From positions 1-64,000 of IMG/VR virus record IMGVR_UViG_3300037502_002993: a stretch of DNA of 64,000 nucleotides; one strand, written 5' to 3'. A model generated the notes under the pieces. It was given only the letters and a program-made list of their open reading frames with translations, did not search any database and had not been told where the DNA came from. Position numbers and translations under genes: made by a program. Below are positions 1 to 64,000 of the stretch, piece by piece. The stretch's first letter is position 1; the number at the start of each line of letters is the position of its first letter. Origin of the DNA: a virus.

Positions 1-175
1 ATTAGGTGATCTTACCCAGGGGTGGCCGAACCAGCCCCTGGCTCTAAGGTGCGTCGTTAAAAGTCCTGTGAGGTAGGGGCGGTGCGGCGTGCATGACAAG
101 CCTTTTGAACATTGTCGAGGTTCACGTTACTTTCCTTTCAGCAACGGAAGGAAAGACGATTAGGGAAACCTAAAC
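1..175 (+). ncRNA. IscB omega RNA (probable, 5' end at or beyond window edge)
   Basis: This stretch lies directly upstream of iscB, where IscB loci encode their guide-bearing omega RNA. A GC-rich hairpin sits at 16-41 (CCAGGGG pairing with CCCCTGG, plus TGG with CCA near the loop). A second stem lies at 131-154 (TTTCCTT with AAGGAAA). The segment around 41-125 resembles the conserved scaffold of IscB omega RNAs, judged from memory of the family. The guide would be the bases 5' of the first hairpin, roughly 1-15, and may extend past the window. The RNA end and guide length are inferred, not seen. Confidence 0.65.
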
Positions 176-1633
176 ATGTCAAACTACGTATTGGTGTTAG
201 ACACTAATCGACAGCCCTTAGCACCGTGCCATCCGGCACGCGCCAGGGAGTTATTACGCAAGGGGAAAGCGGTCGTCTTCAGACGGTACCCCTTTACGAT
301 CATTCTTAACTATGTTCCTAAGGGGTCGATTCGGAACGAGTTCTCGATTCAGATCGACCCTGGCAGTAAAACCACAGGCATTGCGGTGATCTCCCATGAT
401 AAACGGGGAGATCGCTGTATCCTCGGGATCAATCTGGAACACCGGGGAGAGATAATTAAGAAACGACTTGCGGATAGAACGCTTTATCGTCGATCAAGAC
501 GTTCACGTAAAACAAGATATCGCCAACCGCGTTTCTTAAACCGTACTAAACCCAAAGGGTGGCTCCCACCCTCCGTGATGCACCGAGTACTGACGACTCA
601 GACGTGGATTGACCGCTTCATGCGATGGTGTCCCATCACCAACGCAAAGATCGAGGAGGTCAAATTTGACACGCACTTACTGAAAAGCCCGGAGGTGAAA
701 GGGAGGAGGTACCAGTTCGGTAAGCTCTTCGGCACGGAAATGCGGGAGTATTTGTTGTATCGCTATCAGCATACCTGTCAATATTGTCTTGGTGTCTCAG
801 GGGATAAGATTCTGCAATGGGAGCACAAGGTTCCCCGCTCCAGAGGGGGCTCTAACAGCGAGATGAACGCCACCCTCTCCTGTCGTCGTTGTAACTCTGA
901 GAAAGGAAACCTCACGCCAGAAGAATGGCTGCGCGCCATTGGCAAACCCAGAACCAAACTGGACAAGGTCTGGATAAAAACCCTTCCTAAAATCATCGCG
1001 CAAAAGAAACCCCCGCTGCGCGATGCCGCGGTGATGAATGCGACTCGCTATCGGTTGTTTGATTACCTAGAGTTAGTAGGACTCACCCCCACGTTACATC
1101 CGGGATGGGTGACCAAACGCAATCGCTTGGACCAGGGGTATCGAAAAGACCACTGGATCGATGCGACTTGTGTTGGGAGTGTGGGGAGTCGAGTCTACAT
1201 TCCGAAAGGAATGAGGGTGTTATCAGTCAAAGCCATGGGCCATACTTCACGAGTGATGTGTCGTCCCGATCGCTTTGGGTTTCCAAGAACCCGTCCGAAA
1301 GGACCGTCACGAGCGTTTACATTTAAAACTGGGGACGTCTGTAAAACCAAAATACCCACCGGCAAATATCTTGGAGGATGTATTGGTCGTTTAGTAGTCA
1401 GAAGTTCCGGTAAGTTTAGATTAAACGGAACTCCAGTCCATTATCGCTTCGTTGTTAGAATACAACACCGCGATGGGTATTCTTACCAAAATGGTGGTTT
1501 TTCCCACGCTGTTATTATAACACACACCTGCGACCCACTTCCTAAAAATAGTGGACGTGTTTTAAAGAAAACCCGTAGTGGAGATAGTGACGTGGTCATA
1601 ACTAGGAAGAAGTTCGCAATTAACTCGCCTTAG
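176..1633 (+). CDS. iscB: IscB RNA-guided nickase/nuclease (Cas9 ancestor)
   Basis: IscB is an omega-RNA-guided DNA endonuclease of transposon origin. The 485-residue protein has the family order: an N-terminal PLMP-type domain (residues 1-50, with LDTNRQPLAPCHPARARELL), RuvC-I around D61 (IDPGSKTTGIAV), an arginine-rich bridge helix near 100-120, RuvC-II near E160-E161, an HNH domain at 195-245 and RuvC-III (KDHWIDA, H326 and D329). The HNH has catalytic H217 in EHKVPRSRGG and zinc pairs C201/C204 and C236/C239. All key residues are present, so it looks active. It is the only plus-strand gene in this part of the window and has its own terminator, as expected for a mobile insertion. No tnpA is next to it. 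Confidence 0.95.
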   Translation: MSNYVLVLDTNRQPLAPCHPARARELLRKGKAVVFRRYPFTIILNYVPKGSIRNEFSIQIDPGSKTTGIAVISHDKRGDRCILGINLEHRGEIIKKRLADRTLYRRSRRSRKTRYRQPRFLNRTKPKGWLPPSVMHRVLTTQTWIDRFMRWCPITNAKIEEVKFDTHLLKSPEVKGRRYQFGKLFGTEMREYLLYRYQHTCQYCLGVSGDKILQWEHKVPRSRGGSNSEMNATLSCRRCNSEKGNLTPEEWLRAIGKPRTKLDKVWIKTLPKIIAQKKPPLRDAAVMNATRYRLFDYLELVGLTPTLHPGWVTKRNRLDQGYRKDHWIDATCVGSVGSRVYIPKGMRVLSVKAMGHTSRVMCRPDRFGFPRTRPKGPSRAFTFKTGDVCKTKIPTGKYLGGCIGRLVVRSSGKFRLNGTPVHYRFVVRIQHRDGYSYQNGGFSHAVIITHTCDPLPKNSGRVLKKTRSGDSDVVITRKKFAINSP

Positions 1634-1671
1634 GACCGCGATGGTGACGTCGTGTTGGACGAGAAACGCTT

Positions 1672-1696
1672 GCCCTCCTCCGGGAGGGCTTTTTTG
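1672..1696 (+). terminator. Intrinsic terminator after iscB
   Basis: Stem GCCCTCC at 1672-1678 pairs with GGAGGGC at 1683-1689 and is followed by six T then GCCG. It lies 38 bases after the iscB stop. Confidence 0.75.
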
Positions 1697-1827
1697 CCGT
1701 CTCCTCCAAAACGCCCTATTTGCTCGCCTAAGCCACGAACCTACCTTATCCAACCTAGGTATCATCTGTTATAGTAAACACAGCTTAGAACGCCTTACAG
1801 GGCGATACAGCCCCATTCCTGAACCAA

Positions 1828-1869
1828 AAAAGAAAGTGACACAGCTGGGGACCCCCGAAGGAGTCCCCT
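1828..1869 (-). terminator. Terminator downstream of the 1876-2418 gene
   Basis: On the minus strand a GGGGACTCC stem-loop directly follows the gene and precedes a T-rich run (CTTTCTTTTTT). Outer CAGCTG arms (1843-1848 and 1877-1882) could extend the helix into the stop-codon region. Confidence 0.65.
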
Positions 1870-1875
1870 TTCACC

Positions 1876-2418
1876 TCAGCTGTGATCACTTCCCGTGTAG
1901 CACACCGCCCCCAATATATTACCATTGACAACTCGCTCAGTGGCCGTATATTCAACTACATTGCCACTGCGGATGCTAAGCCACTGCATCCCGCCATCAG
2001 GTCCCTCTACTGAAAGGGAGTCCCACTCCCGCAGCTTGATCTCCCCTTTCATTCCTGCGTCCTTCAAATAGTCAAGGGTTACCTGACTCTTATCTGCACT
2101 CAGCGTACAGGCAGTATTCTCCAGCAGGCAGTGTTGGTTCGTGTACAGCATGCGTGGAGTCAGTCTCAACGTCACCTCCCCATAGTTCACGACCAGAATT
2201 CCTTCTTCATCCCGCATACTGATGGCACGATTCCCAACCGTAAAGGGGTATTGGTCTGTCTCACTCTTATAGCAACGAACGCCGTTGAGCATAAGTACGC
2301 GTTCAAAGGTCCCATCAAACTTACGATCTACCCACACTACTGCAGGAACCCCCATTACCGTAAAGCTGTACTCCGCATGGGTCATTGCAGCATCGTCGAC
2401 CAGTGTCCAATAGTTCAT
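1876..2418 (-). CDS. Hypothetical protein
   Basis: I do not recognise this 180-residue acidic protein. It has no clear membrane segment or signal peptide and is rich in beta-type stretches. I chose the ATG at 2418 (MNYWTLVDDAAMT) because AGAGGTAAG lies five bases upstream. The frame stays open to a GTG at 2460 without a better ribosome site. A candidate phage promoter motif lies about 42 bases upstream, so this is probably the first gene of its transcript. Confidence 0.6.
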   Translation of the reverse strand: MNYWTLVDDAAMTHAEYSFTVMGVPAVVWVDRKFDGTFERVLMLNGVRCYKSETDQYPFTVGNRAISMRDEEGILVVNYGEVTLRLTPRMLYTNQHCLLENTACTLSADKSQVTLDYLKDAGMKGEIKLREWDSLSVEGPDGGMQWLSIRSGNVVEYTATERVVNGNILGAVCYTGSDHS

Positions 2419-2459
2419 GAGTCTTACCTCTTTAGTGATTGATTGAACGGGTGTGTTCA

Positions 2460-2478
2460 CTAGTAGAATATAGGTGTC
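2460..2478 (-). promoter_or_regulatory. Candidate phage promoter motif
   Basis: Minus-strand sequence GACACCTATATTCTACTAG matches the CACCTAYAT-type motif found 40-50 bases upstream of other first genes in this window (16.0, 21.2, 32.4, 41.4 and 61.6 kb). Confidence 0.45.
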
Positions 2479-3018
2479 ATTTCCTTTGCATTTATCTAGA
2501 TGACGGCATAACAGGAGCCCTCGATGGGACTCCTTAGTGGTATCCTCTCAAGCTGGGTCGCGTTTTGCGACGCTCCCATGGCCTTCCCTTCCTTATCCCC
2601 AATTTTGGAAGATGCTCCCTCGCTGCCCTCGGTCCCATTGCTCGTCGTTATACTCCTCACGCCATCTCCTTCCCATTGATCTACTTCGTGATCATGGTAT
2701 CCAACACCTAAGGCTATAGCACTTACAGTGCTACGCTAAATGTTTCATAAACCCCCTCCCCTTGAAGGTCCTCCCCCTTAAGAAGGAAGAGAAGCTCAAT
2801 AGATACCTATTCTCAGTATTTTTTGTTATTAGTATCCTGTAAATAACACTTCCATACCCCCATGATAGCTCTATTGTTCAATATCATTCCACAGGGCGTT
2901 CTAAGAGACGTTAGACGGTGAGTAGTACATAGCCCTACCTCTAAGGGTTAAAACGTCTTAGAGGGCCTTACAGGACGTTCTAGGGGCATTCTTACGGCAA
3001 AAGAGAAAGGATCATATC
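2479..3018. other. Non-coding stretch with short imperfect repeats
   Basis: No convincing gene on either strand. It contains repeated short pieces shared with other intergenic regions: GCGTTCTA at about 2896, a relative at about 2976, and AAAACGTCTTAGAGGGCCTT near 2950. A GGAAGATGCTC string near 2608 recurs at about 6370. It may hold regulatory sites or decayed sequence. Confidence 0.4.
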
Positions 3019-3036
3019 GGGGACCCGAAGGTCCCC
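3019..3036 (-). terminator. Terminator after the 3047-3676 gene
   Basis: GGGGACC/GGTCCCC hairpin with a GAA loop, ten bases past the stop on the minus strand, followed by a CTTTCTCTTTTGCCG tract. Confidence 0.6.
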
Positions 3037-3046
3037 TGACATCTAG

Positions 3047-3676
3047 TTAAAAATCTAGATAGTATATTTCCTTGAGATAAGTTTGGAGTGTACTAACTGG
3101 AGCTGATTCACCGCTATTGAACGTAACGTGTAACATGGCCACACCTACCCTTTCACCGTCTTCAATGGAGGTACAGTGTTTGAGAGGGATATAATCCAAC
3201 GGAATTCCTGTTCTTCTGGGATCGATGAAGAGGACCCCCTCGTCTCGAAGTTTCATCCAACATTCCCCTGTAGTTAATTCACCCTTTCCGACAGGAAAGT
3301 CAGTCCAGATAACACGACCGTCAGCTGTAGTGGAGTAGACGTAACTACTATCATCATTATCGATCCATTTAACAAGGCGTGGGTCGATCCAAACCTCACC
3401 CCCACACTCAACTACAGTGGGGAGAAGACTTAAGGAGGTGTTATCTACGGTAATGGGGAGTGTGTCCCGATCCAACACATCGAAGCGTACAGTGAAGCCT
3501 CCTTTAATCAGGGTTACAGTAACCTCACTTGATGCCGAACTAACGGTATCAGCGATGAGTATCTTCTTAAAGTATAACTTTAAATAACTAAGTCCTTGGG
3601 TCTGGGTGTGTTTGACCGTAAACCAACAACCTCGATGGCTGAAGTGGTACCAGCGTGTAACTGTAGTGTTGTCCAT
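3047..3676 (-). CDS. Hypothetical protein
   Basis: A 209-residue unrecognised protein, beta-rich with several aromatic residues (WYHFSHRGCWFTV near the start). I chose the ATG at 3676 (MDNTTVTRW) because GAGG lies six bases upstream. An in-frame ATG at 3694 exists, but the ribosome site would then lie inside the gene. It is followed by a terminator. Confidence 0.6.
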   Translation of the reverse strand: MDNTTVTRWYHFSHRGCWFTVKHTQTQGLSYLKLYFKKILIADTVSSASSEVTVTLIKGGFTVRFDVLDRDTLPITVDNTSLSLLPTVVECGGEVWIDPRLVKWIDNDDSSYVYSTTADGRVIWTDFPVGKGELTTGECWMKLRDEGVLFIDPRRTGIPLDYIPLKHCTSIEDGERVGVAMLHVTFNSGESAPVSTLQTYLKEIYYLDF

Positions 3677-3697
3677 ATTTACCTCTTCGTTCATTGT

Positions 3698-3907
3698 TTA
3701 AAGATATCGAGCTGCTTTGTTGGTTAGGTCCTCTAGGCGTTGTTCGAGGTCCTCCACCATTGGACGCAGTCCCCCACTGGCATCCTCGTCCAAGATCGTG
3801 ACCATTTGCTCTATCGCATCCAATTTACCCTGGAGTGTTTCCACATCCCTCAGCTTCAATGTTTCCACTATGTCACGTCCAGTGTCGTTGGCAAACAAAT
3901 AAAACAC
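3698..3907 (-). CDS. Small coiled-coil protein
   Basis: A 69-residue protein with a GTG start. Heptad-like leucine and isoleucine spacing over most of its length (VETLKLRDVETLQGKLDAIE and MVEDLEQRLEDL) suggests a coiled coil. Function unknown. The ribosome site is weak and the start could be elsewhere. Confidence 0.5.
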   Translation of the reverse strand: MFYLFANDTGRDIVETLKLRDVETLQGKLDAIEQMVTILDEDASGGLRPMVEDLEQRLEDLTNKAARYL

Positions 3908-3985
3908 CTTGAACAGGTCACCGTGGATACTAGTTACATTGGAGTTTAGTGCATGCCAACGGTCGACGACTCCCCCAACATCACC

Positions 3986-4615
3986 TTACTCCTCCATTGG
4001 CTGTGAGAGGTGCTCTTCGAGCTCCTCATCTGTTACAGCTTCCAACACCACACGCCACCCATAATTCGCGAGCGTGCCCGAAGAAGCGTCCGTGAGCAGG
4101 CCCTCTGCAGACGAAGACCAACGGTAGACATGACAGTTGGGGTCGTCAGGGTCTGCCCCTTGAACCCAACTTGATCTACCTTCTCCGGAACCCAATCCTA
4201 AGTCATCATCGGTGTAGTTGACGTCCCACTTCCAGTTAAACGGATCGTCCACATGGATCGGATACATAAACCGATCCCATTCATCACTCGTTAGCAGGCG
4301 TATCTTGTAGCGGTGATTGCCAATAAATATAACCCTAGTGCCGTCTACCACACCGCCAGCCACTAGTGCATCATAAGAGACTGAGTGGACTAGAGTACGG
4401 ATAGATACGTATAGCGGCCTGCCATTGTCCTCGAATACTAGCCAACCCTGGTCTTCGTTGTGTGGGACTCCGTCTTCCAATCCAACCAACTCAATCAGCT
4501 CTGGGTAGGGGATCAGATCTTCTCCCGATATCACACCGTAAAAGCCAAGGGTGTTGTAACCATACTCTTTTCCTTCAAAACCTGGAACTGATGGATTAGT
4601 TGCTACCGTCTTCAT
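3986..4615 (-). CDS. Tail-fibre-like family protein, copy 1
   Basis: A 209-residue member of a three-gene family in this window (with 4632-5396 and 43265-44089). Shared blocks in order are a YxxL..LVGL segment, G.WL.F..xGxPLYVS, VSYDxLxxxGxVxGT, YKIRLL, EWDRFMYPIH, YTDDDLGLGSG with SSWVQG, a Cys-containing SSS segment, and a closing GWRVVLE. The same blocks occur in receptor-binding or fibre tips of other phages, so a virion surface role is a guess from family resemblance. It lacks the longer N-terminal region of the plus-strand copy. Confidence 0.6.
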   Translation of the reverse strand: MKTVATNPSVPGFEGKEYGYNTLGFYGVISGEDLIPYPELIELVGLEDGVPHNEDQGWLVFEDNGRPLYVSIRTLVHSVSYDALVAGGVVDGTRVIFIGNHRYKIRLLTSDEWDRFMYPIHVDDPFNWKWDVNYTDDDLGLGSGEGRSSWVQGADPDDPNCHVYRWSSSAEGLLTDASSGTLANYGWRVVLEAVTDEELEEHLSQPMEE

Positions 4616-4631
4616 TTTAAATACCTCACTT

Positions 4632-5396
4632 TTAAGTTTGATTGCTATAGTTTCGAGCTTTCAGTTCTGATTCTACTCGAATCAATGTTTTTCGAAGGGA
4701 TGCAGTGCTGATCTGCGACCAGTTAATGTCATCGACTGCCCTAGAATCCACTGGTGTGTGGTCGAGATCCGCCCCCACGGTAGGCTGTGCTAACCCCACC
4801 GGCTCCAGCACCACACGCCACCCAACATTCGGGTGCGCGTCCGAAGAAAGGATCGCGATCCCGTTCTCTACAGACGAATACCCACGACAGACACGGTAGT
4901 GGGGGTAGTGACAGTTGGGGTAAATGGGGTACACCCCTTGAACCCAACTGGCCTGTCCATCTCCGGAGCCTACTCCTAAGTCATCATCGGTGTAATCACA
5001 CCCCAAATTTTGGCCGGTGGGGTCAGATACATGTAGCGGTGAAATGAGGTGGTCCCACTCCTCATTTTCAGGTATGCGTACCCGATAGTTAACCCCTCCA
5101 ATCTGATGGATGATTCTTGAACCATCCACTAGACCGCGCTCTTCCAACTCCCGAAAACTGACGCCGTAGGCAGTTGTCAACATGGATATGAAAAGTGGCT
5201 TTCCACGCCAGAAGAACTTCAGCCATTCTCCGTTTCTGTTATGTACTTTTTCGGGGTGTATGCCTGCCCATTCAGCGAGGTCTCCGTAACTGATTAGAGT
5301 TTTGGGATCTACCCGACCGAAGAATCCCAAATCACGATCTCCTAACAATAAAAGACGACCACCAGGCACTGTCTTTAGTAATTTGTTCATGTCCAT
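4632..5396 (-). CDS. Tail-fibre-like family protein, copy 2
   Basis: A 254-residue paralogue of the preceding gene, with the same order of blocks: FFGRVDPKTLISYGDL, LKFFWRGKPLFIS, YRVRIPENEEWDHLISPLHV, YTDDDLGVGSG, ASWVQG and GWRVVLE. It carries about 45 extra C-terminal residues ending in a charged helix. The start ATG at 5396 has GGGAG upstream. The tandem arrangement with copy 1, 16 bases apart, points to local duplication. Confidence 0.6.
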   Translation of the reverse strand: MDMNKLLKTVPGGRLLLLGDRDLGFFGRVDPKTLISYGDLAEWAGIHPEKVHNRNGEWLKFFWRGKPLFISMLTTAYGVSFRELEERGLVDGSRIIHQIGGVNYRVRIPENEEWDHLISPLHVSDPTGQNLGCDYTDDDLGVGSGDGQASWVQGVYPIYPNCHYPHYRVCRGYSSVENGIAILSSDAHPNVGWRVVLEPVGLAQPTVGADLDHTPVDSRAVDDINWSQISTASLRKTLIRVESELKARNYSNQT

Positions 5397-5412
5397 ACTA
5401 AACTCCCATTAT

Positions 5413-5559
5413 CTAGTCTTCGGTTGACGATACAACGTCTTGGTTCAGGGTCCTCCCTCCTCGTACTTTGAGGTTCTTTAAGATTTCCCGAACTTCCTCT
5501 CCAGCTTGGATTCTTCCATATGCACCACCTGGGGGCATTACACCCCCAGGCAAATGCAC
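5413..5559 (-). CDS. Small protein, GTG start
   Basis: A 48-residue frame reading MHLPGGVMPPGG, then AYGRIQAGEEVREILKNLKV, and ending SSTED. The composition is protein-like, and the frame sits between two genes of the same strand. GTG start at 5559, 2 bases after the previous small gene. A CCTGGGGG/CCCCCAGG hairpin (5528-5550) lies just inside the start and may affect translation. Function unknown. Confidence 0.45.
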   Translation of the reverse strand: MHLPGGVMPPGGAYGRIQAGEEVREILKNLKVRGGRTLNQDVVSSTED

Positions 5560-5561
5560 TG

Positions 5562-5705
5562 TTATGCCATCTCTACCTCTTCCGGGTAATCCAGCACACC
5601 GAGCGCAGCAACATCACTATGGGTGGAGACATAGTCAACCACATAGCCGTCCCCCCACCATGGAGGGATGGATTGGTGTGGATCTCTAATCACATTCTGG
5701 TGCAA
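5562..5705 (-). CDS. Small protein, TTG or GTG start
   Basis: A 47-residue frame containing QSIPPWWGDGYVVDYVSTHS and ending YPEEVEMA. It looks coding by composition but has no ATG. Starts could be TTG at 5705 or GTG four codons in. It is followed 2 bases later by another small gene. Unknown function. Confidence 0.4.
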   Translation of the reverse strand: MHQNVIRDPHQSIPPWWGDGYVVDYVSTHSDVAALGVLDYPEEVEMA

Positions 5706-5816
5706 AGCACCTGATTTGCTCGTTCACGCGCTGTTTTGGGTTGGCCTTGGCCTTGACCCCCCGCGCAACTTAAGGCGCCCTACGGTCCTTACAGGGGGGA
5801 TTCCTGAGGCATTTGC

Positions 5817-6272
5817 TCACTCATACAAAACTACCTCTTTATTCCAGTGTCCTAGGTAGCGCATGATCATCGGCTTGACATCCATGTCGTAGTTCAGTCC
5901 GCCATTACTGCATCCCAAAGGAATCATCGCCAGTCGTTCGATCTGACTCAAGGGAAAGCAATCCCCTTCACGTACTAGGTACTCCAGTCCCCACTCAATC
6001 CATTCCAACTGACTGGGGTTCCTCCAGTGGCGCTTGGTAGGGAATAGCAATAGCTTCTTGTCCCCATCGGGACTGACCCATAGGTCAGGACGACCTACTT
6101 CATGCAGTCCGTGTTCACACAGCCAGTGATAGTGACGGTACATCTCAGGAAAGCGCTTCTTTGCTTCTAAAGCAATACCCCTCCCCATAACACCGACTGT
6201 GTTGGTGGTGATTACTATTGTATCACAATCGGTTTTAAAGATGTCTCTATCTTGGTAAACTTGAGTGATCAT
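5817..6272 (-). CDS. Macro-domain protein, DarG/TARG-like
   Basis: Single macro domain, 151 residues, of the kind that binds or removes ADP-ribose. Motifs are TIVITTNTVGVMGRGIALE (residues 18-36, ligand-binding loop), KKRFP, LLLFPTKRHWRNPSQLEWIE in the middle, and MIPLGCSNGGLNYD (second loop). This pattern matches the DarG antitoxin macro domains, which remove ADP-ribose from thymidine in DNA. No DarT toxin lies nearby. In a phage the likely job is reversing host ADP-ribosylation of DNA or protein. That role is inferred; the fold assignment is firm. Confidence 0.8.
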   Translation of the reverse strand: MITQVYQDRDIFKTDCDTIVITTNTVGVMGRGIALEAKKRFPEMYRHYHWLCEHGLHEVGRPDLWVSPDGDKKLLLFPTKRHWRNPSQLEWIEWGLEYLVREGDCFPLSQIERLAMIPLGCSNGGLNYDMDVKPMIMRYLGHWNKEVVLYE

Positions 6273-6313
6273 GGTGAATCCCTAAGTCGGTACTACAGGA
6301 GTATACCAGTTAC

Positions 6314-6336
6314 GCGATCCCTTTGAAAGGGATCGC
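6314..6336 (-). terminator. Hairpin upstream of the macro-domain gene
   Basis: Perfect 11-bp stem GCGATCCCTTT / AAAGGGATCGC with a one-base centre, flanked on the plus strand by CTTCTATGTCG, the arm type seen at other terminators here. It lies between the 6538-7443 gene and the macro gene. From 6337 to 6537 I see no gene. Confidence 0.45.
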
Positions 6337-6537
6337 TTCTATGTCGTCTCCCCCAGAGTCCAAATTTGGAAGATGCTCTAACCCTAGGGTAAGTAAGGGG
6401 TATCACTCCCATAGAGAGGTAATGTAGCTAAAAGCTCCTATAGGGCTCCCTAAGTTGTTTTATCTACCAACCTGATACATCGTTGGGGTTTCCTAAGAAA
6501 ACTCCTTAGAGAGCAAAATAGAAGGATCTAGGGGGTA

Positions 6538-7443
6538 TTAGTATTCAGTGAGTCGATGTTGTAGTTCTTTGATCTTCTCCTTGTATTGCCCCAGGGCACT
6601 CAGTGCTTCATGACACACCCTCCACTCCTCGTTATGGGGGAGTGCCTCCAAATCCAGTTCCTCCAACCCTAGGAGTTGGTTGATGGTGTTGATCTTGACT
6701 AATGTCTCATCGATCACCTGAACGATGTTAGCTTTACCATCCCACTCCTCGAGAACACTTTGTACCGACTCCTTCCAACCTTCCTGTTCCAGCCCACCTT
6801 CGGACTTGGTCTCCTCACCACTCCAGTCCTCTGGGGGACGTACAGTTAAATGAGCGACCAACCACTCCCGGAAGGATTCCTCCTCGATACCTCCCTTACG
6901 CACGTACCAGTTCAGGAAATCCCTTAAGGAGTGTGCCATCAGGACCCCCAGTGGGTCGACCAGCTGCTGTATACCAGCTTCTGCATCTGGGTGGGGACCG
7001 AACAAACGGCAGACTGAGTATAGAGGAATGTTGTAATCCCCCTTACCAAACTCCTTGAGGCGCTCTAGACCACGTTCCCAATAGCTTGCTATTTCGGGAC
7101 GACTCAGGTCCTCGTCCGGACTGATGGTCAGGAATGTTACCGTACGCCTTCCAGCCACCCCGGTGGCGTAGGCAATGTGGTGTTGTTTAAATTGCCAGTC
7201 CAGAAGGGTGCGGTCCCAGGATGGTGGGTTTTCGGACGGCCAGTTAAAGACGGGTGGTTTGTACCCAAATCTCGAGTTTATACTCGACATTAAACCATAC
7301 GGCAATGACGCCGTTCCGGAGGTGGCCAGGGCAATCACATCTCCCGGACGGTGTTTGCTGACCTGAACTGGCTCGGGGTTTTCGATCTTCAGCTTGCGGG
7401 TGAACAGTCTACGCGTAAGTTCTGCTGTTTTGGGGTGGGGCAT
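6538..7443 (-). CDS. Hypothetical protein
   Basis: A 301-residue unrecognised protein. The middle has tryptophan-rich acidic segments (REWLVAHLTVRPPEDWSG) and the C-terminal 40 residues form a likely helix or coiled coil (EEWRVCHEALSALGQYKEKI). ATG at 7443 with GAGG upstream. It stands alone between hairpins, so it may be a single-gene transcript. Confidence 0.55.
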   Translation of the reverse strand: MPHPKTAELTRRLFTRKLKIENPEPVQVSKHRPGDVIALATSGTASLPYGLMSSINSRFGYKPPVFNWPSENPPSWDRTLLDWQFKQHHIAYATGVAGRRTVTFLTISPDEDLSRPEIASYWERGLERLKEFGKGDYNIPLYSVCRLFGPHPDAEAGIQQLVDPLGVLMAHSLRDFLNWYVRKGGIEEESFREWLVAHLTVRPPEDWSGEETKSEGGLEQEGWKESVQSVLEEWDGKANIVQVIDETLVKINTINQLLGLEELDLEALPHNEEWRVCHEALSALGQYKEKIKELQHRLTEY

Positions 7444-7484
7444 GAGAAACCTCAGAGAAAGAATGCAGTATCACCGATGGCATC

Positions 7485-7552
7485 GCCTGCCCTGAGGCAG
7501 GCCGTGATACTTTCGAAGAAAACGCCATAAGTGCCAGCCCAAAGGCTGGCAC
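7485..7552 (-). terminator. Two hairpins between 6538-7443 and 7574-7966
   Basis: Stem GCCTGCC/GGCAGGC at 7485-7502 and stem GTGCCAGCC/GGCTGGCAC at 7531-7552. The second lies 22 bases past the stop of the 7574-7966 gene and is followed on the minus strand by TTATGGCGTTTTC, so it is the likely terminator of that operon. Confidence 0.6.
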
Positions 7553-7573
7553 TATCACACACGCATTACTGAG

Positions 7574-7966
7574 TCAGAACTCGTCGAGTTCACCCACCCC
7601 TTTGGTCAGGGGGTTGAAGACCATGGCAATTCCGTTACCGTAGCCCACAAAGCCGTCTTTCAGGAGATACTCCAACAGGTGCCCTTTCCCATGGGAGATG
7701 CCAAAGGCGTCGGTAAAGGCCTCAATGAAGTCTTTCGCGCGCGCTTCCCACTCCTCCCCATCATACTGCAGTTGGGGGATTACCTTACACTCAAGGATAC
7801 CGTCTTCCAACCCGAACTGGAGGACACCTTTGGTGACCACGATCCGTTCGAGTTCATCATCCTCTACGATAAAGACCTCAGGGGTGGTCGTAGGGTCTTT
7901 GCTGCAGGCCCGTTGAAAGGCATCCCACACTTTACGCAGGGTCTCATTGGTAACGGGTTTTCCCAT
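7574..7966 (-). CDS. Hypothetical protein
   Basis: A 130-residue acidic protein (IVEDDELERIVV). Start at 7966 (MGKPVTNETLRK) with AAGGAG seven bases upstream. It follows the helicase gene by 14 bases and probably shares its transcript. Not recognised. Confidence 0.6.
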   Translation of the reverse strand: MGKPVTNETLRKVWDAFQRACSKDPTTTPEVFIVEDDELERIVVTKGVLQFGLEDGILECKVIPQLQYDGEEWEARAKDFIEAFTDAFGISHGKGHLLEYLLKDGFVGYGNGIAMVFNPLTKGVGELDEF

Positions 7967-7980
7967 GGTAGTGCTCCTTG

Positions 7981-10560
7981 TTAAAGACGTAGGGTTCGGT
8001 GAGACTTGACTTTTCCGTGAAAGTAGGACTTCTTGTTGCGGTGATAGGCCAGGTGGTGAGGGATATCCACACAGACGAAGTAACACATCCGTGGGGTGAC
8101 CTCTGGAAAGTCCTTCAGTGGCCTCAGGCGCCCAAGGATCTGGAGGTTGTCCTTTTTGGAGTTCATGGCATGTAGCAACACCACCTCCTTTAAGTTCCTC
8201 ACATCTACCCCCGTGCCACTGCTCTTCGCTGTACTGACGGTAATGTCTTGCTTTAAGAGTTTGTTATACGGAATGCCCTGGTAGTAGGGTCCGATGGCGA
8301 ACTGCTGCTTGTAGTGAGCCCTGAGGGCCTCTGAGACCTTATCAATGAACGCGACCGTGGCACAGAGGACCAATGCCTTATGCCCCTTCTCAAACTCTCG
8401 AACAAACACCGCATCGAGCACCTTTACAATCTTTCGGATGTAGGCCTCAAACCGTGGCTTGTTCTTGAGCATCTGTGACTCGTAACGCATGTGAGAATAC
8501 ATCCCCCGCATGGGTACGAGAAAGTCCCGTTGATGGATGGGTAGGTCATTATACAGCAGACCAATCACATCTTGATAGACCTTGTGTTCAGGTAGTTGAC
8601 AATGGGTCTCCTCTGGCAGCATGACATTGATCATACCTGTGACGAAATCATTCCCCGTGAACGGCGTAGCTGATAGGTTAATGATTTTACGTACATTGGA
8701 GAATAGATCAATCCGAAAGTAAAGGCCCGGGTCCTCCTGGATCTCGTCATTGATCTGCACACCTATGCCCGCTACCTCATGGAAGGTCGTGGGAAGACAC
8801 CCGTACTCTTCTAAACACGCCTGCTCCCCGTTTTCTTCGAGGTAGTTCAGAAACGCCCGGTAGGTGGCATTACTGATCATAACGCAATCAGCCTTCACCT
8901 TGCCCTCAAGCGCCTGACGGATGAACGCCTTGAGCTTGGGCGATCCATCGATGGTGTAATAACGATGCTCGACCCTTTTCTTTCCAAAGGCGTCATTAAG
9001 GGTCCCTACCCACAGATCAAAGTACTTAGGGGGGATCATAATCGCGAAGCGCATACCGAGTGCAACACATGCTAACATGGTCGTAAGTGAGTTGTGGGTG
9101 ACGATAAAGTCATCAGTCACATAGAGATGATCCGGGTGTGCTATCGTGATACATTGGGTAGGTTCATCCCCAATATACTCAACTGACCGCACTCTAAGTT
9201 TGAGTTCCTCCGAGTACTGGTTGGTCTCTTCTAGACGATCACGTTTACGTGGTAATCGGAAGAGTTTCCGCTGTCGCGGGTGACGGATATTTACCTGGTA
9301 GGCGATGCGCCCGTTACGTTTCTCGCCATTGTGGGTATAAGTAGGGTTGCGTTCACTGATACTGGCAATACCACCGACCGAACGCACTAGGTACTGAACC
9401 TGGGCGGCCAATACTCGGCTGGTACTGCAGAAGGAGACTGTTCCACTGGTTCCTTTACCAGGTTTGTCTACAGTGCCGTCAGTGTCCATCAGGCCCTGGA
9501 GGATCGCATACCGCTGTTCCAGAGAGCCATGTAGGTATTCCTTGGGAATGAACTTCTCCCAACTCCGTCTACCCCACAGTCCGTAGTCTTTTAAGGCTGT
9601 CCGGTATGGGTGCCCTCCATTGGTATATCGGAGCGTGCGGGTTTTATGACCGATGTCATTCCAGTAACTACCTTCAGGCGCCTCAGCTAACACCTCATCG
9701 AAGATGAAATCGTCTAGTTTTGTTATGTTAATAACACCGTTACTAATACCCCCATCACCTAGGATGACTCCTAGTGAGTACGGAGGAATCTTAACATCCG
9801 CAGCCGGACCGTCTTCTGGTTTGCAGAGCGGTATGTACACGCGCGGATTCGGCATCTCACACAACCGCTTGACTTCCAGGGTATCGACTGTTCTCCATCT
9901 ACGGTGCGGAACCGTGTTCACATAAAACACTTTCCAAAGATGTTCAGGACCAGCGTCTGTGTAGCGTCCATCCCAAAAAGTGACTCGATAAAACGGCGTC
10001 ACTCCTTGCGGGTGAACGGCAGTTACTTGTGTGGTGGTGCCGTCCCAAGCAGTGACTTCAGTACCGACCTTCATATCCCCCATGGTGGACCACCCGCCAG
10101 GGATTTTGATCTTAGATGATAATGGCTGTTGCTTACCTCCACCGGTCTGAAGGTAAAGGGCATTGGAGTAACTGTCATTAGACAGGTCACTTACCAGGGG
10201 TATTTGATAATCGCGGGCCTCAATCCCCTTACGGATCTTAAGCTTGAGGGGCTCTGCCTTAGGTACGGCGCGATGGGTGTGGGTGATCACTCGTTCAACG
10301 TAACCGTATTCCTCGATGAAACGTAGGAAGTCAGGTAAGTGGTGTCGATGGAGATAGAGCACCTGACGATCATGGGTGAGGCCAAAGAAACGTTTCTTTA
10401 ATACCATTTCAACGCGACCAAAGCGGTCGGTCTCGGGCTCGACTAGTTTCAGCCCTTTTAGGTACTCACCGATGATCTCCAAGAACTTGGGCTCGTAGCC
10501 CGAAATGCGACACCCGTGGGTGTAGTGCTCAACGTGCAAAGAAAAAGCCATCAGTGTCAT
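7981..10560 (-). CDS. SF2 helicase (UvsW-like) interrupted by an intein
   Basis: The 859-residue precursor contains a superfamily 2 DNA helicase, probably for replication fork or recombination work as in T4 UvsW. Walker A is TGGGK (139-143) joined after the intein to S491LTT. Motif II-like INDEIQE, motif III NLSATPFTG and motif VI LGRLRPL follow in order. The mature helicase would be about 512 residues. It lies directly after RNAP beta' C-terminal, the same order as phiKZ 71-73, 74 and a helicase, as I recall it. Its ribosome site sits in a hairpin. Confidence 0.85.
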   Translation of the reverse strand: MTLMAFSLHVEHYTHGCRISGYEPKFLEIIGEYLKGLKLVEPETDRFGRVEMVLKKRFFGLTHDRQVLYLHRHHLPDFLRFIEEYGYVERVITHTHRAVPKAEPLKLKIRKGIEARDYQIPLVSDLSNDSYSNALYLQTGGGKQQPLSSKIKIPGGWSTMGDMKVGTEVTAWDGTTTQVTAVHPQGVTPFYRVTFWDGRYTDAGPEHLWKVFYVNTVPHRRWRTVDTLEVKRLCEMPNPRVYIPLCKPEDGPAADVKIPPYSLGVILGDGGISNGVINITKLDDFIFDEVLAEAPEGSYWNDIGHKTRTLRYTNGGHPYRTALKDYGLWGRRSWEKFIPKEYLHGSLEQRYAILQGLMDTDGTVDKPGKGTSGTVSFCSTSRVLAAQVQYLVRSVGGIASISERNPTYTHNGEKRNGRIAYQVNIRHPRQRKLFRLPRKRDRLEETNQYSEELKLRVRSVEYIGDEPTQCITIAHPDHLYVTDDFIVTHNSLTTMLACVALGMRFAIMIPPKYFDLWVGTLNDAFGKKRVEHRYYTIDGSPKLKAFIRQALEGKVKADCVMISNATYRAFLNYLEENGEQACLEEYGCLPTTFHEVAGIGVQINDEIQEDPGLYFRIDLFSNVRKIINLSATPFTGNDFVTGMINVMLPEETHCQLPEHKVYQDVIGLLYNDLPIHQRDFLVPMRGMYSHMRYESQMLKNKPRFEAYIRKIVKVLDAVFVREFEKGHKALVLCATVAFIDKVSEALRAHYKQQFAIGPYYQGIPYNKLLKQDITVSTAKSSGTGVDVRNLKEVVLLHAMNSKKDNLQILGRLRPLKDFPEVTPRMCYFVCVDIPHHLAYHRNKKSYFHGKVKSHRTLRL
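9091..10131 (-). mobile_element. Intein with LAGLIDADG homing endonuclease in helicase Walker A
   Basis: In-frame insert of 347 residues between GGGK and S of the helicase P-loop. N-terminal splicing block QQPLSSKIKIPGGWSTMGDM, with VGTEVTAWDG following. The C-terminal block DHLYVTDDFIVTHN ends in His-Asn before Ser+1. Two LAGLIDADG motifs (LGVILGDGG and LQGLMDTDG) show a homing endonuclease. The first residue is Gln rather than Cys or Ser, a less common intein class that must start splicing without the usual first acyl shift. Confidence 0.88.
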
Positions 10561-10561
10561 T

Positions 10562-10581
10562 GGGGGGAGTTACCTCCCCCC
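10562..10581 (-). promoter_or_regulatory. Hairpin burying the helicase ribosome-binding site
   Basis: The leader reads GGGGGGAG GTAA CTCCCCCC immediately before the ATG. The eight-pair stem with GTAA loop contains the GGAGG ribosome site. It may limit or regulate translation, or act as a terminator for the RNAP gene upstream, though no T run follows. Confidence 0.5.
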
Positions 10582-10594
10582 AGTCCCTATGTCA

Positions 10595-12580
10595 TCATGT
10601 AGTTTTCACCCCTCCCATTAACATGACGTCATAGGGGTGGTCGGGTCGATTCTGGTTGAGGAATAGGCGGGGATGAGTCACGGCTGCTTGTTGCTTCTCC
10701 AAGGCCATCAACCCACCCAGACTGCGGTTCTCCATCAGTTCACTATAGCGTGCAAAGCGTCCTTTGATGGCGGGCTTTGGAAAGGTGTAATCTCCATTGT
10801 CCTTATCCCGGGCCGTCATGGCGAATAACAGCATTTCTGAATGGACCAGGTTCACATAGAGCTTCTCATTGATCAGCTGGTTGAAATGGATCAGCGCCTC
10901 TGTATGATTTCGATATTCAGTCAAGAACCGCTTGCCGTTGATGTTGGCCTGACTGCTCTTATCAAGCTTGATGCCCTTATCGTCACTTTTGGATTGGATA
11001 AAGGTACTGATGCGCTTCATCACCTCATGCATGTGAACGTGTTTCATCGGCATGACCAGGAAGGGTTTCTCCGGATCAAAGTCCGACATGTCGATCACAA
11101 TGTTACCACTGTCATCATGGGTCCAGCGTTTCTTCACCAGGTACTGCAGCATGGCATGGGAGAATGACGCCTTCCGATTGTGCAGCGAAACCGTTAGCAT
11201 ATCACGAATGGGTTCGTCGCAGTCTGCAATGCTAAAGAGGATCTGGGTGATCTGACTGGCACTGCGGATGGGATAGAGATTGATCTTTCTCACCATCAGG
11301 ATATCGGCAAGGTTCTTTGCCTCCGTGTGGTGAATGGTCATGATCAGCTTACGTCCCATCCACTTCTTCTTTAAGAAGATGACCTCATCCATTCCCCGAT
11401 ACTGCAGGTACTTACTTTCCACCTGACCCAGTTGGAACTTGTCCACCCCTCCAATGCTGTCTTGGTGCTTGGTCGACAGTACCGCTGAGGTGATCTTATC
11501 TCCGGTGTCTACCGCACTGACCTGACCGATATTGGTGTCTTTAGGGATACTAAAGGCAATCCGTCCGTAACAGGTAGAGCAGACCCCCTGGGGATCGGGA
11601 TGGGTACAGCCCAACACTGAGCGCAGCTGAATGGTCTGTCCGATTAGGTGGGTGTGGTCTTTGGTGATCCAATCCAACACCACACTGCCGTCCTCCTGCT
11701 TGGCGTAGTAATATTTCCCCACCAAGGTTTTGAACATCTCCCTCATCACCGGGAATTGGATGCTGTAGGAGGTACCACAGTCACCATGATGGAGGCGCTG
11801 GATATAGGCGGCCACCATCTGCAATTTCCGGTTGAAGTATTCGGTATCGCGAATCAACTCCTTGTTAAATGCCAAGGCCTTAGACCCACTGCGGGATTCA
11901 ATCAGATTCCCATAAAGCCCCGGTACGCCTTCGAGCAGTCCTCGGGTAATGGGCACACGGAAGATATCTGAGTTCACATCAGTTCGATCCCCTAAAGGAC
12001 CAAAGCACTGCAGGGCCTGCCCCATCTTGATGGTCCCGCTGCGCAGGGATTCTGCAATCGGGTTTCCAATCAAGTCATCTGAGGTCAGCAGGGTCTTTTT
12101 GATAACCTCATAGGTCTTGGCAATGCTTGCGGTGTTGGGCTGTACTGCCGCATTGGCCTTCTTGATGTCGGGGTGCTCCATAACCTGAAGGGCATCAATC
12201 AGCGACATGGTCGTGACGTAGCGCCCGAGGTTGGTGATGATGGCATTGTACAGGCGGTTATTGGTTTTAAATACCTGATGGGCCAGTGTCTCCGTATCGG
12301 CGGGCTCCCCCAACTGTTGGTGGATGTGCCAGGCGACTCGGTTCATCCGATCCAGAATGCTCCCTCCACTCAACCGCCCTTTCCCTAGGTGGAAGTCTTT
12401 AAGCAGAGACACCTCGGGATAGAAGGTGAGGGGGTACCAGAAGTACACGGAGATGATGGTGGCGCGGGTGTGGGTTTCGATCTCTCCGTCGTCAAAGACG
12501 ACAACATGACGCTCCTCGGGAAGGGCCCAAAGGGCCGCTTCCTCCATTGCCAGTAGGTCTCTTGCGGAGTACCGATTCAT
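10595..12580 (-). CDS. Phage RNA polymerase beta' subunit, C-terminal part (phiKZ gp74-like)
   Basis: 661 residues matching the C-terminal half of RNAP beta'. A zinc-type segment CTHPDPQGVCSTCYG is followed by a trigger-loop region (DKITSAVLSTKHQDSIGG), which corresponds to the bacterial LTMRTFHxGG region. It belongs to the non-virion RNAP that transcribes phage genes inside the phage nucleus. The start ATG at 12580 overlaps the stop of the beta C-terminal gene by one base (TAATG), so the two are translationally coupled. Confidence 0.88.
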   Translation of the reverse strand: MNRYSARDLLAMEEAALWALPEERHVVVFDDGEIETHTRATIISVYFWYPLTFYPEVSLLKDFHLGKGRLSGGSILDRMNRVAWHIHQQLGEPADTETLAHQVFKTNNRLYNAIITNLGRYVTTMSLIDALQVMEHPDIKKANAAVQPNTASIAKTYEVIKKTLLTSDDLIGNPIAESLRSGTIKMGQALQCFGPLGDRTDVNSDIFRVPITRGLLEGVPGLYGNLIESRSGSKALAFNKELIRDTEYFNRKLQMVAAYIQRLHHGDCGTSYSIQFPVMREMFKTLVGKYYYAKQEDGSVVLDWITKDHTHLIGQTIQLRSVLGCTHPDPQGVCSTCYGRIAFSIPKDTNIGQVSAVDTGDKITSAVLSTKHQDSIGGVDKFQLGQVESKYLQYRGMDEVIFLKKKWMGRKLIMTIHHTEAKNLADILMVRKINLYPIRSASQITQILFSIADCDEPIRDMLTVSLHNRKASFSHAMLQYLVKKRWTHDDSGNIVIDMSDFDPEKPFLVMPMKHVHMHEVMKRISTFIQSKSDDKGIKLDKSSQANINGKRFLTEYRNHTEALIHFNQLINEKLYVNLVHSEMLLFAMTARDKDNGDYTFPKPAIKGRFARYSELMENRSLGGLMALEKQQAAVTHPRLFLNQNRPDHPYDVMLMGGVKTT

Positions 12581-13506
12581 TAGGGCGAATCCTGTTCTGG
12601 TTGGTAGTGAAACTTAATGCCGCGGCAGTTAAAGAAGTGCTGTGTGATCGCCACGGGCCGACTCCCGCCATAGGGGAACCGCTCCCGGTCAACAACGCGA
12701 TCAATGTTGGTGGGTTTTGGTGCCTCCAGGATATTCTGGGTGACATGCCGATGCACATCAGGGCTATTGCTCTGGTCAAGAAACTCCATGGTCACCTCTG
12801 GGGTGACATAGGCGTTATACGAGCGGGTTTCTGATTCCCCGAGGCCTCTCACGGACTGCTGCCGCCCTGGTGAGGTCGACCGATCATACTGGTTCAGTTT
12901 GGCGGGAATGCCAAAGTGTTGGAGCTTTACTGAGGCCACCCCACTCCAGTCCTCCGCGGTCTTCTCCAGCAGTAAGAACTGCATATTGCCAATCAACACC
13001 GGGTGTTCAGTGGTGACCATCTCCCCTCGCATGTCCCGATAGGTCACAGGACCGTAATGGGGCTTGAAGGGAGAGTTCTCTAATGCCAGTGCGGTCTGCA
13101 GGTAGTTATTGGGACTGTCTGACGGGATGTGTAGGAAGATCCCATCGCGCAGGATACATCTTACGTGTTCTGCGGGGTTGGGGTGTGCTTTGATGATGGG
13201 AACCATCAAGGGCGCTATGATACTGTAGAACTCAAGCAGGGTGTCGAATGTTCGGGTCACCCACCCACTGTCCTGCAGGGCGTTATTGAGTTCAACGTCG
13301 GTGGGTTTCATGTGAGAAGCAATCCCCACCTCGTTTCTCAGGCGTTGAGTGAGGTCATAGGCCGCTGCGTTAAAGTATTGGTCATAGAACCTTCCCATGT
13401 TGGTTCGGTTAAACGTCGATACGCCGTAGATCGCAACATCGGCTACCTTCCCCGTGCCATCCTTGGGCATGGCTTCATCGGGGTAAATACGACAGATGAC
13501 TCCTTT
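12580..13506 (-). CDS. RNA polymerase beta subunit C-terminal part, exon 2
   Basis: Second exon of the beta C-terminal gene (phiKZ gp71-73-like). It opens with KGVICRIYPDEAMPKDGTG, the conserved beta active-site stretch (bacterial GNKGVIS...EDMP), then GVSTFNRTNMGRF, matching bacterial GVPSRMNIGQ. The exon starts after the intron's final G at 13507, giving HG-KGV across the junction. If the splice were seven bases earlier it would give HG-ISKGV, so the exact junction is uncertain. Unspliced, the frame has only an internal ATG inside the intron tail. Confidence 0.85.
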   Translation of the reverse strand, partial: KGVICRIYPDEAMPKDGTGKVADVAIYGVSTFNRTNMGRFYDQYFNAAAYDLTQRLRNEVGIASHMKPTDVELNNALQDSGWVTRTFDTLLEFYSIIAPLMVPIIKAHPNPAEHVRCILRDGIFLHIPSDSPNNYLQTALALENSPFKPHYGPVTYRDMRGEMVTTEHPVLIGNMQFLLLEKTAEDWSGVASVKLQHFGIPAKLNQYDRSTSPGRQQSVRGLGESETRSYNAYVTPEVTMEFLDQSNSPDVHRHVTQNILEAPKPTNIDRVVDRERFPYGGSRPVAITQHFFNCRGIKFHYQPEQDSP

Positions 13507-13916
13507 CGAGATCTTCAAGTGGGGTCGTTACGCCCACCCCGCGGTGTGTCTCCCTCACGGGAGTCATCCGCTGCTCCAGGCTTTCCCTGGATGCCGAGAC
13601 TATCTCTTGATCCTCTCCCAGATGGAGTAGGACCCTCCCCATTTCCCCGACCGATAACTTGCCGGGTACAGGCTGGTAAGACCTTAGTCGTTGAGCACAT
13701 CCCATATCCATCCGCAGGGAATGGACTTAGGGACTTCGCTGCGGATTACCCATTTCACTCCAGGGACTGGAGATCATCCTTACGCTTTTTACCGCACCCA
13801 AGTAGTTAGCTTGGACCCCGTGGGGTGTCTGACGACACCGGTCACTCTTTCGAGCACGAGTTGGTACGTAAGGCTTTAGTGGCTTCCCGCGATTAGAGGA
13901 GGTTCACTCAGGACTC

Positions 13917-14268
13917 TCATCCTGAGCGGGCCGTAGGTACGTAATAATGCAATCGGTATCCTTCCACAACGCGACATCTAGCGATTGCTTTGATGACGTC
14001 GTTTTTACTTCCAAGGGTATTGGAAAAGTGTTCAGCTGCTTTAGTGATATTGGTGAAGAACAACTCACCGCCTTCATTGTCAACAGCAATCACACCACGG
14101 GCACGGTTTTTGGGGTTATCTCTAAAGATGGCCAAATCCCGCTCGTTGAACTCCGGCCAGGGAGTGTCATCGCCCTCTTGACGAAACAGGTAGCCGTAGT
14201 AAGGCCTGTCCCATTTTTTCTTGATCTGATTAAGAAGTCCTCCAGGATACTCTAACCTTAAGTCTTCA
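13917..14268 (-). pseudogene. HNH homing endonuclease, C-terminal remnant with NUMOD1-type domain
   Basis: The frame runs from the TnpB end (NEDLRLEYPGGLLNQIKKKW) through PYYGYLF to a NUMOD1-type DNA-binding repeat (GVIAVDNEGGELFFTNITKA, then AIARCRVVEGYRLHYY). This is the C-terminal half of an intron endonuclease. The HNH centre expected between it and the N-terminal part at 14398-14736 is absent, so the gene was disrupted and partly deleted when the TnpB element landed. A frame starting inside the TnpB end (MKQESPSFKKGSVN) may still translate it. Confidence 0.7.
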
Positions 14269-14397
14269 TTGACACTCCCCTTCTTTTAAGAAGGGGATTC
14301 TTGCTTCATTGAACTGACTTACCTTCGGTAAGGAAGGCAGTGGTCACTTTCTCCACAAGCGTTTAGTGAGTCCGTATGCCCTACGGCCTCTGCTAAA
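14269..14397 (-). mobile_element. Solo TnpB-element right end (omega RNA scaffold)
   Basis: About 129 bp nearly identical to the right end of the complete element at 50072. It has the terminal TTGACACTCC, the CCCCTTCTT/AAGAAGGGG hairpin, the CTTACCTTCGGTAAG hairpin and the conserved CCACAAGCGTTTAGTGAGTC block. No tnpB and no left end remain. As RNA it would supply an omega RNA scaffold, with a guide starting TGAAGACTTAAGGTTAGAGT. It is nested in the endonuclease gene of the RNAP beta intron. Confidence 0.85.
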
Positions 14398-14736
14398 GTC
14401 ACACTCAATGGGCCAGCGATAGCGATACCCAATGTTTGATGGGTGGAGGTTATCCCAATTCCCATCGATGTGAAACGGTTCGACCTTCCACCAATGGTGA
14501 TAGCCTAGCCTTAACTTCCCAAACGCCGCCAGTACCAACAGAGCGACGGGGATTTCACTTATCACCCCTCCAGTGTTAACGCTAACTACCCACCCTAGCA
14601 TCTCATCAAAGCTAGGGGTTATTTCCACCCCGTTATGGAAAACCTGGCCGCTTTCCATAACCCTGACTTCCCCGGTAGTCAATGCCGGATCAATCAGTCC
14701 AAACCCTTGTTCGTTAGAAAGGTACTTTTCAAACAT
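14398..14736 (-). pseudogene. HNH homing endonuclease, N-terminal remnant
   Basis: An open frame from ATG 14736 (AGGAGGTTGAA upstream) encodes MFEKYLSNEQGFGLI, then KVEPFHIDGNWDNLHPSNIG, WPIECDF, and runs into the TnpB end, which adds SRGRRAYGLTKRLWRK and a stop. The HIDGNWDNLHPSNIGYRY segment is typical of the N-terminal region of phage intron HNH endonucleases. The catalytic centre is missing. Confidence 0.65.
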
Positions 14737-14801
14737 TTCAACCTCCTAAACTCCTGCAATAGGAGGAAGAATATCGTTATGCATTAGTTACGGGTCGCTC
14801 C

Positions 14802-15992
14802 ACCATGCAAAAAATCCGTGAGCTTATAGCCCCCATCGACCATCATTGGCCAATCATAGGTGATCTCCACGCGCCACTCATCCAGGGTATCGAGCTTATG
14901 CATACGCGTAAGCTTGCGTTCATGGAGCGGTGTGGGGAGATAGATCAGGGCCTCTACGATCAGCTGTTGAAACTCAGGGGTGATACGCGGTGAGCCGCGA
15001 CGATCCCTCTTGAGCTGTTCATAGACCTTAAGGATGCGGCGATAGTACTCGCACTGGGCTTCGTAATACTTACGGGCTTGGCGATCCATTCCCGTGGGTG
15101 TTGGACTTGGGTTAACGCGCTCGTCATGGTAGACCTTCACATCCACAATGCGCGCGCCGGCCCGCGCCCACAGCACGCGATCAAAATCGTGCTGAATCTC
15201 ACGCAGTGCCCTTGGCGTCATATCGGCAATCCCAAGAACGGGATCGCGATCTCGGGTCGCCATGACAACCCCATCAGGGCCGATGATATCGCCGATATCG
15301 GGAAACGCCTTGTAGGTGTTAGCATCACCATGGACATTGAGCGGAAATGACTTCTTACCGAAGCTTCCGACAATGGTCTGATAGCGGTGAGCGGTGAGTT
15401 TCTTCAGAAACCCCTCGCGGACCAGAAACCCATCCTCGATGGTACTGGGCAGTGAGAAGAAACAGACCTGGGCTTCGGTACCAATACCGTAGCTCCCATC
15501 ATCCATCTTGGCAATGCTGTCAGCCAGTGACTCCCCTTTCTCGAAGTTGGCACCAGGGGCAAGTCGCTCCAAAGCACGGGAGTTGGGCCTTAGCGGGTAA
15601 CCAAACTCCGTGTGTAATGCCTCGTATTTCTTAAGGCGCAAGATCCCGACGGTTTTATAAGGGTCATCGAAATCCTCATAAACGATCAGGGTTTCGGGGT
15701 TTTCACGAATGCTATCCTCCCCTACCCCTGGCGTATAGCGACGGATCACATCCCTTACCGTGGCGTTACAAGGAAAGGTTGCACCAAAGGTCTCTCTGCC
15801 GTACTTGATCTCCTGACCAGTTTGGATTTTTCTTGGCTCCACACCTTCCACCACCAGGGCTTGCCCTAGCTGGGTCGCGCCCATGGCCTTACGCGCAGCG
15901 GTGTTATTGCGAAAGAAGGGGTCGAGTGCTCCCGTACCCAGTAGTGTGGCTTTGAGTTCACGGGCTTCTTCAGTGGGATTAGGGTTGATCAT
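14802..15992 (-). CDS. RNA polymerase beta subunit C-terminal part, exon 1
   Basis: About 397 codons from ATG 15992 (GAGGTAGGTA upstream) to the proposed 5' splice site after CAT GGT. The protein begins MINPNPTEEARELKATLLGT and ends GGYKLTDFLHG, equivalent to bacterial DKMAGRHG just before NKGV. Reading on into the intron adds only a few residues (GATRN) before a stop. Together with exon 2 it gives a beta C-terminal subunit of about 705 residues for the non-virion RNAP. Confidence 0.85.
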
Positions 15993-16029
15993 TACCTACC
16001 TCTTCTCTTCTATGAGTTACCAGTCCATA

Positions 16030-16057
16030 GCCTACATGCGGATAATGTAGGTGTCAC
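16030..16057. promoter_or_regulatory. Divergent promoter region with inverted motif
   Basis: The segment CCTACAT GCGGATA ATGTAGG is an inverted repeat between the RNAP beta gene (minus) and the 16073 gene (plus). On the minus strand it reads CACCTACATTATCC about 50 bases before the start, matching the shared candidate promoter motif. Confidence 0.5.
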
Positions 16058-16072
16058 AAGAGAACGAATCAC

Positions 16073-16438
16073 ATGGCCTTTACCATCGAATCACTCTCTA
16101 AGGAAACACAAGGGCAGCTACGAGACCGTCCCGATTACCGCTGGATGATCGAACAGCACCTTCCTCTACTGCGGCAATCACCCAATGTTCGGGCTGAAGT
16201 CATTCCCTCTGTCGTGGTCTTGCAGTTTCAAGGGAACTTCTATGCCCTGCTGCTATCACTCGGGATAGAGCGACGTCATCACTGGCTCTACTTACGGATG
16301 AATCGAATGACCCACCCCATGCAGTTTGGTGAGTCACTAGGGGATCAGGTGTCAGGGGGTGATTACCCACTCCTCCACCCGCCCATGGAAGACATCGAGC
16401 GATTAAGGAAGCGCTTCAGTACCGTAAAGGGACGTTAG
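16073..16438 (+). CDS. Hypothetical protein
   Basis: A 121-residue soluble protein, isolated on the plus strand between two minus-strand operons. It begins MAFTIESLSKETQG and ends in a basic tail (IERLRKRFSTVKGR). Not recognised. It shares a bidirectional terminator with the gene at 16492. Confidence 0.6.
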   Translation: MAFTIESLSKETQGQLRDRPDYRWMIEQHLPLLRQSPNVRAEVIPSVVVLQFQGNFYALLLSLGIERRHHWLYLRMNRMTHPMQFGESLGDQVSGGDYPLLHPPMEDIERLRKRFSTVKGR

Positions 16439-16450
16439 GGCAAAGAAAAA

Positions 16451-16471
16451 GCCCTCCCCATTGGGGAGGGC
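16451..16471. terminator. Bidirectional terminator
   Basis: GCCCTCCCC ATT GGGGAGGGC between convergent genes, with AAAAA on one side and CACTATGCCGC on the other. T runs can form on either strand. Confidence 0.8.
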
Positions 16472-16491
16472 CACTATGCCGCCAGCGTCAG

Positions 16492-17838
16492 TTAAACGGC
16501 CGTATAGGGGTTACCTGACGGCCCTGAGGGTTGGTAGTATGACTGTTGTTGCGGTTGTTGGTATTGCGGTTGTTGGGGGTGTCCTCCTTGGAGGTAAGCT
16601 GGGCCCTGCTGCATTGGCTGTTGCGGCTGGGGCGAAGGCCACCCTGGGGGCTGCTGTTGGTACTGGGGTTGACCATACCCCATGGGAGGTTGGGCATACT
16701 GCGACTGTTGATACCCCATCTGCTGTTGCGGATACCCCATCTGTGGTTGTTGGGGGGCCTGCGCTTGATGACGCTGGCGCAGCTCTTCCATGGTCAAACC
16801 ACGACGCGGTTCTTCCTTAGGTGCCTTTGCAGCTTGACGTGAAGTTGGGGCTGGGGTCTGCTGATTGGGGGTTTGACGAGAAGCTTCCCAGGGTGGCTCA
16901 CGATCCACGATAGAAAGGGCAGCCTTCTCCGCTTCCCGATCGTACTCCCCCTCGATCTCCTCTTGCCCTTTAGCCAGATTGCCCTCATTACCTTCCAGTA
17001 TCGGGATGGCTCGATGGAAGTCATCGATCTTTTTCAGGTGTTTCATGAACTTCAGATCGAAAGGCTCCAGGTCCAGATTGACCTGATCCCCAAACAGCGC
17101 GATCAGCTCATTGAACCGAGCGGCCAGATTACCAAACCCCTGAAGGAACGCCTCAAGGAAAGGGGCCGTTTGGTTATTGCTCCCACCACTGTAGGTTTCG
17201 ATCTTATCCCCCTCGGGGAAAAGGTAGTCGAGGAGTCCCAGAATCGCCTTGCGATGCTTCTTACGCATGGTGACCCCATAGGGCGTTTCATCCGACTCAT
17301 CCCTCAACGTCTCGATGAAGGGGAAGCGTACCACACACAGCCGGTTGTAGGCAACATCCCCCAACTCGCCATTGGGCTTAAGATACACTGTGATCAGGGC
17401 ATTCTTCTTCAGTGCCGCGGTGATGAGTTCGTTAAGTACCTTGGGGGTTTTGCTGTCCGCTGTGGTGGTCTGCTTGAGGAACTCACTGCACTCCGGTGAG
17501 AGGTCCTTGTGCAGTGACGGGGTGGCGGCAATGGACATCAGCGTCTCTGATACCCGCAGTGTGTACTGCGCCAACCGTGCCTTTGCGATCTGCTGCATCT
17601 TGGTCAGGACGTGAGAGGGCCCCTTACGGGCCAGGTTCTCACCGATGGGGTGAAAGGCGATCAACTCTTCAGTGATGCCATCGTCCAAGCGCTTTTTGGT
17701 GGGAAGTACCAGGCGACGCCCATCAATGGAAATGGGCTTGGCAATCCCCCCAGGTTCGCAGAAAGAGATATACCCTTCACGATCGGCTGAGCAGGAGAGG
17801 CCCTTGAGGACCTCCCGGTAAAAGGTTAAAATATCCAT
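16492..17838 (-). CDS. Conserved-type phage protein with prion-like Q/P/Y tail
   Basis: 448 residues. Residues 1-310 look folded, with no motif I recognise. From about 325 the protein becomes disordered, and the last 90 residues are built of Q, P, Y, G and M (PQMGYPQQQMGYQQSQYAQP, QPQQPMQQGP). Such tails favour self-association or multivalent binding. It is the first of three large genes between the 16451 terminator and the SSB gene. ATG 17838 has AGGA upstream. Confidence 0.65.
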   Translation of the reverse strand: MDILTFYREVLKGLSCSADREGYISFCEPGGIAKPISIDGRRLVLPTKKRLDDGITEELIAFHPIGENLARKGPSHVLTKMQQIAKARLAQYTLRVSETLMSIAATPSLHKDLSPECSEFLKQTTTADSKTPKVLNELITAALKKNALITVYLKPNGELGDVAYNRLCVVRFPFIETLRDESDETPYGVTMRKKHRKAILGLLDYLFPEGDKIETYSGGSNNQTAPFLEAFLQGFGNLAARFNELIALFGDQVNLDLEPFDLKFMKHLKKIDDFHRAIPILEGNEGNLAKGQEEIEGEYDREAEKAALSIVDREPPWEASRQTPNQQTPAPTSRQAAKAPKEEPRRGLTMEELRQRHQAQAPQQPQMGYPQQQMGYQQSQYAQPPMGYGQPQYQQQPPGWPSPQPQQPMQQGPAYLQGGHPQQPQYQQPQQQSYYQPSGPSGNPYTAV

Positions 17839-17848
17839 GGGGTGTTCC

Positions 17849-19489
17849 TTAGATCAGACCCGTGTAACGGTCAGCGTTGGAGGAAGTGGGAGACGCATTG
17901 TTATCTGGCGTTTGCGAGGAGGTGGTGAGGACGGCGTTATCGAACGCAGGGATATTGGGATTGTAAGCTACCCCAGAGATCGTGGGTTCAGGAATGACCT
18001 CATCGAGCAGATAGAGGAGATCGGTTGAGATCTTATCGGCCCGTTCGCGATCATTGGTCACCACCGGGGTGAACAGGGAATCCACAAAGGTGGGCGCTAC
18101 CCACCGGATGGGTCCCTCTGCCCCAAGTCGCAGCATGATCACCGTGTCCCCGGAGATATCACACCCCACTGAGAGTTCAAAGGAGATCTGGTTGTTACGG
18201 GTGATCACATTGAGTAGATCCACCCCAAGTCTCCGTTCGAACTCCGCCAGGTGGGGAGCCAGGTAGAGGTTATCCTCAATGGCCCGTACACTGTTGTTGT
18301 CCGCAAACGACATCCGGTAGTTACCCGGTCCATGACCATTAGTCACGTTAATCGCCACATAGCGCAGCAGGTTGTCCATCATAATAGCAGGCAGTATCTG
18401 AGCGATAGAGCTCGCCGCTACCGTGATTTCATTACTGCCCCGCCAGTGCTCGCTGTCCTCTGCTTGGTTGACGCGACGAATAGATTGCCCGGTGTCCATT
18501 CCCGGTGGTGGGGTCACCTGCTCACTGCTGACTTCCGGGAAGATACTGGAGAGTTCCGCCAGAGTGACAAAACCCTTCTCCATGTACCCTGCCTGGGTCT
18601 TGAGGAGCTGGAAGAAGCTGACCTTGTGGATATGGTCATTGGCAATACGACTCCCGGCTTCCCGGTAGAGCGATGCCTTATCATACCCAAAGTTCCCCTC
18701 CATGACGTTTTCTTTATGTGCGTGCTGGTACCCCAACAGGGTTTTGTGCAGGTACCGACTCGGGGAGGCATCGTGTCGGCGAGAATATTGGTACATGGTA
18801 CCGTCTGACACTGTTGAGCGCTGGTCAAGAATCTCCACCGGACCATTCCCGAAGTTACCAAACTGGCGCAGCTTCTCTACCGCCTGTTGACTGTGCCCGT
18901 GATAGAAGATATCATCCGGACGGATCAAGAAGTTGGTGTTATGACCAAAGGCGGTGGTAACGCCTGGGGCATTGGCCATGTCCACGGGAGAGACAATCTG
19001 GTTAGAGCCGATGGGTCGGACGTTCCAATACCCCCCTTGCGGTGAGGTCTCGTAGGTACATGAAAGGGTGGTCTCACTGTTGAAGTAGATACGCATGTTG
19101 GGATCAGGGCGCCCGGTATGGCTCAGATCGGCCGCATCGGAGTACCCAAAGAAGATCCGCTTGATCTGCTGGTGGGGCTCCGCCGGGTTATACTCAAGGA
19201 CTTTCATCATGAAGCGAAAACGCCGCGTGCGCCAGCCGTTTACCACATGAGCCTCACCCTGGGTGGTGAACTGGGGACGCAGGATATCCCCAGCCACTCC
19301 TTCTACCGCAGAGATCCCAACATTGAGGCCCCCTTGGGTCGCTTCAGTGAGGGCGTCTCTGAGACCGCGTGCGACATTGGTTTCAAACGGACGGATCATC
19401 TGTTCGGTATAGGTACCGGATTGTACCAATAAGAACAGTTGAACGCTGACTTTCTTATCGGCATTGAACCCTTCGGTATGACTGAACAT
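17849..19489 (-). CDS. Hypothetical protein, 546 aa
   Basis: Large soluble protein without a motif I can name. It contains many beta-type segments (SCTYETSPQGGYWNVRPIGS) and a Ser/Asn/Thr-rich tail (TTSSQTPDNNASPTSSNADR). It lies 10 bases from the next gene, so it is co-transcribed with 16492-17838. The start ATG at 19489 has AAGGAG upstream. The phiKZ-like setting suggests a conserved core or virion protein; this is inference. Confidence 0.6.
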   Translation of the reverse strand: MFSHTEGFNADKKVSVQLFLLVQSGTYTEQMIRPFETNVARGLRDALTEATQGGLNVGISAVEGVAGDILRPQFTTQGEAHVVNGWRTRRFRFMMKVLEYNPAEPHQQIKRIFFGYSDAADLSHTGRPDPNMRIYFNSETTLSCTYETSPQGGYWNVRPIGSNQIVSPVDMANAPGVTTAFGHNTNFLIRPDDIFYHGHSQQAVEKLRQFGNFGNGPVEILDQRSTVSDGTMYQYSRRHDASPSRYLHKTLLGYQHAHKENVMEGNFGYDKASLYREAGSRIANDHIHKVSFFQLLKTQAGYMEKGFVTLAELSSIFPEVSSEQVTPPPGMDTGQSIRRVNQAEDSEHWRGSNEITVAASSIAQILPAIMMDNLLRYVAINVTNGHGPGNYRMSFADNNSVRAIEDNLYLAPHLAEFERRLGVDLLNVITRNNQISFELSVGCDISGDTVIMLRLGAEGPIRWVAPTFVDSLFTPVVTNDRERADKISTDLLYLLDEVIPEPTISGVAYNPNIPAFDNAVLTTSSQTPDNNASPTSSNADRYTGLI

Positions 19490-19536
19490 GGAGGTGTGCT
19501 CCTTACATTAGGCCTAATGTGTGTTGCCGTTCAAAC

Positions 19537-21189
19537 TCACTGATTGATCTCAGCCAGCTTGATGATCATTTCTGAGATATTGTTTTTGATATCGAGAGGG
19601 ACCGTAAGGAGACGTCTCCCCTCCGGTTGATTGGCTTCCCGATAGAGCGCCTGAGGTCCCAGATACTCCCAGGTGCCACTGAAGATCAGTTTGGTCAACT
19701 CCTGTGCCCCAATCACCGCGACGTTACCCTGCTTGGGGTCGGGGTTGCGGCCTGATACAGGATATTGGTGGGGGAAGTAGGTTACCATCTCATCCTGCCT
19801 ATCCCGGTTATACCTCACTAGCGGCTGGGTCCCTTCAGTAAGACCCATGACGATACCGCCTTGTTCCATGTCTACCCGCTTCACCAGCATCAGACACGCC
19901 AGGTCGAAAAACCCCCAATGCCACAGCAGCGCTTGGGTGGTTGTGAGTAAACGCAATGTAGCGGGTTTATGGATGTAGCGAAAAGCCCGCGCGGGAAAGG
20001 CCTTGGCCATCACCCACTGAGCCAGTAGGATCTGGTGTTCATTGACCCGCACCTCATCAGCACGCCCCATTGTTTTAATGCACTGCTCTAACAGCTTCAG
20101 GTTGATCGTGGGGTCGATGTGTGTGGCCATCCCCACCATGTCCTTACTGTAGACCTCATGTAAGACAATGTCGCCCTCAGCGGCCTTCTGCTTGATCTTG
20201 TACTCTTCAAGTACCCCCGTGTTATCGGAGTCCTCCTCACTGATATTGCTGTCTTCGCTTTTCTTGGCTTCTATTCGATCCGCCCCCATGTCCTGGGGGG
20301 TGAGTTTGGTCTTGACGTAGTTATGCACATTGGCGATGATGTTCGCCCCTACCCGATGATCCGTCAGGGGGATGATTGTCAGTCTCCTCAGAAACACCAT
20401 AGCAAGCAGCCGGATGGCCACTTCACTTGAAGGCACCCCTTTCCAGAGGAACATCTTCATGGCGTCAGCATTACCGGCCTTTCCCAGCCCCTTTCCATTA
20501 GGGTTGGCTACCCGGATCTCGATATAGCGTTCGAGTTTATCCTTAGCGCCCGGTTCGAAATACCCATCGGCTTTTACCTGTTGGTGATTCGGCCAAGTGA
20601 GCAGTTCCGTATTGGCAATCAAGGAGTAGGCTTCTAATTCCTTATAGAGATCATCCCCAAGGCCCAACCCCCCTTGATTCAAGAACTCCCCCCAGATGGG
20701 AATTAGCGGCCTCAGGGCCAGAGACAGCGTCGCCAGATTAATGTAGTCGTTTTTCAGGTAGGTTTGATCGGGGTCGGGATAACGCCCTTTCGACTGATCG
20801 ATGTGGTCCAGGGTATCGGCCGGAATGAACAGGTTGGTTTTGGTCAGTAAGAAAGCCTTCAGGTCATCCATACGGAAGCATTCTGTAATGCGTCGGATGT
20901 TCTCCTGAATCAAAAATGTGTTGGTGGCGACACTCTCACTCCCCGGGTCCTTCATGTCGTTCGGGTCTACCAGGATTTCATGAATCGTCCTGTAATAGTC
21001 CCACACGACATCGTGTGTTTTCGGAGAGAGGCCTTTAAGGAAGGCGTTGAAGTCGCCAAAGACCCCATCAACATTGGCCAGTTTGACTTTACTGAATAGC
21101 GGGGTAGCGAAACGTAATACGTCTTTTTTGTGGTGTAGGGAAACTTCCTGGAATCCCTCGCCTCGCCGTTCGGAAATTTGAAACTCCAC
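19537..21189 (-). CDS. Hypothetical protein, 550 aa, GTG start
   Basis: Large, mostly helical protein. I chose the GTG at 21189 (reading VEFQISERRGEG) because GAGGAG lies seven bases upstream. An upstream TTG at 21204 is also in frame. It has an acidic middle segment (KKSEDSNISEEDSDNTG). A candidate promoter lies at 21243-21260. No family recognised. Confidence 0.6.
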   Translation of the reverse strand: MEFQISERRGEGFQEVSLHHKKDVLRFATPLFSKVKLANVDGVFGDFNAFLKGLSPKTHDVVWDYYRTIHEILVDPNDMKDPGSESVATNTFLIQENIRRITECFRMDDLKAFLLTKTNLFIPADTLDHIDQSKGRYPDPDQTYLKNDYINLATLSLALRPLIPIWGEFLNQGGLGLGDDLYKELEAYSLIANTELLTWPNHQQVKADGYFEPGAKDKLERYIEIRVANPNGKGLGKAGNADAMKMFLWKGVPSSEVAIRLLAMVFLRRLTIIPLTDHRVGANIIANVHNYVKTKLTPQDMGADRIEAKKSEDSNISEEDSDNTGVLEEYKIKQKAAEGDIVLHEVYSKDMVGMATHIDPTINLKLLEQCIKTMGRADEVRVNEHQILLAQWVMAKAFPARAFRYIHKPATLRLLTTTQALLWHWGFFDLACLMLVKRVDMEQGGIVMGLTEGTQPLVRYNRDRQDEMVTYFPHQYPVSGRNPDPKQGNVAVIGAQELTKLIFSGTWEYLGPQALYREANQPEGRRLLTVPLDIKNNISEMIIKLAEINQ

Positions 21190-21242
21190 AGTGGCGCTCC
21201 TCAACGTGGATCGTCAATAACAGATACTGTCCGAGTGAACAG

Positions 21243-21260
21243 CACCTTCATGATGTAGAT
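21243..21260 (-). promoter_or_regulatory. Candidate phage promoter
   Basis: An 18-base string (minus strand ATCTACATCATGAAGGTG) is identical to the one at 32450-32467. Both sit about 40-55 bases before the first codon of a minus-strand gene. Confidence 0.55.
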
Positions 21261-21426
21261 CTCTAACTCCTTTGGTTAAACCCCTTCTAAAACGCTCTAT
21301 TTTACGCTGTAAGCGTTTTTATGCCGTAAGTAGTAGTTGGGTTAGGGGTGGGTTCTTTTAAGCCTTAGAAGAGCAAATAGAGCCCATTCCTAACATTTTA
21401 CTGTGCTCAGTGCCTCGCGGCAAAAT

Positions 21427-21444
21427 GGACCTCCGAAGAGGTCC
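21427..21444 (-). terminator. Terminator after the SSB-like gene
   Basis: GGACCTC/GAGGTCC stem with a TTCG-type loop, 18 bases past the stop, followed by ATTTTGCCGC on the minus strand. Confidence 0.7.
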
Positions 21445-21461
21445 ACTTGGATAACTGATAC

Positions 21462-22187
21462 TTACCAGTCCTCAATGCCGTCATCGCCGAATTCCGCATC
21501 GAAGCTCTTGGCTTTGGATTGCCCACCACCACCGTTGTTGTTCTGCTGGTAGCCACCGCCACCGCCTTGATTGCGGTTCTGCTGCTGACCGCCCCCCTGG
21601 TTGAACGTGCCGGGCATCTTGGCCACGTTCTTGGCATCGGGGTTGAACTCACTGATCAACAGGTGACTGACCAGGGTTTCCCACTGGTGTGCAAAGCCGT
21701 AGGCGTATTGACGGGAAAGGTCGGCCTCACTCATCGGCTCACCGTTGACACTGATGGCGTGGAATTGACTCGGACCAAAGAAGAACTGAATCTTCGGACG
21801 GTTGTTGGCCAGTACCGCGATAAAGAGTTTGCCGCTCTCCCGCTCTACATCGAACCGCAGGGTGGCTAGCTTGATTTTCTTATCGAGCTTCTTACCGGCA
21901 ACAAAGTCGTCGATAAAGTCAATCTCAATCTTCCCCTCACGTTTCCCTTCGGCCAGCTCACGCAGCATCTTCATGGCCACCGTAAAGGTTGAGAGATCGA
22001 CATTAAAGTCAATACGGCCGTTATTGCGATCGTCCGGTACGTTGGTCTTGACCACAATCCGGGGAACATTGTTGAAGACCTTCACCTGGAGATTGGGGCG
22101 CTTCTGGGCACCGGCGACTGGGACACCGTAGACCCAGTTAGACATGACGTTGGTGATGTTGGGTTTAAACGCGGGACGATCAGACAT
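21462..22187 (-). CDS. ssb: Single-stranded DNA-binding protein (probable)
   Basis: 241 residues with an N-terminal beta-rich DNA-binding region. A Gly/Gln/Asn-rich linker (GGGQQQNRNQGGGGGYQQNN) and a short acidic tail ending FDAEFGDDGIEDW follow. Flexible linker plus acidic aromatic tip is the layout of SSBs, which coat replication intermediates and recruit partners through the tip. The tip ends in Trp rather than Phe. ATG 22187 (MSDRPAFKPN) has AAGGA upstream. It lies among replication genes and has its own terminator. Confidence 0.75.
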   Translation of the reverse strand: MSDRPAFKPNITNVMSNWVYGVPVAGAQKRPNLQVKVFNNVPRIVVKTNVPDDRNNGRIDFNVDLSTFTVAMKMLRELAEGKREGKIEIDFIDDFVAGKKLDKKIKLATLRFDVERESGKLFIAVLANNRPKIQFFFGPSQFHAISVNGEPMSEADLSRQYAYGFAHQWETLVSHLLISEFNPDAKNVAKMPGTFNQGGGQQQNRNQGGGGGYQQNNNGGGGQSKAKSFDAEFGDDGIEDW

Positions 22188-22283
22188 GTTCATTTCCTTA
22201 TTAACGTAAGAATCAAGCGCCACTCTGCCTATACGGTAGTGACCCTCGGTAGTGCACTGAGAATGGATGCGATTGATCTCAAG

Positions 22284-23105
22284 TTAGCTGAGCGTCTTTA
22301 CCCAGGCCTTGAGATCAGGACTTGCATGATGGAGGAGATCGTGTCGAACCTTCTCATCCGTCGTAAGGCTATGCCACTTGGCGGTCATGCCAATGGTTCT
22401 TACCTCACGTCGTAACTTGGCGTCAATCCCCGCCAACAGGGTCCCCTCCCCAAGTAGTTGGATTAGGGTGCGGGTCAACGGGAAATGGTCTTCTGACTTC
22501 ACGCCATGCAGCTTGCTGCCCCACTCGTTGCGCTCTTTGATCTTCCCGGTGTGGGATTCCAAAAGCATAAGGGTGGAGAAGCGGAATACCCAGAGCAGAT
22601 GATGGGCATGGTGGGTGAGCATCAACACTCGACGAGGAACGACCTCGGGGACGCCTTTAATCGTGGTTAAAGGAAGCTCCCGTCTGGCAAACACCTCCAG
22701 AAGAAGTCGGTAGAGGTAATCCTGACAGTAGTGTTGGTGCTGCTGGCGCTCAGTGCGGGGCTCTTTCAGTGGCGCATGGGGAAAGAGCCATTTCACCTCA
22801 TCAAGTGTTTGGTGATAGATCACAAGTTCAAGTGGGGCTTCCAGGCCATTGAGTATCTCCTGTAGATGGTAGAGCTCATCCATGAGGTGATCTCCCCCCT
22901 CATGAAGATCCACGTGAGAGAGGTCCTCCGTTGAGTAGGCACTGAGGTAGTTCCTGACAAGTGTCGGTAGGTTTACCCACAACTGTTCAAAGGCTTTGGG
23001 CTGGATGGTATTCGTGTGTTCAGGGTGTGTCCCCACCAACCCCTCAATGGCTAGAGAGGTCCCAATGGATAAGGGGTAGTTCCCAAACTCGCGCTGCACC
23101 TCCAT
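22284..23105 (-). CDS. Hypothetical protein
   Basis: 273 residues, rich in His and Leu (TERQQHQHYCQDYLYRLLLE, LTHHAHHLLWVFRF). Probably helical. It begins 6 bases after the SbcD-like nuclease gene, so it may be its partner; SbcD-like enzymes usually work with an SMC-type ATPase, which this is not. GGAG lies upstream of ATG 23105. Confidence 0.6.
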   Translation of the reverse strand: MEVQREFGNYPLSIGTSLAIEGLVGTHPEHTNTIQPKAFEQLWVNLPTLVRNYLSAYSTEDLSHVDLHEGGDHLMDELYHLQEILNGLEAPLELVIYHQTLDEVKWLFPHAPLKEPRTERQQHQHYCQDYLYRLLLEVFARRELPLTTIKGVPEVVPRRVLMLTHHAHHLLWVFRFSTLMLLESHTGKIKERNEWGSKLHGVKSEDHFPLTRTLIQLLGEGTLLAGIDAKLRREVRTIGMTAKWHSLTTDEKVRHDLLHHASPDLKAWVKTLS

Positions 23106-23111
23106 GGGGCG

Positions 23112-24293
23112 TTACTCCAGTATGTCCTCCATCAAGGCGAGACAACGCTGTTGTTGGAGGGGGTCGGTGGTGTGTTTGGTGATCTCATCTCGGAGCAGGC
23201 CGGGGAGTGTCTTGGGATCAATGGGGATGAACTCCTCAATGTCCATATGGAGTAACTCATCCATCTCTTTAGCGGTCTGCTGCTTGGAGGTCTTAATATC
23301 AGGCTTTGCCCACTCAAACTGCGGGTGGCGCTTTTTGAGCTCCTCTACATCCTTCGCAATGGGATCGTCACTGCGACACCGTATCTTCACACTGCTGCCA
23401 TTAGGTAGAGTGGCTAGGTGTTTGGAAATGACACTGGCTGCCTGTTGGCTATCCAGATCCACGCAGTCGATGGTGTCGTAGCGTTTGGCGTCTTTGTTTT
23501 CAACAAAGGTGACCGTCCAATCGTTCTCACTGCGTAAACTGACATCATAGAAGCCTTTAGGGTGTTCTTGACCATGGGTATCACGATCAAAACTACCGGC
23601 CGCTAAGATGCGCTCTTTCTGTGTGGGTTCATGCACATGCCCAATCAGGATCAGATACCGCACTAACTCCAGATAAGTATCAGAGTCGTGAGTTGGCTCT
23701 GGGACAATGCTGGGCAGTTGATACTCAAAGGCCCCATGCATGATGGCGAAGTCCAGTTGGTCCAGGCCTTCCTTGGCCATCAACTGTTTCACCTCAATCA
23801 GGGTGTCTTGTGTATGCGGGCGCCATTTATCTGGTACATAGAGCACATTGATATTGAACCGCTCAATGTGCTCAATCGACAGCGTGGTGGCGTAATGCAG
23901 ATCCACGGGGATCTTGGCATTGGTGGCCTGTTCCGTGAAGAAGCGTGACTGCTCCCGATCGTGAGAGGGTGTCCCTTCTACCACGCGGACGATCACATCA
24001 AACCGCGCACAGCGCCACAATAGCTCCGTGATAAACCGATTGATCTCATGCACCTGAGGATCACCATTATTCAGCAAACGGTCGAATACATCTCCGGTGA
24101 TGAACAGGGCATCTACTTGAGATAGGCGGTGATCGTTGTTCAGGTACTGGTTAAGGTTCTTGATGATCCAACTGGTCGGGGTTCTCGGATGTCCTAGGTG
24201 GATATCGCCAATACTCAAAAACCGAAAAACGCCTTTGTGTTTGGTGGCTGTTAAGTTGATTCCGCCGTATTCTGACTCAGTCGTCAAACTCAT
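23112..24293 (-). CDS. SbcD/Mre11-like metallophosphoesterase nuclease
   Basis: A 393-residue calcineurin-type phosphoesterase. The metal-binding motifs are in order: GDIHLGH (about 28-34), FITGDVFDR (about 64-72), EGTPSHD (in place of GNHD), IMHGAFE, and LIGHVHEP. This is the SbcD or T4 gp47 layout, so it probably processes DNA ends during recombination-dependent replication. No SbcC/gp46 ATPase is visible in the window. Its start overlaps the upstream gene by 17 bases. Confidence 0.85.
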   Translation of the reverse strand: MSLTTESEYGGINLTATKHKGVFRFLSIGDIHLGHPRTPTSWIIKNLNQYLNNDHRLSQVDALFITGDVFDRLLNNGDPQVHEINRFITELLWRCARFDVIVRVVEGTPSHDREQSRFFTEQATNAKIPVDLHYATTLSIEHIERFNINVLYVPDKWRPHTQDTLIEVKQLMAKEGLDQLDFAIMHGAFEYQLPSIVPEPTHDSDTYLELVRYLILIGHVHEPTQKERILAAGSFDRDTHGQEHPKGFYDVSLRSENDWTVTFVENKDAKRYDTIDCVDLDSQQAASVISKHLATLPNGSSVKIRCRSDDPIAKDVEELKKRHPQFEWAKPDIKTSKQQTAKEMDELLHMDIEEFIPIDPKTLPGLLRDEITKHTTDPLQQQRCLALMEDILE

Positions 24294-24900
24294 CAGTGAA
24301 GGTACTCCCAGTTTGGCCTGACTGACCCGGTACCGGTGACGTGGTAGATCCCTGGGCCAGGACCAACTTCCCTTGGTGGATGGTCAAGGGTTCACCGTTA
24401 GGGGTGACCATGGTACGACCATAACGCTCAAGGATCGCCATAATAGGAGCGATCACGGCGTTAATGTAATCGGGGTTATCCGATACGGAGTGCAGGAAAT
24501 TCGCCACCTTCTTATAGAGATTGGGGTTACCGATCTCAATGTCCCGACTCAGGCTGCGGAAGAAGTTTTCCGCAGTAAACCCACCGCGACCAGTCGCGAT
24601 TGTGGGGTTCATGGTGAGGGTCAGTGCTGGGACTTCAAACAGCACGATGTTGTTGTCTTGATTGTCGACCACCTGAAGGGGATGGATGAACTCCCCTACA
24701 TAAGGCAGGTAGCGCGCAAGGGCGTCCGGTCCAAACGGACAGGTGAGGATGTCAAGCACCTCACGCTGAAACTGGTACTCAGAGATCCTCGGGAGATACT
24801 CTTGGGTTTTCTGAAGGATGGTCTCCAGGGAGTTGCCCAGGAGCAGATCCATATGGGTTTTGATGGCGTCATTGCCACGGGCGTTCTGATCATCCGTCAT
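24277..24900 (-). CDS. Hypothetical protein
   Basis: 207 residues, with a disordered Ser/Thr/Gly-rich C-terminus ending in an acidic tip (TGSTFTDEFDD) somewhat like an SSB tail. It overlaps the genes on both sides, indicating a tightly coupled operon with the SbcD-like nuclease. No family recognised. Confidence 0.6.
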   Translation of the reverse strand: MTDDQNARGNDAIKTHMDLLLGNSLETILQKTQEYLPRISEYQFQREVLDILTCPFGPDALARYLPYVGEFIHPLQVVDNQDNNIVLFEVPALTLTMNPTIATGRGGFTAENFFRSLSRDIEIGNPNLYKKVANFLHSVSDNPDYINAVIAPIMAILERYGRTMVTPNGEPLTIHQGKLVLAQGSTTSPVPGQSGQTGSTFTDEFDD

Positions 24901-25357
24901 GACGATTACTCACCTTGTGAAGATTAACAGGGAGAATGGGGACTTCGTTGAGATGGGGGAGGAGGTCACTCAGATTCAACACCCGGTACTGTTCCAGTGC
25001 GATCTGCTGCATGTTCCCCTCGACCATCTGTAGGAGTTTGGGCTCTCCGTGACTGTCGAGCGTGAGCAGGCAGGTACTGTCATCAGCCTCGACGCCCGTA
25101 CCTACGCCCGCAGGCACCAACTGAATCGTAGGGAGGGTCTCCTTACGCGGTGGGGGGTTGAGGAGTTCTGCTTGCTGTCCGTACATCCGTGCCCACACCA
25201 GCATGAACTCTCCCATGCGTTGATCAACTCGACGGTTGATCTCTTGGTGCAAGTTAGTCTCCATGTCCATCAGGCGCTTCTCTATCTCCAGCAGGCGGGT
25301 TTCCTCTTCAGTATAGATGAGTTGTTCGTCAGGGGCGTTCTGCTCATTCTGGTCCAT
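24890..25357 (-). CDS. Hypothetical protein
   Basis: 155 residues. The N-terminal third is a charged helix or coiled coil (EEETRLLEIEKRLMDMETNL). ATG 25357 has GGAG upstream. It overlaps the next gene by 11 bases. Confidence 0.6.
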   Translation of the reverse strand: MDQNEQNAPDEQLIYTEEETRLLEIEKRLMDMETNLHQEINRRVDQRMGEFMLVWARMYGQQAELLNPPPRKETLPTIQLVPAGVGTGVEADDSTCLLTLDSHGEPKLLQMVEGNMQQIALEQYRVLNLSDLLPHLNEVPILPVNLHKVSNRHDG

Positions 25358-25405
25358 GGGGGCTCCGTTAGGTGGGTTGGTTCGTATTATGACGACAATC
25401 AGTAA

Positions 25406-25810
25406 TCAGCCGTTATTCAAGTTAATCACCTCAGCCAATACCCCGTCCACAAAACGAATTCGGCGTCCCAGCGAATGGGACTGGCCGTCTTCACGGACGG
25501 TGCAGTTCAGTCGAATGGTCATCTGCCCGGGCTTTTGTGGATCAGTGTCCTCTACCGTAACGCGCACCACAGCGTTGTTATTGAAGTTACGCATCAACAA
25601 CCGCTCAAGGCTTTCGGTCACCTCACTCTGTAGGAGCGTGCGATCATGCCCATACTCCTTGATCAAGTGGGCGAGACTTGCAATCTGCCCGTAATAGAGT
25701 TCAGATTGAGAATATTCACTGGTGATGAACCAGGCGATCACTCGATCCCCTTTCTCTTCGATACTAGAGACCCACCCTTTGGTGGAGAGTGTGGGAATGG
25801 CAGTCGGCAT
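25406..25810 (-). CDS. Hypothetical protein
   Basis: 134 residues. I chose the ATG at 25810 (MPTAIPTLSTKG) because AAGGAGG lies just upstream. An in-frame upstream ATG at 25849 lacks this. A beta-rich small domain (VIAWFITSEYSQSELYYGQI). Unknown function. Confidence 0.6.
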   Translation of the reverse strand: MPTAIPTLSTKGWVSSIEEKGDRVIAWFITSEYSQSELYYGQIASLAHLIKEYGHDRTLLQSEVTESLERLLMRNFNNNAVVRVTVEDTDPQKPGQMTIRLNCTVREDGQSHSLGRRIRFVDGVLAEVINLNNG

Positions 25811-25869
25811 AATAACCTCCTTAAACGAAGAAAAAATAAAGGGCAACACGAGGTTGCCCAGAGGATCAC

Positions 25870-26070
25870 CTACTCAGGTGGATCTGACAAGCCTGCCAAA
25901 ACCGCCGCCTGTTGCCGCGAGACCCCTTCTTCTAGGTGGTCCTTAAAGGTTAGGTAATCGTTAAGGTACCCGAGATCGAGGTGTTCCTGGCACAACTCCC
26001 CACCCTCCACACGAGGTTCCCAACAACCCGGAATGCCACACTTCGTAGCGTAAGTAACCTTAGTCGCCAT
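25870..26070 (-). CDS. Small zinc-ribbon protein
   Basis: 66 residues with a Cys/His cluster CGIPGCWEPRVEGGELCQEH, typical of a small zinc-binding fold. The rest is helical. It overlaps the previous tiny frame's stop. Function unknown. Confidence 0.55.
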   Translation of the reverse strand: MATKVTYATKCGIPGCWEPRVEGGELCQEHLDLGYLNDYLTFKDHLEEGVSRQQAAVLAGLSDPPE

Positions 26071-26137
26071 ACAGTCCCTCCAGCAGCTTCTGCGCTCGTG
26101 CTTTAGTGTACTTCACATCAGTGGAAAAGATAAACAT
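26060..26137 (-). CDS. Possible 25-residue leader peptide
   Basis: Reads MFIFSTDVKYTKARAQKLLE then GLYGD, and overlaps the start of the zinc-ribbon gene by 11 bases. It begins right after a GTCCCCACC/GGTGGGGAC hairpin (26141-26162). It could couple translation of the next gene. Only the composition and overlap support it. Confidence 0.3.
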   Translation of the reverse strand: MFIFSTDVKYTKARAQKLLEGLYGD

Positions 26138-26140
26138 AGA

Positions 26141-26162
26141 GTCCCCACCCGAAGGTGGGGAC
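26141..26162 (-). terminator. Hairpin after the 26170-26781 gene
   Basis: Nine-pair GC-rich stem with a GAA-type loop immediately after the stop of the preceding gene. No strong T run, so it may be a partial terminator or processing site. Confidence 0.45.
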
Positions 26163-26169
26163 TGGTGTG

Positions 26170-26781
26170 TTACAGCATGTTGCCGTACAGACTGGTGGGG
26201 TCTTCGCCCCCCTCTTCGAGGATATGTCGTACACGGGCCCAACTGTCCAGGACATCGAGCTTCTCGAAGCTGGTGAGTTCCCGTTCTCCCTCAGGGAGGT
26301 AGTCCTGGTAACGCTTCAGGATGTAGTCATCTCCTTCCAGCCGCCCAACGCCATCCATAACACGACGCCAGTCATACTGGGCTTCGCCCACAGCGTTCCC
26401 TTGGAGGTTTTTATAGCTATCGGAATAACCGTCCACCTCTTGATGGAGATATTTGCGCCTCAGGGTTTCCTCCGCCATCACCCATCGCTGCATGGTTAGA
26501 GATGCGGTTTGGAATTGGGCCATGTCATAAAGGGCTTGGATCTGATTAGACACCCAGAGACTGTCCAACTTGCTCTTGGCGTTTCTCAGCATCTGCATGG
26601 CTTGGGATTCTGAGATGGTCTGGTGAATCTGTTTGGCTTGCGAAAAGAACTGCTGCGCGCGTTCACCAAGGGCACTATAGAACCCATCACCACGCTGCGC
26701 AATCCAGTCCTTTGTCTGTTCATCCACCATTCCACCCCCAAGCGCATCGATGAGATCGTTGCCGTAATTGAGGGCCTGCAT
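26170..26781 (-). CDS. Hypothetical helical protein
   Basis: 203 residues, strongly helical, with Gln-rich segments (ERAQQFFSQAKQIHQTISES). ATG 26781 with AAGGAG upstream, 26 bases after the last exon of RNAP beta', so it is in the same operon. Unknown function. Confidence 0.6.
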   Translation of the reverse strand: MQALNYGNDLIDALGGGMVDEQTKDWIAQRGDGFYSALGERAQQFFSQAKQIHQTISESQAMQMLRNAKSKLDSLWVSNQIQALYDMAQFQTASLTMQRWVMAEETLRRKYLHQEVDGYSDSYKNLQGNAVGEAQYDWRRVMDGVGRLEGDDYILKRYQDYLPEGERELTSFEKLDVLDSWARVRHILEEGGEDPTSLYGNML

Positions 26782-26806
26782 TAATGGAACACTCCTTTAC
26801 GTTGGG

Positions 26807-26992
26807 TTACCCACGACCATTGAGGTAGTCAGCGTGTATCCAGTTGGCCGCCATGTCCACCACAGGACCTTGAAGGGCTAACTTACCTGTAATCTCGTGG
26901 GGCTTACTGACATCCCAACACCACAGGTGAGGGGCCAGCCTTGAGGTCTTCTCAGTTGCCCAGTTATCCAGATTCAGGATTAAAATCAGTGC
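26807..26992 (-). CDS. RNA polymerase beta' N-terminal part, exon 4
   Basis: Last exon of the split beta' gene. It reads ALILILNLDNWATEKTSRLA, then PHEITGKLALQGPVV and ends HADYLNGRG. Joined to the upstream pieces it continues the catalytic loop as NADFDGD-ALILIL. Alone it has no ATG. The first base follows the terminal G of intron C at 26993. The 61 codons close the gene. Confidence 0.8.
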   Translation of the reverse strand, partial: ALILILNLDNWATEKTSRLAPHLWCWDVSKPHEITGKLALQGPVVDMAANWIHADYLNGRG

Positions 26993-27436
26993 CAAATGTC
27001 TTCAGTGTGGTTCGTTAGGCCACACCCGCCACCTCCCCGCCTCACGGCGGTAAGGCGCTGCTCTGGGCGTTACCCAGACTGTTGAGATCATCTCTTATTC
27101 CACTTCCTGTGGAATCCTCCCGTTTTGACCCCACTTGGGGCCTACGCTACTCATCACTGTGATCCATTCCTTGGCAGTGCTTTCGCTGACCGTTGAGCCC
27201 ACTCCTTATCAATTAAGACTTAGGAGCTTCGCTGCGTGATTGGACAATCTCCACCGTTATTACCGACTGGCGTGTTTGTAACGCCAGGAGCGGCTAGTAG
27301 CCGCCCGTACCCAGTTAATTAGACTGGCCGCTAGTTTGTTTCCAGAACTAGTTTGGTAGATGGAGCTCTAAGCCCGTCCCCGCAATTAGAGAGGTTGTTT
27401 AGCTGTATGTTACCATACAGGGTGACATCACTGTTT
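26993..27436 (-). mobile_element. Group I intron C in RNAP beta' (444 nt, no ORF)
   Basis: Core signatures: AACCTCTCTAATTGCGGGGA near the 5' part, a GCTCAACGGTCAGC segment, AGAGATGATCTC with a P8-like stem, and a final CTAACGAACC...GAAGACATTTG. P1: exon GGUGAU pairs with GUCACC ten bases into the intron, placing a U-G wobble at the splice site. P10: exon 4 CACUG pairs with CAGUG just before that guide sequence. Both support the boundaries given. No endonuclease gene is inside. Confidence 0.8.
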
Positions 27437-27448
27437 ATCACCATCAAA
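27437..27448 (-). CDS. RNA polymerase beta' exon 3 (12-nt microexon, FDGD)
   Basis: TTTGATGGTGAT encodes the FDGD of the catalytic NADFDGD loop, whose aspartates bind the active-site magnesium. Its first six bases fit P10 of intron B (UUUGAU with AUCAAG) and its last six fit P1 of intron C (GGUGAU with GUCACC). The exon is read from splice logic and protein conservation; RNA evidence is needed. Confidence 0.75.
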
Positions 27449-27929
27449 CAAATATCTTCGACTGGAGTCGTTAATTCCAGCCCGTCTTCCCTGGGACTAC
27501 TGCACCAGGAGACAGCTTCAGGATTTCCCTGAATGATTGAGACCATATCTTCCACTGTGTCTAAACACAGCAGCCTCCCGTTTCGATTTAAAGGACTTAC
27601 GTCTAGTGCCATTCCACACTAGCGGCCTACCCAAACACTTGGCTCTACTCTACTCACTTTAATCTCCGTAGAGACCAGCGCACTTTACAGCGCTGTCACT
27701 CCGCTTGCTTTGAGCAAGCCGCAGCTTTCGATGGTCGTTGAACACATGCCGTAGTTCCTAGTGTAGAAACCTTAGGCACTTCGTTGCGCTGATTCTGCCT
27801 GTTCAACACGTTTTTACCAAGCCACCCACTTCCATTACTGGGGGTGGTATTGTAGTGGGTTTCCCCCTACAAGTGGTAGTGTTGACATACAGCAAGTTCC
27901 CGCAGTTAGAGAGGTAAGGACCTTGATCG
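27449..27929 (-). mobile_element. Group I intron B in RNAP beta' (481 nt, no ORF)
   Basis: Core signatures: TTACCTCTCTAACTGCGGGA near the 5' end, GTTCAACGACCATCG, AAGATATGGTCTC followed by CATTCAGGGAAATCCTGAAG, and TTAACGACTCCAG...GAAGATATTTG at the end. P1: exon GGAU pairs with GUCC nine bases into the intron, with the U-G wobble at the splice site. P10: the 3' exon UUUGAU pairs with AUCAAG directly before the guide. The intron is unusually compact at its 5' end. Confidence 0.8.
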
Positions 27930-27935
27930 ATCCGC
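27930..27935 (-). CDS. RNA polymerase beta' exon 2 (6-nt microexon, AD)
   Basis: GCGGAT encodes Ala-Asp, the two residues needed between the N of exon 1 and FDGD of exon 3 to give the universal NADFDGD loop. It ends in U, as group I 5' splice sites require, and is preceded by a G, as the intron A end requires. It is the only six-base solution I found that satisfies the frame and both splice rules. Confidence 0.65.
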
Positions 27936-28402
27936 CGGTGCCTTCAGTAGGGGGCGTTACTCCCTACCCGCTACCCTTCTGTCTCTCGACAGTAAGGCGC
28001 TGCTCCAGGTTTTCCCTGGATGCCGAGACTATATCTTCACCCGCCAGCTTTAGACTGGGTAGGGTGTCTTCCGTTTCCCCGCCCGATCACTTGGCAGGTA
28101 CAGGGGCCCGAATCCCTTAGTCGTTGGGCACATCCCATATCCCTGTAAAAGGAACTTAGGGACTTCGCTGCGTGATTCCCCATTTTGCCTTATCTAGCGC
28201 ATCCTCGTCTCTTTTACTGTACCGCTGTGGTTAGCAGCGCCCCTGTGGGGTGTCTGACGACACCGGTCACTCTTTCGAGCACAGGTTAGTGTACGAGGCT
28301 TTAGTGGGTTCCCGTCAATTAGGAAGAACACCGCCCAGAACTTTCATCCTGGGGGAACATTAGGAAAGTTTCTCCAATCGAGGTATTTTAACTTTCCTGT
28401 CT
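27936..28402 (-). mobile_element. Group I intron A in RNAP beta' (467 nt, no ORF)
   Basis: Core signatures: CCTAATTGACGGGAACCC, GCCCAACGACTAAGGG, AAGATATAGTC with the P8-like CATCCAGGGAAAACCTGG, and GTAACGCCCCC...GAAGGCACCG at the end. A 9-bp stem (AGGAAAGTT with AACTTTCCT) lies in the P1/P2 region; pairing of exon AAU with GUU beyond it would give the U-G wobble, but this P1 is weak. Long stretches match the intron in the RNAP beta gene, including ACACCGGTCACTCTTTCGAG. Confidence 0.75.
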
Positions 28403-29650
28403 ATTGGGGGCTTTCAAAACTAGCGCAGAAAGTCCAATGGTGTTATCAGCCACATTGGACTTAAACTTGGTAATGAAGAATTGCTGGGTACTCCCTCGTT
28501 GAAGTGTTGGATTCCTGGAGAAGATACAACTGATGCCTTTTCCTGGTGCCTCATCTACCAGTTCTTTCAGTAATGCCTCCATCATGGGGTTGAATGAGGA
28601 CACACTGCGGTAGACAAAGTCCATGGCTTGTGTGCTGGTCATGCCACGCTTAAGCAGCTTATTGACCAGGTGGTACTTAAACAACTGAATACCCAACCCC
28701 CACGGCAGGTGCAGTTCATCGTAGTCATGGGGGTCGGTAATACTGGTGATAACAGCTCGTGCTGTGTAATGCAGGCGAGAACCGAAGACATGCTTACGCA
28801 GAACCCCACTCTTTGAGGCCATGCGGTCCTTCATGAAACTGTGGTAGTACTGACACAGTGACTTGATGGACGAAGAGACCCGATTCTCCACATCCGCCTG
28901 CCGGAGTGGGACCACGCTACTACTGGCACTGGCCATAGTCAATACCGCGTCTTTAGCTGCGTTCAGTGGGTTGTCCACATAGCGGCCCGAGTTGGTACTC
29001 TCCATGACGAAACATACCCGATTGGGCACCATCAGGTATTTCGGAAAGAACAGATGTCGGTAGGTATCGATCCACGTCATAAACTCATGGCGTTCTTTGA
29101 CGTTGTTGCCGAACATTTTCTCGCTAGCAAAGAACTCAATGTGTTTATCAAAGTCCTCCACAAAGGCTTTAAACCCCCGTCTCGGGTTATACGCCAGAAA
29201 CCGATCCAGTCGTTTTCTGGTTTCCTTCCCCATGGGTTTTTCCATATCAAACCGATATTTGGTATTGATCAGATACTCAAGGAAATCCACATGGCCTGTC
29301 TTGAGTTTGGGCTCAAGGATCAGGTACATCTCCGGGTGCATAAGAGCCGGTACCCCTTCCGGGGCCTGTAGCCAGAGCACACTCTTAATGGCTTGGGTGG
29401 TGGTGGATTCCACTGGGGTTTTACACACACTACACACAATGCCGATCTCATCCACACGGGTGTGCTTCTGACAATGGCACGTAGCTCCGAACTCGATGGT
29501 ATCGGTGTGATCGTAATGGGTGATGAGGTGCTTGTCCAATAACTCCTTTTGTTCCGGAATGGAGATGTCAAACTTGTTGGCGATGAGGGGATCAAACGTT
29601 AGACGCGCAAACTCCTCATCATAGTTGACCATTGTAGCAACAATGCCCAT
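28403..29650 (-). CDS. RNA polymerase beta' N-terminal part, exon 1 (phiKZ gp55-like)
   Basis: 416 codons from ATG 29650 (GGAGG upstream). Zinc-ribbon CHCQKHTRVDEIGIVCSVC near residues 58-76, a switch-type region RKHVFGSRLHYTARAVI, and near the end FSRNPTLQRGSTQQFF, equivalent to bacterial RxPTLHRLGIQ just ahead of the catalytic loop. The exon ends KAPN; without splicing it stops after RQES and lacks all catalytic aspartates. Spliced product about 483 residues. It lies next to the ChmA candidate, as phiKZ gp55 does to gp54. Confidence 0.88.
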
Positions 29651-29715
29651 GTTATCCTCCTACAGGCACAAGCGGCAAAGAGGCCCTCCCGAAGGAGGAC
29701 CACTTGAAAAGAAAA

Positions 29716-29735
29716 GGGGTCCCCGAAGGGACCCC
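29716..29735 (-). terminator. Terminator after the ChmA candidate
   Basis: GGGGTCCC/GGGACCCC stem with a TTCG-type loop followed by TTTTCTTTT on the minus strand. A second hairpin with GCCCTCC arms lies at about 29678-29692, ending CTCTTTGCCGC. Confidence 0.8.
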
Positions 29736-29756
29736 ATCCAGTGCTACTACCGGTGA

Positions 29757-31736
29757 TCAGTAGTAACGACCGGAACCCGCCACGTTGCCCTGATAGACAT
29801 GCCCGCGGTTCTGGTTCACCGTGGAACCGCCCTGGTGAATGTGTGCCTGACCGTCCACCGCGAACTGACTCATGAACTGGTTGCCGGCGAAGCGCTGGTT
29901 GCCACCCAGGACCTGAGAGATGTTCTCCAGCTCGACCTGCAAACCAGCACCAGCAGTGGCATCGTCCAGTGCCTTGATGAAACCAGGCGTCAGCGCCAGA
30001 CGCGCAGCACGACCAGTCACCTCCACACGAGAGCCCGCGTACTGACGGGTCAGCTTCTCCAGGCGATCCAGGCGCATGGCAGCCGGCATGGTGCCGAAGC
30101 CGCCCGGGTTGTTGCCGCAGAAGATCGCGTACCACTCATCGAACGCCACCTGGTCGCCCTTGGTGATGTTGAGCATCGCCAGCACGTCCAGTTCACGCAG
30201 ATCGCGGATCTGACCCTGATCATCCACCCAGCGACCCAGCAGGATCTCCTGGTTGGTGTGACGTACCAGTGGATCGCCCTCAGCAATGGCCTGGGAGAAA
30301 CGACCACTGGTCAGGTTATCAGCCGCGGCAATCAGACGCTTGCGTGCCTGGTTCTGGTACTTGCCAGGGGTGGCAGCGTCCAGCAGGAAGGTTTCGAAGG
30401 CGGAGTTCTCACTCATCGGCTGTACGTCGATGAGAAACGCCGGCATCGCTTCCATGGCATGACGAACGAACTCCAGGAAGTTCTGATCGGAGTAGTTCTT
30501 GGCCTTCAGGTCCACGTACTGGAACTCGGAGAAGGGCATCTTGTAGCCCAGTGCACCGATATCCTTCCAGTCCACCCCTTTCACACCCAGGCGCGGCTTG
30601 AGGGCTTCCAGCCAGGCGTAGTTGTAGGTCAGGCGGAATGCGTTGGACAGACCCAGCATGTAGAACTCACCCGTCTGGGACTGGATGTGCGGGGCCGGGC
30701 AGTTATTGGTGATGACCACAGTGGGCATGAAGGGTTGGGTCACCTGCTGCTGATTGGGAGAACCCCAACCGCCCTGCGGCTGACCACCGATGACACGACC
30801 GCCAGTGAACTCCACCCCAACGAAGCAGGACAGTTCATTGAGGGCGGTGTTCTCCTCGTAGAACTCATCCTCGTCCTTGGTATCCCCTTCGACCTGAGCG
30901 CCCATCCGCACAATCACGTCAGAGCGGATCGGATTGCCGACAATGTCGAACTTCGGCTCAGCAGTGAAGTCGAAAGAGGCTACGAAGCGGGTGTTGCTCG
31001 CTGCCTGACCGTTTTCGTTGATCGGCTTGAGGTCTTCGATACGGAAGGGCACTTCCCCAGCGAAGATCTGGATGCCATCGTCCACCCGGTTGACGGAATC
31101 GATCAGCAGGCGCTTGACCTCCACGGACTCCAGCTTGAAGTCGAAGTGACGTGGCACCAGAATGGGACCTGCGTCGATCGCGGTGACGTCACGACCTTCC
31201 GGCTGAATGCCCAGTTGGTTGAAGACGGTGTTGACCACCTTGGCCCAGTACTTCTCAGTGTAGACGTCCTGGCTGAAGGTTGTGACCTCGATCTGGGTCT
31301 GACCCACCCACTCCTTGCGCTTGCGCAGGGGGCGATCGGAATCCAGCATCACAACGCGGATGGCCACGGCGGTCTTCTGAGCGACCTGAGCGACCTTCAC
31401 CACCAGGATGGAACTACGACCCACACGGTGGGTTTCGGAGTCGAAGCGGATCAGGTGGAAGTCGTCGGGCATGCGCTGCATTTCGACTTCGGTTTTGTAG
31501 GCATCACGGATGGCGGTGAAGGCCTGGGAGGTGCGCTCTTCGCCACCGTCCATCTGACCGGAACGACGGAACACGGTGTTGATGTCACGGGGGTCGTTCA
31601 GGCCCCGTGCGGCGGGTTTGGGCGCTGCAGCACCCACATTACCGCCATAGCCAGTCGGACCACGACCCGTCGGCTGCGGTTGTGCCTTGGGCTGCTCGGG
31701 CTGGTTCTGGTTGCTTTCGTTATCGCGGATACCCAT
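29757..31736 (-). CDS. chmA: Probable chimallin, phage nuclear shell protein (phiKZ gp54-like)
   Basis: 659 residues. The N-terminus is disordered (Gln/Pro/Gly-rich, residues 1-50) and the C-terminal tail is flexible (QGNVAGSGRYY), with a folded middle, consistent with ChmA, which forms a flexible square lattice through its termini. The call rests mainly on position directly upstream of the gp55-like beta' gene, length and expected abundance: codon use is visibly more biased than in neighbours. I cannot align it here. Start ATG 31736 with AAGGAG upstream; the leader has two perfect palindromes. Confidence 0.65.
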   Translation of the reverse strand: MGIRDNESNQNQPEQPKAQPQPTGRGPTGYGGNVGAAAPKPAARGLNDPRDINTVFRRSGQMDGGEERTSQAFTAIRDAYKTEVEMQRMPDDFHLIRFDSETHRVGRSSILVVKVAQVAQKTAVAIRVVMLDSDRPLRKRKEWVGQTQIEVTTFSQDVYTEKYWAKVVNTVFNQLGIQPEGRDVTAIDAGPILVPRHFDFKLESVEVKRLLIDSVNRVDDGIQIFAGEVPFRIEDLKPINENGQAASNTRFVASFDFTAEPKFDIVGNPIRSDVIVRMGAQVEGDTKDEDEFYEENTALNELSCFVGVEFTGGRVIGGQPQGGWGSPNQQQVTQPFMPTVVITNNCPAPHIQSQTGEFYMLGLSNAFRLTYNYAWLEALKPRLGVKGVDWKDIGALGYKMPFSEFQYVDLKAKNYSDQNFLEFVRHAMEAMPAFLIDVQPMSENSAFETFLLDAATPGKYQNQARKRLIAAADNLTSGRFSQAIAEGDPLVRHTNQEILLGRWVDDQGQIRDLRELDVLAMLNITKGDQVAFDEWYAIFCGNNPGGFGTMPAAMRLDRLEKLTRQYAGSRVEVTGRAARLALTPGFIKALDDATAGAGLQVELENISQVLGGNQRFAGNQFMSQFAVDGQAHIHQGGSTVNQNRGHVYQGNVAGSGRYY

Positions 31737-31759
31737 GAGGGCTTTCTCCTTGCGTTTTA

Positions 31760-31795
31760 TTGCAGTCGACTGCAATGCTGTCCAGTTAACTGGAC
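31760..31795 (-). promoter_or_regulatory. Twin perfect palindromes in the ChmA leader
   Basis: TTGCAGTCGACTGCAA (31760-31775) and GTCCAGTTAACTGGAC (31780-31795), four bases apart, 24-60 bases before the start codon. In RNA both form tight hairpins; they could protect the 5' end of an abundant message or bind a protein as DNA. Confidence 0.55.
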
Positions 31796-31957
31796 GGCTC
31801 TTGCCTGTGAATGATGTGGGTTTCAAATCTGTTCGGATAAACCCACACCAGAATCCTTGCGTTACGACATACCGCTTAATGGCCTAGAAGGCCCGTGAGA
31901 CTGTCAGGTGACAATCCCCTATAAGATAACATTCCCAGTATTTTTCTACATGGGCAT

Positions 31958-32410
31958 TTAGAAGGGTCCTGCCTGAGTGACGATCTCGATCTTCAACACG
32001 GTGAACCCATCTCGCTCGACGTCATGGAACTCTTCGGCTAGGTGGTTAAGGGTCTCGATGAGTTTCTTATGGAGGTTAAACTCCTCCTCTTCTCCATCAA
32101 GCAATGTAGCGTGGGTATGGTGGACCTTCTTGACGTGGCCGGTTTCGTTCTCACACAGGGTAATCTCCACCAGCGGATAACGAAGGCCCGGGAGGTCCCA
32201 CTCCTCAATAGGGCGATCCTGACCTCCCATGGCATCCACCAGGGCGGTATGAGGAACCCCCTCGGAGGGGTAGTGGCCTTTACTCTTCTCCTTCTTCAAC
32301 ACCCCTTGCAAGGTGGAGATGGCCTGTTCCAGGTTCTGGATGATCGCTGCGTCCGGCGCTTCGTGAACACGGGGGGTATCGGTAGCGTCGGTGTTAGTGG
32401 TGTCAGACAT
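31958..32410 (-). CDS. Hypothetical protein
   Basis: 150 acidic residues with a disordered N-terminus (SDTTNTDATDTPRVHEAP) and a helical segment. ATG 32410 with GAGGAG upstream and the candidate promoter 40 bases further up, shared in sequence with the 21.2-kb site. Between it and ChmA lie about 160 bases of leader. Unknown function. Confidence 0.6.
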   Translation of the reverse strand: MSDTTNTDATDTPRVHEAPDAAIIQNLEQAISTLQGVLKKEKSKGHYPSEGVPHTALVDAMGGQDRPIEEWDLPGLRYPLVEITLCENETGHVKKVHHTHATLLDGEEEEFNLHKKLIETLNHLAEEFHDVERDGFTVLKIEIVTQAGPF

Positions 32411-32449
32411 GATGGTGCTCCTCTCAGTGGAAGGGTGGGGTACTGCTCA

Positions 32450-32467
32450 CCTTCATGATGTAGATGT
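32450..32467 (-). promoter_or_regulatory. Candidate phage promoter
   Basis: Same 18-base string as at 21243-21260, about 40 bases before the 32410 start, in the divergent region with the plus-strand gene at 32517. Confidence 0.55.
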
Positions 32468-32516
32468 GAAATTCACTGGATCTTATAGTCAACCTGTTTC
32501 CCGCGGAGTCCCTGTC

Positions 32517-33626
32517 ATGTATGAGCTCTTCCGTCGTCCAGCTACTCGTTTCAGAGGTCGCTTGCATTTCCCGGAGACGGCGTTTCTCCGTCGTCAATAT
32601 GACGCTCAGATCGACCAGGTGAAGCTCCACTATCGGCGTTACCCAAAACGAGTGGACAGCGATAACCTCTTTGGGAAGATGCTCACACACATTCCACTGC
32701 GTTGGGATCTGGATGATCGCAACTATGTACGCTATGTCGAGGACATGCATAGTGGGGTGAGTCGTGCCCATGGGTTAACCTCCCCCATTCATCGAGGTCG
32801 GGTGCATGAGCAGGGAGTGACCCTTGGGAAGAACAGTGACGAAATCCTCCTGGTGAGTGATGATGAGTTCCCTTTGCCGGAAGGGGAAGGGTGGCGTGAC
32901 CTCACCCCTATTACCTACCTTTACCATACCCGGGTGGATTTGGGGTTTCCTATCCTAAACAACCACGACCAGGTCCGGGGGTATGGGGTAACTGTTGTCA
33001 ATGTTCCGATGTTAGCGTTACAGTACCGTTGCTGGATAAAGGAGCAGCAGCAGCGCTTTGCCGATATAGCGGACAGTCAGGTAAATAGTGTCTTCCGCTT
33101 TATTGGAAGCTACCCACTGCCCAACGCCATCGTCTCCTATTTTGACATTGCGGTGTTCAATCGCCTGACCAAGCGCTTTAAAGGCATGGGCTTGCCCAAA
33201 CTCCCCGTACCTCATCCGTTTTATCTCACGGACTACAGCGCGAGAGTAGACAGCTACTGCGATAAGATCCTTGAAAGTAATCGTCAACGCAGTGGGGATC
33301 TGGAGCAAGTGGTCTATACAACACCCATGGTCCTCAAAGAGTCACTGTGGGAGGTGATGTACTTACCGAGTGACCCCGTCACCCGTCACAATGAATGGGC
33401 CCTCAACATTGCCAGGTTGCCCTATATTCGCTATTTGATTGAAGCCACCGTCACAAGCAGTGGGGGCGACAAGCGCTTTACCAATGAACTCTATACCAGT
33501 CTGATCGATGCTCGCTATGACAGAATCTTTCAGGGGGTGGGGTCGCATCGAGTCGTACAACAATACCGTCAGTCCATCCAGGAGCTGATCGAGATGCTGG
33601 AGGCCCTTGGCCATGGGTGGCGTTAA
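32517..33626 (+). CDS. Hypothetical protein, phiKZ-type
   Basis: 369 residues. Start ATG 32517 (MYELFRRPATRF) has GGAG upstream; the open frame extends further 5' but without a ribosome site. Rich in Arg and Tyr, predicted soluble. Not recognised. It faces away from the ChmA and beta' operon. Confidence 0.6.
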   Translation: MYELFRRPATRFRGRLHFPETAFLRRQYDAQIDQVKLHYRRYPKRVDSDNLFGKMLTHIPLRWDLDDRNYVRYVEDMHSGVSRAHGLTSPIHRGRVHEQGVTLGKNSDEILLVSDDEFPLPEGEGWRDLTPITYLYHTRVDLGFPILNNHDQVRGYGVTVVNVPMLALQYRCWIKEQQQRFADIADSQVNSVFRFIGSYPLPNAIVSYFDIAVFNRLTKRFKGMGLPKLPVPHPFYLTDYSARVDSYCDKILESNRQRSGDLEQVVYTTPMVLKESLWEVMYLPSDPVTRHNEWALNIARLPYIRYLIEATVTSSGGDKRFTNELYTSLIDARYDRIFQGVGSHRVVQQYRQSIQELIEMLEALGHGWR

Positions 33627-33656
33627 CCAACAGCAATACACATAAGGAGACTTCCT

Positions 33657-33755
33657 ATGTCACACCACTACGACCTGGAAACCCAACACCATCTCATTCA
33701 ACAGGCTGTTATAGTAAAACGGCTTGAGGTGGCACTCATAGCCCACCTGGGCTAG
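33657..33755 (+). CDS. Small protein (32 aa)
   Basis: Frame reads MSHHYDLETQHHLIQQAVIV and ends ALIAHLG. TAAGGAG lies nine bases upstream. It follows the 32517 gene by 30 bases and ends just before a terminator, which supports a real two-gene transcript. Confidence 0.5.
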   Translation: MSHHYDLETQHHLIQQAVIVKRLEVALIAHLG

Positions 33756-33769
33756 GGGAATCCATAAAG

Positions 33770-33790
33770 CGCCTCCCCACCGGGGAGGCG
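33770..33790. terminator. Bidirectional terminator
   Basis: CGCCTCCCC ACC GGGGAGGCG between convergent genes, flanked by CCATAAAG and TCTATGCCG arms. Confidence 0.75.
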
Positions 33791-33811
33791 TCTATGCCGT
33801 GACACATGGTA

Positions 33812-34019
33812 CTAGGGCTTGCGATTCAGGTTTAGAACCGCCTGCGTGGCGAAGCGCTCCAAGATATCGCCGTGGCACGCCTGGGGTGCACAGAAACACA
33901 CCAGGTCCTTTCCATCGAGTTCGGCCAGTTCCTCCAAAGAAACCTCCCCTGCACGAATTCGGCGAATGAGGTCGAGGCGGTAGGCCTCCACTACCACTTC
34001 TCGTGTACCGTCCTTTCCG
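33812..34019 (-). pseudogene. DUF4326-type gene, 3' part cut by a TnpB element
   Basis: The remaining 68 codons read GKDGTREVVVEAYRLDLIRR, then LEELAELDGKDLVCFCAPQA and CHGDILERFATQA, the conserved end of DUF4326 proteins (L.GK.LxCxCxPxxCHGD). The N-terminal half is missing; the frame now begins inside the TnpB end (MKQESPYFRRGSVN). No intact 5' part is found beyond the element, so flanking DNA was deleted. Confidence 0.75.
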
Positions 34020-35174
34020 TTGACACTCCCCCTCCTAAAGTAGGGGGATTCTTGCTTCATTGAACTGACTTACCTTCGGTGAGGAAGGCAGAGGCCCTGT
34101 TCTCCACAAGCGTTTAGTGAGTCCGTATGTCCTACGGCCTCTGCTGACTCATAGCTCAAGCTACATCTAAGCGGTGTTCTTGGATAAACACCGCCGTCAG
34201 TGTTTGTCTTAAGTGACTCGCTGGTGGGAGTTGTTCCAATGCCATGTTCCGCAGGTTGATGGCGGCATTGTGATCTCGATCATGCTGTGTTCCGCAACTA
34301 GGGCACTCCCACCAGCGTTCGTTCAGTTTAAGTTTGTTGGACCCTTCTAGTCGATGGTCACACGCACTGCACGTCTGTGTACTCGGAAAGAATCTCTCTG
34401 CAATGACGACCTTGCAGTGCTGCGACTCATCGGCCTTGTAGACCAACATGGACAGGAACTGACGCCATCCACAATCAGCAATGTGTTTGGCTAGACGTCG
34501 GTTCCTGACCATGCCTTCAATGTTGAGGTTCTCAATAGCAATGGTCATGCATTGGTCTACAAGACCTCTGGAGAGCTTGTGCTGAAAGTCCATCCGACAC
34601 CGCTTGGTTTTTGCGTATATCTTGGCGACTTTCAGCCGTTGTTTTCTGTAGTTGGCACTACCCCTCACCATTCTTGCTAACTTCCGTTGTGCTCGTGCCA
34701 ACCTGACCGCATGTTTCTGTTGGTATTTGGGATTGTCATACTCCTTCCCTTCTGAGTCTACCGCAAAGGTCTTAATCCCTAAGTCCAATCCCAAATGAGA
34801 CTCCCCATTCGTGAGTCTTGGTTCACATTCACAAATGAAACAGGCGTAATATTCCCCACTAGACTCACGAATAATACTGACAGAACTGGGTGGGGTGGGG
34901 AGCACCCCACCCCACTTTTCGTTCTTGTAACTCCATTTAGTTTTGATAGGGGAATGCATTGCCTTAGCAATGCAGAATTCCCCACTCTCCAAATCTAAGG
35001 AGAATGCAGCGTTCGTCAGTCGGATGGACTGACGACTTTGTTTCTTTTTAAACTTGGGAAATCCAATCTTCCCTTTTCCTTTAAAGAAAGATTGGAAAGT
35101 TGTCCCGAGGTCCCTAAGAGACTGCTGCAAGATGACTGAGGAGACCTCATAGAGAAACCCATGCTCTTTCTTTG
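34020..35174 (-). mobile_element. 5'-truncated TnpB element
   Basis: Intact right end (TTGACACTCC, then CCCCCTCCTAAAGTAGGGGG hairpin region and the conserved block to 34145) followed by most of tnpB. Similarity to the complete element stops at about 35174, inside codon 70; the left end is lost. Guide sequence after the end would start CGGAAAGGACGGTACACGAG, matching the DUF4326 gene it sits in. Confidence 0.85.
34156..35130 (-). CDS. tnpB: TnpB, N-terminally truncated
   Basis: About 324 residues from the first usable Met, equivalent to residue 84 onward of the complete copy. RuvC residues are all kept: LGLDLGIKTFAVDSEG, IAIENLNIEG, and QHDRDHNAAINL, with the zinc pair CSAC and CPSC. The missing N-terminal WED/REC-type region should prevent omega RNA binding, so it is probably inactive alone. 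About 90% like the complete copy by eye. Confidence 0.8.
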   Translation of the reverse strand: MQQSLRDLGTTFQSFFKGKGKIGFPKFKKKQSRQSIRLTNAAFSLDLESGEFCIAKAMHSPIKTKWSYKNEKWGGVLPTPPSSVSIIRESSGEYYACFICECEPRLTNGESHLGLDLGIKTFAVDSEGKEYDNPKYQQKHAVRLARAQRKLARMVRGSANYRKQRLKVAKIYAKTKRCRMDFQHKLSRGLVDQCMTIAIENLNIEGMVRNRRLAKHIADCGWRQFLSMLVYKADESQHCKVVIAERFFPSTQTCSACDHRLEGSNKLKLNERWWECPSCGTQHDRDHNAAINLRNMALEQLPPASHLRQTLTAVFIQEHRLDVA

Positions 35175-35210
35175 TTTGTGTTTATTCAGTACGGCCATTA
35201 AAGGACATCC

Positions 35211-37343
35211 TCAATAGTAGTCACTCACCAAGCGAGAAATCTTCTTGTCCTGAAAGAAGAAACCGAATGACTCAAGCATCAGGTAGAAGGCTCCCATGGT
35301 GTTAAAGATGATCTTACGGGCATCAATGCCTGCGACAATCTCCTTAGGGATGCCGTGAGTTTCTGCGACACTCTCGGGAACGAGGATGGTGGTCAAGCCC
35401 TTCTTACCTGTATCAGCGAGATAGGTTTTAAGACGGTGTGCTAAGTGATCATTTCCCATCCTCTCACACCACTCATCAAGCTCTTTTCTTCCATCGGCCC
35501 TTACCGAGACCTTCACGACACTGTAAGGGGGTGGCAAGGTATCGCCAAGAGACTGTGCGAACACATCTCGCCACAGGAGGTACTGCTGGTAGGCTGGGGC
35601 ATTCTCACCTCCCTTATACGAATCCGCAGGCTTCACCTGACCGGTGGTCATGTAAAGATACCCGCCTCGTTCAATGTCCTGATAAATCTCCCGTTCGATA
35701 TCGCCAACATCCTTTAGGAGGTCCCGCATGCAGATGAGTTTCTCTGCCTTAAATGTCGCAATGATCTTTTCCATTAGTGCTCTGGCTTTATCATTTACAT
35801 GCTTGGGCACCTTAGAGTCCCTTAGCCCAACTCCCTTCACTTCGAGTTGGGCTTCGGGGAACATCACCCCTTCCTTGGCATCGCGAGACGCATAGTAGTG
35901 CTTTGATCGCGTAGTCAGTGAGATCACGGAGAAGTAATATTCATTTTTCATCGCAAGCAGACGTAGCTTGGCTTTCGCAACCCCCATGTTGGCTGATTGA
36001 ATTGCCAGGATGTGGGCCACCATGTGAGAGACCAGATAGATGATCACAAACACGATACGTTTGGCATCTGCACTGTGCGATACTCGCCCAAAGGCTTGCT
36101 CAACCCAATACTGGCAGGTAAACATAGTGGAGTCGGTATCGGAGATCAGGGCGGCTCGACGATAGGCTGAAGGGAACGCATGGATGCTGGAGGGGACGGT
36201 ATTAGTCAGCCACAATGTCTCGATGAGTAGACGATAGCGCTCCATTAACCGAATGGTTTTCACTCCAGTGGCTTTTACCCGAGCCCACAGGTGCATGTCA
36301 CCATCACGTTCCAGACGTTCGACATCTCGTGACTGTAGGGCATCGAAATTCAAGAAGTTAGCAAGGATCTTGGTATCGTCGTCTAACTGACTGTACTCAC
36401 TGTCCTCTACCTGGTCAAACTTTTCATCCCCCGGCATGGAAAGTTCGTTGAGAAACGCCATCACAAACTCTGGGTTGTGTTTATGTAGGTGGTACAGATC
36501 TGCTACATACACCACTGCGGTTCTTTCCATGTCAGTGAAGCCCGACACCAGGGTTTCAATCAGTGCCAGATTCTTCGGACTGATCCAGTATTTATCGGTG
36601 CTCCACCGGATGCAAGCCATCACCTCAGCGACGGATGGGATATGTAAGTTAAAGATCTCAACACACTGCTTGAGCTTCTCCAGGTCGGTACTGGTGACCA
36701 CCGCAAGGAGATTGGTCTTGGTGATCTCAGGGGAGTAGTAGTGACGACTGCCCATCAGAAACTTTTCATTTGCTGCATTGGCGTAGCTGGTCGCTGTGCG
36801 GGTGTTGCTGGTCAATGAGGAGTGAGTGCTCTTAAGACGGAGCATAGTGGCGGCACTGACAGTAGCGCCACTGTAGGAGTTATTGTTTTCTTTGTAGACC
36901 GCCTGAATGGCATTCTTCACCTTGGCGAGCTCAAAGTCACCTCTCGCGTTAGCTTGGTTCATCTCCTTCTTGACCTTTTTACGGTTTCTCACGCCCTCTT
37001 CCAAGAACTGCGCGTGTTTGGCCTGACGTACCGTCTCCGGGACATAGACTGCCATGGAGGGGGAAAGCAACAGGTCCTGTTTCTTAACTCGCTCTAGGAA
37101 TTTGGTGAAGGGAACCGATACCGCTTTCTTATCCCAATGTTTGTCCTTGGTCAATACCAACGATTGGGGGTCAACTAACTTTCCACGCTTGAAATCCAGG
37201 TACTCATGAATAAAGGCCTCCGCTTGAGACGGGTCGCATTGGGTATGTGCCGTCAGGTAGCGTGCTGCTTGTACTCTTGCACTATCGAGCAGATCCAAAT
37301 CACGCTGGTAGCTATCAACACTTGGAATAAACGGATTTTGCAT
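35211..37343 (-). CDS. DNA polymerase family B, C-terminal part (split polymerase)
   Basis: 710 residues containing the fingers and palm of a family B polymerase. A fingers helix (RNRKKVKKEMNQ) leads to the motif B-like KENNNSYSGA (151-160), motif C is SDTDSTMF (DTDS 402-405), and a KxY-like TRSKHYYA follows. Motif A and the 3'-5' exonuclease are absent, so they must be encoded elsewhere; phiKZ-like phages are known to split this enzyme. ATG 37343 has AAGGAG upstream. Confidence 0.8.
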   Translation of the reverse strand: MQNPFIPSVDSYQRDLDLLDSARVQAARYLTAHTQCDPSQAEAFIHEYLDFKRGKLVDPQSLVLTKDKHWDKKAVSVPFTKFLERVKKQDLLLSPSMAVYVPETVRQAKHAQFLEEGVRNRKKVKKEMNQANARGDFELAKVKNAIQAVYKENNNSYSGATVSAATMLRLKSTHSSLTSNTRTATSYANAANEKFLMGSRHYYSPEITKTNLLAVVTSTDLEKLKQCVEIFNLHIPSVAEVMACIRWSTDKYWISPKNLALIETLVSGFTDMERTAVVYVADLYHLHKHNPEFVMAFLNELSMPGDEKFDQVEDSEYSQLDDDTKILANFLNFDALQSRDVERLERDGDMHLWARVKATGVKTIRLMERYRLLIETLWLTNTVPSSIHAFPSAYRRAALISDTDSTMFTCQYWVEQAFGRVSHSADAKRIVFVIIYLVSHMVAHILAIQSANMGVAKAKLRLLAMKNEYYFSVISLTTRSKHYYASRDAKEGVMFPEAQLEVKGVGLRDSKVPKHVNDKARALMEKIIATFKAEKLICMRDLLKDVGDIEREIYQDIERGGYLYMTTGQVKPADSYKGGENAPAYQQYLLWRDVFAQSLGDTLPPPYSVVKVSVRADGRKELDEWCERMGNDHLAHRLKTYLADTGKKGLTTILVPESVAETHGIPKEIVAGIDARKIIFNTMGAFYLMLESFGFFFQDKKISRLVSDYY

Positions 37344-37461
37344 GGTGTCTCAACTCCTTAAGTCTATTCCATTTGACGGCCCAGTAGAGCACCATTTTTG
37401 ACGCTTAGGGCATAAGCACCCAACCTCCCTGGCTGGGTAAAAAAAGAAGACGGCGGAAAAC

Positions 37462-37481
37462 CCCCCACCCGTAGGTGGGGG
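37462..37481 (-). terminator. Terminator after the 37578-38003 gene
   Basis: CCCCCACC/GGTGGGGG stem followed on the minus strand by TTTTCCGCCGTCTTCTTTTTTT. A second stem (CCCAGCCAGG region) lies at about 37420-37440. Confidence 0.75.
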
Positions 37482-37577
37482 AAATGGATCGTTCAGAACT
37501 AGGAATTGCCATGCAGGGCTCCGCATTCCCCACACCGCTAAGGACTACGCAAGGAGACGCTGTCCATATCATAGTCA

Positions 37578-38003
37578 TTATCCAAACGAATGGTTCTCAA
37601 CCTGCACATTACTGGGACTCTCTCCATTGGCGGAGAGGACTTGAAGGATGCGCTGTACGTCTGACTGTGTCTTATTGTCGAAGGTGAGAACGACTCGACC
37701 GCCCTGAAACAGTTGAATGGTCTCAGGACGAATCCATGGAATACCAATGATGTCACTGGCACCATTGGGGTGTCTGATGCGAATGTAATCGTAACTCTGT
37801 GCGCTGTCTGCTACACTCCCATGGGGGAGGGTGGGGTAGACTTTGGCGTGGAGGGCTTCGATGTCCAGGCCTGATGCCTGTGCAAGGCTTGGGGTGAGAA
37901 TGCCCTCCAGATAAACATCTCTGAAGTAGTTTCCGATGATTGAGGTCGGATAGACTTCAAACGAGAAACGCTGTCCAGGGCGGACGTCATATGCGCTAGG
38001 CAT
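37578..38003 (-). CDS. Hypothetical protein
   Basis: 141 residues, beta-rich, starting MPSAYDVRPGQRFSFEVYPT, with GGAG upstream. The stretch GSVADSAQSYDYIRIRHPNG looks like a small folded domain. Not recognised; 13 bases from the next gene. Confidence 0.6.
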   Translation of the reverse strand: MPSAYDVRPGQRFSFEVYPTSIIGNYFRDVYLEGILTPSLAQASGLDIEALHAKVYPTLPHGSVADSAQSYDYIRIRHPNGASDIIGIPWIRPETIQLFQGGRVVLTFDNKTQSDVQRILQVLSANGESPSNVQVENHSFG

Positions 38004-38016
38004 GTCAAGATCTCCG

Positions 38017-38334
38017 TTATCTTAACACAAACAGCACCGCACCGGTCTCATCGAGTGGCACGACAGCCATGAGTGTGTTGGTCTCCATCCTAGAGAACAC
38101 CCATTCTGTCAAAAACTCACAGACGTCAGAGACCCGTGCATCCAGTGCTATTTGTGACTGATCGAAACACTCCGGGATGAAGTAGGCCTCCATCTCGTCT
38201 CTTAATTCGACCAGAATCTGGTGAAGTCCTATCCGCGAGATAGGGGCGTCGGGATAGGCAGATTGAATCAGTGTGTTCACAAGATCAGCGACCTCATCGA
38301 ACACGCCGATAATAGCAGTGTAGTGTGTAGGCAC
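38017..38334 (-). CDS. Hypothetical protein, GTG start
   Basis: 105 acidic residues. GTG at 38334 with AAGGGA upstream. Helical, no motif. The 249 bases upstream hold no gene that I can support. Confidence 0.55.
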   Translation of the reverse strand: MPTHYTAIIGVFDEVADLVNTLIQSAYPDAPISRIGLHQILVELRDEMEAYFIPECFDQSQIALDARVSDVCEFLTEWVFSRMETNTLMAVVPLDETGAVLFVLR

Positions 38335-38583
38335 GGAAAATCCCTTACGTCCGTTATACCGCTCCGACCCGTTACGGTGGAGATTGTGGTTTTCTTGGGT
38401 GGTATATCATGTCACTTCCTGGGGGTGTTATTGGAATAGTGTCATAGGGTTTCCTCCTCTCAATACCGCGGGGGGTCTTCTCCTTCTTCTTTCACTGGGC
38501 ACATGGTCCCTCCATTTCCCCATTCACGACGACTGGTCAGATGGGGGTCTCAGTGAACACAGCGGTGTTGTGCCGCTGCCTCA

Positions 38584-39027
38584 TCATTCTGCATTTAAAC
38601 GATCAGCTAACTGCTCAACAAATTCACCCTCCTCCACATCCTCTTTGAAGACAAAGTGGATAATAGGGGTGGTAAGGAGCATGAAATCCCAATACCCACA
38701 CACCTCTACTTCACGCCCGCTGGCCAGATGATGCCAGCACTGCGGAACCAACTTGGAGAAAGAGTAATGATAAAACTCAAGCAGTTGATCTGTCGCCTGC
38801 TTAAACACTGGGGGGGTGATGTAGTGGTGGAGGTGATAGTGGGCGATCAGGGTTTCAATATCAACAGCAGTCAAGGGGAGTTTATTGACCACACTGTGAT
38901 GGACCACTTCAGTAAATGCGTCCCACAGCTGAGACCCATCGCCGTGATCGTCGATCAGGCGCTGAAGCGGTTCACCAAAAGCAAAGTGGACATGCGCTAA
39001 ATCGAAGATCATTATGCGATCAGTCAT
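38584..39027 (-). CDS. Hypothetical protein
   Basis: 147 residues from the ATG at 39027 (MTDRIMIFDLAHV). A GTG at 39039 overlapping the upstream stop is also possible. Rich in His and aromatic residues; ends in an acidic tail. It is one of a run of overlapping or touching small genes (38584-41348) that look like one operon. Confidence 0.55.
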   Translation of the reverse strand: MTDRIMIFDLAHVHFAFGEPLQRLIDDHGDGSQLWDAFTEVVHHSVVNKLPLTAVDIETLIAHYHLHHYITPPVFKQATDQLLEFYHYSFSKLVPQCWHHLASGREVEVCGYWDFMLLTTPIIHFVFKEDVEEGEFVEQLADRLNAE

Positions 39028-39038
39028 GAGGTGACTCA

Positions 39039-39548
39039 CTATTGCAGTGGACCGCGCACGGGGGCAGGTAGGAAGCGGGGGGTGTTATGAAACCCCATAC
39101 CGATGGCCTCACCCACTGGACTAAATTCCATCACCACCACAGCAAAGGTGGGATCTCCCGTGAATTCAAAGCGCACCTCCTCTAGTTCCATTAATTGGAG
39201 CATGTGGTTTTCCACTGGAACTTTCAGGTACGGTAAGAGGTTATCTGCCGCTTCTGCAAAGGTGCGTTGAAGGTAGGCGTAAAGATCACTCTTTCGGGAG
39301 GGGTCAAGGGTGTCGGGATCAATGAGGTAGGTACGCATGAGGTAATCTATGTCATTCGCACCCATCGTACCCGACAGGTGATGGTAGAGGTAGTAAGAAA
39401 AGGCTTCATACACCTGGAGTACCAGCTGCTGCGACCACTGATAGAGCTCATTGGTAAGGGGAACATTAACCGATGCACGAACCGCCATGGCGGCTCTCTC
39501 CACCTGGGGTTCAAATAACCAACGTTGAAGCAGTACAGCAGAATACAT
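39039..39548 (-). CDS. Hypothetical protein
   Basis: 169 residues starting MYSAVLLQRWLFEPQVERAA at 39548, with AAGGA upstream. The longer open frame upstream overlaps the neighbouring gene and is not needed. Helical protein, same operon, not recognised. Confidence 0.55.
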   Translation of the reverse strand: MYSAVLLQRWLFEPQVERAAMAVRASVNVPLTNELYQWSQQLVLQVYEAFSYYLYHHLSGTMGANDIDYLMRTYLIDPDTLDPSRKSDLYAYLQRTFAEAADNLLPYLKVPVENHMLQLMELEEVRFEFTGDPTFAVVVMEFSPVGEAIGMGFHNTPRFLPAPVRGPLQ

Positions 39549-39558
39549 AACTCTGTCC

Positions 39559-39990
39559 TTACTTGGTCTGGGCGTGGAGGAGAAAGGCGTGGCGGTCCTC
39601 AAGGAGTCCTGCCTGGACGACCCGCGATGGGCGAAAGTCTGGATTGACCTGACCAATAGCGGCGAGAAACGCTGACCCGTAAGATTGAAACAGAAAGTGA
39701 ACCACCCGTTGAAATAGTTCATAGTACTGCCCGTCAATACCACTGGGAAGAGACCCCTCCTGTACCAACTCCAGATAGTGCTGGTAAATGATGGAGTTCA
39801 ACACATCGGGTTCAAAGAGAATTCTATCACCACGCGTGTCCAGGAAGGTTTCGTAAACCAGTGCTGCTGCCAGATGAATCAATCGTGCATTCCCATTGAG
39901 TCCTGTTTGGTGGACAAACTCCTTTAGGGGGTGGGGATTGAACAGCAGAACATCATTACGTGGTGGGGTAGGAGCGTAGCTATAGCCCAT
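39559..39990 (-). CDS. Hypothetical protein
   Basis: 143 residues beginning MGYSYAPTPPRNDVLLFNPH. Similar size and helical make-up to its neighbour (QHYLELVQEGS, FQRVVHFLFQSYG), possibly distant relatives. Start overlaps the upstream gene by 11 bases. Confidence 0.55.
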   Translation of the reverse strand: MGYSYAPTPPRNDVLLFNPHPLKEFVHQTGLNGNARLIHLAAALVYETFLDTRGDRILFEPDVLNSIIYQHYLELVQEGSLPSGIDGQYYELFQRVVHFLFQSYGSAFLAAIGQVNPDFRPSRVVQAGLLEDRHAFLLHAQTK

Positions 39991-40285
39991 AACTCACCTC
40001 CACAGCGACATAGCTTTCGGTGTGGTTGAGGTAGCGGATTTCAAAGGCACACGGAAGCCCCATGCGAATGGCAGTGGCTAGTTGGATCATGTCCTCCTCC
40101 CAATCGTGCATAGTGGGTAGCTCCTCCGGTTTTCCCAACCAGCCGTGGTCTGCAAACACATAATGGCAGACGTCATACAAGGGGTCTCGTTGAAAGACAT
40201 CGGGTTGGGCTTTCAGGTCCCGAGGGAGCATGTCGGCTAATGCGCAGGCCGTGTGCCACATGGTGCGTTCTGAAATGGCGAGCAT
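39980..40285 (-). CDS. Hypothetical protein with hairpin-buried ribosome site
   Basis: 101 residues from ATG 40285 (MLAISERTMWHTACALADML). AAGGAG lies upstream inside a perfect 22-nt palindrome. The frame is open further upstream into the previous gene. Function unknown. Confidence 0.5.
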   Translation of the reverse strand: MLAISERTMWHTACALADMLPRDLKAQPDVFQRDPLYDVCHYVFADHGWLGKPEELPTMHDWEEDMIQLATAIRMGLPCAFEIRYLNHTESYVAVEVSYGL

Positions 40286-40289
40286 AGCC

Positions 40290-40311
40290 CCCCTCTCCTT
40301 AAGGAGAGGGG
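40290..40311 (-). promoter_or_regulatory. Perfect palindrome over a ribosome-binding site
   Basis: CCCCTCTCCTT directly followed by AAGGAGAGGGG. The AAGGAG serving the 40285 start lies in one arm, so folding of the RNA would hide it. Confidence 0.5.
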
Positions 40312-40361
40312 AGGTCACCATCATCACCGCGGGGTCAAGCAATACAATGGCTGGGGGACGG

Positions 40362-41348
40362 TTAAAGTCCGGCCAGGCGGCGCTCTCGCTCCGGGACGTA
40401 GTCGCCGTTTTCGATCGCATTAAGAATGTCCTGCAAATAAGAATCGGTGATGGGCTTCTGTTCTATTTCCACTGTCAGTATCCCACTGCGGGACAGGACG
40501 GCGGTGTAGGTGTGCTTTTTCTCCAAGGCGAGTTCCAGTTGCTGTACCATCAGCTTGACCACGGGTACGATCACATCAGCAATGGAGCGCTCCAACTTCC
40601 ACCGTTTGCTCGGGGGGAGGGTCTGTTCAAGGACTGCCTCTAAGATCTCCTGACGGCTCTGTGGGGCTCTGTGATCAAACCGCAGGGTCGGGAAGGACTC
40701 CTCTAATACCTTGGCCACCATCAGTCGGAAGGGTAGCTTCTCACCAAGTTCTCCTAGCAGGCCACTGATACGATCCCGCAGCATATTGAAAAGTCCACTG
40801 AAGTCAAAGGTAAGATCAGCGTCCTCTTCATTACCTGTCAGGCGCTCGTACTCCATGATGCGGTAGTCGCGCCCTTTAGCAATTGCATAGAACCCCCCAG
40901 TGGTCACTAAAGTGCACTTCTTCCACCGATCGGCTGGAGGAATGGCCAATTGCAACTGGCGGTAGCATTCCGCATCCATGTCCAGGTAGGTGTCACTCTC
41001 GACTAGGTTATCAAGTCCCTCTGTGGTGATCTTGGCAATGTCTGAGGCTGAGGGTGCCCCGTCCATATGGCGGGACAGGAAGGATGCCACTAGACCTGAG
41101 ACGTCTGCTAGATACTCTTGAAATGCTGATTCCCCCTCGCAATAGGCCACGTGGCGCGAGATGGCGTATTTCAGATAGTGCTCCAGAAGTTGATGAGTGA
41201 ACTCCTTAAGGTGGCTAGACCGACCCTCAAGGATCATCACGTTAGCTTTCCCGGTAAGAAAGCCACTGAACTCATTAACAATGGCCGCGAGCCATTGGTT
41301 TCGGTAATCGCGCTCATCGAGGATAATGAGACTTTGTGTATCGGACAC
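40362..41348 (-). CDS. Hypothetical protein, GTG start
   Basis: 328 residues, GTG at 41348 with AAGGGAAG upstream. Begins SDTQSLIILDERDYRNQW; a middle segment LVTTGGFYAIAKGRDYRIME looks folded. No family recognised. First gene of the 38.5-41.3 kb operon, with a candidate promoter about 30-60 bases upstream. Confidence 0.6.
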   Translation of the reverse strand: MSDTQSLIILDERDYRNQWLAAIVNEFSGFLTGKANVMILEGRSSHLKEFTHQLLEHYLKYAISRHVAYCEGESAFQEYLADVSGLVASFLSRHMDGAPSASDIAKITTEGLDNLVESDTYLDMDAECYRQLQLAIPPADRWKKCTLVTTGGFYAIAKGRDYRIMEYERLTGNEEDADLTFDFSGLFNMLRDRISGLLGELGEKLPFRLMVAKVLEESFPTLRFDHRAPQSRQEILEAVLEQTLPPSKRWKLERSIADVIVPVVKLMVQQLELALEKKHTYTAVLSRSGILTVEIEQKPITDSYLQDILNAIENGDYVPERERRLAGL

Positions 41349-41376
41349 GTTGTTCTTCCCTTAGCCGTAAGTTCAG

Positions 41377-41412
41377 CTGTCTACACCTATCTTGGAGATG
41401 ATGTAGGCGTGA
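41377..41412. promoter_or_regulatory. Divergent promoter region
   Basis: Minus strand carries CGCCTACATCATCTCC (41412-41397) and AAGATAGGTGTAGACAG (41393-41377). The first matches the shared motif upstream of other first genes. The second recurs as AAGATGTGGTGTAGACAG at 63053-63036. Confidence 0.5.
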
Positions 41413-41596
41413 AAAAAACTCAACTGGAGCGCCCATCTGTGTGTCCAGAGGGGTCATCTGTCGTTAACCCTGCGAAAACGCTCTGTAAGGCTCTACAGGC
41501 CGCGTTCTATATAATCCGCTACCCAAGTATTCCTCTAACCAGAAAACGGCACCTAGGTACCTTATCGTGCCTTCTCGCCCTATATAGGAGCTGTCC

Positions 41597-42394
41597 ATGA
41601 ACCCCATTAGCGTTGCCCTGGAAGAAATCGGCTTTCGTATTCCCCAGCAGCTGCTTCAACAAACCTTTATTACCCAAGACTTGAGAAACTGTTTGGAGAT
41701 GGTCTCATTGGAGACCCGCATCAAAGAAGCGGTGATCGATACCCGTGTGATGCGTGACATTAACCTGTTGGGAGGGACTGAAGCTTTCATTCCGTTATCC
41801 CCTCCGGTAAATGCCCACCAGACCGATCCATACACCATCGTCTACCAGATCCCGGCAGAGGTCGTGCAGAACCGTAATATCGTACAGGTTTACTCAGTCC
41901 ACTTTGCGATGATCGGCTATCAGAACGCTGGCATGGCCATGAGCTACACCGAGACCCCACTGGCCAGTGCCACTCGGTCAGTGCTGGACAGTGCCATGCA
42001 GACTCCCCCAGCAGCGACGAGCTATTTGAATCTGATCGCCCCCAATACAGTAATGGCCCGGTTTGTCTATGCCCCCTACCCCCAGGCATTCATGCGAGTG
42101 CGTCTGGGGAGTGATGCGTCCTTAAGTCATATCCGCCCCCAGATGTACCCCACCTTCTCTGACCTATGCGTGCTTGCCGTGAAAGCGTACATTTATAACA
42201 AGATGGTCATTGTGGTGGATGAAGGGCAACTGCATGGGGGTCAAATGCTTGGGACGTTCCGGGAGATCATGATGAACTACGCTGACTCCGATGAGCTGTA
42301 TCGGGAGACACTAAAGAAATGGCGCAAGCAGAGTGTCCTGAATGATCCAGAGGCTAACCGTCGTCATATTCGCACGATTGTGGGTCGTCCTTAA
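41597..42394 (+). CDS. Probable virion protein
   Basis: 265 residues, ATG with AGGAG upstream, first of three plus-strand genes ending in the tail-fibre-like protein. Motif-free. The stretch SYTETPLASATRSVLDSAMQ and the neighbours suggest a structural role, but this is only context. The region from 41413 to 41596 contains no gene; TATATAA and TATATAGG strings near 41509 and 41580 could be promoter elements. Confidence 0.5.
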   Translation: MNPISVALEEIGFRIPQQLLQQTFITQDLRNCLEMVSLETRIKEAVIDTRVMRDINLLGGTEAFIPLSPPVNAHQTDPYTIVYQIPAEVVQNRNIVQVYSVHFAMIGYQNAGMAMSYTETPLASATRSVLDSAMQTPPAATSYLNLIAPNTVMARFVYAPYPQAFMRVRLGSDASLSHIRPQMYPTFSDLCVLAVKAYIYNKMVIVVDEGQLHGGQMLGTFREIMMNYADSDELYRETLKKWRKQSVLNDPEANRRHIRTIVGRP

Positions 42395-42412
42395 CTGTTA
42401 GGAGTCCGGACT

Positions 42413-43249
42413 ATGCTCTATTCGCTGTTTCAAGACCAACAGGATTCCTTGTTTGGTGGGATGGCTGATGGGGGGTTTATTCACCCCATGTTCCACTCCT
42501 TGACGTTTCGGTTCGGTATTGCGGGGAATGTGGTTACCCCTCTGGTAGAACTGAATTTCTTCGGGCCCTACCGGATCTGGTTGATACCCAATGTAGAAGT
42601 GACAGGGACTACACCGAGGCTTGATTTTATTGGTCACCACTCAAGGCGTTACACTGGGAAGGCACTACACCAACTCGCCTTCTCTGAGTCTGGGGAGGTG
42701 TCACTCCTCACTGAACGTTGGGAGGTCATTAACCTCACCGTAGGGACCTGGCAGGACAGTGCGCGCAAATGGCGCGTAGCGGAATCTGTGGAAGGTCTGT
42801 GGCGGAACATGGCCAACCGTATTGCGGGGAGTGAGTTTGTTTCACGTGAAGTGCTGTCCATTGATGATGCCCTGGCGGAGTTCGACATCGACCACACATT
42901 GACTAACCTTGATACCGACCACCTGATTGTGACGGGTATCCAATGGGTCGGTGGGGTGTCTGCTCACCTTCAGTTAGGGTTCAACGAGACTTACGTATTG
43001 AAGGTCTTTGGGGGTGGGGATACCCCGATGTTCTCAACTGATCCCACCGCACTGGTTGGCGAGGTATTACGCCGACTCCGGTTTGAAGAGAACGGTGAGG
43101 TCGTGGTAGACACGTACCGAGGTTCGCTGACGGTTGAACGCTTTGATGGAGGGAGTGGTGAACCTCTGTATCTGGTGGATGAGGGCACCTTGGGTTTCTG
43201 GATTGGGATACGTCCTCGGGTGACTGGGGTTCGATTCACTGAACTGTAA
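42413..43249 (+). CDS. Probable virion protein
   Basis: 278 beta-rich residues (LVELNFFGPYRIWLIPNVEV). TTAGGAG upstream. Operon with the previous and next genes (18 and 15 bases apart). Unknown family; virion role inferred from the next gene. Confidence 0.5.
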   Translation: MLYSLFQDQQDSLFGGMADGGFIHPMFHSLTFRFGIAGNVVTPLVELNFFGPYRIWLIPNVEVTGTTPRLDFIGHHSRRYTGKALHQLAFSESGEVSLLTERWEVINLTVGTWQDSARKWRVAESVEGLWRNMANRIAGSEFVSREVLSIDDALAEFDIDHTLTNLDTDHLIVTGIQWVGGVSAHLQLGFNETYVLKVFGGGDTPMFSTDPTALVGEVLRRLRFEENGEVVVDTYRGSLTVERFDGGSGEPLYLVDEGTLGFWIGIRPRVTGVRFTEL

Positions 43250-43264
43250 AATGAAGGAGTTAAC

Positions 43265-44089
43265 ATGAAAAGCAAGCTACAAATCGGCAGTACTGCGGAT
43301 AACAATCAACTCAACCTGCCTTCTGGGATGTTGACTATTGACCGGGAGCGTAACGCGCTCCGACTGTTCGATGGAGAAACCCAAGGCGGCTTTGAGGTCC
43401 TGGGAACACGGGCCTATGAGCCCTCACCTCCTGGACCCACTGAGTTAATTGCGGGTGATTTAACCACTGGTTTTTATGGCGAGGTGGGGCCTGAGGAGTT
43501 CATCACCTACGGTGCCCTGAGTACCTTGGTTGGGTTGAGTGCGGGGACCCTCCAGCATGATGCTGAATCCCTCTGGCTGAAGTTCTCCCTCGATGGGTCC
43601 CCGCTGTACGTCATGAAGAAGCCTGCACGACACACGGTGTCGTGGGATCAGCTGCACGCAGCGGGCCTGGTCTTTGGGACCAACACTGTGGAGATTGATG
43701 GACTCACCTACCAGGTCCGCCTGCTCCGTGGCGCTGCCTCCGACCCCACCACCGATGCCACGGGTTGGGACCTCCCCACCAGCCACGGGTCGGAGTGGAA
43801 CCGGTTGTTGTACCCCATCCACTCCGGTGTGCACACCGACACCAGTAACCCCAGTGTGCACACCGACCCCACTGCCGCGCCTTTCGGCGCCTGGGCGCAG
43901 TACAGTGACAGTGATTTGGTATTACGTGGTACCGACAATGGTCGCGCCAACTGGTGTCAAGAAACCACCGCCACCAGCACCCAGCGCGTGTCTCGTGGTT
44001 CTGGTGTTACGTCCTTGTCTCGCTCCACCTCTTCGGGTACGGCTTCGCTTTTCGGTTGGCGTGCCGCTCTAGTCTTCGTTGGCGACTAG
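43265..44089 (+). CDS. Tail-fibre-like family protein, copy 3
   Basis: 274 residues. An N-terminal segment NLPSGMLTIDRERNALRLFD resembles the attachment part of short phage fibres, and the rest has the blocks of the 4-5 kb paralogues: DLTTGFYGEVGPEEFITYGA, GSPLYVMKK, YQVRLLRG, EWNRLLYPIH, YSDSDLV, NWCQET and GWRAALVFVGD. This full-length form suggests the minus-strand copies are shorter derivatives. Possible receptor-binding protein. AAGGAG upstream. Confidence 0.6.
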   Translation: MKSKLQIGSTADNNQLNLPSGMLTIDRERNALRLFDGETQGGFEVLGTRAYEPSPPGPTELIAGDLTTGFYGEVGPEEFITYGALSTLVGLSAGTLQHDAESLWLKFSLDGSPLYVMKKPARHTVSWDQLHAAGLVFGTNTVEIDGLTYQVRLLRGAASDPTTDATGWDLPTSHGSEWNRLLYPIHSGVHTDTSNPSVHTDPTAAPFGAWAQYSDSDLVLRGTDNGRANWCQETTATSTQRVSRGSGVTSLSRSTSSGTASLFGWRAALVFVGD

Positions 44090-44207
44090 CGCGAGCGACT
44101 GGCCTTTCAGGCCGAATAAGCTACAGGTGTAAGTACGTTGGGACCCTTAGTACAGTAACGCCTGGACATGGGTCCCAACCGTGGTTAAGAAATAAAGCGC
44201 AACGTAA

Positions 44208-44232
44208 CCCCCCTCCCGCAGTGGGAGGGGGG
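44208..44232. terminator. Bidirectional terminator
   Basis: CCCCCCTCCC GCAGT GGGAGGGGGG between convergent genes, followed by TTTATGTCG on the plus strand. Confidence 0.8.
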
Positions 44233-44246
44233 TTTATGTCGTTTAC

Positions 44247-44651
44247 CTAAGACATTACGTCTTCCACATCCCACAGTAAATGTTGAAGAAATCCGGCACC
44301 GGCCTCTTCGGTTCTATTCCACCAACGGAAGATCCAACTAACATACGCTTCACTGGATTCCTCGTTTGGGTGGGATTCCAGGGTACCGATCTCAAATACC
44401 ATGCCGTGCGGGAGCCATGCGTCGACTAACAACTCCCAGGTCTCACTATTACCTTCCTCAACTACCACGCACAGGTATCCCGGTTCGTCGTCAACGTCTT
44501 GGTGGATATGTCCACTACATGACCAGACCGTGGCGATTCCGGGAAGTTGGTTCAGTGCCTGCACTAACTCACGAATGGGCTCATCCAGACAGCTAATGTC
44601 AAGTGCCAGGGCATGGGTCTTAAAGAAAGCAAAACGTTCCGTCGGTAAGTA
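44247..44651 (-). pseudogene. Gene separated from its start by a deleted TnpB element
   Basis: The frame reads YLPTERFAFFKTHALALDIS, then QALNQLPGIATVWSCSGHIH and on to a TAG stop at 44247. Joining it to the 9 bases ATGCCTTAT at 44954-44946 gives MPYYLPTERF with AGGA eight bases before the ATG, a complete 137-residue protein. As it stands only internal starts remain. The WSCSGH motif near the middle is shared with small phage proteins of unknown role. Confidence 0.75.
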
Positions 44652-44945
44652 TTGACACTCCCCTTCTTTTAAGAAGGGGATTCTTGCTTCATTGAACTGA
44701 CTTACCTTCGGTAAGGAAGGCAGTGGTCACTTTCTCCACAAGCGTTTAGTGAGTCCGTATGCCCTACGGCCTCTGCAGCCAAATGACCTCACCAGGAGGT
44801 CACGCTGTTTCGCATTCGGATAGATCCGAAAGCGAAACGCTTTCGTAACCATGATGACCTCCTGGGAAAGTGGATTGGTGTGTATGTTAGTATTTAGTGG
44901 TCTTATATCCCCGCCATAAATGACGGGGTTTTACGACCACAACTG
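44652..44945 (-). mobile_element. 294-bp deleted TnpB element (both ends kept)
   Basis: Left end (TTAT target then CAGTTGTGGTCGTAAAACCC and a palindromic CCCCGTCATTTATGGCGGGG), the first 26 or so codons of tnpB (MVTKAFRFRIYPNAKQRDLL), then a direct jump to the omega RNA block and the right end TTGACACTCC. It has ends and an omega RNA scaffold but no nuclease, so it would depend on proteins from the complete copy. Guide would begin TACTTACCGACGGAACGTTT. Confidence 0.9.
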
Positions 44946-44977
44946 ATAAGGCATAGTAGAATTCCTAGGGCATAGGC

Positions 44978-44995
44978 GCCCTCCCGAAGGAGGGC
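44978..44995 (-). terminator. Terminator after the 45029-45529 gene
   Basis: GCCCTCC/GGAGGGC with a TTCG-type loop, 34 bases past the stop, then GCCTATGCCC. Confidence 0.6.
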
Positions 44996-45028
44996 AGTGT
45001 GTTGGGTGTTAGGGAATGTAAGGAGAGA

Positions 45029-45529
45029 TCATGACACCTCCCCCAGTTTAGAGGGGCATAAATAGCTATCCCAACACGGTACACTTTCACGCATTTCCAG
45101 TCTGGCTTTCTTTCTCAGCCACATCTCGGGCTCGGGTGAATCAAGGATCACGTTTTCACGGGGGATGTTCTCCGTTTCACGAAACACAAAGGTCTCTAAC
45201 AATACCTCGGGCTTTACCTTCTGCAGTGGGTAGAGGTAATCGCTATCATAGAAGAACCACATTGCGTAAGACTTCTGTAATAAGCGTCCCACAACCGACT
45301 TAGGGATAGGGAAGTAGGCAGGTTTGATTGGGAGACCATTGCACTCGGCAACCACTTCGACTCGATGATAGAGGTGGTGGTCGAACTGTGTGGTAGTAAC
45401 AAAGAGAAACCCTCCGCGTTTAGCATTAAGCTGAACCACGTGTTTGAGTGTTAGGGTAAAGGGACTCAGGACGAGTCCCAGTTCCTCACTCAGCGCTTGA
45501 CCCACCCGATGGGTTTTCTTCTTGCCCAT
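45029..45529 (-). CDS. Hypothetical protein
   Basis: 166 residues starting MGKKKTHRVGQALSEELGLV. Beta-rich middle (GGFLFVTTTQFDHHLYHRVE). GGGAA upstream. Not recognised. Confidence 0.55.
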   Translation of the reverse strand: MGKKKTHRVGQALSEELGLVLSPFTLTLKHVVQLNAKRGGFLFVTTTQFDHHLYHRVEVVAECNGLPIKPAYFPIPKSVVGRLLQKSYAMWFFYDSDYLYPLQKVKPEVLLETFVFRETENIPRENVILDSPEPEMWLRKKARLEMRESVPCWDSYLCPSKLGEVS

Positions 45530-45543
45530 CGGGATTCCCCAGG

Positions 45544-45681
45544 TTATTTAATTTTCACGCGCTCTTCTGCACTCAGGTGCTGGCCTTGCTTTTTAAGCGT
45601 AGCCACCTTGTTAGCACGCCTCTTAAAATGCTTGTTATTCTTCATCATCCGTTCTTCGATCTTCGGAGGGAGTTTATCCAT
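45544..45681 (-). CDS. Small basic protein (45 aa)
   Basis: Frame MDKLPPKIEERMMKNNKHFK, then KKQGQHLSAEERVKIK. Very basic. GGAG upstream, 22 bases after the ligase gene and 14 before the next, so it fits the operon. Possibly nucleic-acid binding; no family seen. Confidence 0.55.
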   Translation of the reverse strand: MDKLPPKIEERMMKNNKHFKRRANKVATLKKQGQHLSAEERVKIK

Positions 45682-45703
45682 GGTAGTTACTCCGTAGGTA
45701 GGT

Positions 45704-48058
<2,355 letters not shown>

Positions 48059-48068
48059 TTAGTGGGCG

Positions 48069-48392
48069 TTATTTCGGTAGGTAGTCGTCGACATTAAGGT
48101 GTTCGTGCTGACAGAACGCCTCAAAGGACGTAACCTCCACTGGGAAGGTCGGTGGAATGCTACTGCCGGCTAGACGCACCAGCTCAATCTTAGCTACCTC
48201 TTCGGCTTCATCGATCACGTGGTACCAAACCCCATCAGAGAAGGCACCTGGAACAACACCGTGCTTGCGCTTTAACTCAACGATAGCGCTAATGGTCAAA
48301 TCGTGCTCTTCAGTGCCAATCGGCGGAAGGGGAAGACGATAAACCGCTTCATGCGCATACACGCGAATGCGTTTGATCAGCAGTGCACTCAT
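48069..48392 (-). CDS. Hypothetical protein
   Basis: 107 residues from ATG 48392 (MSALLIKRIRVYAHEAVYRL). The ribosome site is weak. Acidic, soluble, unknown. Lies between the ligase and an HTH protein. Confidence 0.5.
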   Translation of the reverse strand: MSALLIKRIRVYAHEAVYRLPLPPIGTEEHDLTISAIVELKRKHGVVPGAFSDGVWYHVIDEAEEVAKIELVRLAGSSIPPTFPVEVTSFEAFCQHEHLNVDDYLPK

Positions 48393-48409
48393 AGTCAGAC
48401 TCAACTCTA

Positions 48410-48700
48410 CTAATGGATGGCAGTTCGCCTTGCATGACTGACAATTTGGCTGACTCTCGACTCCCCTATACCGAAGGCCCTTCCAATAACGGCATAAGAG
48501 AATCCCTGCTGGGCATACACCGTGATGGCGTGGTCTCTGAGTTCCGTCAACTGGCAACTGAGTCGCCTTAGCTCCTCAATATCCTCTAACGTCATCATCT
48601 CTCCCGACTCAATGCGGGCCTGCGCTAAATCTAACTGCTGCTTGGCCTCTTGGAGATACTGCAGGGCATTCTTGTTGTGGTTCTGAATGGTGGGGGTCAT
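48410..48700 (-). CDS. Small HTH protein, sigma region 4-like
   Basis: 96 residues: a helical N-terminal half (ALQYLQEAKQQLDLAQARIE) and a C-terminal helix-turn-helix YAVIGRAFGIGESRVSQIVS typical of sigma-70 region 4 or related regulators. Probably binds DNA and regulates transcription; target unknown. Confidence 0.7.
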   Translation of the reverse strand: MTPTIQNHNKNALQYLQEAKQQLDLAQARIESGEMMTLEDIEELRRLSCQLTELRDHAITVYAQQGFSYAVIGRAFGIGESRVSQIVSHARRTAIH

Positions 48701-48732
48701 GGTCGTGCTCTCTGTGGTTAGGTGAAGTGATA

Positions 48733-49152
48733 TTAATGGATAAAAGGTGAATCAGAATTTTCGATCGACATCACCGCCATCGGAACGCGGGGGTCAAGTT
48801 CCATGATGCTGGCAATGATATCTGTGTGTTCTTTCAGCTGTTCACTCACTGTGCTTTTACCAACTCCACGAAGTTTGGTGTTGATTCCGCTGACCTCTTT
48901 GAGTCTAGCGATCAACTCATCCAAGGTAAATTTCACCTCAAGTATTCCAGGAACTAGTTCATTGAGAAACAGATAGCCAACACTGAGGTCATGGCAATAG
49001 CACAGTATCTCAAAACCAAACTCGGGTGAGAGACCGAGTGTAGTGACAAGACCTCCCGTCTCGTCGCTTGGCTCAATCCCAAGCAGAACCACCCTCCCCT
49101 TACTTATTTCAACGCTAAGCTCTTGGTAGAACTCGTCACTGTGATCTTCCAT
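48733..49152 (-). CDS. DUF4262-like protein
   Basis: 139 residues. The segment VTTLGLSPEFGFEILCYCHD followed by GYLFLNELV resembles the TxGL..xGxPEL..LN pattern of DUF4262 proteins. Function of that family is not known to me. Weak call. Confidence 0.45.
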   Translation of the reverse strand: MEDHSDEFYQELSVEISKGRVVLLGIEPSDETGGLVTTLGLSPEFGFEILCYCHDLSVGYLFLNELVPGILEVKFTLDELIARLKEVSGINTKLRGVGKSTVSEQLKEHTDIIASIMELDPRVPMAVMSIENSDSPFIH

Positions 49153-49170
49153 TATGGACCTTCCTTGGTA

Positions 49171-49419
49171 TCATGAGAGGGGGTGGGAAAGTGCCCGATT
49201 GAGAAGCGCTGTGTCCTCCTCTAGGCTTTTACATTGCAGAGAAACTGACTCTCCATAGCAGATTAACTCACCGTCAACATGCTTGACAAACCCCGCTGAG
49301 ATTACTCCCACTTCATCTTTCCCCAGCGATTGGGTAAAGTCACGATGTTGCACTCGTTTATCAAACGTGACCATGACGTCACGAGCCATCCCTATCTTCT
49401 TATATCGTACATATTTCAT
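49171..49419 (-). CDS. Hypothetical protein
   Basis: 82 residues starting MKYVRYKKIGMARDVMVTFD; AAGGAG lies eleven bases upstream. Unknown. A second start MARDVMVTF is possible. Confidence 0.5.
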   Translation of the reverse strand: MKYVRYKKIGMARDVMVTFDKRVQHRDFTQSLGKDEVGVISAGFVKHVDGELICYGESVSLQCKSLEEDTALLNRALSHPLS

Positions 49420-49434
49420 TGTTGTATTCTCTCC

Positions 49435-50052
49435 TTAATTGCCAAGTGTGCGCAGTTGGTGGGCAATTCGCTCATCCAGTGACAATTCTTCATCAGGGTA
49501 GCGGTTCTCCTCGGCATCGAACTCGTAGAGCTCAACTTTTTCATTTAAGTACCCCTCGATGCCCTGAAGGTCCTCTGCCGTGAGGTGTAGCGTTTTGGCG
49601 TGTTTCTTCACCAAAGGCAAAAGGTCCGGGTATTGCTTGCTCCAAGGGGCTAGAATATACCCTCGGGCGTAAAGGTGTTTGAGGTTGGCATTGCCTTCCG
49701 CGTACTCCTGCGCTACTTTCAGTACCGGATCAAGCGGTTCGTAGTAACTCTTTAAGGGGTCATTGGTTTTAGCAAACCCCCAACTACGATATCGCTTACC
49801 GAAGGGGTCTTCGAAATAGGAAATCGTCACGCACTGCCAAAAGCAGGGATGGTGGGAAAGTTGGAAGGTAGCCGCATCGATCATTTCACGCCGTACGGCC
49901 AAACGGTGATGCACGCCGAGGGGTCCTGCTTCTCCCGCGATGTTGTAGCGGACGAAATAGATTCCTTCCGCCTGTCGTCTAAGGCGCTTAAAATCGGTAC
50001 CGGTGAGTTTACGCTTTTTGATTTTCTTTGCCACGCTTTTTTCCTTTTTCAT
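49435..50052 (-). CDS. Hypothetical basic protein next to the TnpB element
   Basis: 205 residues from ATG 50052 (MKKEKSVAKKIKKRKLTGTD). The frame is also open into the TnpB end, which would add MKQESPSFKKGSVNRTVVNV. The native ATG overlaps the 3' end of the zinc-ribbon gene once the element is removed, so the two were a coupled pair. The middle has aromatic motifs (RYRSWGFAKTNDPLKSYYEP). Unknown function. Confidence 0.6.
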   Translation of the reverse strand: MKKEKSVAKKIKKRKLTGTDFKRLRRQAEGIYFVRYNIAGEAGPLGVHHRLAVRREMIDAATFQLSHHPCFWQCVTISYFEDPFGKRYRSWGFAKTNDPLKSYYEPLDPVLKVAQEYAEGNANLKHLYARGYILAPWSKQYPDLLPLVKKHAKTLHLTAEDLQGIEGYLNEKVELYEFDAEENRYPDEELSLDERIAHQLRTLGN

Positions 50053-50071
50053 CACATTCACTACAGTGCGG

Positions 50072-50200
50072 TTGACACTCCCCTTCTTAAAAGAAGGGGA
50101 TTCTTGCTTCACAGAACTGACTTACCTTCGGTAAGGAAGGCAGAGGCCACTTTCTCCACAAGCGTTTAGTGAGTCCGTATGCCCTACGGCCTCTGCTAAA
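50072..50200 (-). ncRNA. TnpB omega RNA scaffold
   Basis: The 3' region of the element after tnpB, conserved in four copies in the window: a GACTCACTAAACGCTTG block, a CTTACCGAAGGTAAG stem, and the end hairpin CCCCTTCTTTTAAGAAGGGG then AGTGTCAA. Guide would be the first 16-20 bases beyond, starting CCGCACTGTAGTGAATGTGA. Position and form follow known omega RNAs. Confidence 0.75.
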
Positions 50201-50208
50201 GTCACTAC

Positions 50209-51435
50209 TCAAGCTACATCTAAGCGGTGTTCCTGTAAGAACACCGCAGTCAGTGTGTTCCTCAAATGGCTCGCTGGTGGGAGTAGCTCCAATCCCATCT
50301 TCTTAAGATTGATAGCGGCATTGTGATCACGATCATGTTGAGCGCTACAACTGGGACACTCCCACCAACGCTCGCTGAGCTTGAGTTTGTTCTTACCATG
50401 TAGTCGATGGCCACACGCACTGCAAGTCTGTGTACTCGGGAAGAATCTCTCTGCGATAATCACCTTGCAGTGCTGCGACTCATCGGCCTTGTAGATCAGT
50501 TGGGACAGGAACTGCCGCCATCCACAATCACTGATGTGTTTAGCGAGTCTCCTGTTCCTGACCATGCCTTCAATATTCAAGTTCTCAATAGCTATTGTGG
50601 AGCATTGGTCTACAAGGTTACGAGAGAGCTTATGCTGAAAGTCTAACCGACACCGCTTGGTTTTTGCGTATATTTTAGCGACTTTCAGCTGTTGCTTTCT
50701 GTAGTTACTGGAACCTTGCTTTTTCCTAGCAAGAGAGCGTTGCGCCCTCGCCAGTCTCCTGGCGTATTGCCCTTGGTATTTGGGATTGGCATATTCCCTT
50801 CCTTCTGAGTCCACGGCAAAGGTCTTAATCCCCAAATCCAATCCCAAATGGGCGTCTCCATTCGTGAGCCGGGGTTCACACTCGCAAATGAAACACGCGT
50901 AGTACTCTCCATTGGACTCACGAATGATACTGACAGAACTGGGTGGGGTGGGGAGGACCCCACCCCACTTCTCATGCTTCTGTTTGTAACTCCATTTAGT
51001 TTTGATAGGGGAATGCATGGCTTTAGCCATGCGGAATTCTCCACTCTCCAAATCTAAGGAGAATGCAGAGTTCGTCAGCCGGATGGACTGACGACTGAGT
51101 CGTTTTTTAAACTTGGGAAATCCAACTTTCCCTTTCCCTTTGAAAAAGGATTGGAAAGCAGTCCCGAGGTCCCTAAGGGACTGTTGTAAGATGACTGAGG
51201 AGACCTCATAGAGAAACCCATGCTCTTTCTTTAACTCGGGGAGTCTCACCACGAGTGCATTCGCACTCAGTTTGGGTTTCTCTAGTGTTGGGTTTGTCTG
51301 GTAAGCCTCATACTCCTCCCGTACCCTGTTGAGTACTTGATTCCAGACAAACCGTTTACAGCCAAATGACCTCGCCAGGAGGTCACGTTGTATGGCATTC
51401 GGATAGAGCCGAAAGCGAAACGCTTTCGTAACCAT
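50209..51435 (-). CDS. tnpB: TnpB RNA-guided nuclease, full length
   Basis: 408 residues, the usual TnpB size. N-terminal MVTKAFRFRLYPNAIQRDLL, RuvC residues D200 (LGLDLGIKTFAVDS), E284 (IAIENLNIEGM) and D370 (QHDRDHNAAINL), zinc cysteines C338/C341 and C360/C363. TnpB cuts DNA next to a short TAM using the omega RNA, which helps the element persist at its site. ATG 51435 has AGGAGG upstream. All catalytic residues are present. Confidence 0.95.
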   Translation of the reverse strand: MVTKAFRFRLYPNAIQRDLLARSFGCKRFVWNQVLNRVREEYEAYQTNPTLEKPKLSANALVVRLPELKKEHGFLYEVSSVILQQSLRDLGTAFQSFFKGKGKVGFPKFKKRLSRQSIRLTNSAFSLDLESGEFRMAKAMHSPIKTKWSYKQKHEKWGGVLPTPPSSVSIIRESNGEYYACFICECEPRLTNGDAHLGLDLGIKTFAVDSEGREYANPKYQGQYARRLARAQRSLARKKQGSSNYRKQQLKVAKIYAKTKRCRLDFQHKLSRNLVDQCSTIAIENLNIEGMVRNRRLAKHISDCGWRQFLSQLIYKADESQHCKVIIAERFFPSTQTCSACGHRLHGKNKLKLSERWWECPSCSAQHDRDHNAAINLKKMGLELLPPASHLRNTLTAVFLQEHRLDVA

Positions 51436-51528
51436 GATGACCTCCTGGGAAAGTGGATTGGTGTATATGTTAGTATTTAGTGGTCTTATATCCCCGCCAT
51501 AAATGACGGGGTTTTACGACCACAACTG

Positions 51529-52092
51529 ATAACGACGATCTGACGAATGAAAACTGACATAGAAGCCAGCAAGGGGTTTAACTGCTCTACAACGAGAGCA
51601 GCGCTTGAGTTGGTGGTCAGGAACGTCGTTGAGTCCCTCCTCAAGTACCAGTCTTAAGGTCTGGCGTTTGCGAAACTCCAACACCGTCTCATCCACCACC
51701 CCATCGCGAGCTTGGCTTCGTTCTCTAACAGAGCGACTGACACAGGCTTTACAACGTGAACCACGCCCTGTCTTCTTGCGTCGGTCAATACTGAAATCTG
51801 TTATCGGTTTTTCTTCGCTGCATAACCGGCACTTCCTCTCGCCCTCCATCTGCGGTGGAAAGGTAGTCCTGGCCGCATCCTTACAAACGCGGCATGTTAG
51901 GTTGAGGCCGTACTTGTTGCGACCGACCAGATCAAAATCCGTCACCAGACGAACCTGATCGCACTTCCTACAGGCAAACAGCAAGGCATCATCAGGGAAT
52001 GTCGCCGTTACTCGCAGACGCAACTCCTGTTGAAGTTCCAGTAGACGATAGCGTTTACTTGGCACCACCTCTCGCCCGTCGGCGTATCGCAT
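51529..52092 (-). pseudogene. Multi-zinc-ribbon protein interrupted at its last CxxC
   Basis: From ATG 52092 (AAAGGAC upstream): RYADGREVVPSKRYRLLELQ, then three CxxC-x(n)-CxxC units (FACRKCDQVRLVTDF with LTCRVC; RKCRLCSEEKPITDF with SRCKAC; KRCSRCRAVKPLAGF). The third lacks its second CxxC because the TnpB element cuts in after DRRY. Rejoining across the element gives DRRYPHCSECDEKGKKRG and a stop, completing the zinc site. Probably a nucleic-acid-binding or recombination endonuclease-like protein. Confidence 0.8.
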
Positions 52093-52115
52093 AGCCAGGT
52101 CCTTTATGCCATAGT

Positions 52116-52135
52116 GGGGTGCCGTTAGGCACCCC
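52116..52135 (-). terminator. Hairpin before the zinc-ribbon gene
   Basis: GGGGTGCC/GGCACCCC stem just after the 52151-52936 gene, with TATGGCATAAAGG following on the minus strand. A GGGGGTTAACCCCC palindrome overlaps that gene's stop. Confidence 0.55.
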
Positions 52136-52150
52136 TTTAACAGGAGGGGG

Positions 52151-52936
52151 TTAACCCCCATCAACTTCTGTGGTTTCAGGCGGTTCGTTTTCCAAATTGA
52201 TCAACTTACCGAACAGTACGGCAGAAGCAGATATCACGTCATCCATAAAGGCATACACGTTCTGGATAAGGTAGAACGGCTTACCCACTGCCTTTACATG
52301 GATGTCCTGTCCGCAATAACGCCCCTTGTGAAGCTGCTCGATTAACCCAGCCACGTGGGCGACATACCCCGCATAATGGTACCCGCCAGTATGAATGGTA
52401 GTATCCTCAAGTTCTATCATACCAGGCTCAACGAAGAAGTCATGTTCCTTATGTTTGATCGACCGGAAGTGTTCTCCATCCCAGAGGAGTTGGTTTTTGC
52501 CGAGGTAGTCTGCACTGATAAGAATCAGTCCGTCGGCAATAAACATGTGCGGCTCATTACCTCCGAAGTGGGTTAGCTCCCGCATCCAGAAGGTCCATTC
52601 CTCTTCCGGTATCGCCTCGATGACGGCTGCAAGTTCTATCCCGTTAGTGATGGTGATCACCCTCACCACAGTGACCTCAGCACCCCCACCCGAAAAGAAA
52701 TCACTCATGTGGTAGGCGATTTCCGGGTTCTCCAACAACGCCCCAACTAAAGGGTGGGTCTCAGGAACTTCGAAGATGTCACAGATGAGCTCTTTGGCTG
52801 GGTTCAGAGAGACTGTCTCTTCCCACGGACGCGAGTAGCGATAGACGATGTGCGCGAGAGCTATTGGGTCCTTTTTATACATGTCCGGGTTAAGGCGAAA
52901 CAGTGGAGTATTGGCCAGTTTTGTTAAATCGATCAT
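52151..52936 (-). CDS. Hypothetical protein
   Basis: 261 residues starting MIDLTKLANTPLFRLNPDMY; GAGG upstream. Acidic, with a segment EHFRSIKHKEHDFFVEPGMI. Not recognised. The 134 bases upstream are empty. Confidence 0.55.
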   Translation of the reverse strand: MIDLTKLANTPLFRLNPDMYKKDPIALAHIVYRYSRPWEETVSLNPAKELICDIFEVPETHPLVGALLENPEIAYHMSDFFSGGGAEVTVVRVITITNGIELAAVIEAIPEEEWTFWMRELTHFGGNEPHMFIADGLILISADYLGKNQLLWDGEHFRSIKHKEHDFFVEPGMIELEDTTIHTGGYHYAGYVAHVAGLIEQLHKGRYCGQDIHVKAVGKPFYLIQNVYAFMDDVISASAVLFGKLINLENEPPETTEVDGG

Positions 52937-53070
52937 TTTAATTACCTCGGTTCTTCGGTTTCATAGCAGTTTCCCGTCAGTCTTAGGCCAGGTTCAAGGT
53001 TCAATGTTTTTCCCAGAGAACCGATTTCGTGGTGTATGCAGTATACACCATAGCAGCTTAATGAATGTTA

Positions 53071-53304
53071 CTAGCCTCTTCCTGAAAAATGAACACCGTT
53101 GGCAATAACAAAACCTTCGGGATCGACATAAATCCTTCCGTTTTTACAAGGTTCGCCATTTACCGTTATGGTTCTTGGTCCGCGAACCTGAATGTCCATC
53201 TCCTCTAGCCACGCGCTAATGGCATTAGCCACTTCGTCACCTGATAGTTCAATTTTCACACCTGGCCCAAACATGGTTATTCCGTCACCATATTCAATAT
53301 TCAT
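53071..53304 (-). CDS. Small hypothetical protein
   Basis: 77 residues from ATG 53304 (MNIEYGDGITMFGPG); AAGGAG upstream fits this start better than the ATG six bases earlier. Unknown. One hairpin-separated gene downstream of thyA. Confidence 0.5.
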   Translation of the reverse strand: MNIEYGDGITMFGPGVKIELSGDEVANAISAWLEEMDIQVRGPRTITVNGEPCKNGRIYVDPEGFVIANGVHFSGRG

Positions 53305-53330
53305 TACCATACTCCTTGTTATTAACCATA

Positions 53331-53356
53331 GGCCCCTCCCATGAGCGGGAGGGGCC
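53331..53356 (-). terminator. Terminator after thyA
   Basis: GGCCCCTCCC/GGGAGGGGCC ten-pair stem with an ATGAGC loop, about 55 bases after the thyA stop. Confidence 0.65.
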
Positions 53357-53409
53357 TTGTACTGATTTATACCGCTACATCACCGAAATCAATCAGTCCA
53401 TGTGGGTGG

Positions 53410-55083
53410 TTAAACTGCCGCCTGTGGAAATTTAATCGCAGGGAGTGGTTCATAATTGACGAGTTCGAAATCGTCAATTATGAATTCATTGAGTTCTTTA
53501 CGATTTCTATTTATTACTACCTGAGGTTTGTCCTCTCCACACTCCGCGTTTCTCCCAAGTTGTTCAACAATCCCCTCAATTTGGTTTTTATAAATATGTA
53601 CGTCGCCCCCTGTCCAAATAAATTCCCCCACTTCCATATTCACAACTTGAGCAACCATCATTAACAGTAGTGAGTAGGAAGCTATGTTGTAGGGAACACC
53701 CAGACAAAAATCCGCAGACCTCTGAAAAAGCTGACAGGATAGTCTATAACGATCGCCACCGGGGATGGGTTTCGCGTAAAACTGAAACATAACGTGACAC
53801 GGAGGGAGTGCTTGGAGTCCTTGAGCGGGATTTAAGTTAGGTTGAATTGTTTCATTGGACAAAACTTCAGGATTCCAACCACTGACAATGTGTCTTCTTG
53901 AGTTAGGTCTTTCTCTGAGCCCTTTTATGAGGTCTGATATCTGATCTGAGAAGAGTCTCCGCCTGACTAATTTACCCTCAGGAGGGCTGTAGTGTTCAAT
54001 TTTATATCCATCGAACTTCCTACTCTCATAGATACCATTTCTGAAATTACGGTAGGTTTCTACGTTGACACCAAGAAATCGCGTAAAATCAGTTATTGTT
54101 TCAAAGAGATATTTATTACCGGAAGTATCTTCCACTTCAACAGGAACACCATCCCTATTTAGTCCGATGTTGTACGATCTAGGTAGAAATATAGTAGTCG
54201 ATATATCGTAGCAATTACTCCCAAAATAATCTTTGTCAAGGGAGTAAAGATGTGGAGTTTGGCACCACTCTTCGTAAAAGGGAATACAGGAAATGTCTTC
54301 CAGGAAATTTTCGAAACACAACCACCGTGGCGACACATAAGTGCCCTCTAACCCATAATACTTATACGAAGGGTGGGTGGCCTGATGACACCTCACTACC
54401 ATGTTTCTCCAAAGTGAATAAGCCTGCTCGTTAAAAGGGCGCTTGGGATTTCCTATACATGCTACATCTGCGACAGATGGAACATGTGTGTCTTTGACGT
54501 GAATATTGTTTCTTATATTTGGTCTGGTGACTTCAGCGTAATTTCCCGTGTTTACAAATCTTACTAAATAAATAGTATTACGACCCCCAAGAGTCCCTAA
54601 CTCTTTTATAATCTCGTACGGGTCACCGTAATTTTCCTGGAACCTTTCCAGATCACCCGCATATTCGCTATCAATATGCTCGGGACGACTTGCTATAGGT
54701 AGCTCAACTGGTCCCGGTGCAGGGCCGGTTCGTACATCCACTAATTCAGCAAACGGTGATTGTACAGGCCAGCGTCTCCACATGGCCGAATATATCGGGC
54801 CTAAGTTACCTTCATCGTCAGCCCAAGCGTTCCAAATGTTCACTCCTCTACTCTTAAGGTAGAAATTATTAGTATCACCCCTCAGGAACCACAGGAGTTC
54901 GTGTATGATCGAACGCAGGTTGATATTTTTTGTTAGTAGTAAAGGAAAATGTTCGCTTACATTGAAACGCATCTGCTTACCGATCAGTGATAGAGTTCCT
55001 ACCCCAGTCCGGTCATCAGTGTCTATGCCGTCGTTGAGAATATCCCTGGCAATATTTAAATACTGCTTATCTACACTATTCAT
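53410..55083 (-). CDS. thyA: Thymidylate synthase with in-frame homing-endonuclease insert
   Basis: 557 residues, start ATG 55083 (AGGAG upstream). ThyA parts: DDRTGVGT and FPLLLTKN (N-terminal), NIWNAWADDEGNLGPIYSAM, then after about 270 extra residues DQISDLIKGLRERPNSRRHI, catalytic Cys in PPCHVMFQFY (C429), QRSADFCLGVPYNIASY, and GDVHIYKNQ. The insert (about 107-377) contains NTG-type and HNH-like homing endonuclease blocks (SLWRNMVVRCHQ, YKYYGLEGTYVSPRWLCFEN, YSLDKDYFGSNCYD). The region is AT-rich compared with neighbours. Whether the insert is removed is unknown. Confidence 0.85.
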   Translation of the reverse strand: MNSVDKQYLNIARDILNDGIDTDDRTGVGTLSLIGKQMRFNVSEHFPLLLTKNINLRSIIHELLWFLRGDTNNFYLKSRGVNIWNAWADDEGNLGPIYSAMWRRWPVQSPFAELVDVRTGPAPGPVELPIASRPEHIDSEYAGDLERFQENYGDPYEIIKELGTLGGRNTIYLVRFVNTGNYAEVTRPNIRNNIHVKDTHVPSVADVACIGNPKRPFNEQAYSLWRNMVVRCHQATHPSYKYYGLEGTYVSPRWLCFENFLEDISCIPFYEEWCQTPHLYSLDKDYFGSNCYDISTTIFLPRSYNIGLNRDGVPVEVEDTSGNKYLFETITDFTRFLGVNVETYRNFRNGIYESRKFDGYKIEHYSPPEGKLVRRRLFSDQISDLIKGLRERPNSRRHIVSGWNPEVLSNETIQPNLNPAQGLQALPPCHVMFQFYAKPIPGGDRYRLSCQLFQRSADFCLGVPYNIASYSLLLMMVAQVVNMEVGEFIWTGGDVHIYKNQIEGIVEQLGRNAECGEDKPQVVINRNRKELNEFIIDDFELVNYEPLPAIKFPQAAV

Positions 55084-55128
55084 TCCCACTCCTATTAACA
55101 TAGTCAATAAACAATTGTTTGTTGTTTA

Positions 55129-55419
55129 TTATTTATCTGTTTTGGCTTCTTCCACTATAGTGAAAGGCATCTTGGGAAGACCGTGTTTCAGCGTGTGTGA
55201 AAACATTGACTTGTGAGAGATGTCCTCTCCTTTATAGGTGGGATTCAGATTTTCGACGTCACCCCCAGAAAGCTCTATGCGCTTTCGCCAGGTCAGGGGT
55301 GACGTGCAGGGCGCCTGTAGTCCCTCGGTATTTTCATCGGTAATGCCGCACTTAACGCACTTGTGATCATAGAGAGATGAACTCATTGACATCCTGAGAA
55401 CGTGGCTATCGTGGTACAT
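55129..55419 (-). CDS. Small zinc-ribbon protein
   Basis: 96 residues with CVKCGITDENTEGLQAPC near the middle, a likely zinc site. AGGAA upstream of ATG 55419. Directly upstream of thyA. Function unknown. Confidence 0.55.
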   Translation of the reverse strand: MYHDSHVLRMSMSSSLYDHKCVKCGITDENTEGLQAPCTSPLTWRKRIELSGGDVENLNPTYKGEDISHKSMFSHTLKHGLPKMPFTIVEEAKTDK

Positions 55420-55456
55420 GGTGTATTTCCTTTTTGATGTTAAAATAGAAGGGTCG

Positions 55457-55603
55457 TTATACTGCTACTTCTTTCTGCTGTACTGGATCGAGAATGAAGC
55501 GGTACTGCATGGCGGCGTCATAGACGCTCCCCTGCAAATGTTGAGGCCAGTCTTCGCGGTTTAGACCAGAGTATTTTGAGGGGGGATAACTACCTTTCTT
55601 CAG
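55457..55603 (-). CDS. Possible small protein with CTG start
   Basis: The frame reads KKGSYPPSKYSGLNREDWPQ, then GSVYDAAMQYRFILDPVQQK and a TAA. It looks coding, but no ATG, GTG or TTG lies near the start. A CTG overlaps the stop of the previous gene (CTGA, like the common ATGA overlap). Either CTG starts it by coupling, or it is a remnant of a larger gene. Confidence 0.4.
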   Translation of the reverse strand: MKKGSYPPSKYSGLNREDWPQHLQGSVYDAAMQYRFILDPVQQKEVAV

Positions 55604-56286
55604 TCAGTGAGGTTATCTAGTCCACCGGACCATTTCTCTACGTTCTTCTTGATGGTTTTGAGTAAGTCAAAGTCGAACATGATGTCAACTTGTTCAACAT
55701 CATTCACCATGACGAACGTAATCTTACCACCGTCTGTTACAGTCCCTGAAAGACGGTAACCATTTTCTGTCATTGCGATTAACGCATTTGCAGTGATCAA
55801 TATTGGTGTGTGGTTATTGGTAGTGGGAAGCTCTTGCTCTTTTGCAAACGCAATGAAGGTATCAATTACCTCAGCCTCACTTGACCCCACAAAGGGGATG
55901 GATTGTTCTGTAATGGGTTTTGAGTGAAAAGTGCTCAACTTCCAGTTATCGAGGTTGTTATCCCAGGTCTCTTTGGTGGGGGACAGGGTATTAAACAAGG
56001 TAATGATGATCTCAGCATCCGGCGGTTCGCCTATACCGGCAAACGTTAGCTTGGTCCAGTCATAGCGCCCTGGGATTTTATCAGTTTCACTATGTTGTTC
56101 TCCGACTTCTTTCACCACGGCAATCTCGTCCCGAATGCCTTTTGCAAGGTGAAGAAGCGATGGGCGATTCATCTCGCCCGAGGTATGGATCTCTTCAATG
56201 TTATCAGCGAACTCACTGAGGTAAGTAATAGTTTCCTTTACGTTGCGATTGGTCTGTAGTAATGCAAACGACGTCACGTTTGACAT
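55600..56286 (-). CDS. Hypothetical protein
   Basis: 228 residues from ATG 56286 (MSNVTSFALLQTNRNVKETI), GAGG upstream. Acidic, soluble. Ends KWSGGLDNLTD. Not recognised. Confidence 0.6.
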   Translation of the reverse strand: MSNVTSFALLQTNRNVKETITYLSEFADNIEEIHTSGEMNRPSLLHLAKGIRDEIAVVKEVGEQHSETDKIPGRYDWTKLTFAGIGEPPDAEIIITLFNTLSPTKETWDNNLDNWKLSTFHSKPITEQSIPFVGSSEAEVIDTFIAFAKEQELPTTNNHTPILITANALIAMTENGYRLSGTVTDGGKITFVMVNDVEQVDIMFDFDLLKTIKKNVEKWSGGLDNLTD

Positions 56287-56347
56287 GATGTACCTCAATG
56301 AACTAGGGCATAAAAGGTAATGGTGATTAAAGCGCCTATAAGGCCCA

Positions 56348-56581
56348 CTAGGAGCTTTGCGAACCAAGGGGGTATCCTGCCCACTGAAGCTGATAACGCT
56401 GCTTAGAGAGCCTCCCAGCCCGATATCCAGCAGCATAGGCAGGGCGGTACCAGACAAGGTACCCTGGCACCCTCCCCCTCAGGGGTTTTGGGGGTTTGGT
56501 GTAGTGAAACGGCCGTCCTAGACGACCATCGGCCATACCCTGTTGGTATGGTGTATTAAACCGCTGTTTTGCCTTACTCAT
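56348..56581 (-). CDS. Small basic protein
   Basis: 77 residues rich in Arg, Tyr and Pro (PPKPLRGRVPGYLVWYRPAY). Overlaps the previous gene by 8 bases. May bind nucleic acid; no family recognised. Confidence 0.5.
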   Translation of the reverse strand: MSKAKQRFNTPYQQGMADGRLGRPFHYTKPPKPLRGRVPGYLVWYRPAYAAGYRAGRLSKQRYQLQWAGYPLGSQSS

Positions 56582-56984
56582 GCAGTGCCCTCTTTTTCAA
56601 TCGGGCGATAATGGCATTCATACTGAGATGGGGGTTCTGCCGCTTGAGGTTCATGAGGTGGTCATAGTTCACCCCGTAGTGTCGAGACATTGCCCGATAG
56701 TGATGGGTGTAGCTTGGTGTGTCGCGTAAGACCGCATCACGGTAGGATGTTTTCATGGTCTCAACACGATACTTCAGCGTTGCTCTGGAACGCCCGAATA
56801 GTTTTTCTAACTTCTCATAAGACATGCGACTTAAGCTATTTTCAGAATAGGCATCGCTAGGGTGGGGCTGCCACCCTATCTCAGTGCCGGGAAAACGAAT
56901 ATCGTCATCAGTCAACCCAGGCATGGGGCGTGTGGATTCCCCGTGAAAATTGATCACACGCATCTCATGTAGGCGAATCTGCAT
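56574..56984 (-). CDS. HTH protein, repeat-type
   Basis: 136 residues. Contains MSYEKLEKLFGRSRATLKYR followed by TSYRDAV, and a second related unit RHYGVNYDHLMNLKRQNPHL. The first matches the pattern in the 57475 gene (MSWRALGKLTGISHDTIRWR), typical of small DNA-binding helix-turn-helix units found with phage homing endonucleases. AAGGA upstream of ATG 56984. Confidence 0.6.
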   Translation of the reverse strand: MQIRLHEMRVINFHGESTRPMPGLTDDDIRFPGTEIGWQPHPSDAYSENSLSRMSYEKLEKLFGRSRATLKYRVETMKTSYRDAVLRDTPSYTHHYRAMSRHYGVNYDHLMNLKRQNPHLSMNAIIARLKKRALHE

Positions 56985-57092
56985 CACTCATTCCTTACTG
57001 TTTGCTCTACGAAAACATAGATGCCAACACACCAGTCAACATTGTACCTCTCCCTAGATGAATGGTGGAAACACGGTAAACCTCTAGACTAT

Positions 57093-57482
57093 TCAGAACT
57101 TGTTAATTTCGTTGGCCTTGTTTTCGAGCTTTTTAATGTAGAAATCAGAGCGAAAGACCAGCTCGTCATCCTCTTCCAGTCCCAGTCTATCGATGATTTT
57201 TTCTCGAAACCCCACCATTGCCTGGTGGAGGGTTTTTGTAAGTCCTAACTGGCGGCCTTCATAATAACCAATCACTATCTCCAAGAGTAGTTCATCTACT
57301 ATTTCTGATTGGAGATGTTCTTCAGTGAAGTCAGGCCACTCCAACACCTCTGGCAGTAGTGTGGGATGCTCTTCTGAGAAGGCCTTAATGAAAGCAGCTA
57401 CCGCTGGTGATTGGATGTTCGCCAGCGCTTTCCTGTAGCGCCTTCCTCTTGGTGGAAATTTTACCACGTTGTTATTAGACAT
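57093..57482 (-). CDS. Hypothetical protein
   Basis: 129 residues from ATG 57482 (MSNNNVVKFPPRGRRYRKAL), AAGGAAG upstream. Basic N-terminus, helical C-terminus. Overlaps the next gene by 8 bases. Unknown. Confidence 0.55.
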   Translation of the reverse strand: MSNNNVVKFPPRGRRYRKALANIQSPAVAAFIKAFSEEHPTLLPEVLEWPDFTEEHLQSEIVDELLLEIVIGYYEGRQLGLTKTLHQAMVGFREKIIDRLGLEEDDELVFRSDFYIKKLENKANEINKF

Positions 57483-57717
57483 CGCTCTCTTCCTTAGTGC
57501 GTTTATTAATACCAAGACCCAGATGCGGTGTGAGCTCACACGCCTCTCGACGAGAGAGGTCTTTATTGAGCACCCTCCAACGAATCGTGTCATGACTAAT
57601 GCCGGTGAGTTTCCCAAGCGCTCGCCATGACATCGCTTCTAACTCCTCATCGGTGTAGGGGTCAGTTGGGTTAATACGGGTATTGCAGTTACGACGTTCT
57701 CTAGCGGTGATAAGCAT
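57475..57717 (-). CDS. Small HTH protein
   Basis: 80 residues: DPYTDEELEAMSWRALGKLT then GISHDTIRWRVLNKDLSRRE. One helix-turn-helix unit of the same type as in 56574-56984. Probably DNA-binding. Weak ribosome site. Confidence 0.55.
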   Translation of the reverse strand: MLITARERRNCNTRINPTDPYTDEELEAMSWRALGKLTGISHDTIRWRVLNKDLSRREACELTPHLGLGINKRTKEESDV

Positions 57718-57732
57718 TATTACTTATGCCTA

Positions 57733-58350
57733 TTATTCATCGAGTGGTTTGAGGGCATCCATGATGCCAAGAATGCGATCGGTGTAGATAGAAACGTCCG
57801 ATTCGAAGTCATTCGTCTCCAGGTGAAACTTTCTCACCGCCCCGTTGAGTGGATCGCCAGACACTGACGTGTATTGAAGTGAAGCCAGCTGCTGATACAG
57901 GTCAAGAGCAACGCTCGGAACAGCGACAGGCAACTCAGACTCTGCGGACAGAAAGCTATTAAAGAAGTCCAGCAGTGGGGGGAGTTGCTCAGTCGAAAGC
58001 GCCACCACGTTACTTTCGGGTTTTGCCAGTGAGGTGAACTCAAGTATTGTAATGGGGGCGGTGTGATCGTCTTTTGATAGGTTTGTGAAATCCACCCAGA
58101 GCCTGCCGGCCTCCGTATCTTGGTTGATACGAAAGCTCAACACGTAGATAGAGGGGAGTTGTGAGATTGTCGACACCAGGCAGCGCACTACCTGGTCATC
58201 GAACTCAGACATCCCCTTTGGGTTTTGATCATCAATGTACACACCTGCGTCAATATCACGCAGGATGTCTTTGTAGACCTCACGAAAGGCGTCGGCCTTA
58301 TTGTCAATCATTGCTGAAGTAAACCGTGCTTGATGGTTAATGCTCATCAT
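57733..58350 (-). CDS. Hypothetical protein
   Basis: 205 residues, starts MMSINHQARFTSAMIDNKAD with AAGGGAT upstream, directly abutting the previous gene's stop. Acidic. Similar in length and helical or beta alternation to 55600-56286, but I see no clear shared motif. Confidence 0.55.
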   Translation of the reverse strand: MMSINHQARFTSAMIDNKADAFREVYKDILRDIDAGVYIDDQNPKGMSEFDDQVVRCLVSTISQLPSIYVLSFRINQDTEAGRLWVDFTNLSKDDHTAPITILEFTSLAKPESNVVALSTEQLPPLLDFFNSFLSAESELPVAVPSVALDLYQQLASLQYTSVSGDPLNGAVRKFHLETNDFESDVSIYTDRILGIMDALKPLDE

Positions 58351-58656
58351 TCATCCCTTTTTGTTAATGGTGAACACCTGACCGGAAGGGTCGTAAAGGC
58401 GGTAAATGGTAGCTTGCACCAGGGCATCGGGATCGAAATCCATATCAGTTCCTGACTCCGTTGCGCTCTTCACCCCCTCCATCACGGCTTCTCGGATGAG
58501 GGTCTTGAGCATCGGACTCTCCCTCAGGATTAACGGAAGGACTTGGGGGTGTTCGCGAGTCGTGGAGTAAATCCAGTGGCCCTTAGGAAGGGCCATCGAT
58601 ACCACCGCACAACCTGATCCGTCGGGTAACTCAACACCGAAATTCCGTTCGTCCAT
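58351..58656 (-). CDS. Hypothetical protein
   Basis: 101 residues from ATG 58656 (MDERNFGVELPDGSGCAVVS), AAGGAG upstream. It lies after PhuZ beyond a terminator. Unknown. Confidence 0.55.
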   Translation of the reverse strand: MDERNFGVELPDGSGCAVVSMALPKGHWIYSTTREHPQVLPLILRESPMLKTLIREAVMEGVKSATESGTDMDFDPDALVQATIYRLYDPSGQVFTINKKG

Positions 58657-58690
58657 GGTCATCTCCTTAGCGTACAAAAGCGTGCAAAAA

Positions 58691-58712
58691 GCCCTCCCCG
58701 TTTGGGGAGGGC
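58691..58712 (-). terminator. Terminator after phuZ
   Basis: GCCCTCCCC GTTT GGGGAGGGC, 11 bases past the phuZ stop, followed by TTTTTGCACG on the minus strand. Confidence 0.85.
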
Positions 58713-58722
58713 GGTTATGTCG

Positions 58723-59667
58723 TTAGAACACCATCCCGTCATCCATCATCTCGTCGTCTCGATCGACGATAGACTTCCGCTGGCTGTAGCTTGTGTGAAT
58801 GCGAGAGAGCTCTTTCTGTCGCTCTTGAAGGTGTGTGAAGATCCGCTCGACGTCAGCATGGTTGATAACGAAGTGCAACTGATCCCCGGAAGGGATCTGG
58901 TCAGTGAATCCAACAGTGTTGTAGTGGGGATTACCGAAGGCTGCTTCCTTATCCGGATCGTCATACAGGCTCGCCACTGAGATCGGCTCCAGCACAGCCC
59001 CTGCCTCTTTGCGGTTGAGGTGAACGGTCAAGGAGGAGAGTTGATGCCCTACTGAAACTGCTTGGTTGTAGTAGACCCAGTTAGTGACGTCCTGCGCGTC
59101 GAGCTCTGCATTGGTTTGAGAGCCGAGTTGGGCCAGTGCCTCGATGTTAAAGATGACGTTCTCATCCACGTGGGAACGAGACCCTTTGTAGTTCTCATGG
59201 TAGCAGAGCACAGCAGGACGCATGGCTTTAGCGCTCATAGCCTCAAGGGTCTTGAGCGTACCGATGGTGTTATCCGTACGGCGCTCCGTGTCGTCGGCTC
59301 CCACAGCGACGCCCACCACCGGAATGCCCTCCTCCATCAGTGCTGACATGATAGCAGGCGCGGCTACACTACCCGTGCCACCACTGGCGCTGAAGAGCAC
59401 GATGTTGAATTCAGCCGGGGTAAAGTGCTCAAGGAACCGTGGGATCTCTCGTGCAATCACTCGGTAGTTGTGCTGGCGCACACTGCCTGATCCTTTTACT
59501 CCTTCGATATAGACCCGTTTCTCAGGGTCGATGTTATCGGCGATGTTGGCTTTGCTGGAGTCCAGGTATACCACATCCACGTAGGGACTCTGAATCCGCT
59601 GACCCAGGTTGATTCCCAAGCCGCCGCAGCAGTAGATATTTACGCGCTTATTTACCGTACTGTCCAT
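58723..59667 (-). CDS. phuZ: PhuZ phage tubulin
   Basis: 314 residues, the length of known PhuZ proteins. Tubulin signature FSASGGTGSV (92-101), N-terminal nucleotide loop CCGGLGINL (13-21), and an acidic C-terminal tail DRDDEMMDDGMVF of the kind that drives filament assembly. PhuZ filaments centre the phage nucleus and carry capsids. The start at 59667 lies inside the end of the GIY-YIG gene (20-base overlap). Confidence 0.93.
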   Translation of the reverse strand: MDSTVNKRVNIYCCGGLGINLGQRIQSPYVDVVYLDSSKANIADNIDPEKRVYIEGVKGSGSVRQHNYRVIAREIPRFLEHFTPAEFNIVLFSASGGTGSVAAPAIMSALMEEGIPVVGVAVGADDTERRTDNTIGTLKTLEAMSAKAMRPAVLCYHENYKGSRSHVDENVIFNIEALAQLGSQTNAELDAQDVTNWVYYNQAVSVGHQLSSLTVHLNRKEAGAVLEPISVASLYDDPDKEAAFGNPHYNTVGFTDQIPSGDQLHFVINHADVERIFTHLQERQKELSRIHTSYSQRKSIVDRDDEMMDDGMVF

Positions 59668-60418
59668 ATTTCACATACCTCTCTAATCGGTTAAATTTAA
59701 TCAGTCGGTCTATAGTGCTAATGTGAACATTTAAGCCTTCCGCAGCTTCTAACCTTGACTCGTAAGTAACGCCATTTATCGTTACGGGCCTTTTTGGTCT
59801 CCCCATACGAGACGCGACAGAAGGGTCTTTCCATAACCGTCTAGAATTGAGACGATGTTTTTCTATTGTCTCTGTCGAACACTTACGGCCAAGTTGCTTA
59901 CGTCTGTACTCAGGATCCTGCCATTTTTTAATTACTGCCTGACGATGTATTTCCTTCTTCTTTGGGTCGGAAAACTGTTCCGCATGCTGCTGACGTATGA
60001 GTGTCTTGGTCTCTTCTTTATGCTTGCGCCCGTTGAATGCAGCATAAACATCAACTGCAATATTAATCAACCCAGGGTTATTTTTACACTCCTCGATTAA
60101 CAGTTGTTCTAATCGTAGGGCATCTTCTGTAGTCTCCATCACCGTATAGGTGACCAGAAAATCGTTCGCATTACTAAAGAGTACTTGAAATCTAGGATTT
60201 TTATGCTCTTTTAATCTCAATGCTCTTAAATGTTGGCGAACTCTTACATAAATGTCCTGGCTACTGCCTATATAAAAACCACCAGTGGGAGTGTGTTCTA
60301 TGACATATGTACCAGTAACCGAATCTAATCTGCGGCTGGTGGAGAATGTTGTTCTATGGTACAGCCTGGGTGGGTCACACCCACCACAAGCGTATACGCG
60401 AACAGTTACTTCAGACAT
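59648..60418 (-). CDS. GIY-YIG homing endonuclease with tubulin-like N-terminus
   Basis: 256 residues from ATG 60418 (AAGGAA upstream). GIY-YIG block GTYVIEHTPTGGFYIGSSQD, with the catalytic Arg region DIYVRVRQHLRALR. A helical linker and C-terminal NUMOD-type HTH follow (VTINGVTYESRLEAAEGLNV then HISTIDRLI). The first 12 residues, SEVTVRVYACGG, resemble the N-terminal strand and loop of PhuZ (VNKRVNIYCCGG) rather than an endonuclease. It looks as if the gene inserted into or beside phuZ and took over its translation start. Confidence 0.85.
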   Translation of the reverse strand: MSEVTVRVYACGGCDPPRLYHRTTFSTSRRLDSVTGTYVIEHTPTGGFYIGSSQDIYVRVRQHLRALRLKEHKNPRFQVLFSNANDFLVTYTVMETTEDALRLEQLLIEECKNNPGLINIAVDVYAAFNGRKHKEETKTLIRQQHAEQFSDPKKKEIHRQAVIKKWQDPEYRRKQLGRKCSTETIEKHRLNSRRLWKDPSVASRMGRPKRPVTINGVTYESRLEAAEGLNVHISTIDRLIKFNRLERYVKYGQYGK

Positions 60419-61163
60419 GCTCATTTCCTTCTCGTTTTTGGTAAGGGTAATGGGAGGCAATCAGAAAGAGTGCTTCCCCGTCGATGAACACTTCAAAGAA
60501 CCGGTAGTCACCGGGTAGTTGGATGATCATATCCCACAGACCCGTTTCTCTTAATTCGTACTGCAGTCCACCATGCTCATCGAACGCTTCTTGGAAATGC
60601 TCCAAGATGATGCTGTCCAGATGAGCGGCTACAGCATTGTAGGCATGAGGGTGGATCATATCGATCCACCACCGCCACCAGAACTCCTCAAGTTCCTTAC
60701 GGGCAAGGAATTCATAGCGCGTAGAGACGGCCTTAGCGTTATCCCGGTACAACTCTCGATACAGCGGGTCAATAAGCTCATCCACCACATCACGATAGGG
60801 CCTGAGATCGTACACCCACACAGACGTACGGTCTTTGCGTACCCCTTTGTGATTTTCATTGAGTGAAAAGAGTAGGAGGTGGGGCTTGCCCTCCACCCAA
60901 CGCATCTCCACCCAAGAGAGCCCGTCCTCATCAACGGCACCAAAGATGGTGATCAAGTGTCTAGCTAACTCAACAGCTTCAAACAGGGCGTCAAGTTGAT
61001 CCTCCCACTTAGAGTCCCACTCCACGGTGTCGTTAACTAGGATGATGCCCGCATCGGCACAGGCAGCACTGACATACCGCTCGATACCGCATTTCAGGTC
61101 GTGGTGCTCTTCTTCCGGTGTGGAACGGAACAACTCATCGAACCTTAACGTGGTTTCCAACAT
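60411..61163 (-). CDS. Hypothetical protein
   Basis: 250 residues starting MLETTLRFDELFRSTPEEEH. Tryptophan-rich segment (EFWWRWWIDMIHP). Ends eight bases inside the GIY-YIG start. Same operon as PhuZ. Unknown. Confidence 0.6.
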   Translation of the reverse strand: MLETTLRFDELFRSTPEEEHHDLKCGIERYVSAACADAGIILVNDTVEWDSKWEDQLDALFEAVELARHLITIFGAVDEDGLSWVEMRWVEGKPHLLLFSLNENHKGVRKDRTSVWVYDLRPYRDVVDELIDPLYRELYRDNAKAVSTRYEFLARKELEEFWWRWWIDMIHPHAYNAVAAHLDSIILEHFQEAFDEHGGLQYELRETGLWDMIIQLPGDYRFFEVFIDGEALFLIASHYPYQKREGNEHV

Positions 61164-61173
61164 AGCGGTGTCC

Positions 61174-61581
61174 TCAGAAGGGGGTCAGTTCTTCTATCAC
61201 CAGATAGTGAGCGGTAGTGATGTACAGCCTGCTCTGCCCCTCTACCACAATCAACGGAAACTCTTCATGGGCAAGAGCCATCTCAATCTTCAACCACTCT
61301 GGCAGCGGAGTGAGTTCCGACAACACCCGCATCACCGGGGGGTATTCAGCTAATGCATAGTGGTTAATATTTCCCTCCCGGACCAAATCCCCTTGACTGC
61401 AGTCCATCTGCACTAACGTCCGCAGGGTGATTAGGTGCTGAAGGGTCGCTTTGATCTTGCCAGGAAGTAGTTCCTGACTCGGCTTATTGTGTTCCATGGG
61501 CTTGGGAAGTGACCGGTGGCCAGTGCGGAGAGAGGGAAGGGTGAACTCACTGGTAGTAGGCTCAAGTATGGTGGTGGTCAT
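61174..61581 (-). CDS. Hypothetical protein
   Basis: 135 residues from ATG 61581 (MTTTILEPTTSEFTLPSLRT). Candidate promoter motif 43 bases upstream; probably the first gene of the phuZ operon. Unknown. Confidence 0.55.
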   Translation of the reverse strand: MTTTILEPTTSEFTLPSLRTGHRSLPKPMEHNKPSQELLPGKIKATLQHLITLRTLVQMDCSQGDLVREGNINHYALAEYPPVMRVLSELTPLPEWLKIEMALAHEEFPLIVVEGQSRLYITTAHYLVIEELTPF

Positions 61582-61623
61582 TTGTTGGTTCCTTCGGACG
61601 GTTTCATGATGGGGTGGTGCATT

Positions 61624-61640
61624 GATATATTGAAGGTGTG
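61624..61640 (-). promoter_or_regulatory. Candidate phage promoter motif
   Basis: Minus strand CACACCTTCAATATATC, a variant of the shared CACCTACATYAT-type motif, 43 bases before the 61581 start and so ahead of the phuZ operon. Confidence 0.4.
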
Positions 61641-61672
61641 AAACTTTCTCTATTCGTCCCATGCGGCAAAAA

Positions 61673-61695
61673 GGGGTCCCCCGGAGGAGACCCCC
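61673..61695 (-). terminator. Terminator after the 61744-62967 gene
   Basis: GGGGTC(C)CCCGGAGGAGACCCCC hairpin, flanked by GCCGCATAA on one side and TTTTTTGCCGC on the other (minus strand). This is the clearest example of the extended terminator type. Confidence 0.8.
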
Positions 61696-61743
61696 ATTAT
61701 GCGGCAATCCCTGTCTGTTTAATGGCTGTGTGGCGTGTTTCTC

Positions 61744-62967
61744 TTAGCCGTAGTGATTTTTGGTGAGTGACCTTAGGATCAGGTAGAGTAGAGCTGCGGT
61801 TCTCACTGACGCCACCACCGCGTTATTACGGGTTTTGACACTATCGCGCACCAACATCTCCATCTGCTTTCTCAACTTTAGCACCGTGGGATCAACACTC
61901 CTTGAGGCCGTCAGTAGGTTCTTCAGACTGGCCAGGATTCCTGCAATGTCATTGGTGTCATCAAGGAGACGTCGGTTTCTCACCAGGTAGTCAAAGCAGT
62001 AGAGTTGGGTCTCCTTCACCATCTCTTCCAGGTAACGATACTTCCCACCCCTACCGTAGTTGGCTGAGAGGACCGTAAGGGTCTCTTTTAGCAACTGCGG
62101 CGGCATGGTGTGCATGGCACTGGCAATCACATCCACTAGCTCCTGCCGGATTAAGCTGCGTTCATTGCGACACACCTGATCCATGTAGCGGATATAGGAA
62201 CTAAAACCCCCACGCCGATCGCGCAGGACGGTATCCCCATCCATGTTGATGGTGGTGGCACTCACGCTCTTGTGACGTGTTCCGGCTTCCTTCAGTTTGA
62301 TGTACTCATCGTAAAGGGTCTTCACCAACTCACGAATACGCCCCTGGGTGTCAGTGACCGTACGAATGATCATCGGCTCGTCTTCAAATTCCTGTAAAAC
62401 CCCCTGATAGATCCGGTTGACTAACAGGTCCTCGCTGCGGGCTTCTAACAGCGCCTTCCAGCTGCCGTAACGTTTCAGGTCAAAGCGTCGGTTCAGACTG
62501 GCATAGAGCGCCTGGGCAATCTCTGGGTCTGCCAGATAGCGAAACCGTGGCACCAAAAGACTGGTCAGGAAACGGTAATGTAGTACCATGAAGCAGTGCT
62601 TCTGTGCCTCTTTCCTCAGCTGACTGGACAGCCCCTTCTCTTGATTCAATCGATAGACCACATAGACGGGGGTATAATTGAACACATCCCCGCTGACTTT
62701 AAAGTCGTGGTTGATGGCACTGGCGTTCTCAAAGTCCTTCTCAAGCAATGTCTCGTCGACATCAAGTACCATGTCGTACCAATAGTCACGATCACTGTCC
62801 AGAAAACGTACTGGATGGACACCTAATAATGCCCCACCAAAGAAGGCCGCGTGGTCATCATTGCGGGTCATGAAACGATTGGAGTATTGGATGATGCGCT
62901 GACACATCATTCGATCAAACTTGACTTCAGAAAACTGCCGGTCAAAGATCTCTTTTAACGTAGCCAT
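61744..62967 (-). CDS. Hypothetical protein, phiKZ-type
   Basis: 407 residues, helical, starting MATLKEIFDRQFSEVKFDRM. No motif recognised. Single gene between terminators. A copy of the GTGTAGACAG motif (also at 41.4 kb) lies 70-85 bases upstream. Confidence 0.6.
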   Translation of the reverse strand: MATLKEIFDRQFSEVKFDRMMCQRIIQYSNRFMTRNDDHAAFFGGALLGVHPVRFLDSDRDYWYDMVLDVDETLLEKDFENASAINHDFKVSGDVFNYTPVYVVYRLNQEKGLSSQLRKEAQKHCFMVLHYRFLTSLLVPRFRYLADPEIAQALYASLNRRFDLKRYGSWKALLEARSEDLLVNRIYQGVLQEFEDEPMIIRTVTDTQGRIRELVKTLYDEYIKLKEAGTRHKSVSATTINMDGDTVLRDRRGGFSSYIRYMDQVCRNERSLIRQELVDVIASAMHTMPPQLLKETLTVLSANYGRGGKYRYLEEMVKETQLYCFDYLVRNRRLLDDTNDIAGILASLKNLLTASRSVDPTVLKLRKQMEMLVRDSVKTRNNAVVASVRTAALLYLILRSLTKNHYG

Positions 62968-63345
62968 AAGAAGGGGGTATCCATATCACCAGGTAAGGGG
63001 GATCGTCAAACGATCAGGCATCATCGTATCTCATCTGTCTACACCACATCTTAAAATTTGACCGCGCGCCGGGCCGCGGCGTCACTCCCAGCCCTTGGCA
63101 AGGTGCGTTAGCACAATGGGTTGTTGGGGTTAGACAAATAAACCATTGGAGTCCTCTCATCGGGTTAATCCCATTTATGAGAGGACTCTATGGGAAGGAA
63201 TGAGAACAGGACGTTGACCTTATAGAAACGGATGAGCTTGTCTCATCCTTCCTTAGCTTTTATCTTTTGATGTAGAAAAATACTGAAAATATTTATAATT
63301 TGGATAAAAGCCGACTGAGCGAAAGCGAAGGAGAGCCCTGTTTCG

Positions 63346-63364
63346 GGGGGCCTGGAGGGCCCCC
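63346..63364 (+). terminator. Plus-strand terminator-like hairpin
   Basis: GGGGGCC/GGCCCCC stem followed by TTTTATTCTTTTAT on the plus strand, though no plus-strand gene precedes it. It may end an untranslated RNA from 62968-63345. Confidence 0.5.
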
Positions 63365-63515
63365 TTTTATTCTTTTATAAATAAACCCCCCTCTTATGAT
63401 GGAAACATAGCAGTATTTTACCAATGGAGAGGAAACGGTAATAGAGGCCCCCATCAAGGGGCCCATTATGCCGTATGAATCGAAGGGGGTAGCCAAAAAA
63501 AGAAAGGGTGTAAGG

Positions 63516-63538
63516 GGAGTCCCCACCAAAGGGACTCC
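63516..63538 (-). terminator. Terminator after the right-edge gene
   Basis: GGAGTCCC/GGGACTCC stem ten bases past the stop, followed on the minus strand by CTTTCTTTTTTTGGC. A further GGGCCCC hairpin lies at 63447-63464. Confidence 0.7.
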
Positions 63539-63547
63539 AATGTGAAT

Positions 63548-64000
63548 TCAGGAAGAGCGTTTAATCTTTGCAATAACGTCAGTGATCTGGGCTACCGTAT
63601 GTTGGAACTCCAAAGGAAGATGTGAAGGCATCTGGTGATGTTGGTGGACCTCGTCCAGTGTGTGGAAGTGACCACGGTTGTCGACCCAGCGATAGGGGGT
63701 CAGGTCGCGTTGTTGTTGGTCCGTGAGTGTGGTTCCTGCCGAGGTGACCACAGGAAGGAGGTCAACTAACGCAGATGCGTCCTCAGGCCCCACCATCGTG
63801 AACTGAAATTCATCATCACTGTCGGTGTAAAACAGAGGGCCCAGCGATACGTCTTGACGATGGAAGTTGTAGAGGTGAATCAGACCAGCATCCAATGCTG
63901 ACCACTCCTCAGCTTGGAGGTGATGACGTGTGACTAGTTGTCCTTCTCCACCCAAGACCCCTACAGTGAGCCTCGGGCATTGCAACTGAAAGGAGAACTC
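63548..64000 (-). CDS. Hypothetical protein, partial at window edge
   Basis: The frame is open to the right edge (EFSFQLQCPRLTVGVLGGEG at the cut), so the true start is outside the window. At least 150 residues, beta-rich then helical. Unknown function. Confidence 0.6.
   Translation of the reverse strand, partial: EFSFQLQCPRLTVGVLGGEGQLVTRHHLQAEEWSALDAGLIHLYNFHRQDVSLGPLFYTDSDDEFQFTMVGPEDASALVDLLPVVTSAGTTLTDQQQRDLTPYRWVDNRGHFHTLDEVHQHHQMPSHLPLEFQHTVAQITDVIAKIKRSS

Follow-up and report, generated by a model that had tools for sequence, protein, structure and literature searches.

The gene encoding the beta' subunit of the non-virion RNA polymerase (nvRNAP) of a nucleus-forming, phiKZ-like jumbo phage very probably harbours three independent group I introns within the seven codons of its NADFDGD motif, which leave between them exons of merely 6 and 12 nt. 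These introns sit on universally conserved codons of the cellular-type RNA polymerase. The analysed record is IMG/VR IMGVR_UViG_3300037502_002993 (220,598 nt), whose positions 1 to 64,000 form the window (i.e. the whole 64,000-nt stretch of DNA that was analysed) to which coordinates refer unless stated otherwise. The split beta' gene occupies 29650-26807 on the minus strand, where the letters were inspected directly.

A beta' gene in four pieces

A preliminary description had read this locus as a phiKZ gp55-type polymerase gene, which homology bears out. Exon 1 (28403..29650, minus strand) is a 416-codon frame corresponding to residues 1-416 of nvRNAP beta', and it does end as described, with KAPN at AAT and a stop right after. 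It scores 439 bits against phrog_2987 (RNA polymerase beta subunit), and PhiPA3 gp054 is 46.8% identical to it. Exon 4 (26807..26992, minus strand), which opens with GCACTG at 26992, encodes the C-terminal 61 residues of beta' (ALILILNLDNW...LNGRG stop), as seen from phrog_2987, phrog_35368 and the alignment with 7ogp; the short ORF at 26995-26807 matches phrog_2987 positions 424-476, i.e. the last 53 positions of the family. Joining four exons gives a 483-codon open frame (KAPN/AD/FDGD/AL, slashes marking splice sites here and below), and with it the phrog_2987 match grows to 510 bits, covering positions 1-476. The joined protein aligns with 7ogp_A, the solved phiKZ subunit, at E 5.9e-143 with no gap across ADFDGD (7ogp chain A being, according to its depositors, PHIKZ055 joined with PHIKZ056.1). 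It is a gp55-type protein, homologous over its full length and equipped with the DxDGD motif. The phage is considered to be of the nucleus-forming kind because the beta' gene adjoins the nuclear shell protein gene (phrog_4795; 29757-31826, E 6.4e-121), as it does in phiKZ.

The residues missing between the two long exons are found in the 1410-nt gap that separates them, which contains exactly one GCNGAY and exactly one TTYGAYGGNGAY. These are exon 2 (27930..27935, minus strand; GCGGAT, Ala-Asp, 6 nt), the sole AD-coding hexamer in the gap, and exon 3 (27437..27448, minus strand; TTTGATGGTGAT, Phe-Asp-Gly-Asp, 12 nt), the sole FDGD-coding 12-mer, whose FDGD together with the D of exon 2 makes up the catalytic DFDGD. 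Both are in the correct order, with a G immediately before each. In dinucleotide shuffles, an FDGD-coding 12-mer turned up in 26 of 20,000 and both motifs, ordered and with intron-sized spacing, in 6 of 20,000. The predicted joined mRNA would read ...CCCCCAAT-GCGGAT-TTTGATGGTGAT-GCACTG..., and the predicted beta' peptide across the junctions would be KAPNADFDGDAL. Frame, single motifs and ungapped alignment all agree with the earlier proposal that exons of 6 and 12 nt restore N-AD-FDGD-AL.

The same locus could be viewed as a decaying pseudogene filled by selfish introns in a defective or dying lineage, a view that draws on the lack of an endonuclease ORF in the three introns, which makes them look immobile. 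However, exons 1 and 4 show no damage, their length, start and stop being normal, the micro-exons are exact, and no second copy of this essential gene was found in the 220,598-nt record, which leaves decay with a next to negligible probability.

Genes split solely at these sites are easily misannotated, the 3' exon showing up as a separate PHROG, and this is a caution that the catalytic residues of these polymerases escape gene callers. The PHROG in question, phrog_35368, of listed unknown function, matches the downstream exon of beta' (26807-26995) and is probably not a separate gene family.

Three group I cores

The gap is filled by intron A (27936..28402; 467 nt, site N/AD), intron B (27449..27929; 481 nt, site NAD/FDGD) and intron C (26993..27436; 444 nt, site FDGD/A), all on the minus strand. 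Each gives a covariance-model match to RF00028 that spans the whole core (model 1-253), with 65.5 bits for A (E 1.9e-17, at 28379-28003), 37.3 bits for B (E 5.3e-9; 32.5 bits, E 1.4e-6, when its own segment is searched alone) and 21.8 bits for C (E 2.4e-4, at 27446-27063). The claim of three separate cores holds, and the search did not return one large intron. Only core A passes the Rfam gathering score of 50, B and C being below it, so that these two rest on additional evidence. All 5' exons end in U and all introns in G (AAU/A...CCG/G, GAU/C...UUG/U and GAU/A...UUG/G for A, B and C), and inspection of the alignment reveals P7 strands that differ among the introns yet pair in each of them (GACUA with UAGUC in A, GACCA with UGGUC in B, GGUCA with UGAUC in C). 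The sites of A and B are shared by introns of relatives and that of C by an intron of PA7. None of the three introns was found to enclose an ORF of notable length, a 93-aa ORF at 27331-27612 straddling exon 3, and none contains the endonuclease ORF of a homing intron.

Could fewer than three working introns be present? One composite intron (or twintron) might be removed, or exons 2 and 3 might be skipped, with the ADFDGD residues coming from elsewhere. Exon skipping between group I introns has precedents in phages Twort and SIOphi (PMC11878797), and with only phase-0 introns and exons of 6 and 12 nt, any skip product here would keep the reading frame. Nevertheless, the three cores are complete, each with its own terminal G, its own guide and, as would not be the case in a twintron, its own flanking coding codons, while each of the three sites holds a lone intron in other phages. 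Skipping faces the further objections that the record has no second beta' copy and that a product lacking DFDGD could not catalyse. We consider this alternative very unlikely as an account of the locus; skipping may occur as a minor side product.

Guide sequences and a divided exon

Candidate guides can be found for all three introns. In intron B, the internal guide sequence (IGS) GUCC (27918..27921, minus strand) pairs with GGAU in a 4-bp P1, directly adjacent to a 6-bp P10 in which AUCAAG (27927-27922, minus strand), which precedes the IGS, pairs with UUUGAU of exon 3. In intron C, the IGS GUCACC (27421..27426, minus strand) pairs with GGUGAU in a 6-bp P1 that includes a U-G, and CAGUG (27433-27429, minus strand) pairs with CACUG of exon 4 in a 5-bp P10. 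Intron A had been said to be less well supported at P1 and it is, since its proposed IGS GUU (28356..28358, minus strand) pairs with exon AAU, with a U-G at the splice site, over just 3-4 bp, and no convincing P10 was found for it. The pairings claimed for B and C are all present, although the shuffle fractions (A 0.24, B 0.46, C 0.046) place P1 alone beyond chance only for C.

Relatives help here. In a positional comparison, limited to the nucleotides before P2 and made by inspection, GUU(CC) stands just before P2 in 5/5 site-A introns (those of phiKZ and kmuB being near copies) and GUC in 9/9 site-B introns; GUU pairs with AAU and GUC with GAU, each with a U-G at the splice site. Intron A bears the site-A triplet even though its closest kin include introns of site B. 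At site C, PA7 pairs GGAGAU with GUCUCC where the window pairs GGUGAU with GUCACC, a compensatory change. Automated scoring of guide specificity without fixed positions gave 15/26, and the argument here relies on the positional comparison only. The weak P1 of intron A would seem to be eased by the comparison with other site-A introns, and the proposed boundaries lean above all on protein homology and on the introns that relatives have at these positions.

From this anatomy we infer self-splicing in vivo, as we do any order of splicing and the manner in which the introns arrived. Each intron would fold its own core, its guide would recognise the last few exon nucleotides with a U-G at the splice site, and it would be excised by the two-step guanosine reaction, upon which the flanking exons would be ligated. 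The P1 of intron B would find its target in the 6-nt exon. The 12-nt exon would be shared, its first half being used by the P10 of B and its second half by the P1 of C (the division that had been described, and for which the pairings are there), so that the ribozymes would not need to compete for exon nucleotides. The mature mRNA would encode an ordinary 483-aa beta' with its catalytic loop intact.

A hotspot for introns

Introns are found in this motif in ~33 other phage records, where they occupy up to seven positions within 21 nt; none was found in the motif in PhiPA3, nor in L020 and L021, the closest IMG/VR relatives found (50% identity). Site A (N/AD) is occupied in phiKZ, kmuB, KpGz_1 and L073, and probably in L091; NA/D in L120; and site B (NAD/FDGD) in Vibrio phage 2 TSL-2019, Aeromonas phage PS1 (L076), L034, L070, L071, L072, L075, L083, L090 and L109. 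In L033 the split seems to fall within the F codon. FD/GD is occupied in Vibrio phage XC32 and L110, site D (FDG/D) in 2050HW, Totoro, Aeromonas D3, Miami, HHBS8_1, L034, L038, L050, L073, L076, L088, L090, L113 and L115, and site C (FDGD/) in PA7. For each of the three sites used in the window there are phages with a lone group I intron, namely phiKZ and kmuB (A), L077, L070, L072 and others (B), and PA7 (C). The phiKZ system (PHIKZ055, HNH PHIKZ056, PHIKZ056.1) is the same gene interrupted at the same site A (N/ADFDGD), with the guide GUU(CC) and a group I core of 75.6 bits, but by one intron with an HNH endonuclease instead of three ORF-less ones.

Five other records have two introns separated by a micro-exon (9, 9, 9, 15 and 21 nt). 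In four of them an RF00028 match lies on each side of the exon, which is TTTGACGGT in L034, TTCGACGGT in Aeromonas phage PS1 (L076) and TACGACGGT in L090 (9 nt each), and GCCGATTTCGACGGT in L073 (15 nt). The fifth, L179, reads ...TVRA/PNADFDG/DALNVS... on the reverse strand near 11325-11348, with a 21-nt exon; its first intron contains a large HNH ORF. The window is the sole three-intron gene found, and its 6- and 12-nt exons include the shortest one. The stack would have arisen because the motif is a hotspot where different introns have inserted time and again within this group of phages.

PS1 (MN032614.2; L076 4722-6350) offers a close parallel from an isolate. Its motif is interrupted by two group I introns (NAD/FDG/D), one at site B and one at site D, the latter with an HNH ORF, as against three introns in the window. 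The beta' introns of PS1 and its 9-nt exon are unannotated in MN032614.2, and this isolate is a good laboratory test case.

The three-intron arrangement is known from one record only, which derives from a metagenome, and searches for a further contig that shares its exon-3 junction or the arrangement itself found none. Exact peptide patterns of exon 1 revealed no close relatives in IMG/VR, which is why relatives were sought by alignment; a megablast of the locus against phages, a search of genome contigs (prophages) and the use of alignment A3 as a query gave no match. An assembly artefact, in which intron variants of several phages in the sample were merged into a chimera, would account for this singularity. 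Yet pairwise identity among introns A, B and C is only about one half, so that no shared sequence that could cause a chimera is seen, the 6- and 12-nt joints are exactly in frame, and a comparable two-intron stack exists in the genome of the isolate PS1. Artefact is to our minds extremely improbable.

Comparison with known systems

We know of no denser packing of self-splicing introns in a phage gene, and no paper describing introns in the DFDGD motif was found among the open-licence papers searched. The stack is nonetheless best seen as an extreme variant of known phenomena, i.e. single RNA polymerase introns, multi-intron genes and mini-exons. Single homing introns in the RNA polymerase genes of jumbo phages are known (PMC11620839) and introns favour active-site codons (PMC12908238). 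The homing intron of PhiPA3 gp210 interrupts an active-site motif of an RNA polymerase beta-subunit gene (Birkholz et al. 2024, PMC11620839), but this is one intron in the virion enzyme, whereas the window has three in a different subunit. Twort orf142 and genes of Bastillevirinae have up to three group I introns per gene and phiNIT1 rNDPL has a small exon (PMC11878797), although these are other genes and phages and are not known to have three introns inside a seven-codon motif. Mini-exons of a few nucleotides between group I or group II introns occur in fungal mitochondria (PMC8971849, PMC10352661), with exons down to 3 nt (PMC8971849), which means that, organelle genes being included, exon size alone is no record for the window. 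The earlier statement that such tiny exons are very rare must be softened accordingly, given these fungal cases and the 9-21 nt exons of two-intron genes in five other phages; what stands is that the triple was found only in the window.

Kinship and spread of the introns

In a tree of 33 intron cores, intron A pairs with the 13.6-kb intron of the same genome (100/99), intron B falls in a group with the intron at 165.9 kb and one from a Vibrio phage (88/92), and intron C is on its own. Tandem duplication was rejected as the origin of the three, which are not each other's nearest kin. The two introns of L034 are sisters (99/94), and site-D introns cluster. Since the tree shows both groupings, same-site inheritance and within-genome spread both occur.

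Endonuclease homing requires a long target, while 4-6 nt suffice for a guide sequence. Each insertion destroys the long homing targets of its neighbours while a 4-6-nt guide match survives, and for this reason we tentatively suggest, as an idea that may well prove wrong, that the catalytic-loop codons are a recurrent landing strip on which introns settle side by side via re-targeting of their guides (ectopic spread within a genome, in which reverse splicing may play a part) and not via endonuclease homing. The uncoupling of transcription and translation in nucleus-forming phages may make such stacks tolerable. The locus makes it testable (i) how neighbouring ribozymes share a 6- or 12-nt exon without skipping, (ii) how introns can stack when the arrival of one abolishes the target on which homing of the next depends and (iii) whether more introns are tolerated where phages separate transcription from translation.

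Other introns of the record

Seven RF00028 matches were found in the record, all in polymerase genes, three in beta' and four elsewhere. An RNA-polymerase-beta-like gene at 15992-12580 (minus strand), by inspection probably nvRNAP beta of the gp71-73 type, is split by a group I intron with a core at 13948-13574 (73.8 bits). This 13.6-kb intron sits, by inspection, at a conserved motif (...HGGATRN/KGVICRI...) and apparently contains a disrupted endonuclease ORF (14736-14344 plus the following frame). The virion RNA polymerase beta gene (phrog_3148; record positions 165870-168108, loci L005 and L001) has two group I introns, the first of which contains a 374-aa HNH endonuclease, while the second splits ...CADRDDAKR/NFISVQARQ..., near the site of the PhiPA3 gp210 intron. 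Lastly, the DNA polymerase gene (phrog_3011; record positions 212895-213348, L004) has a group I intron just before DLVSAYPS.
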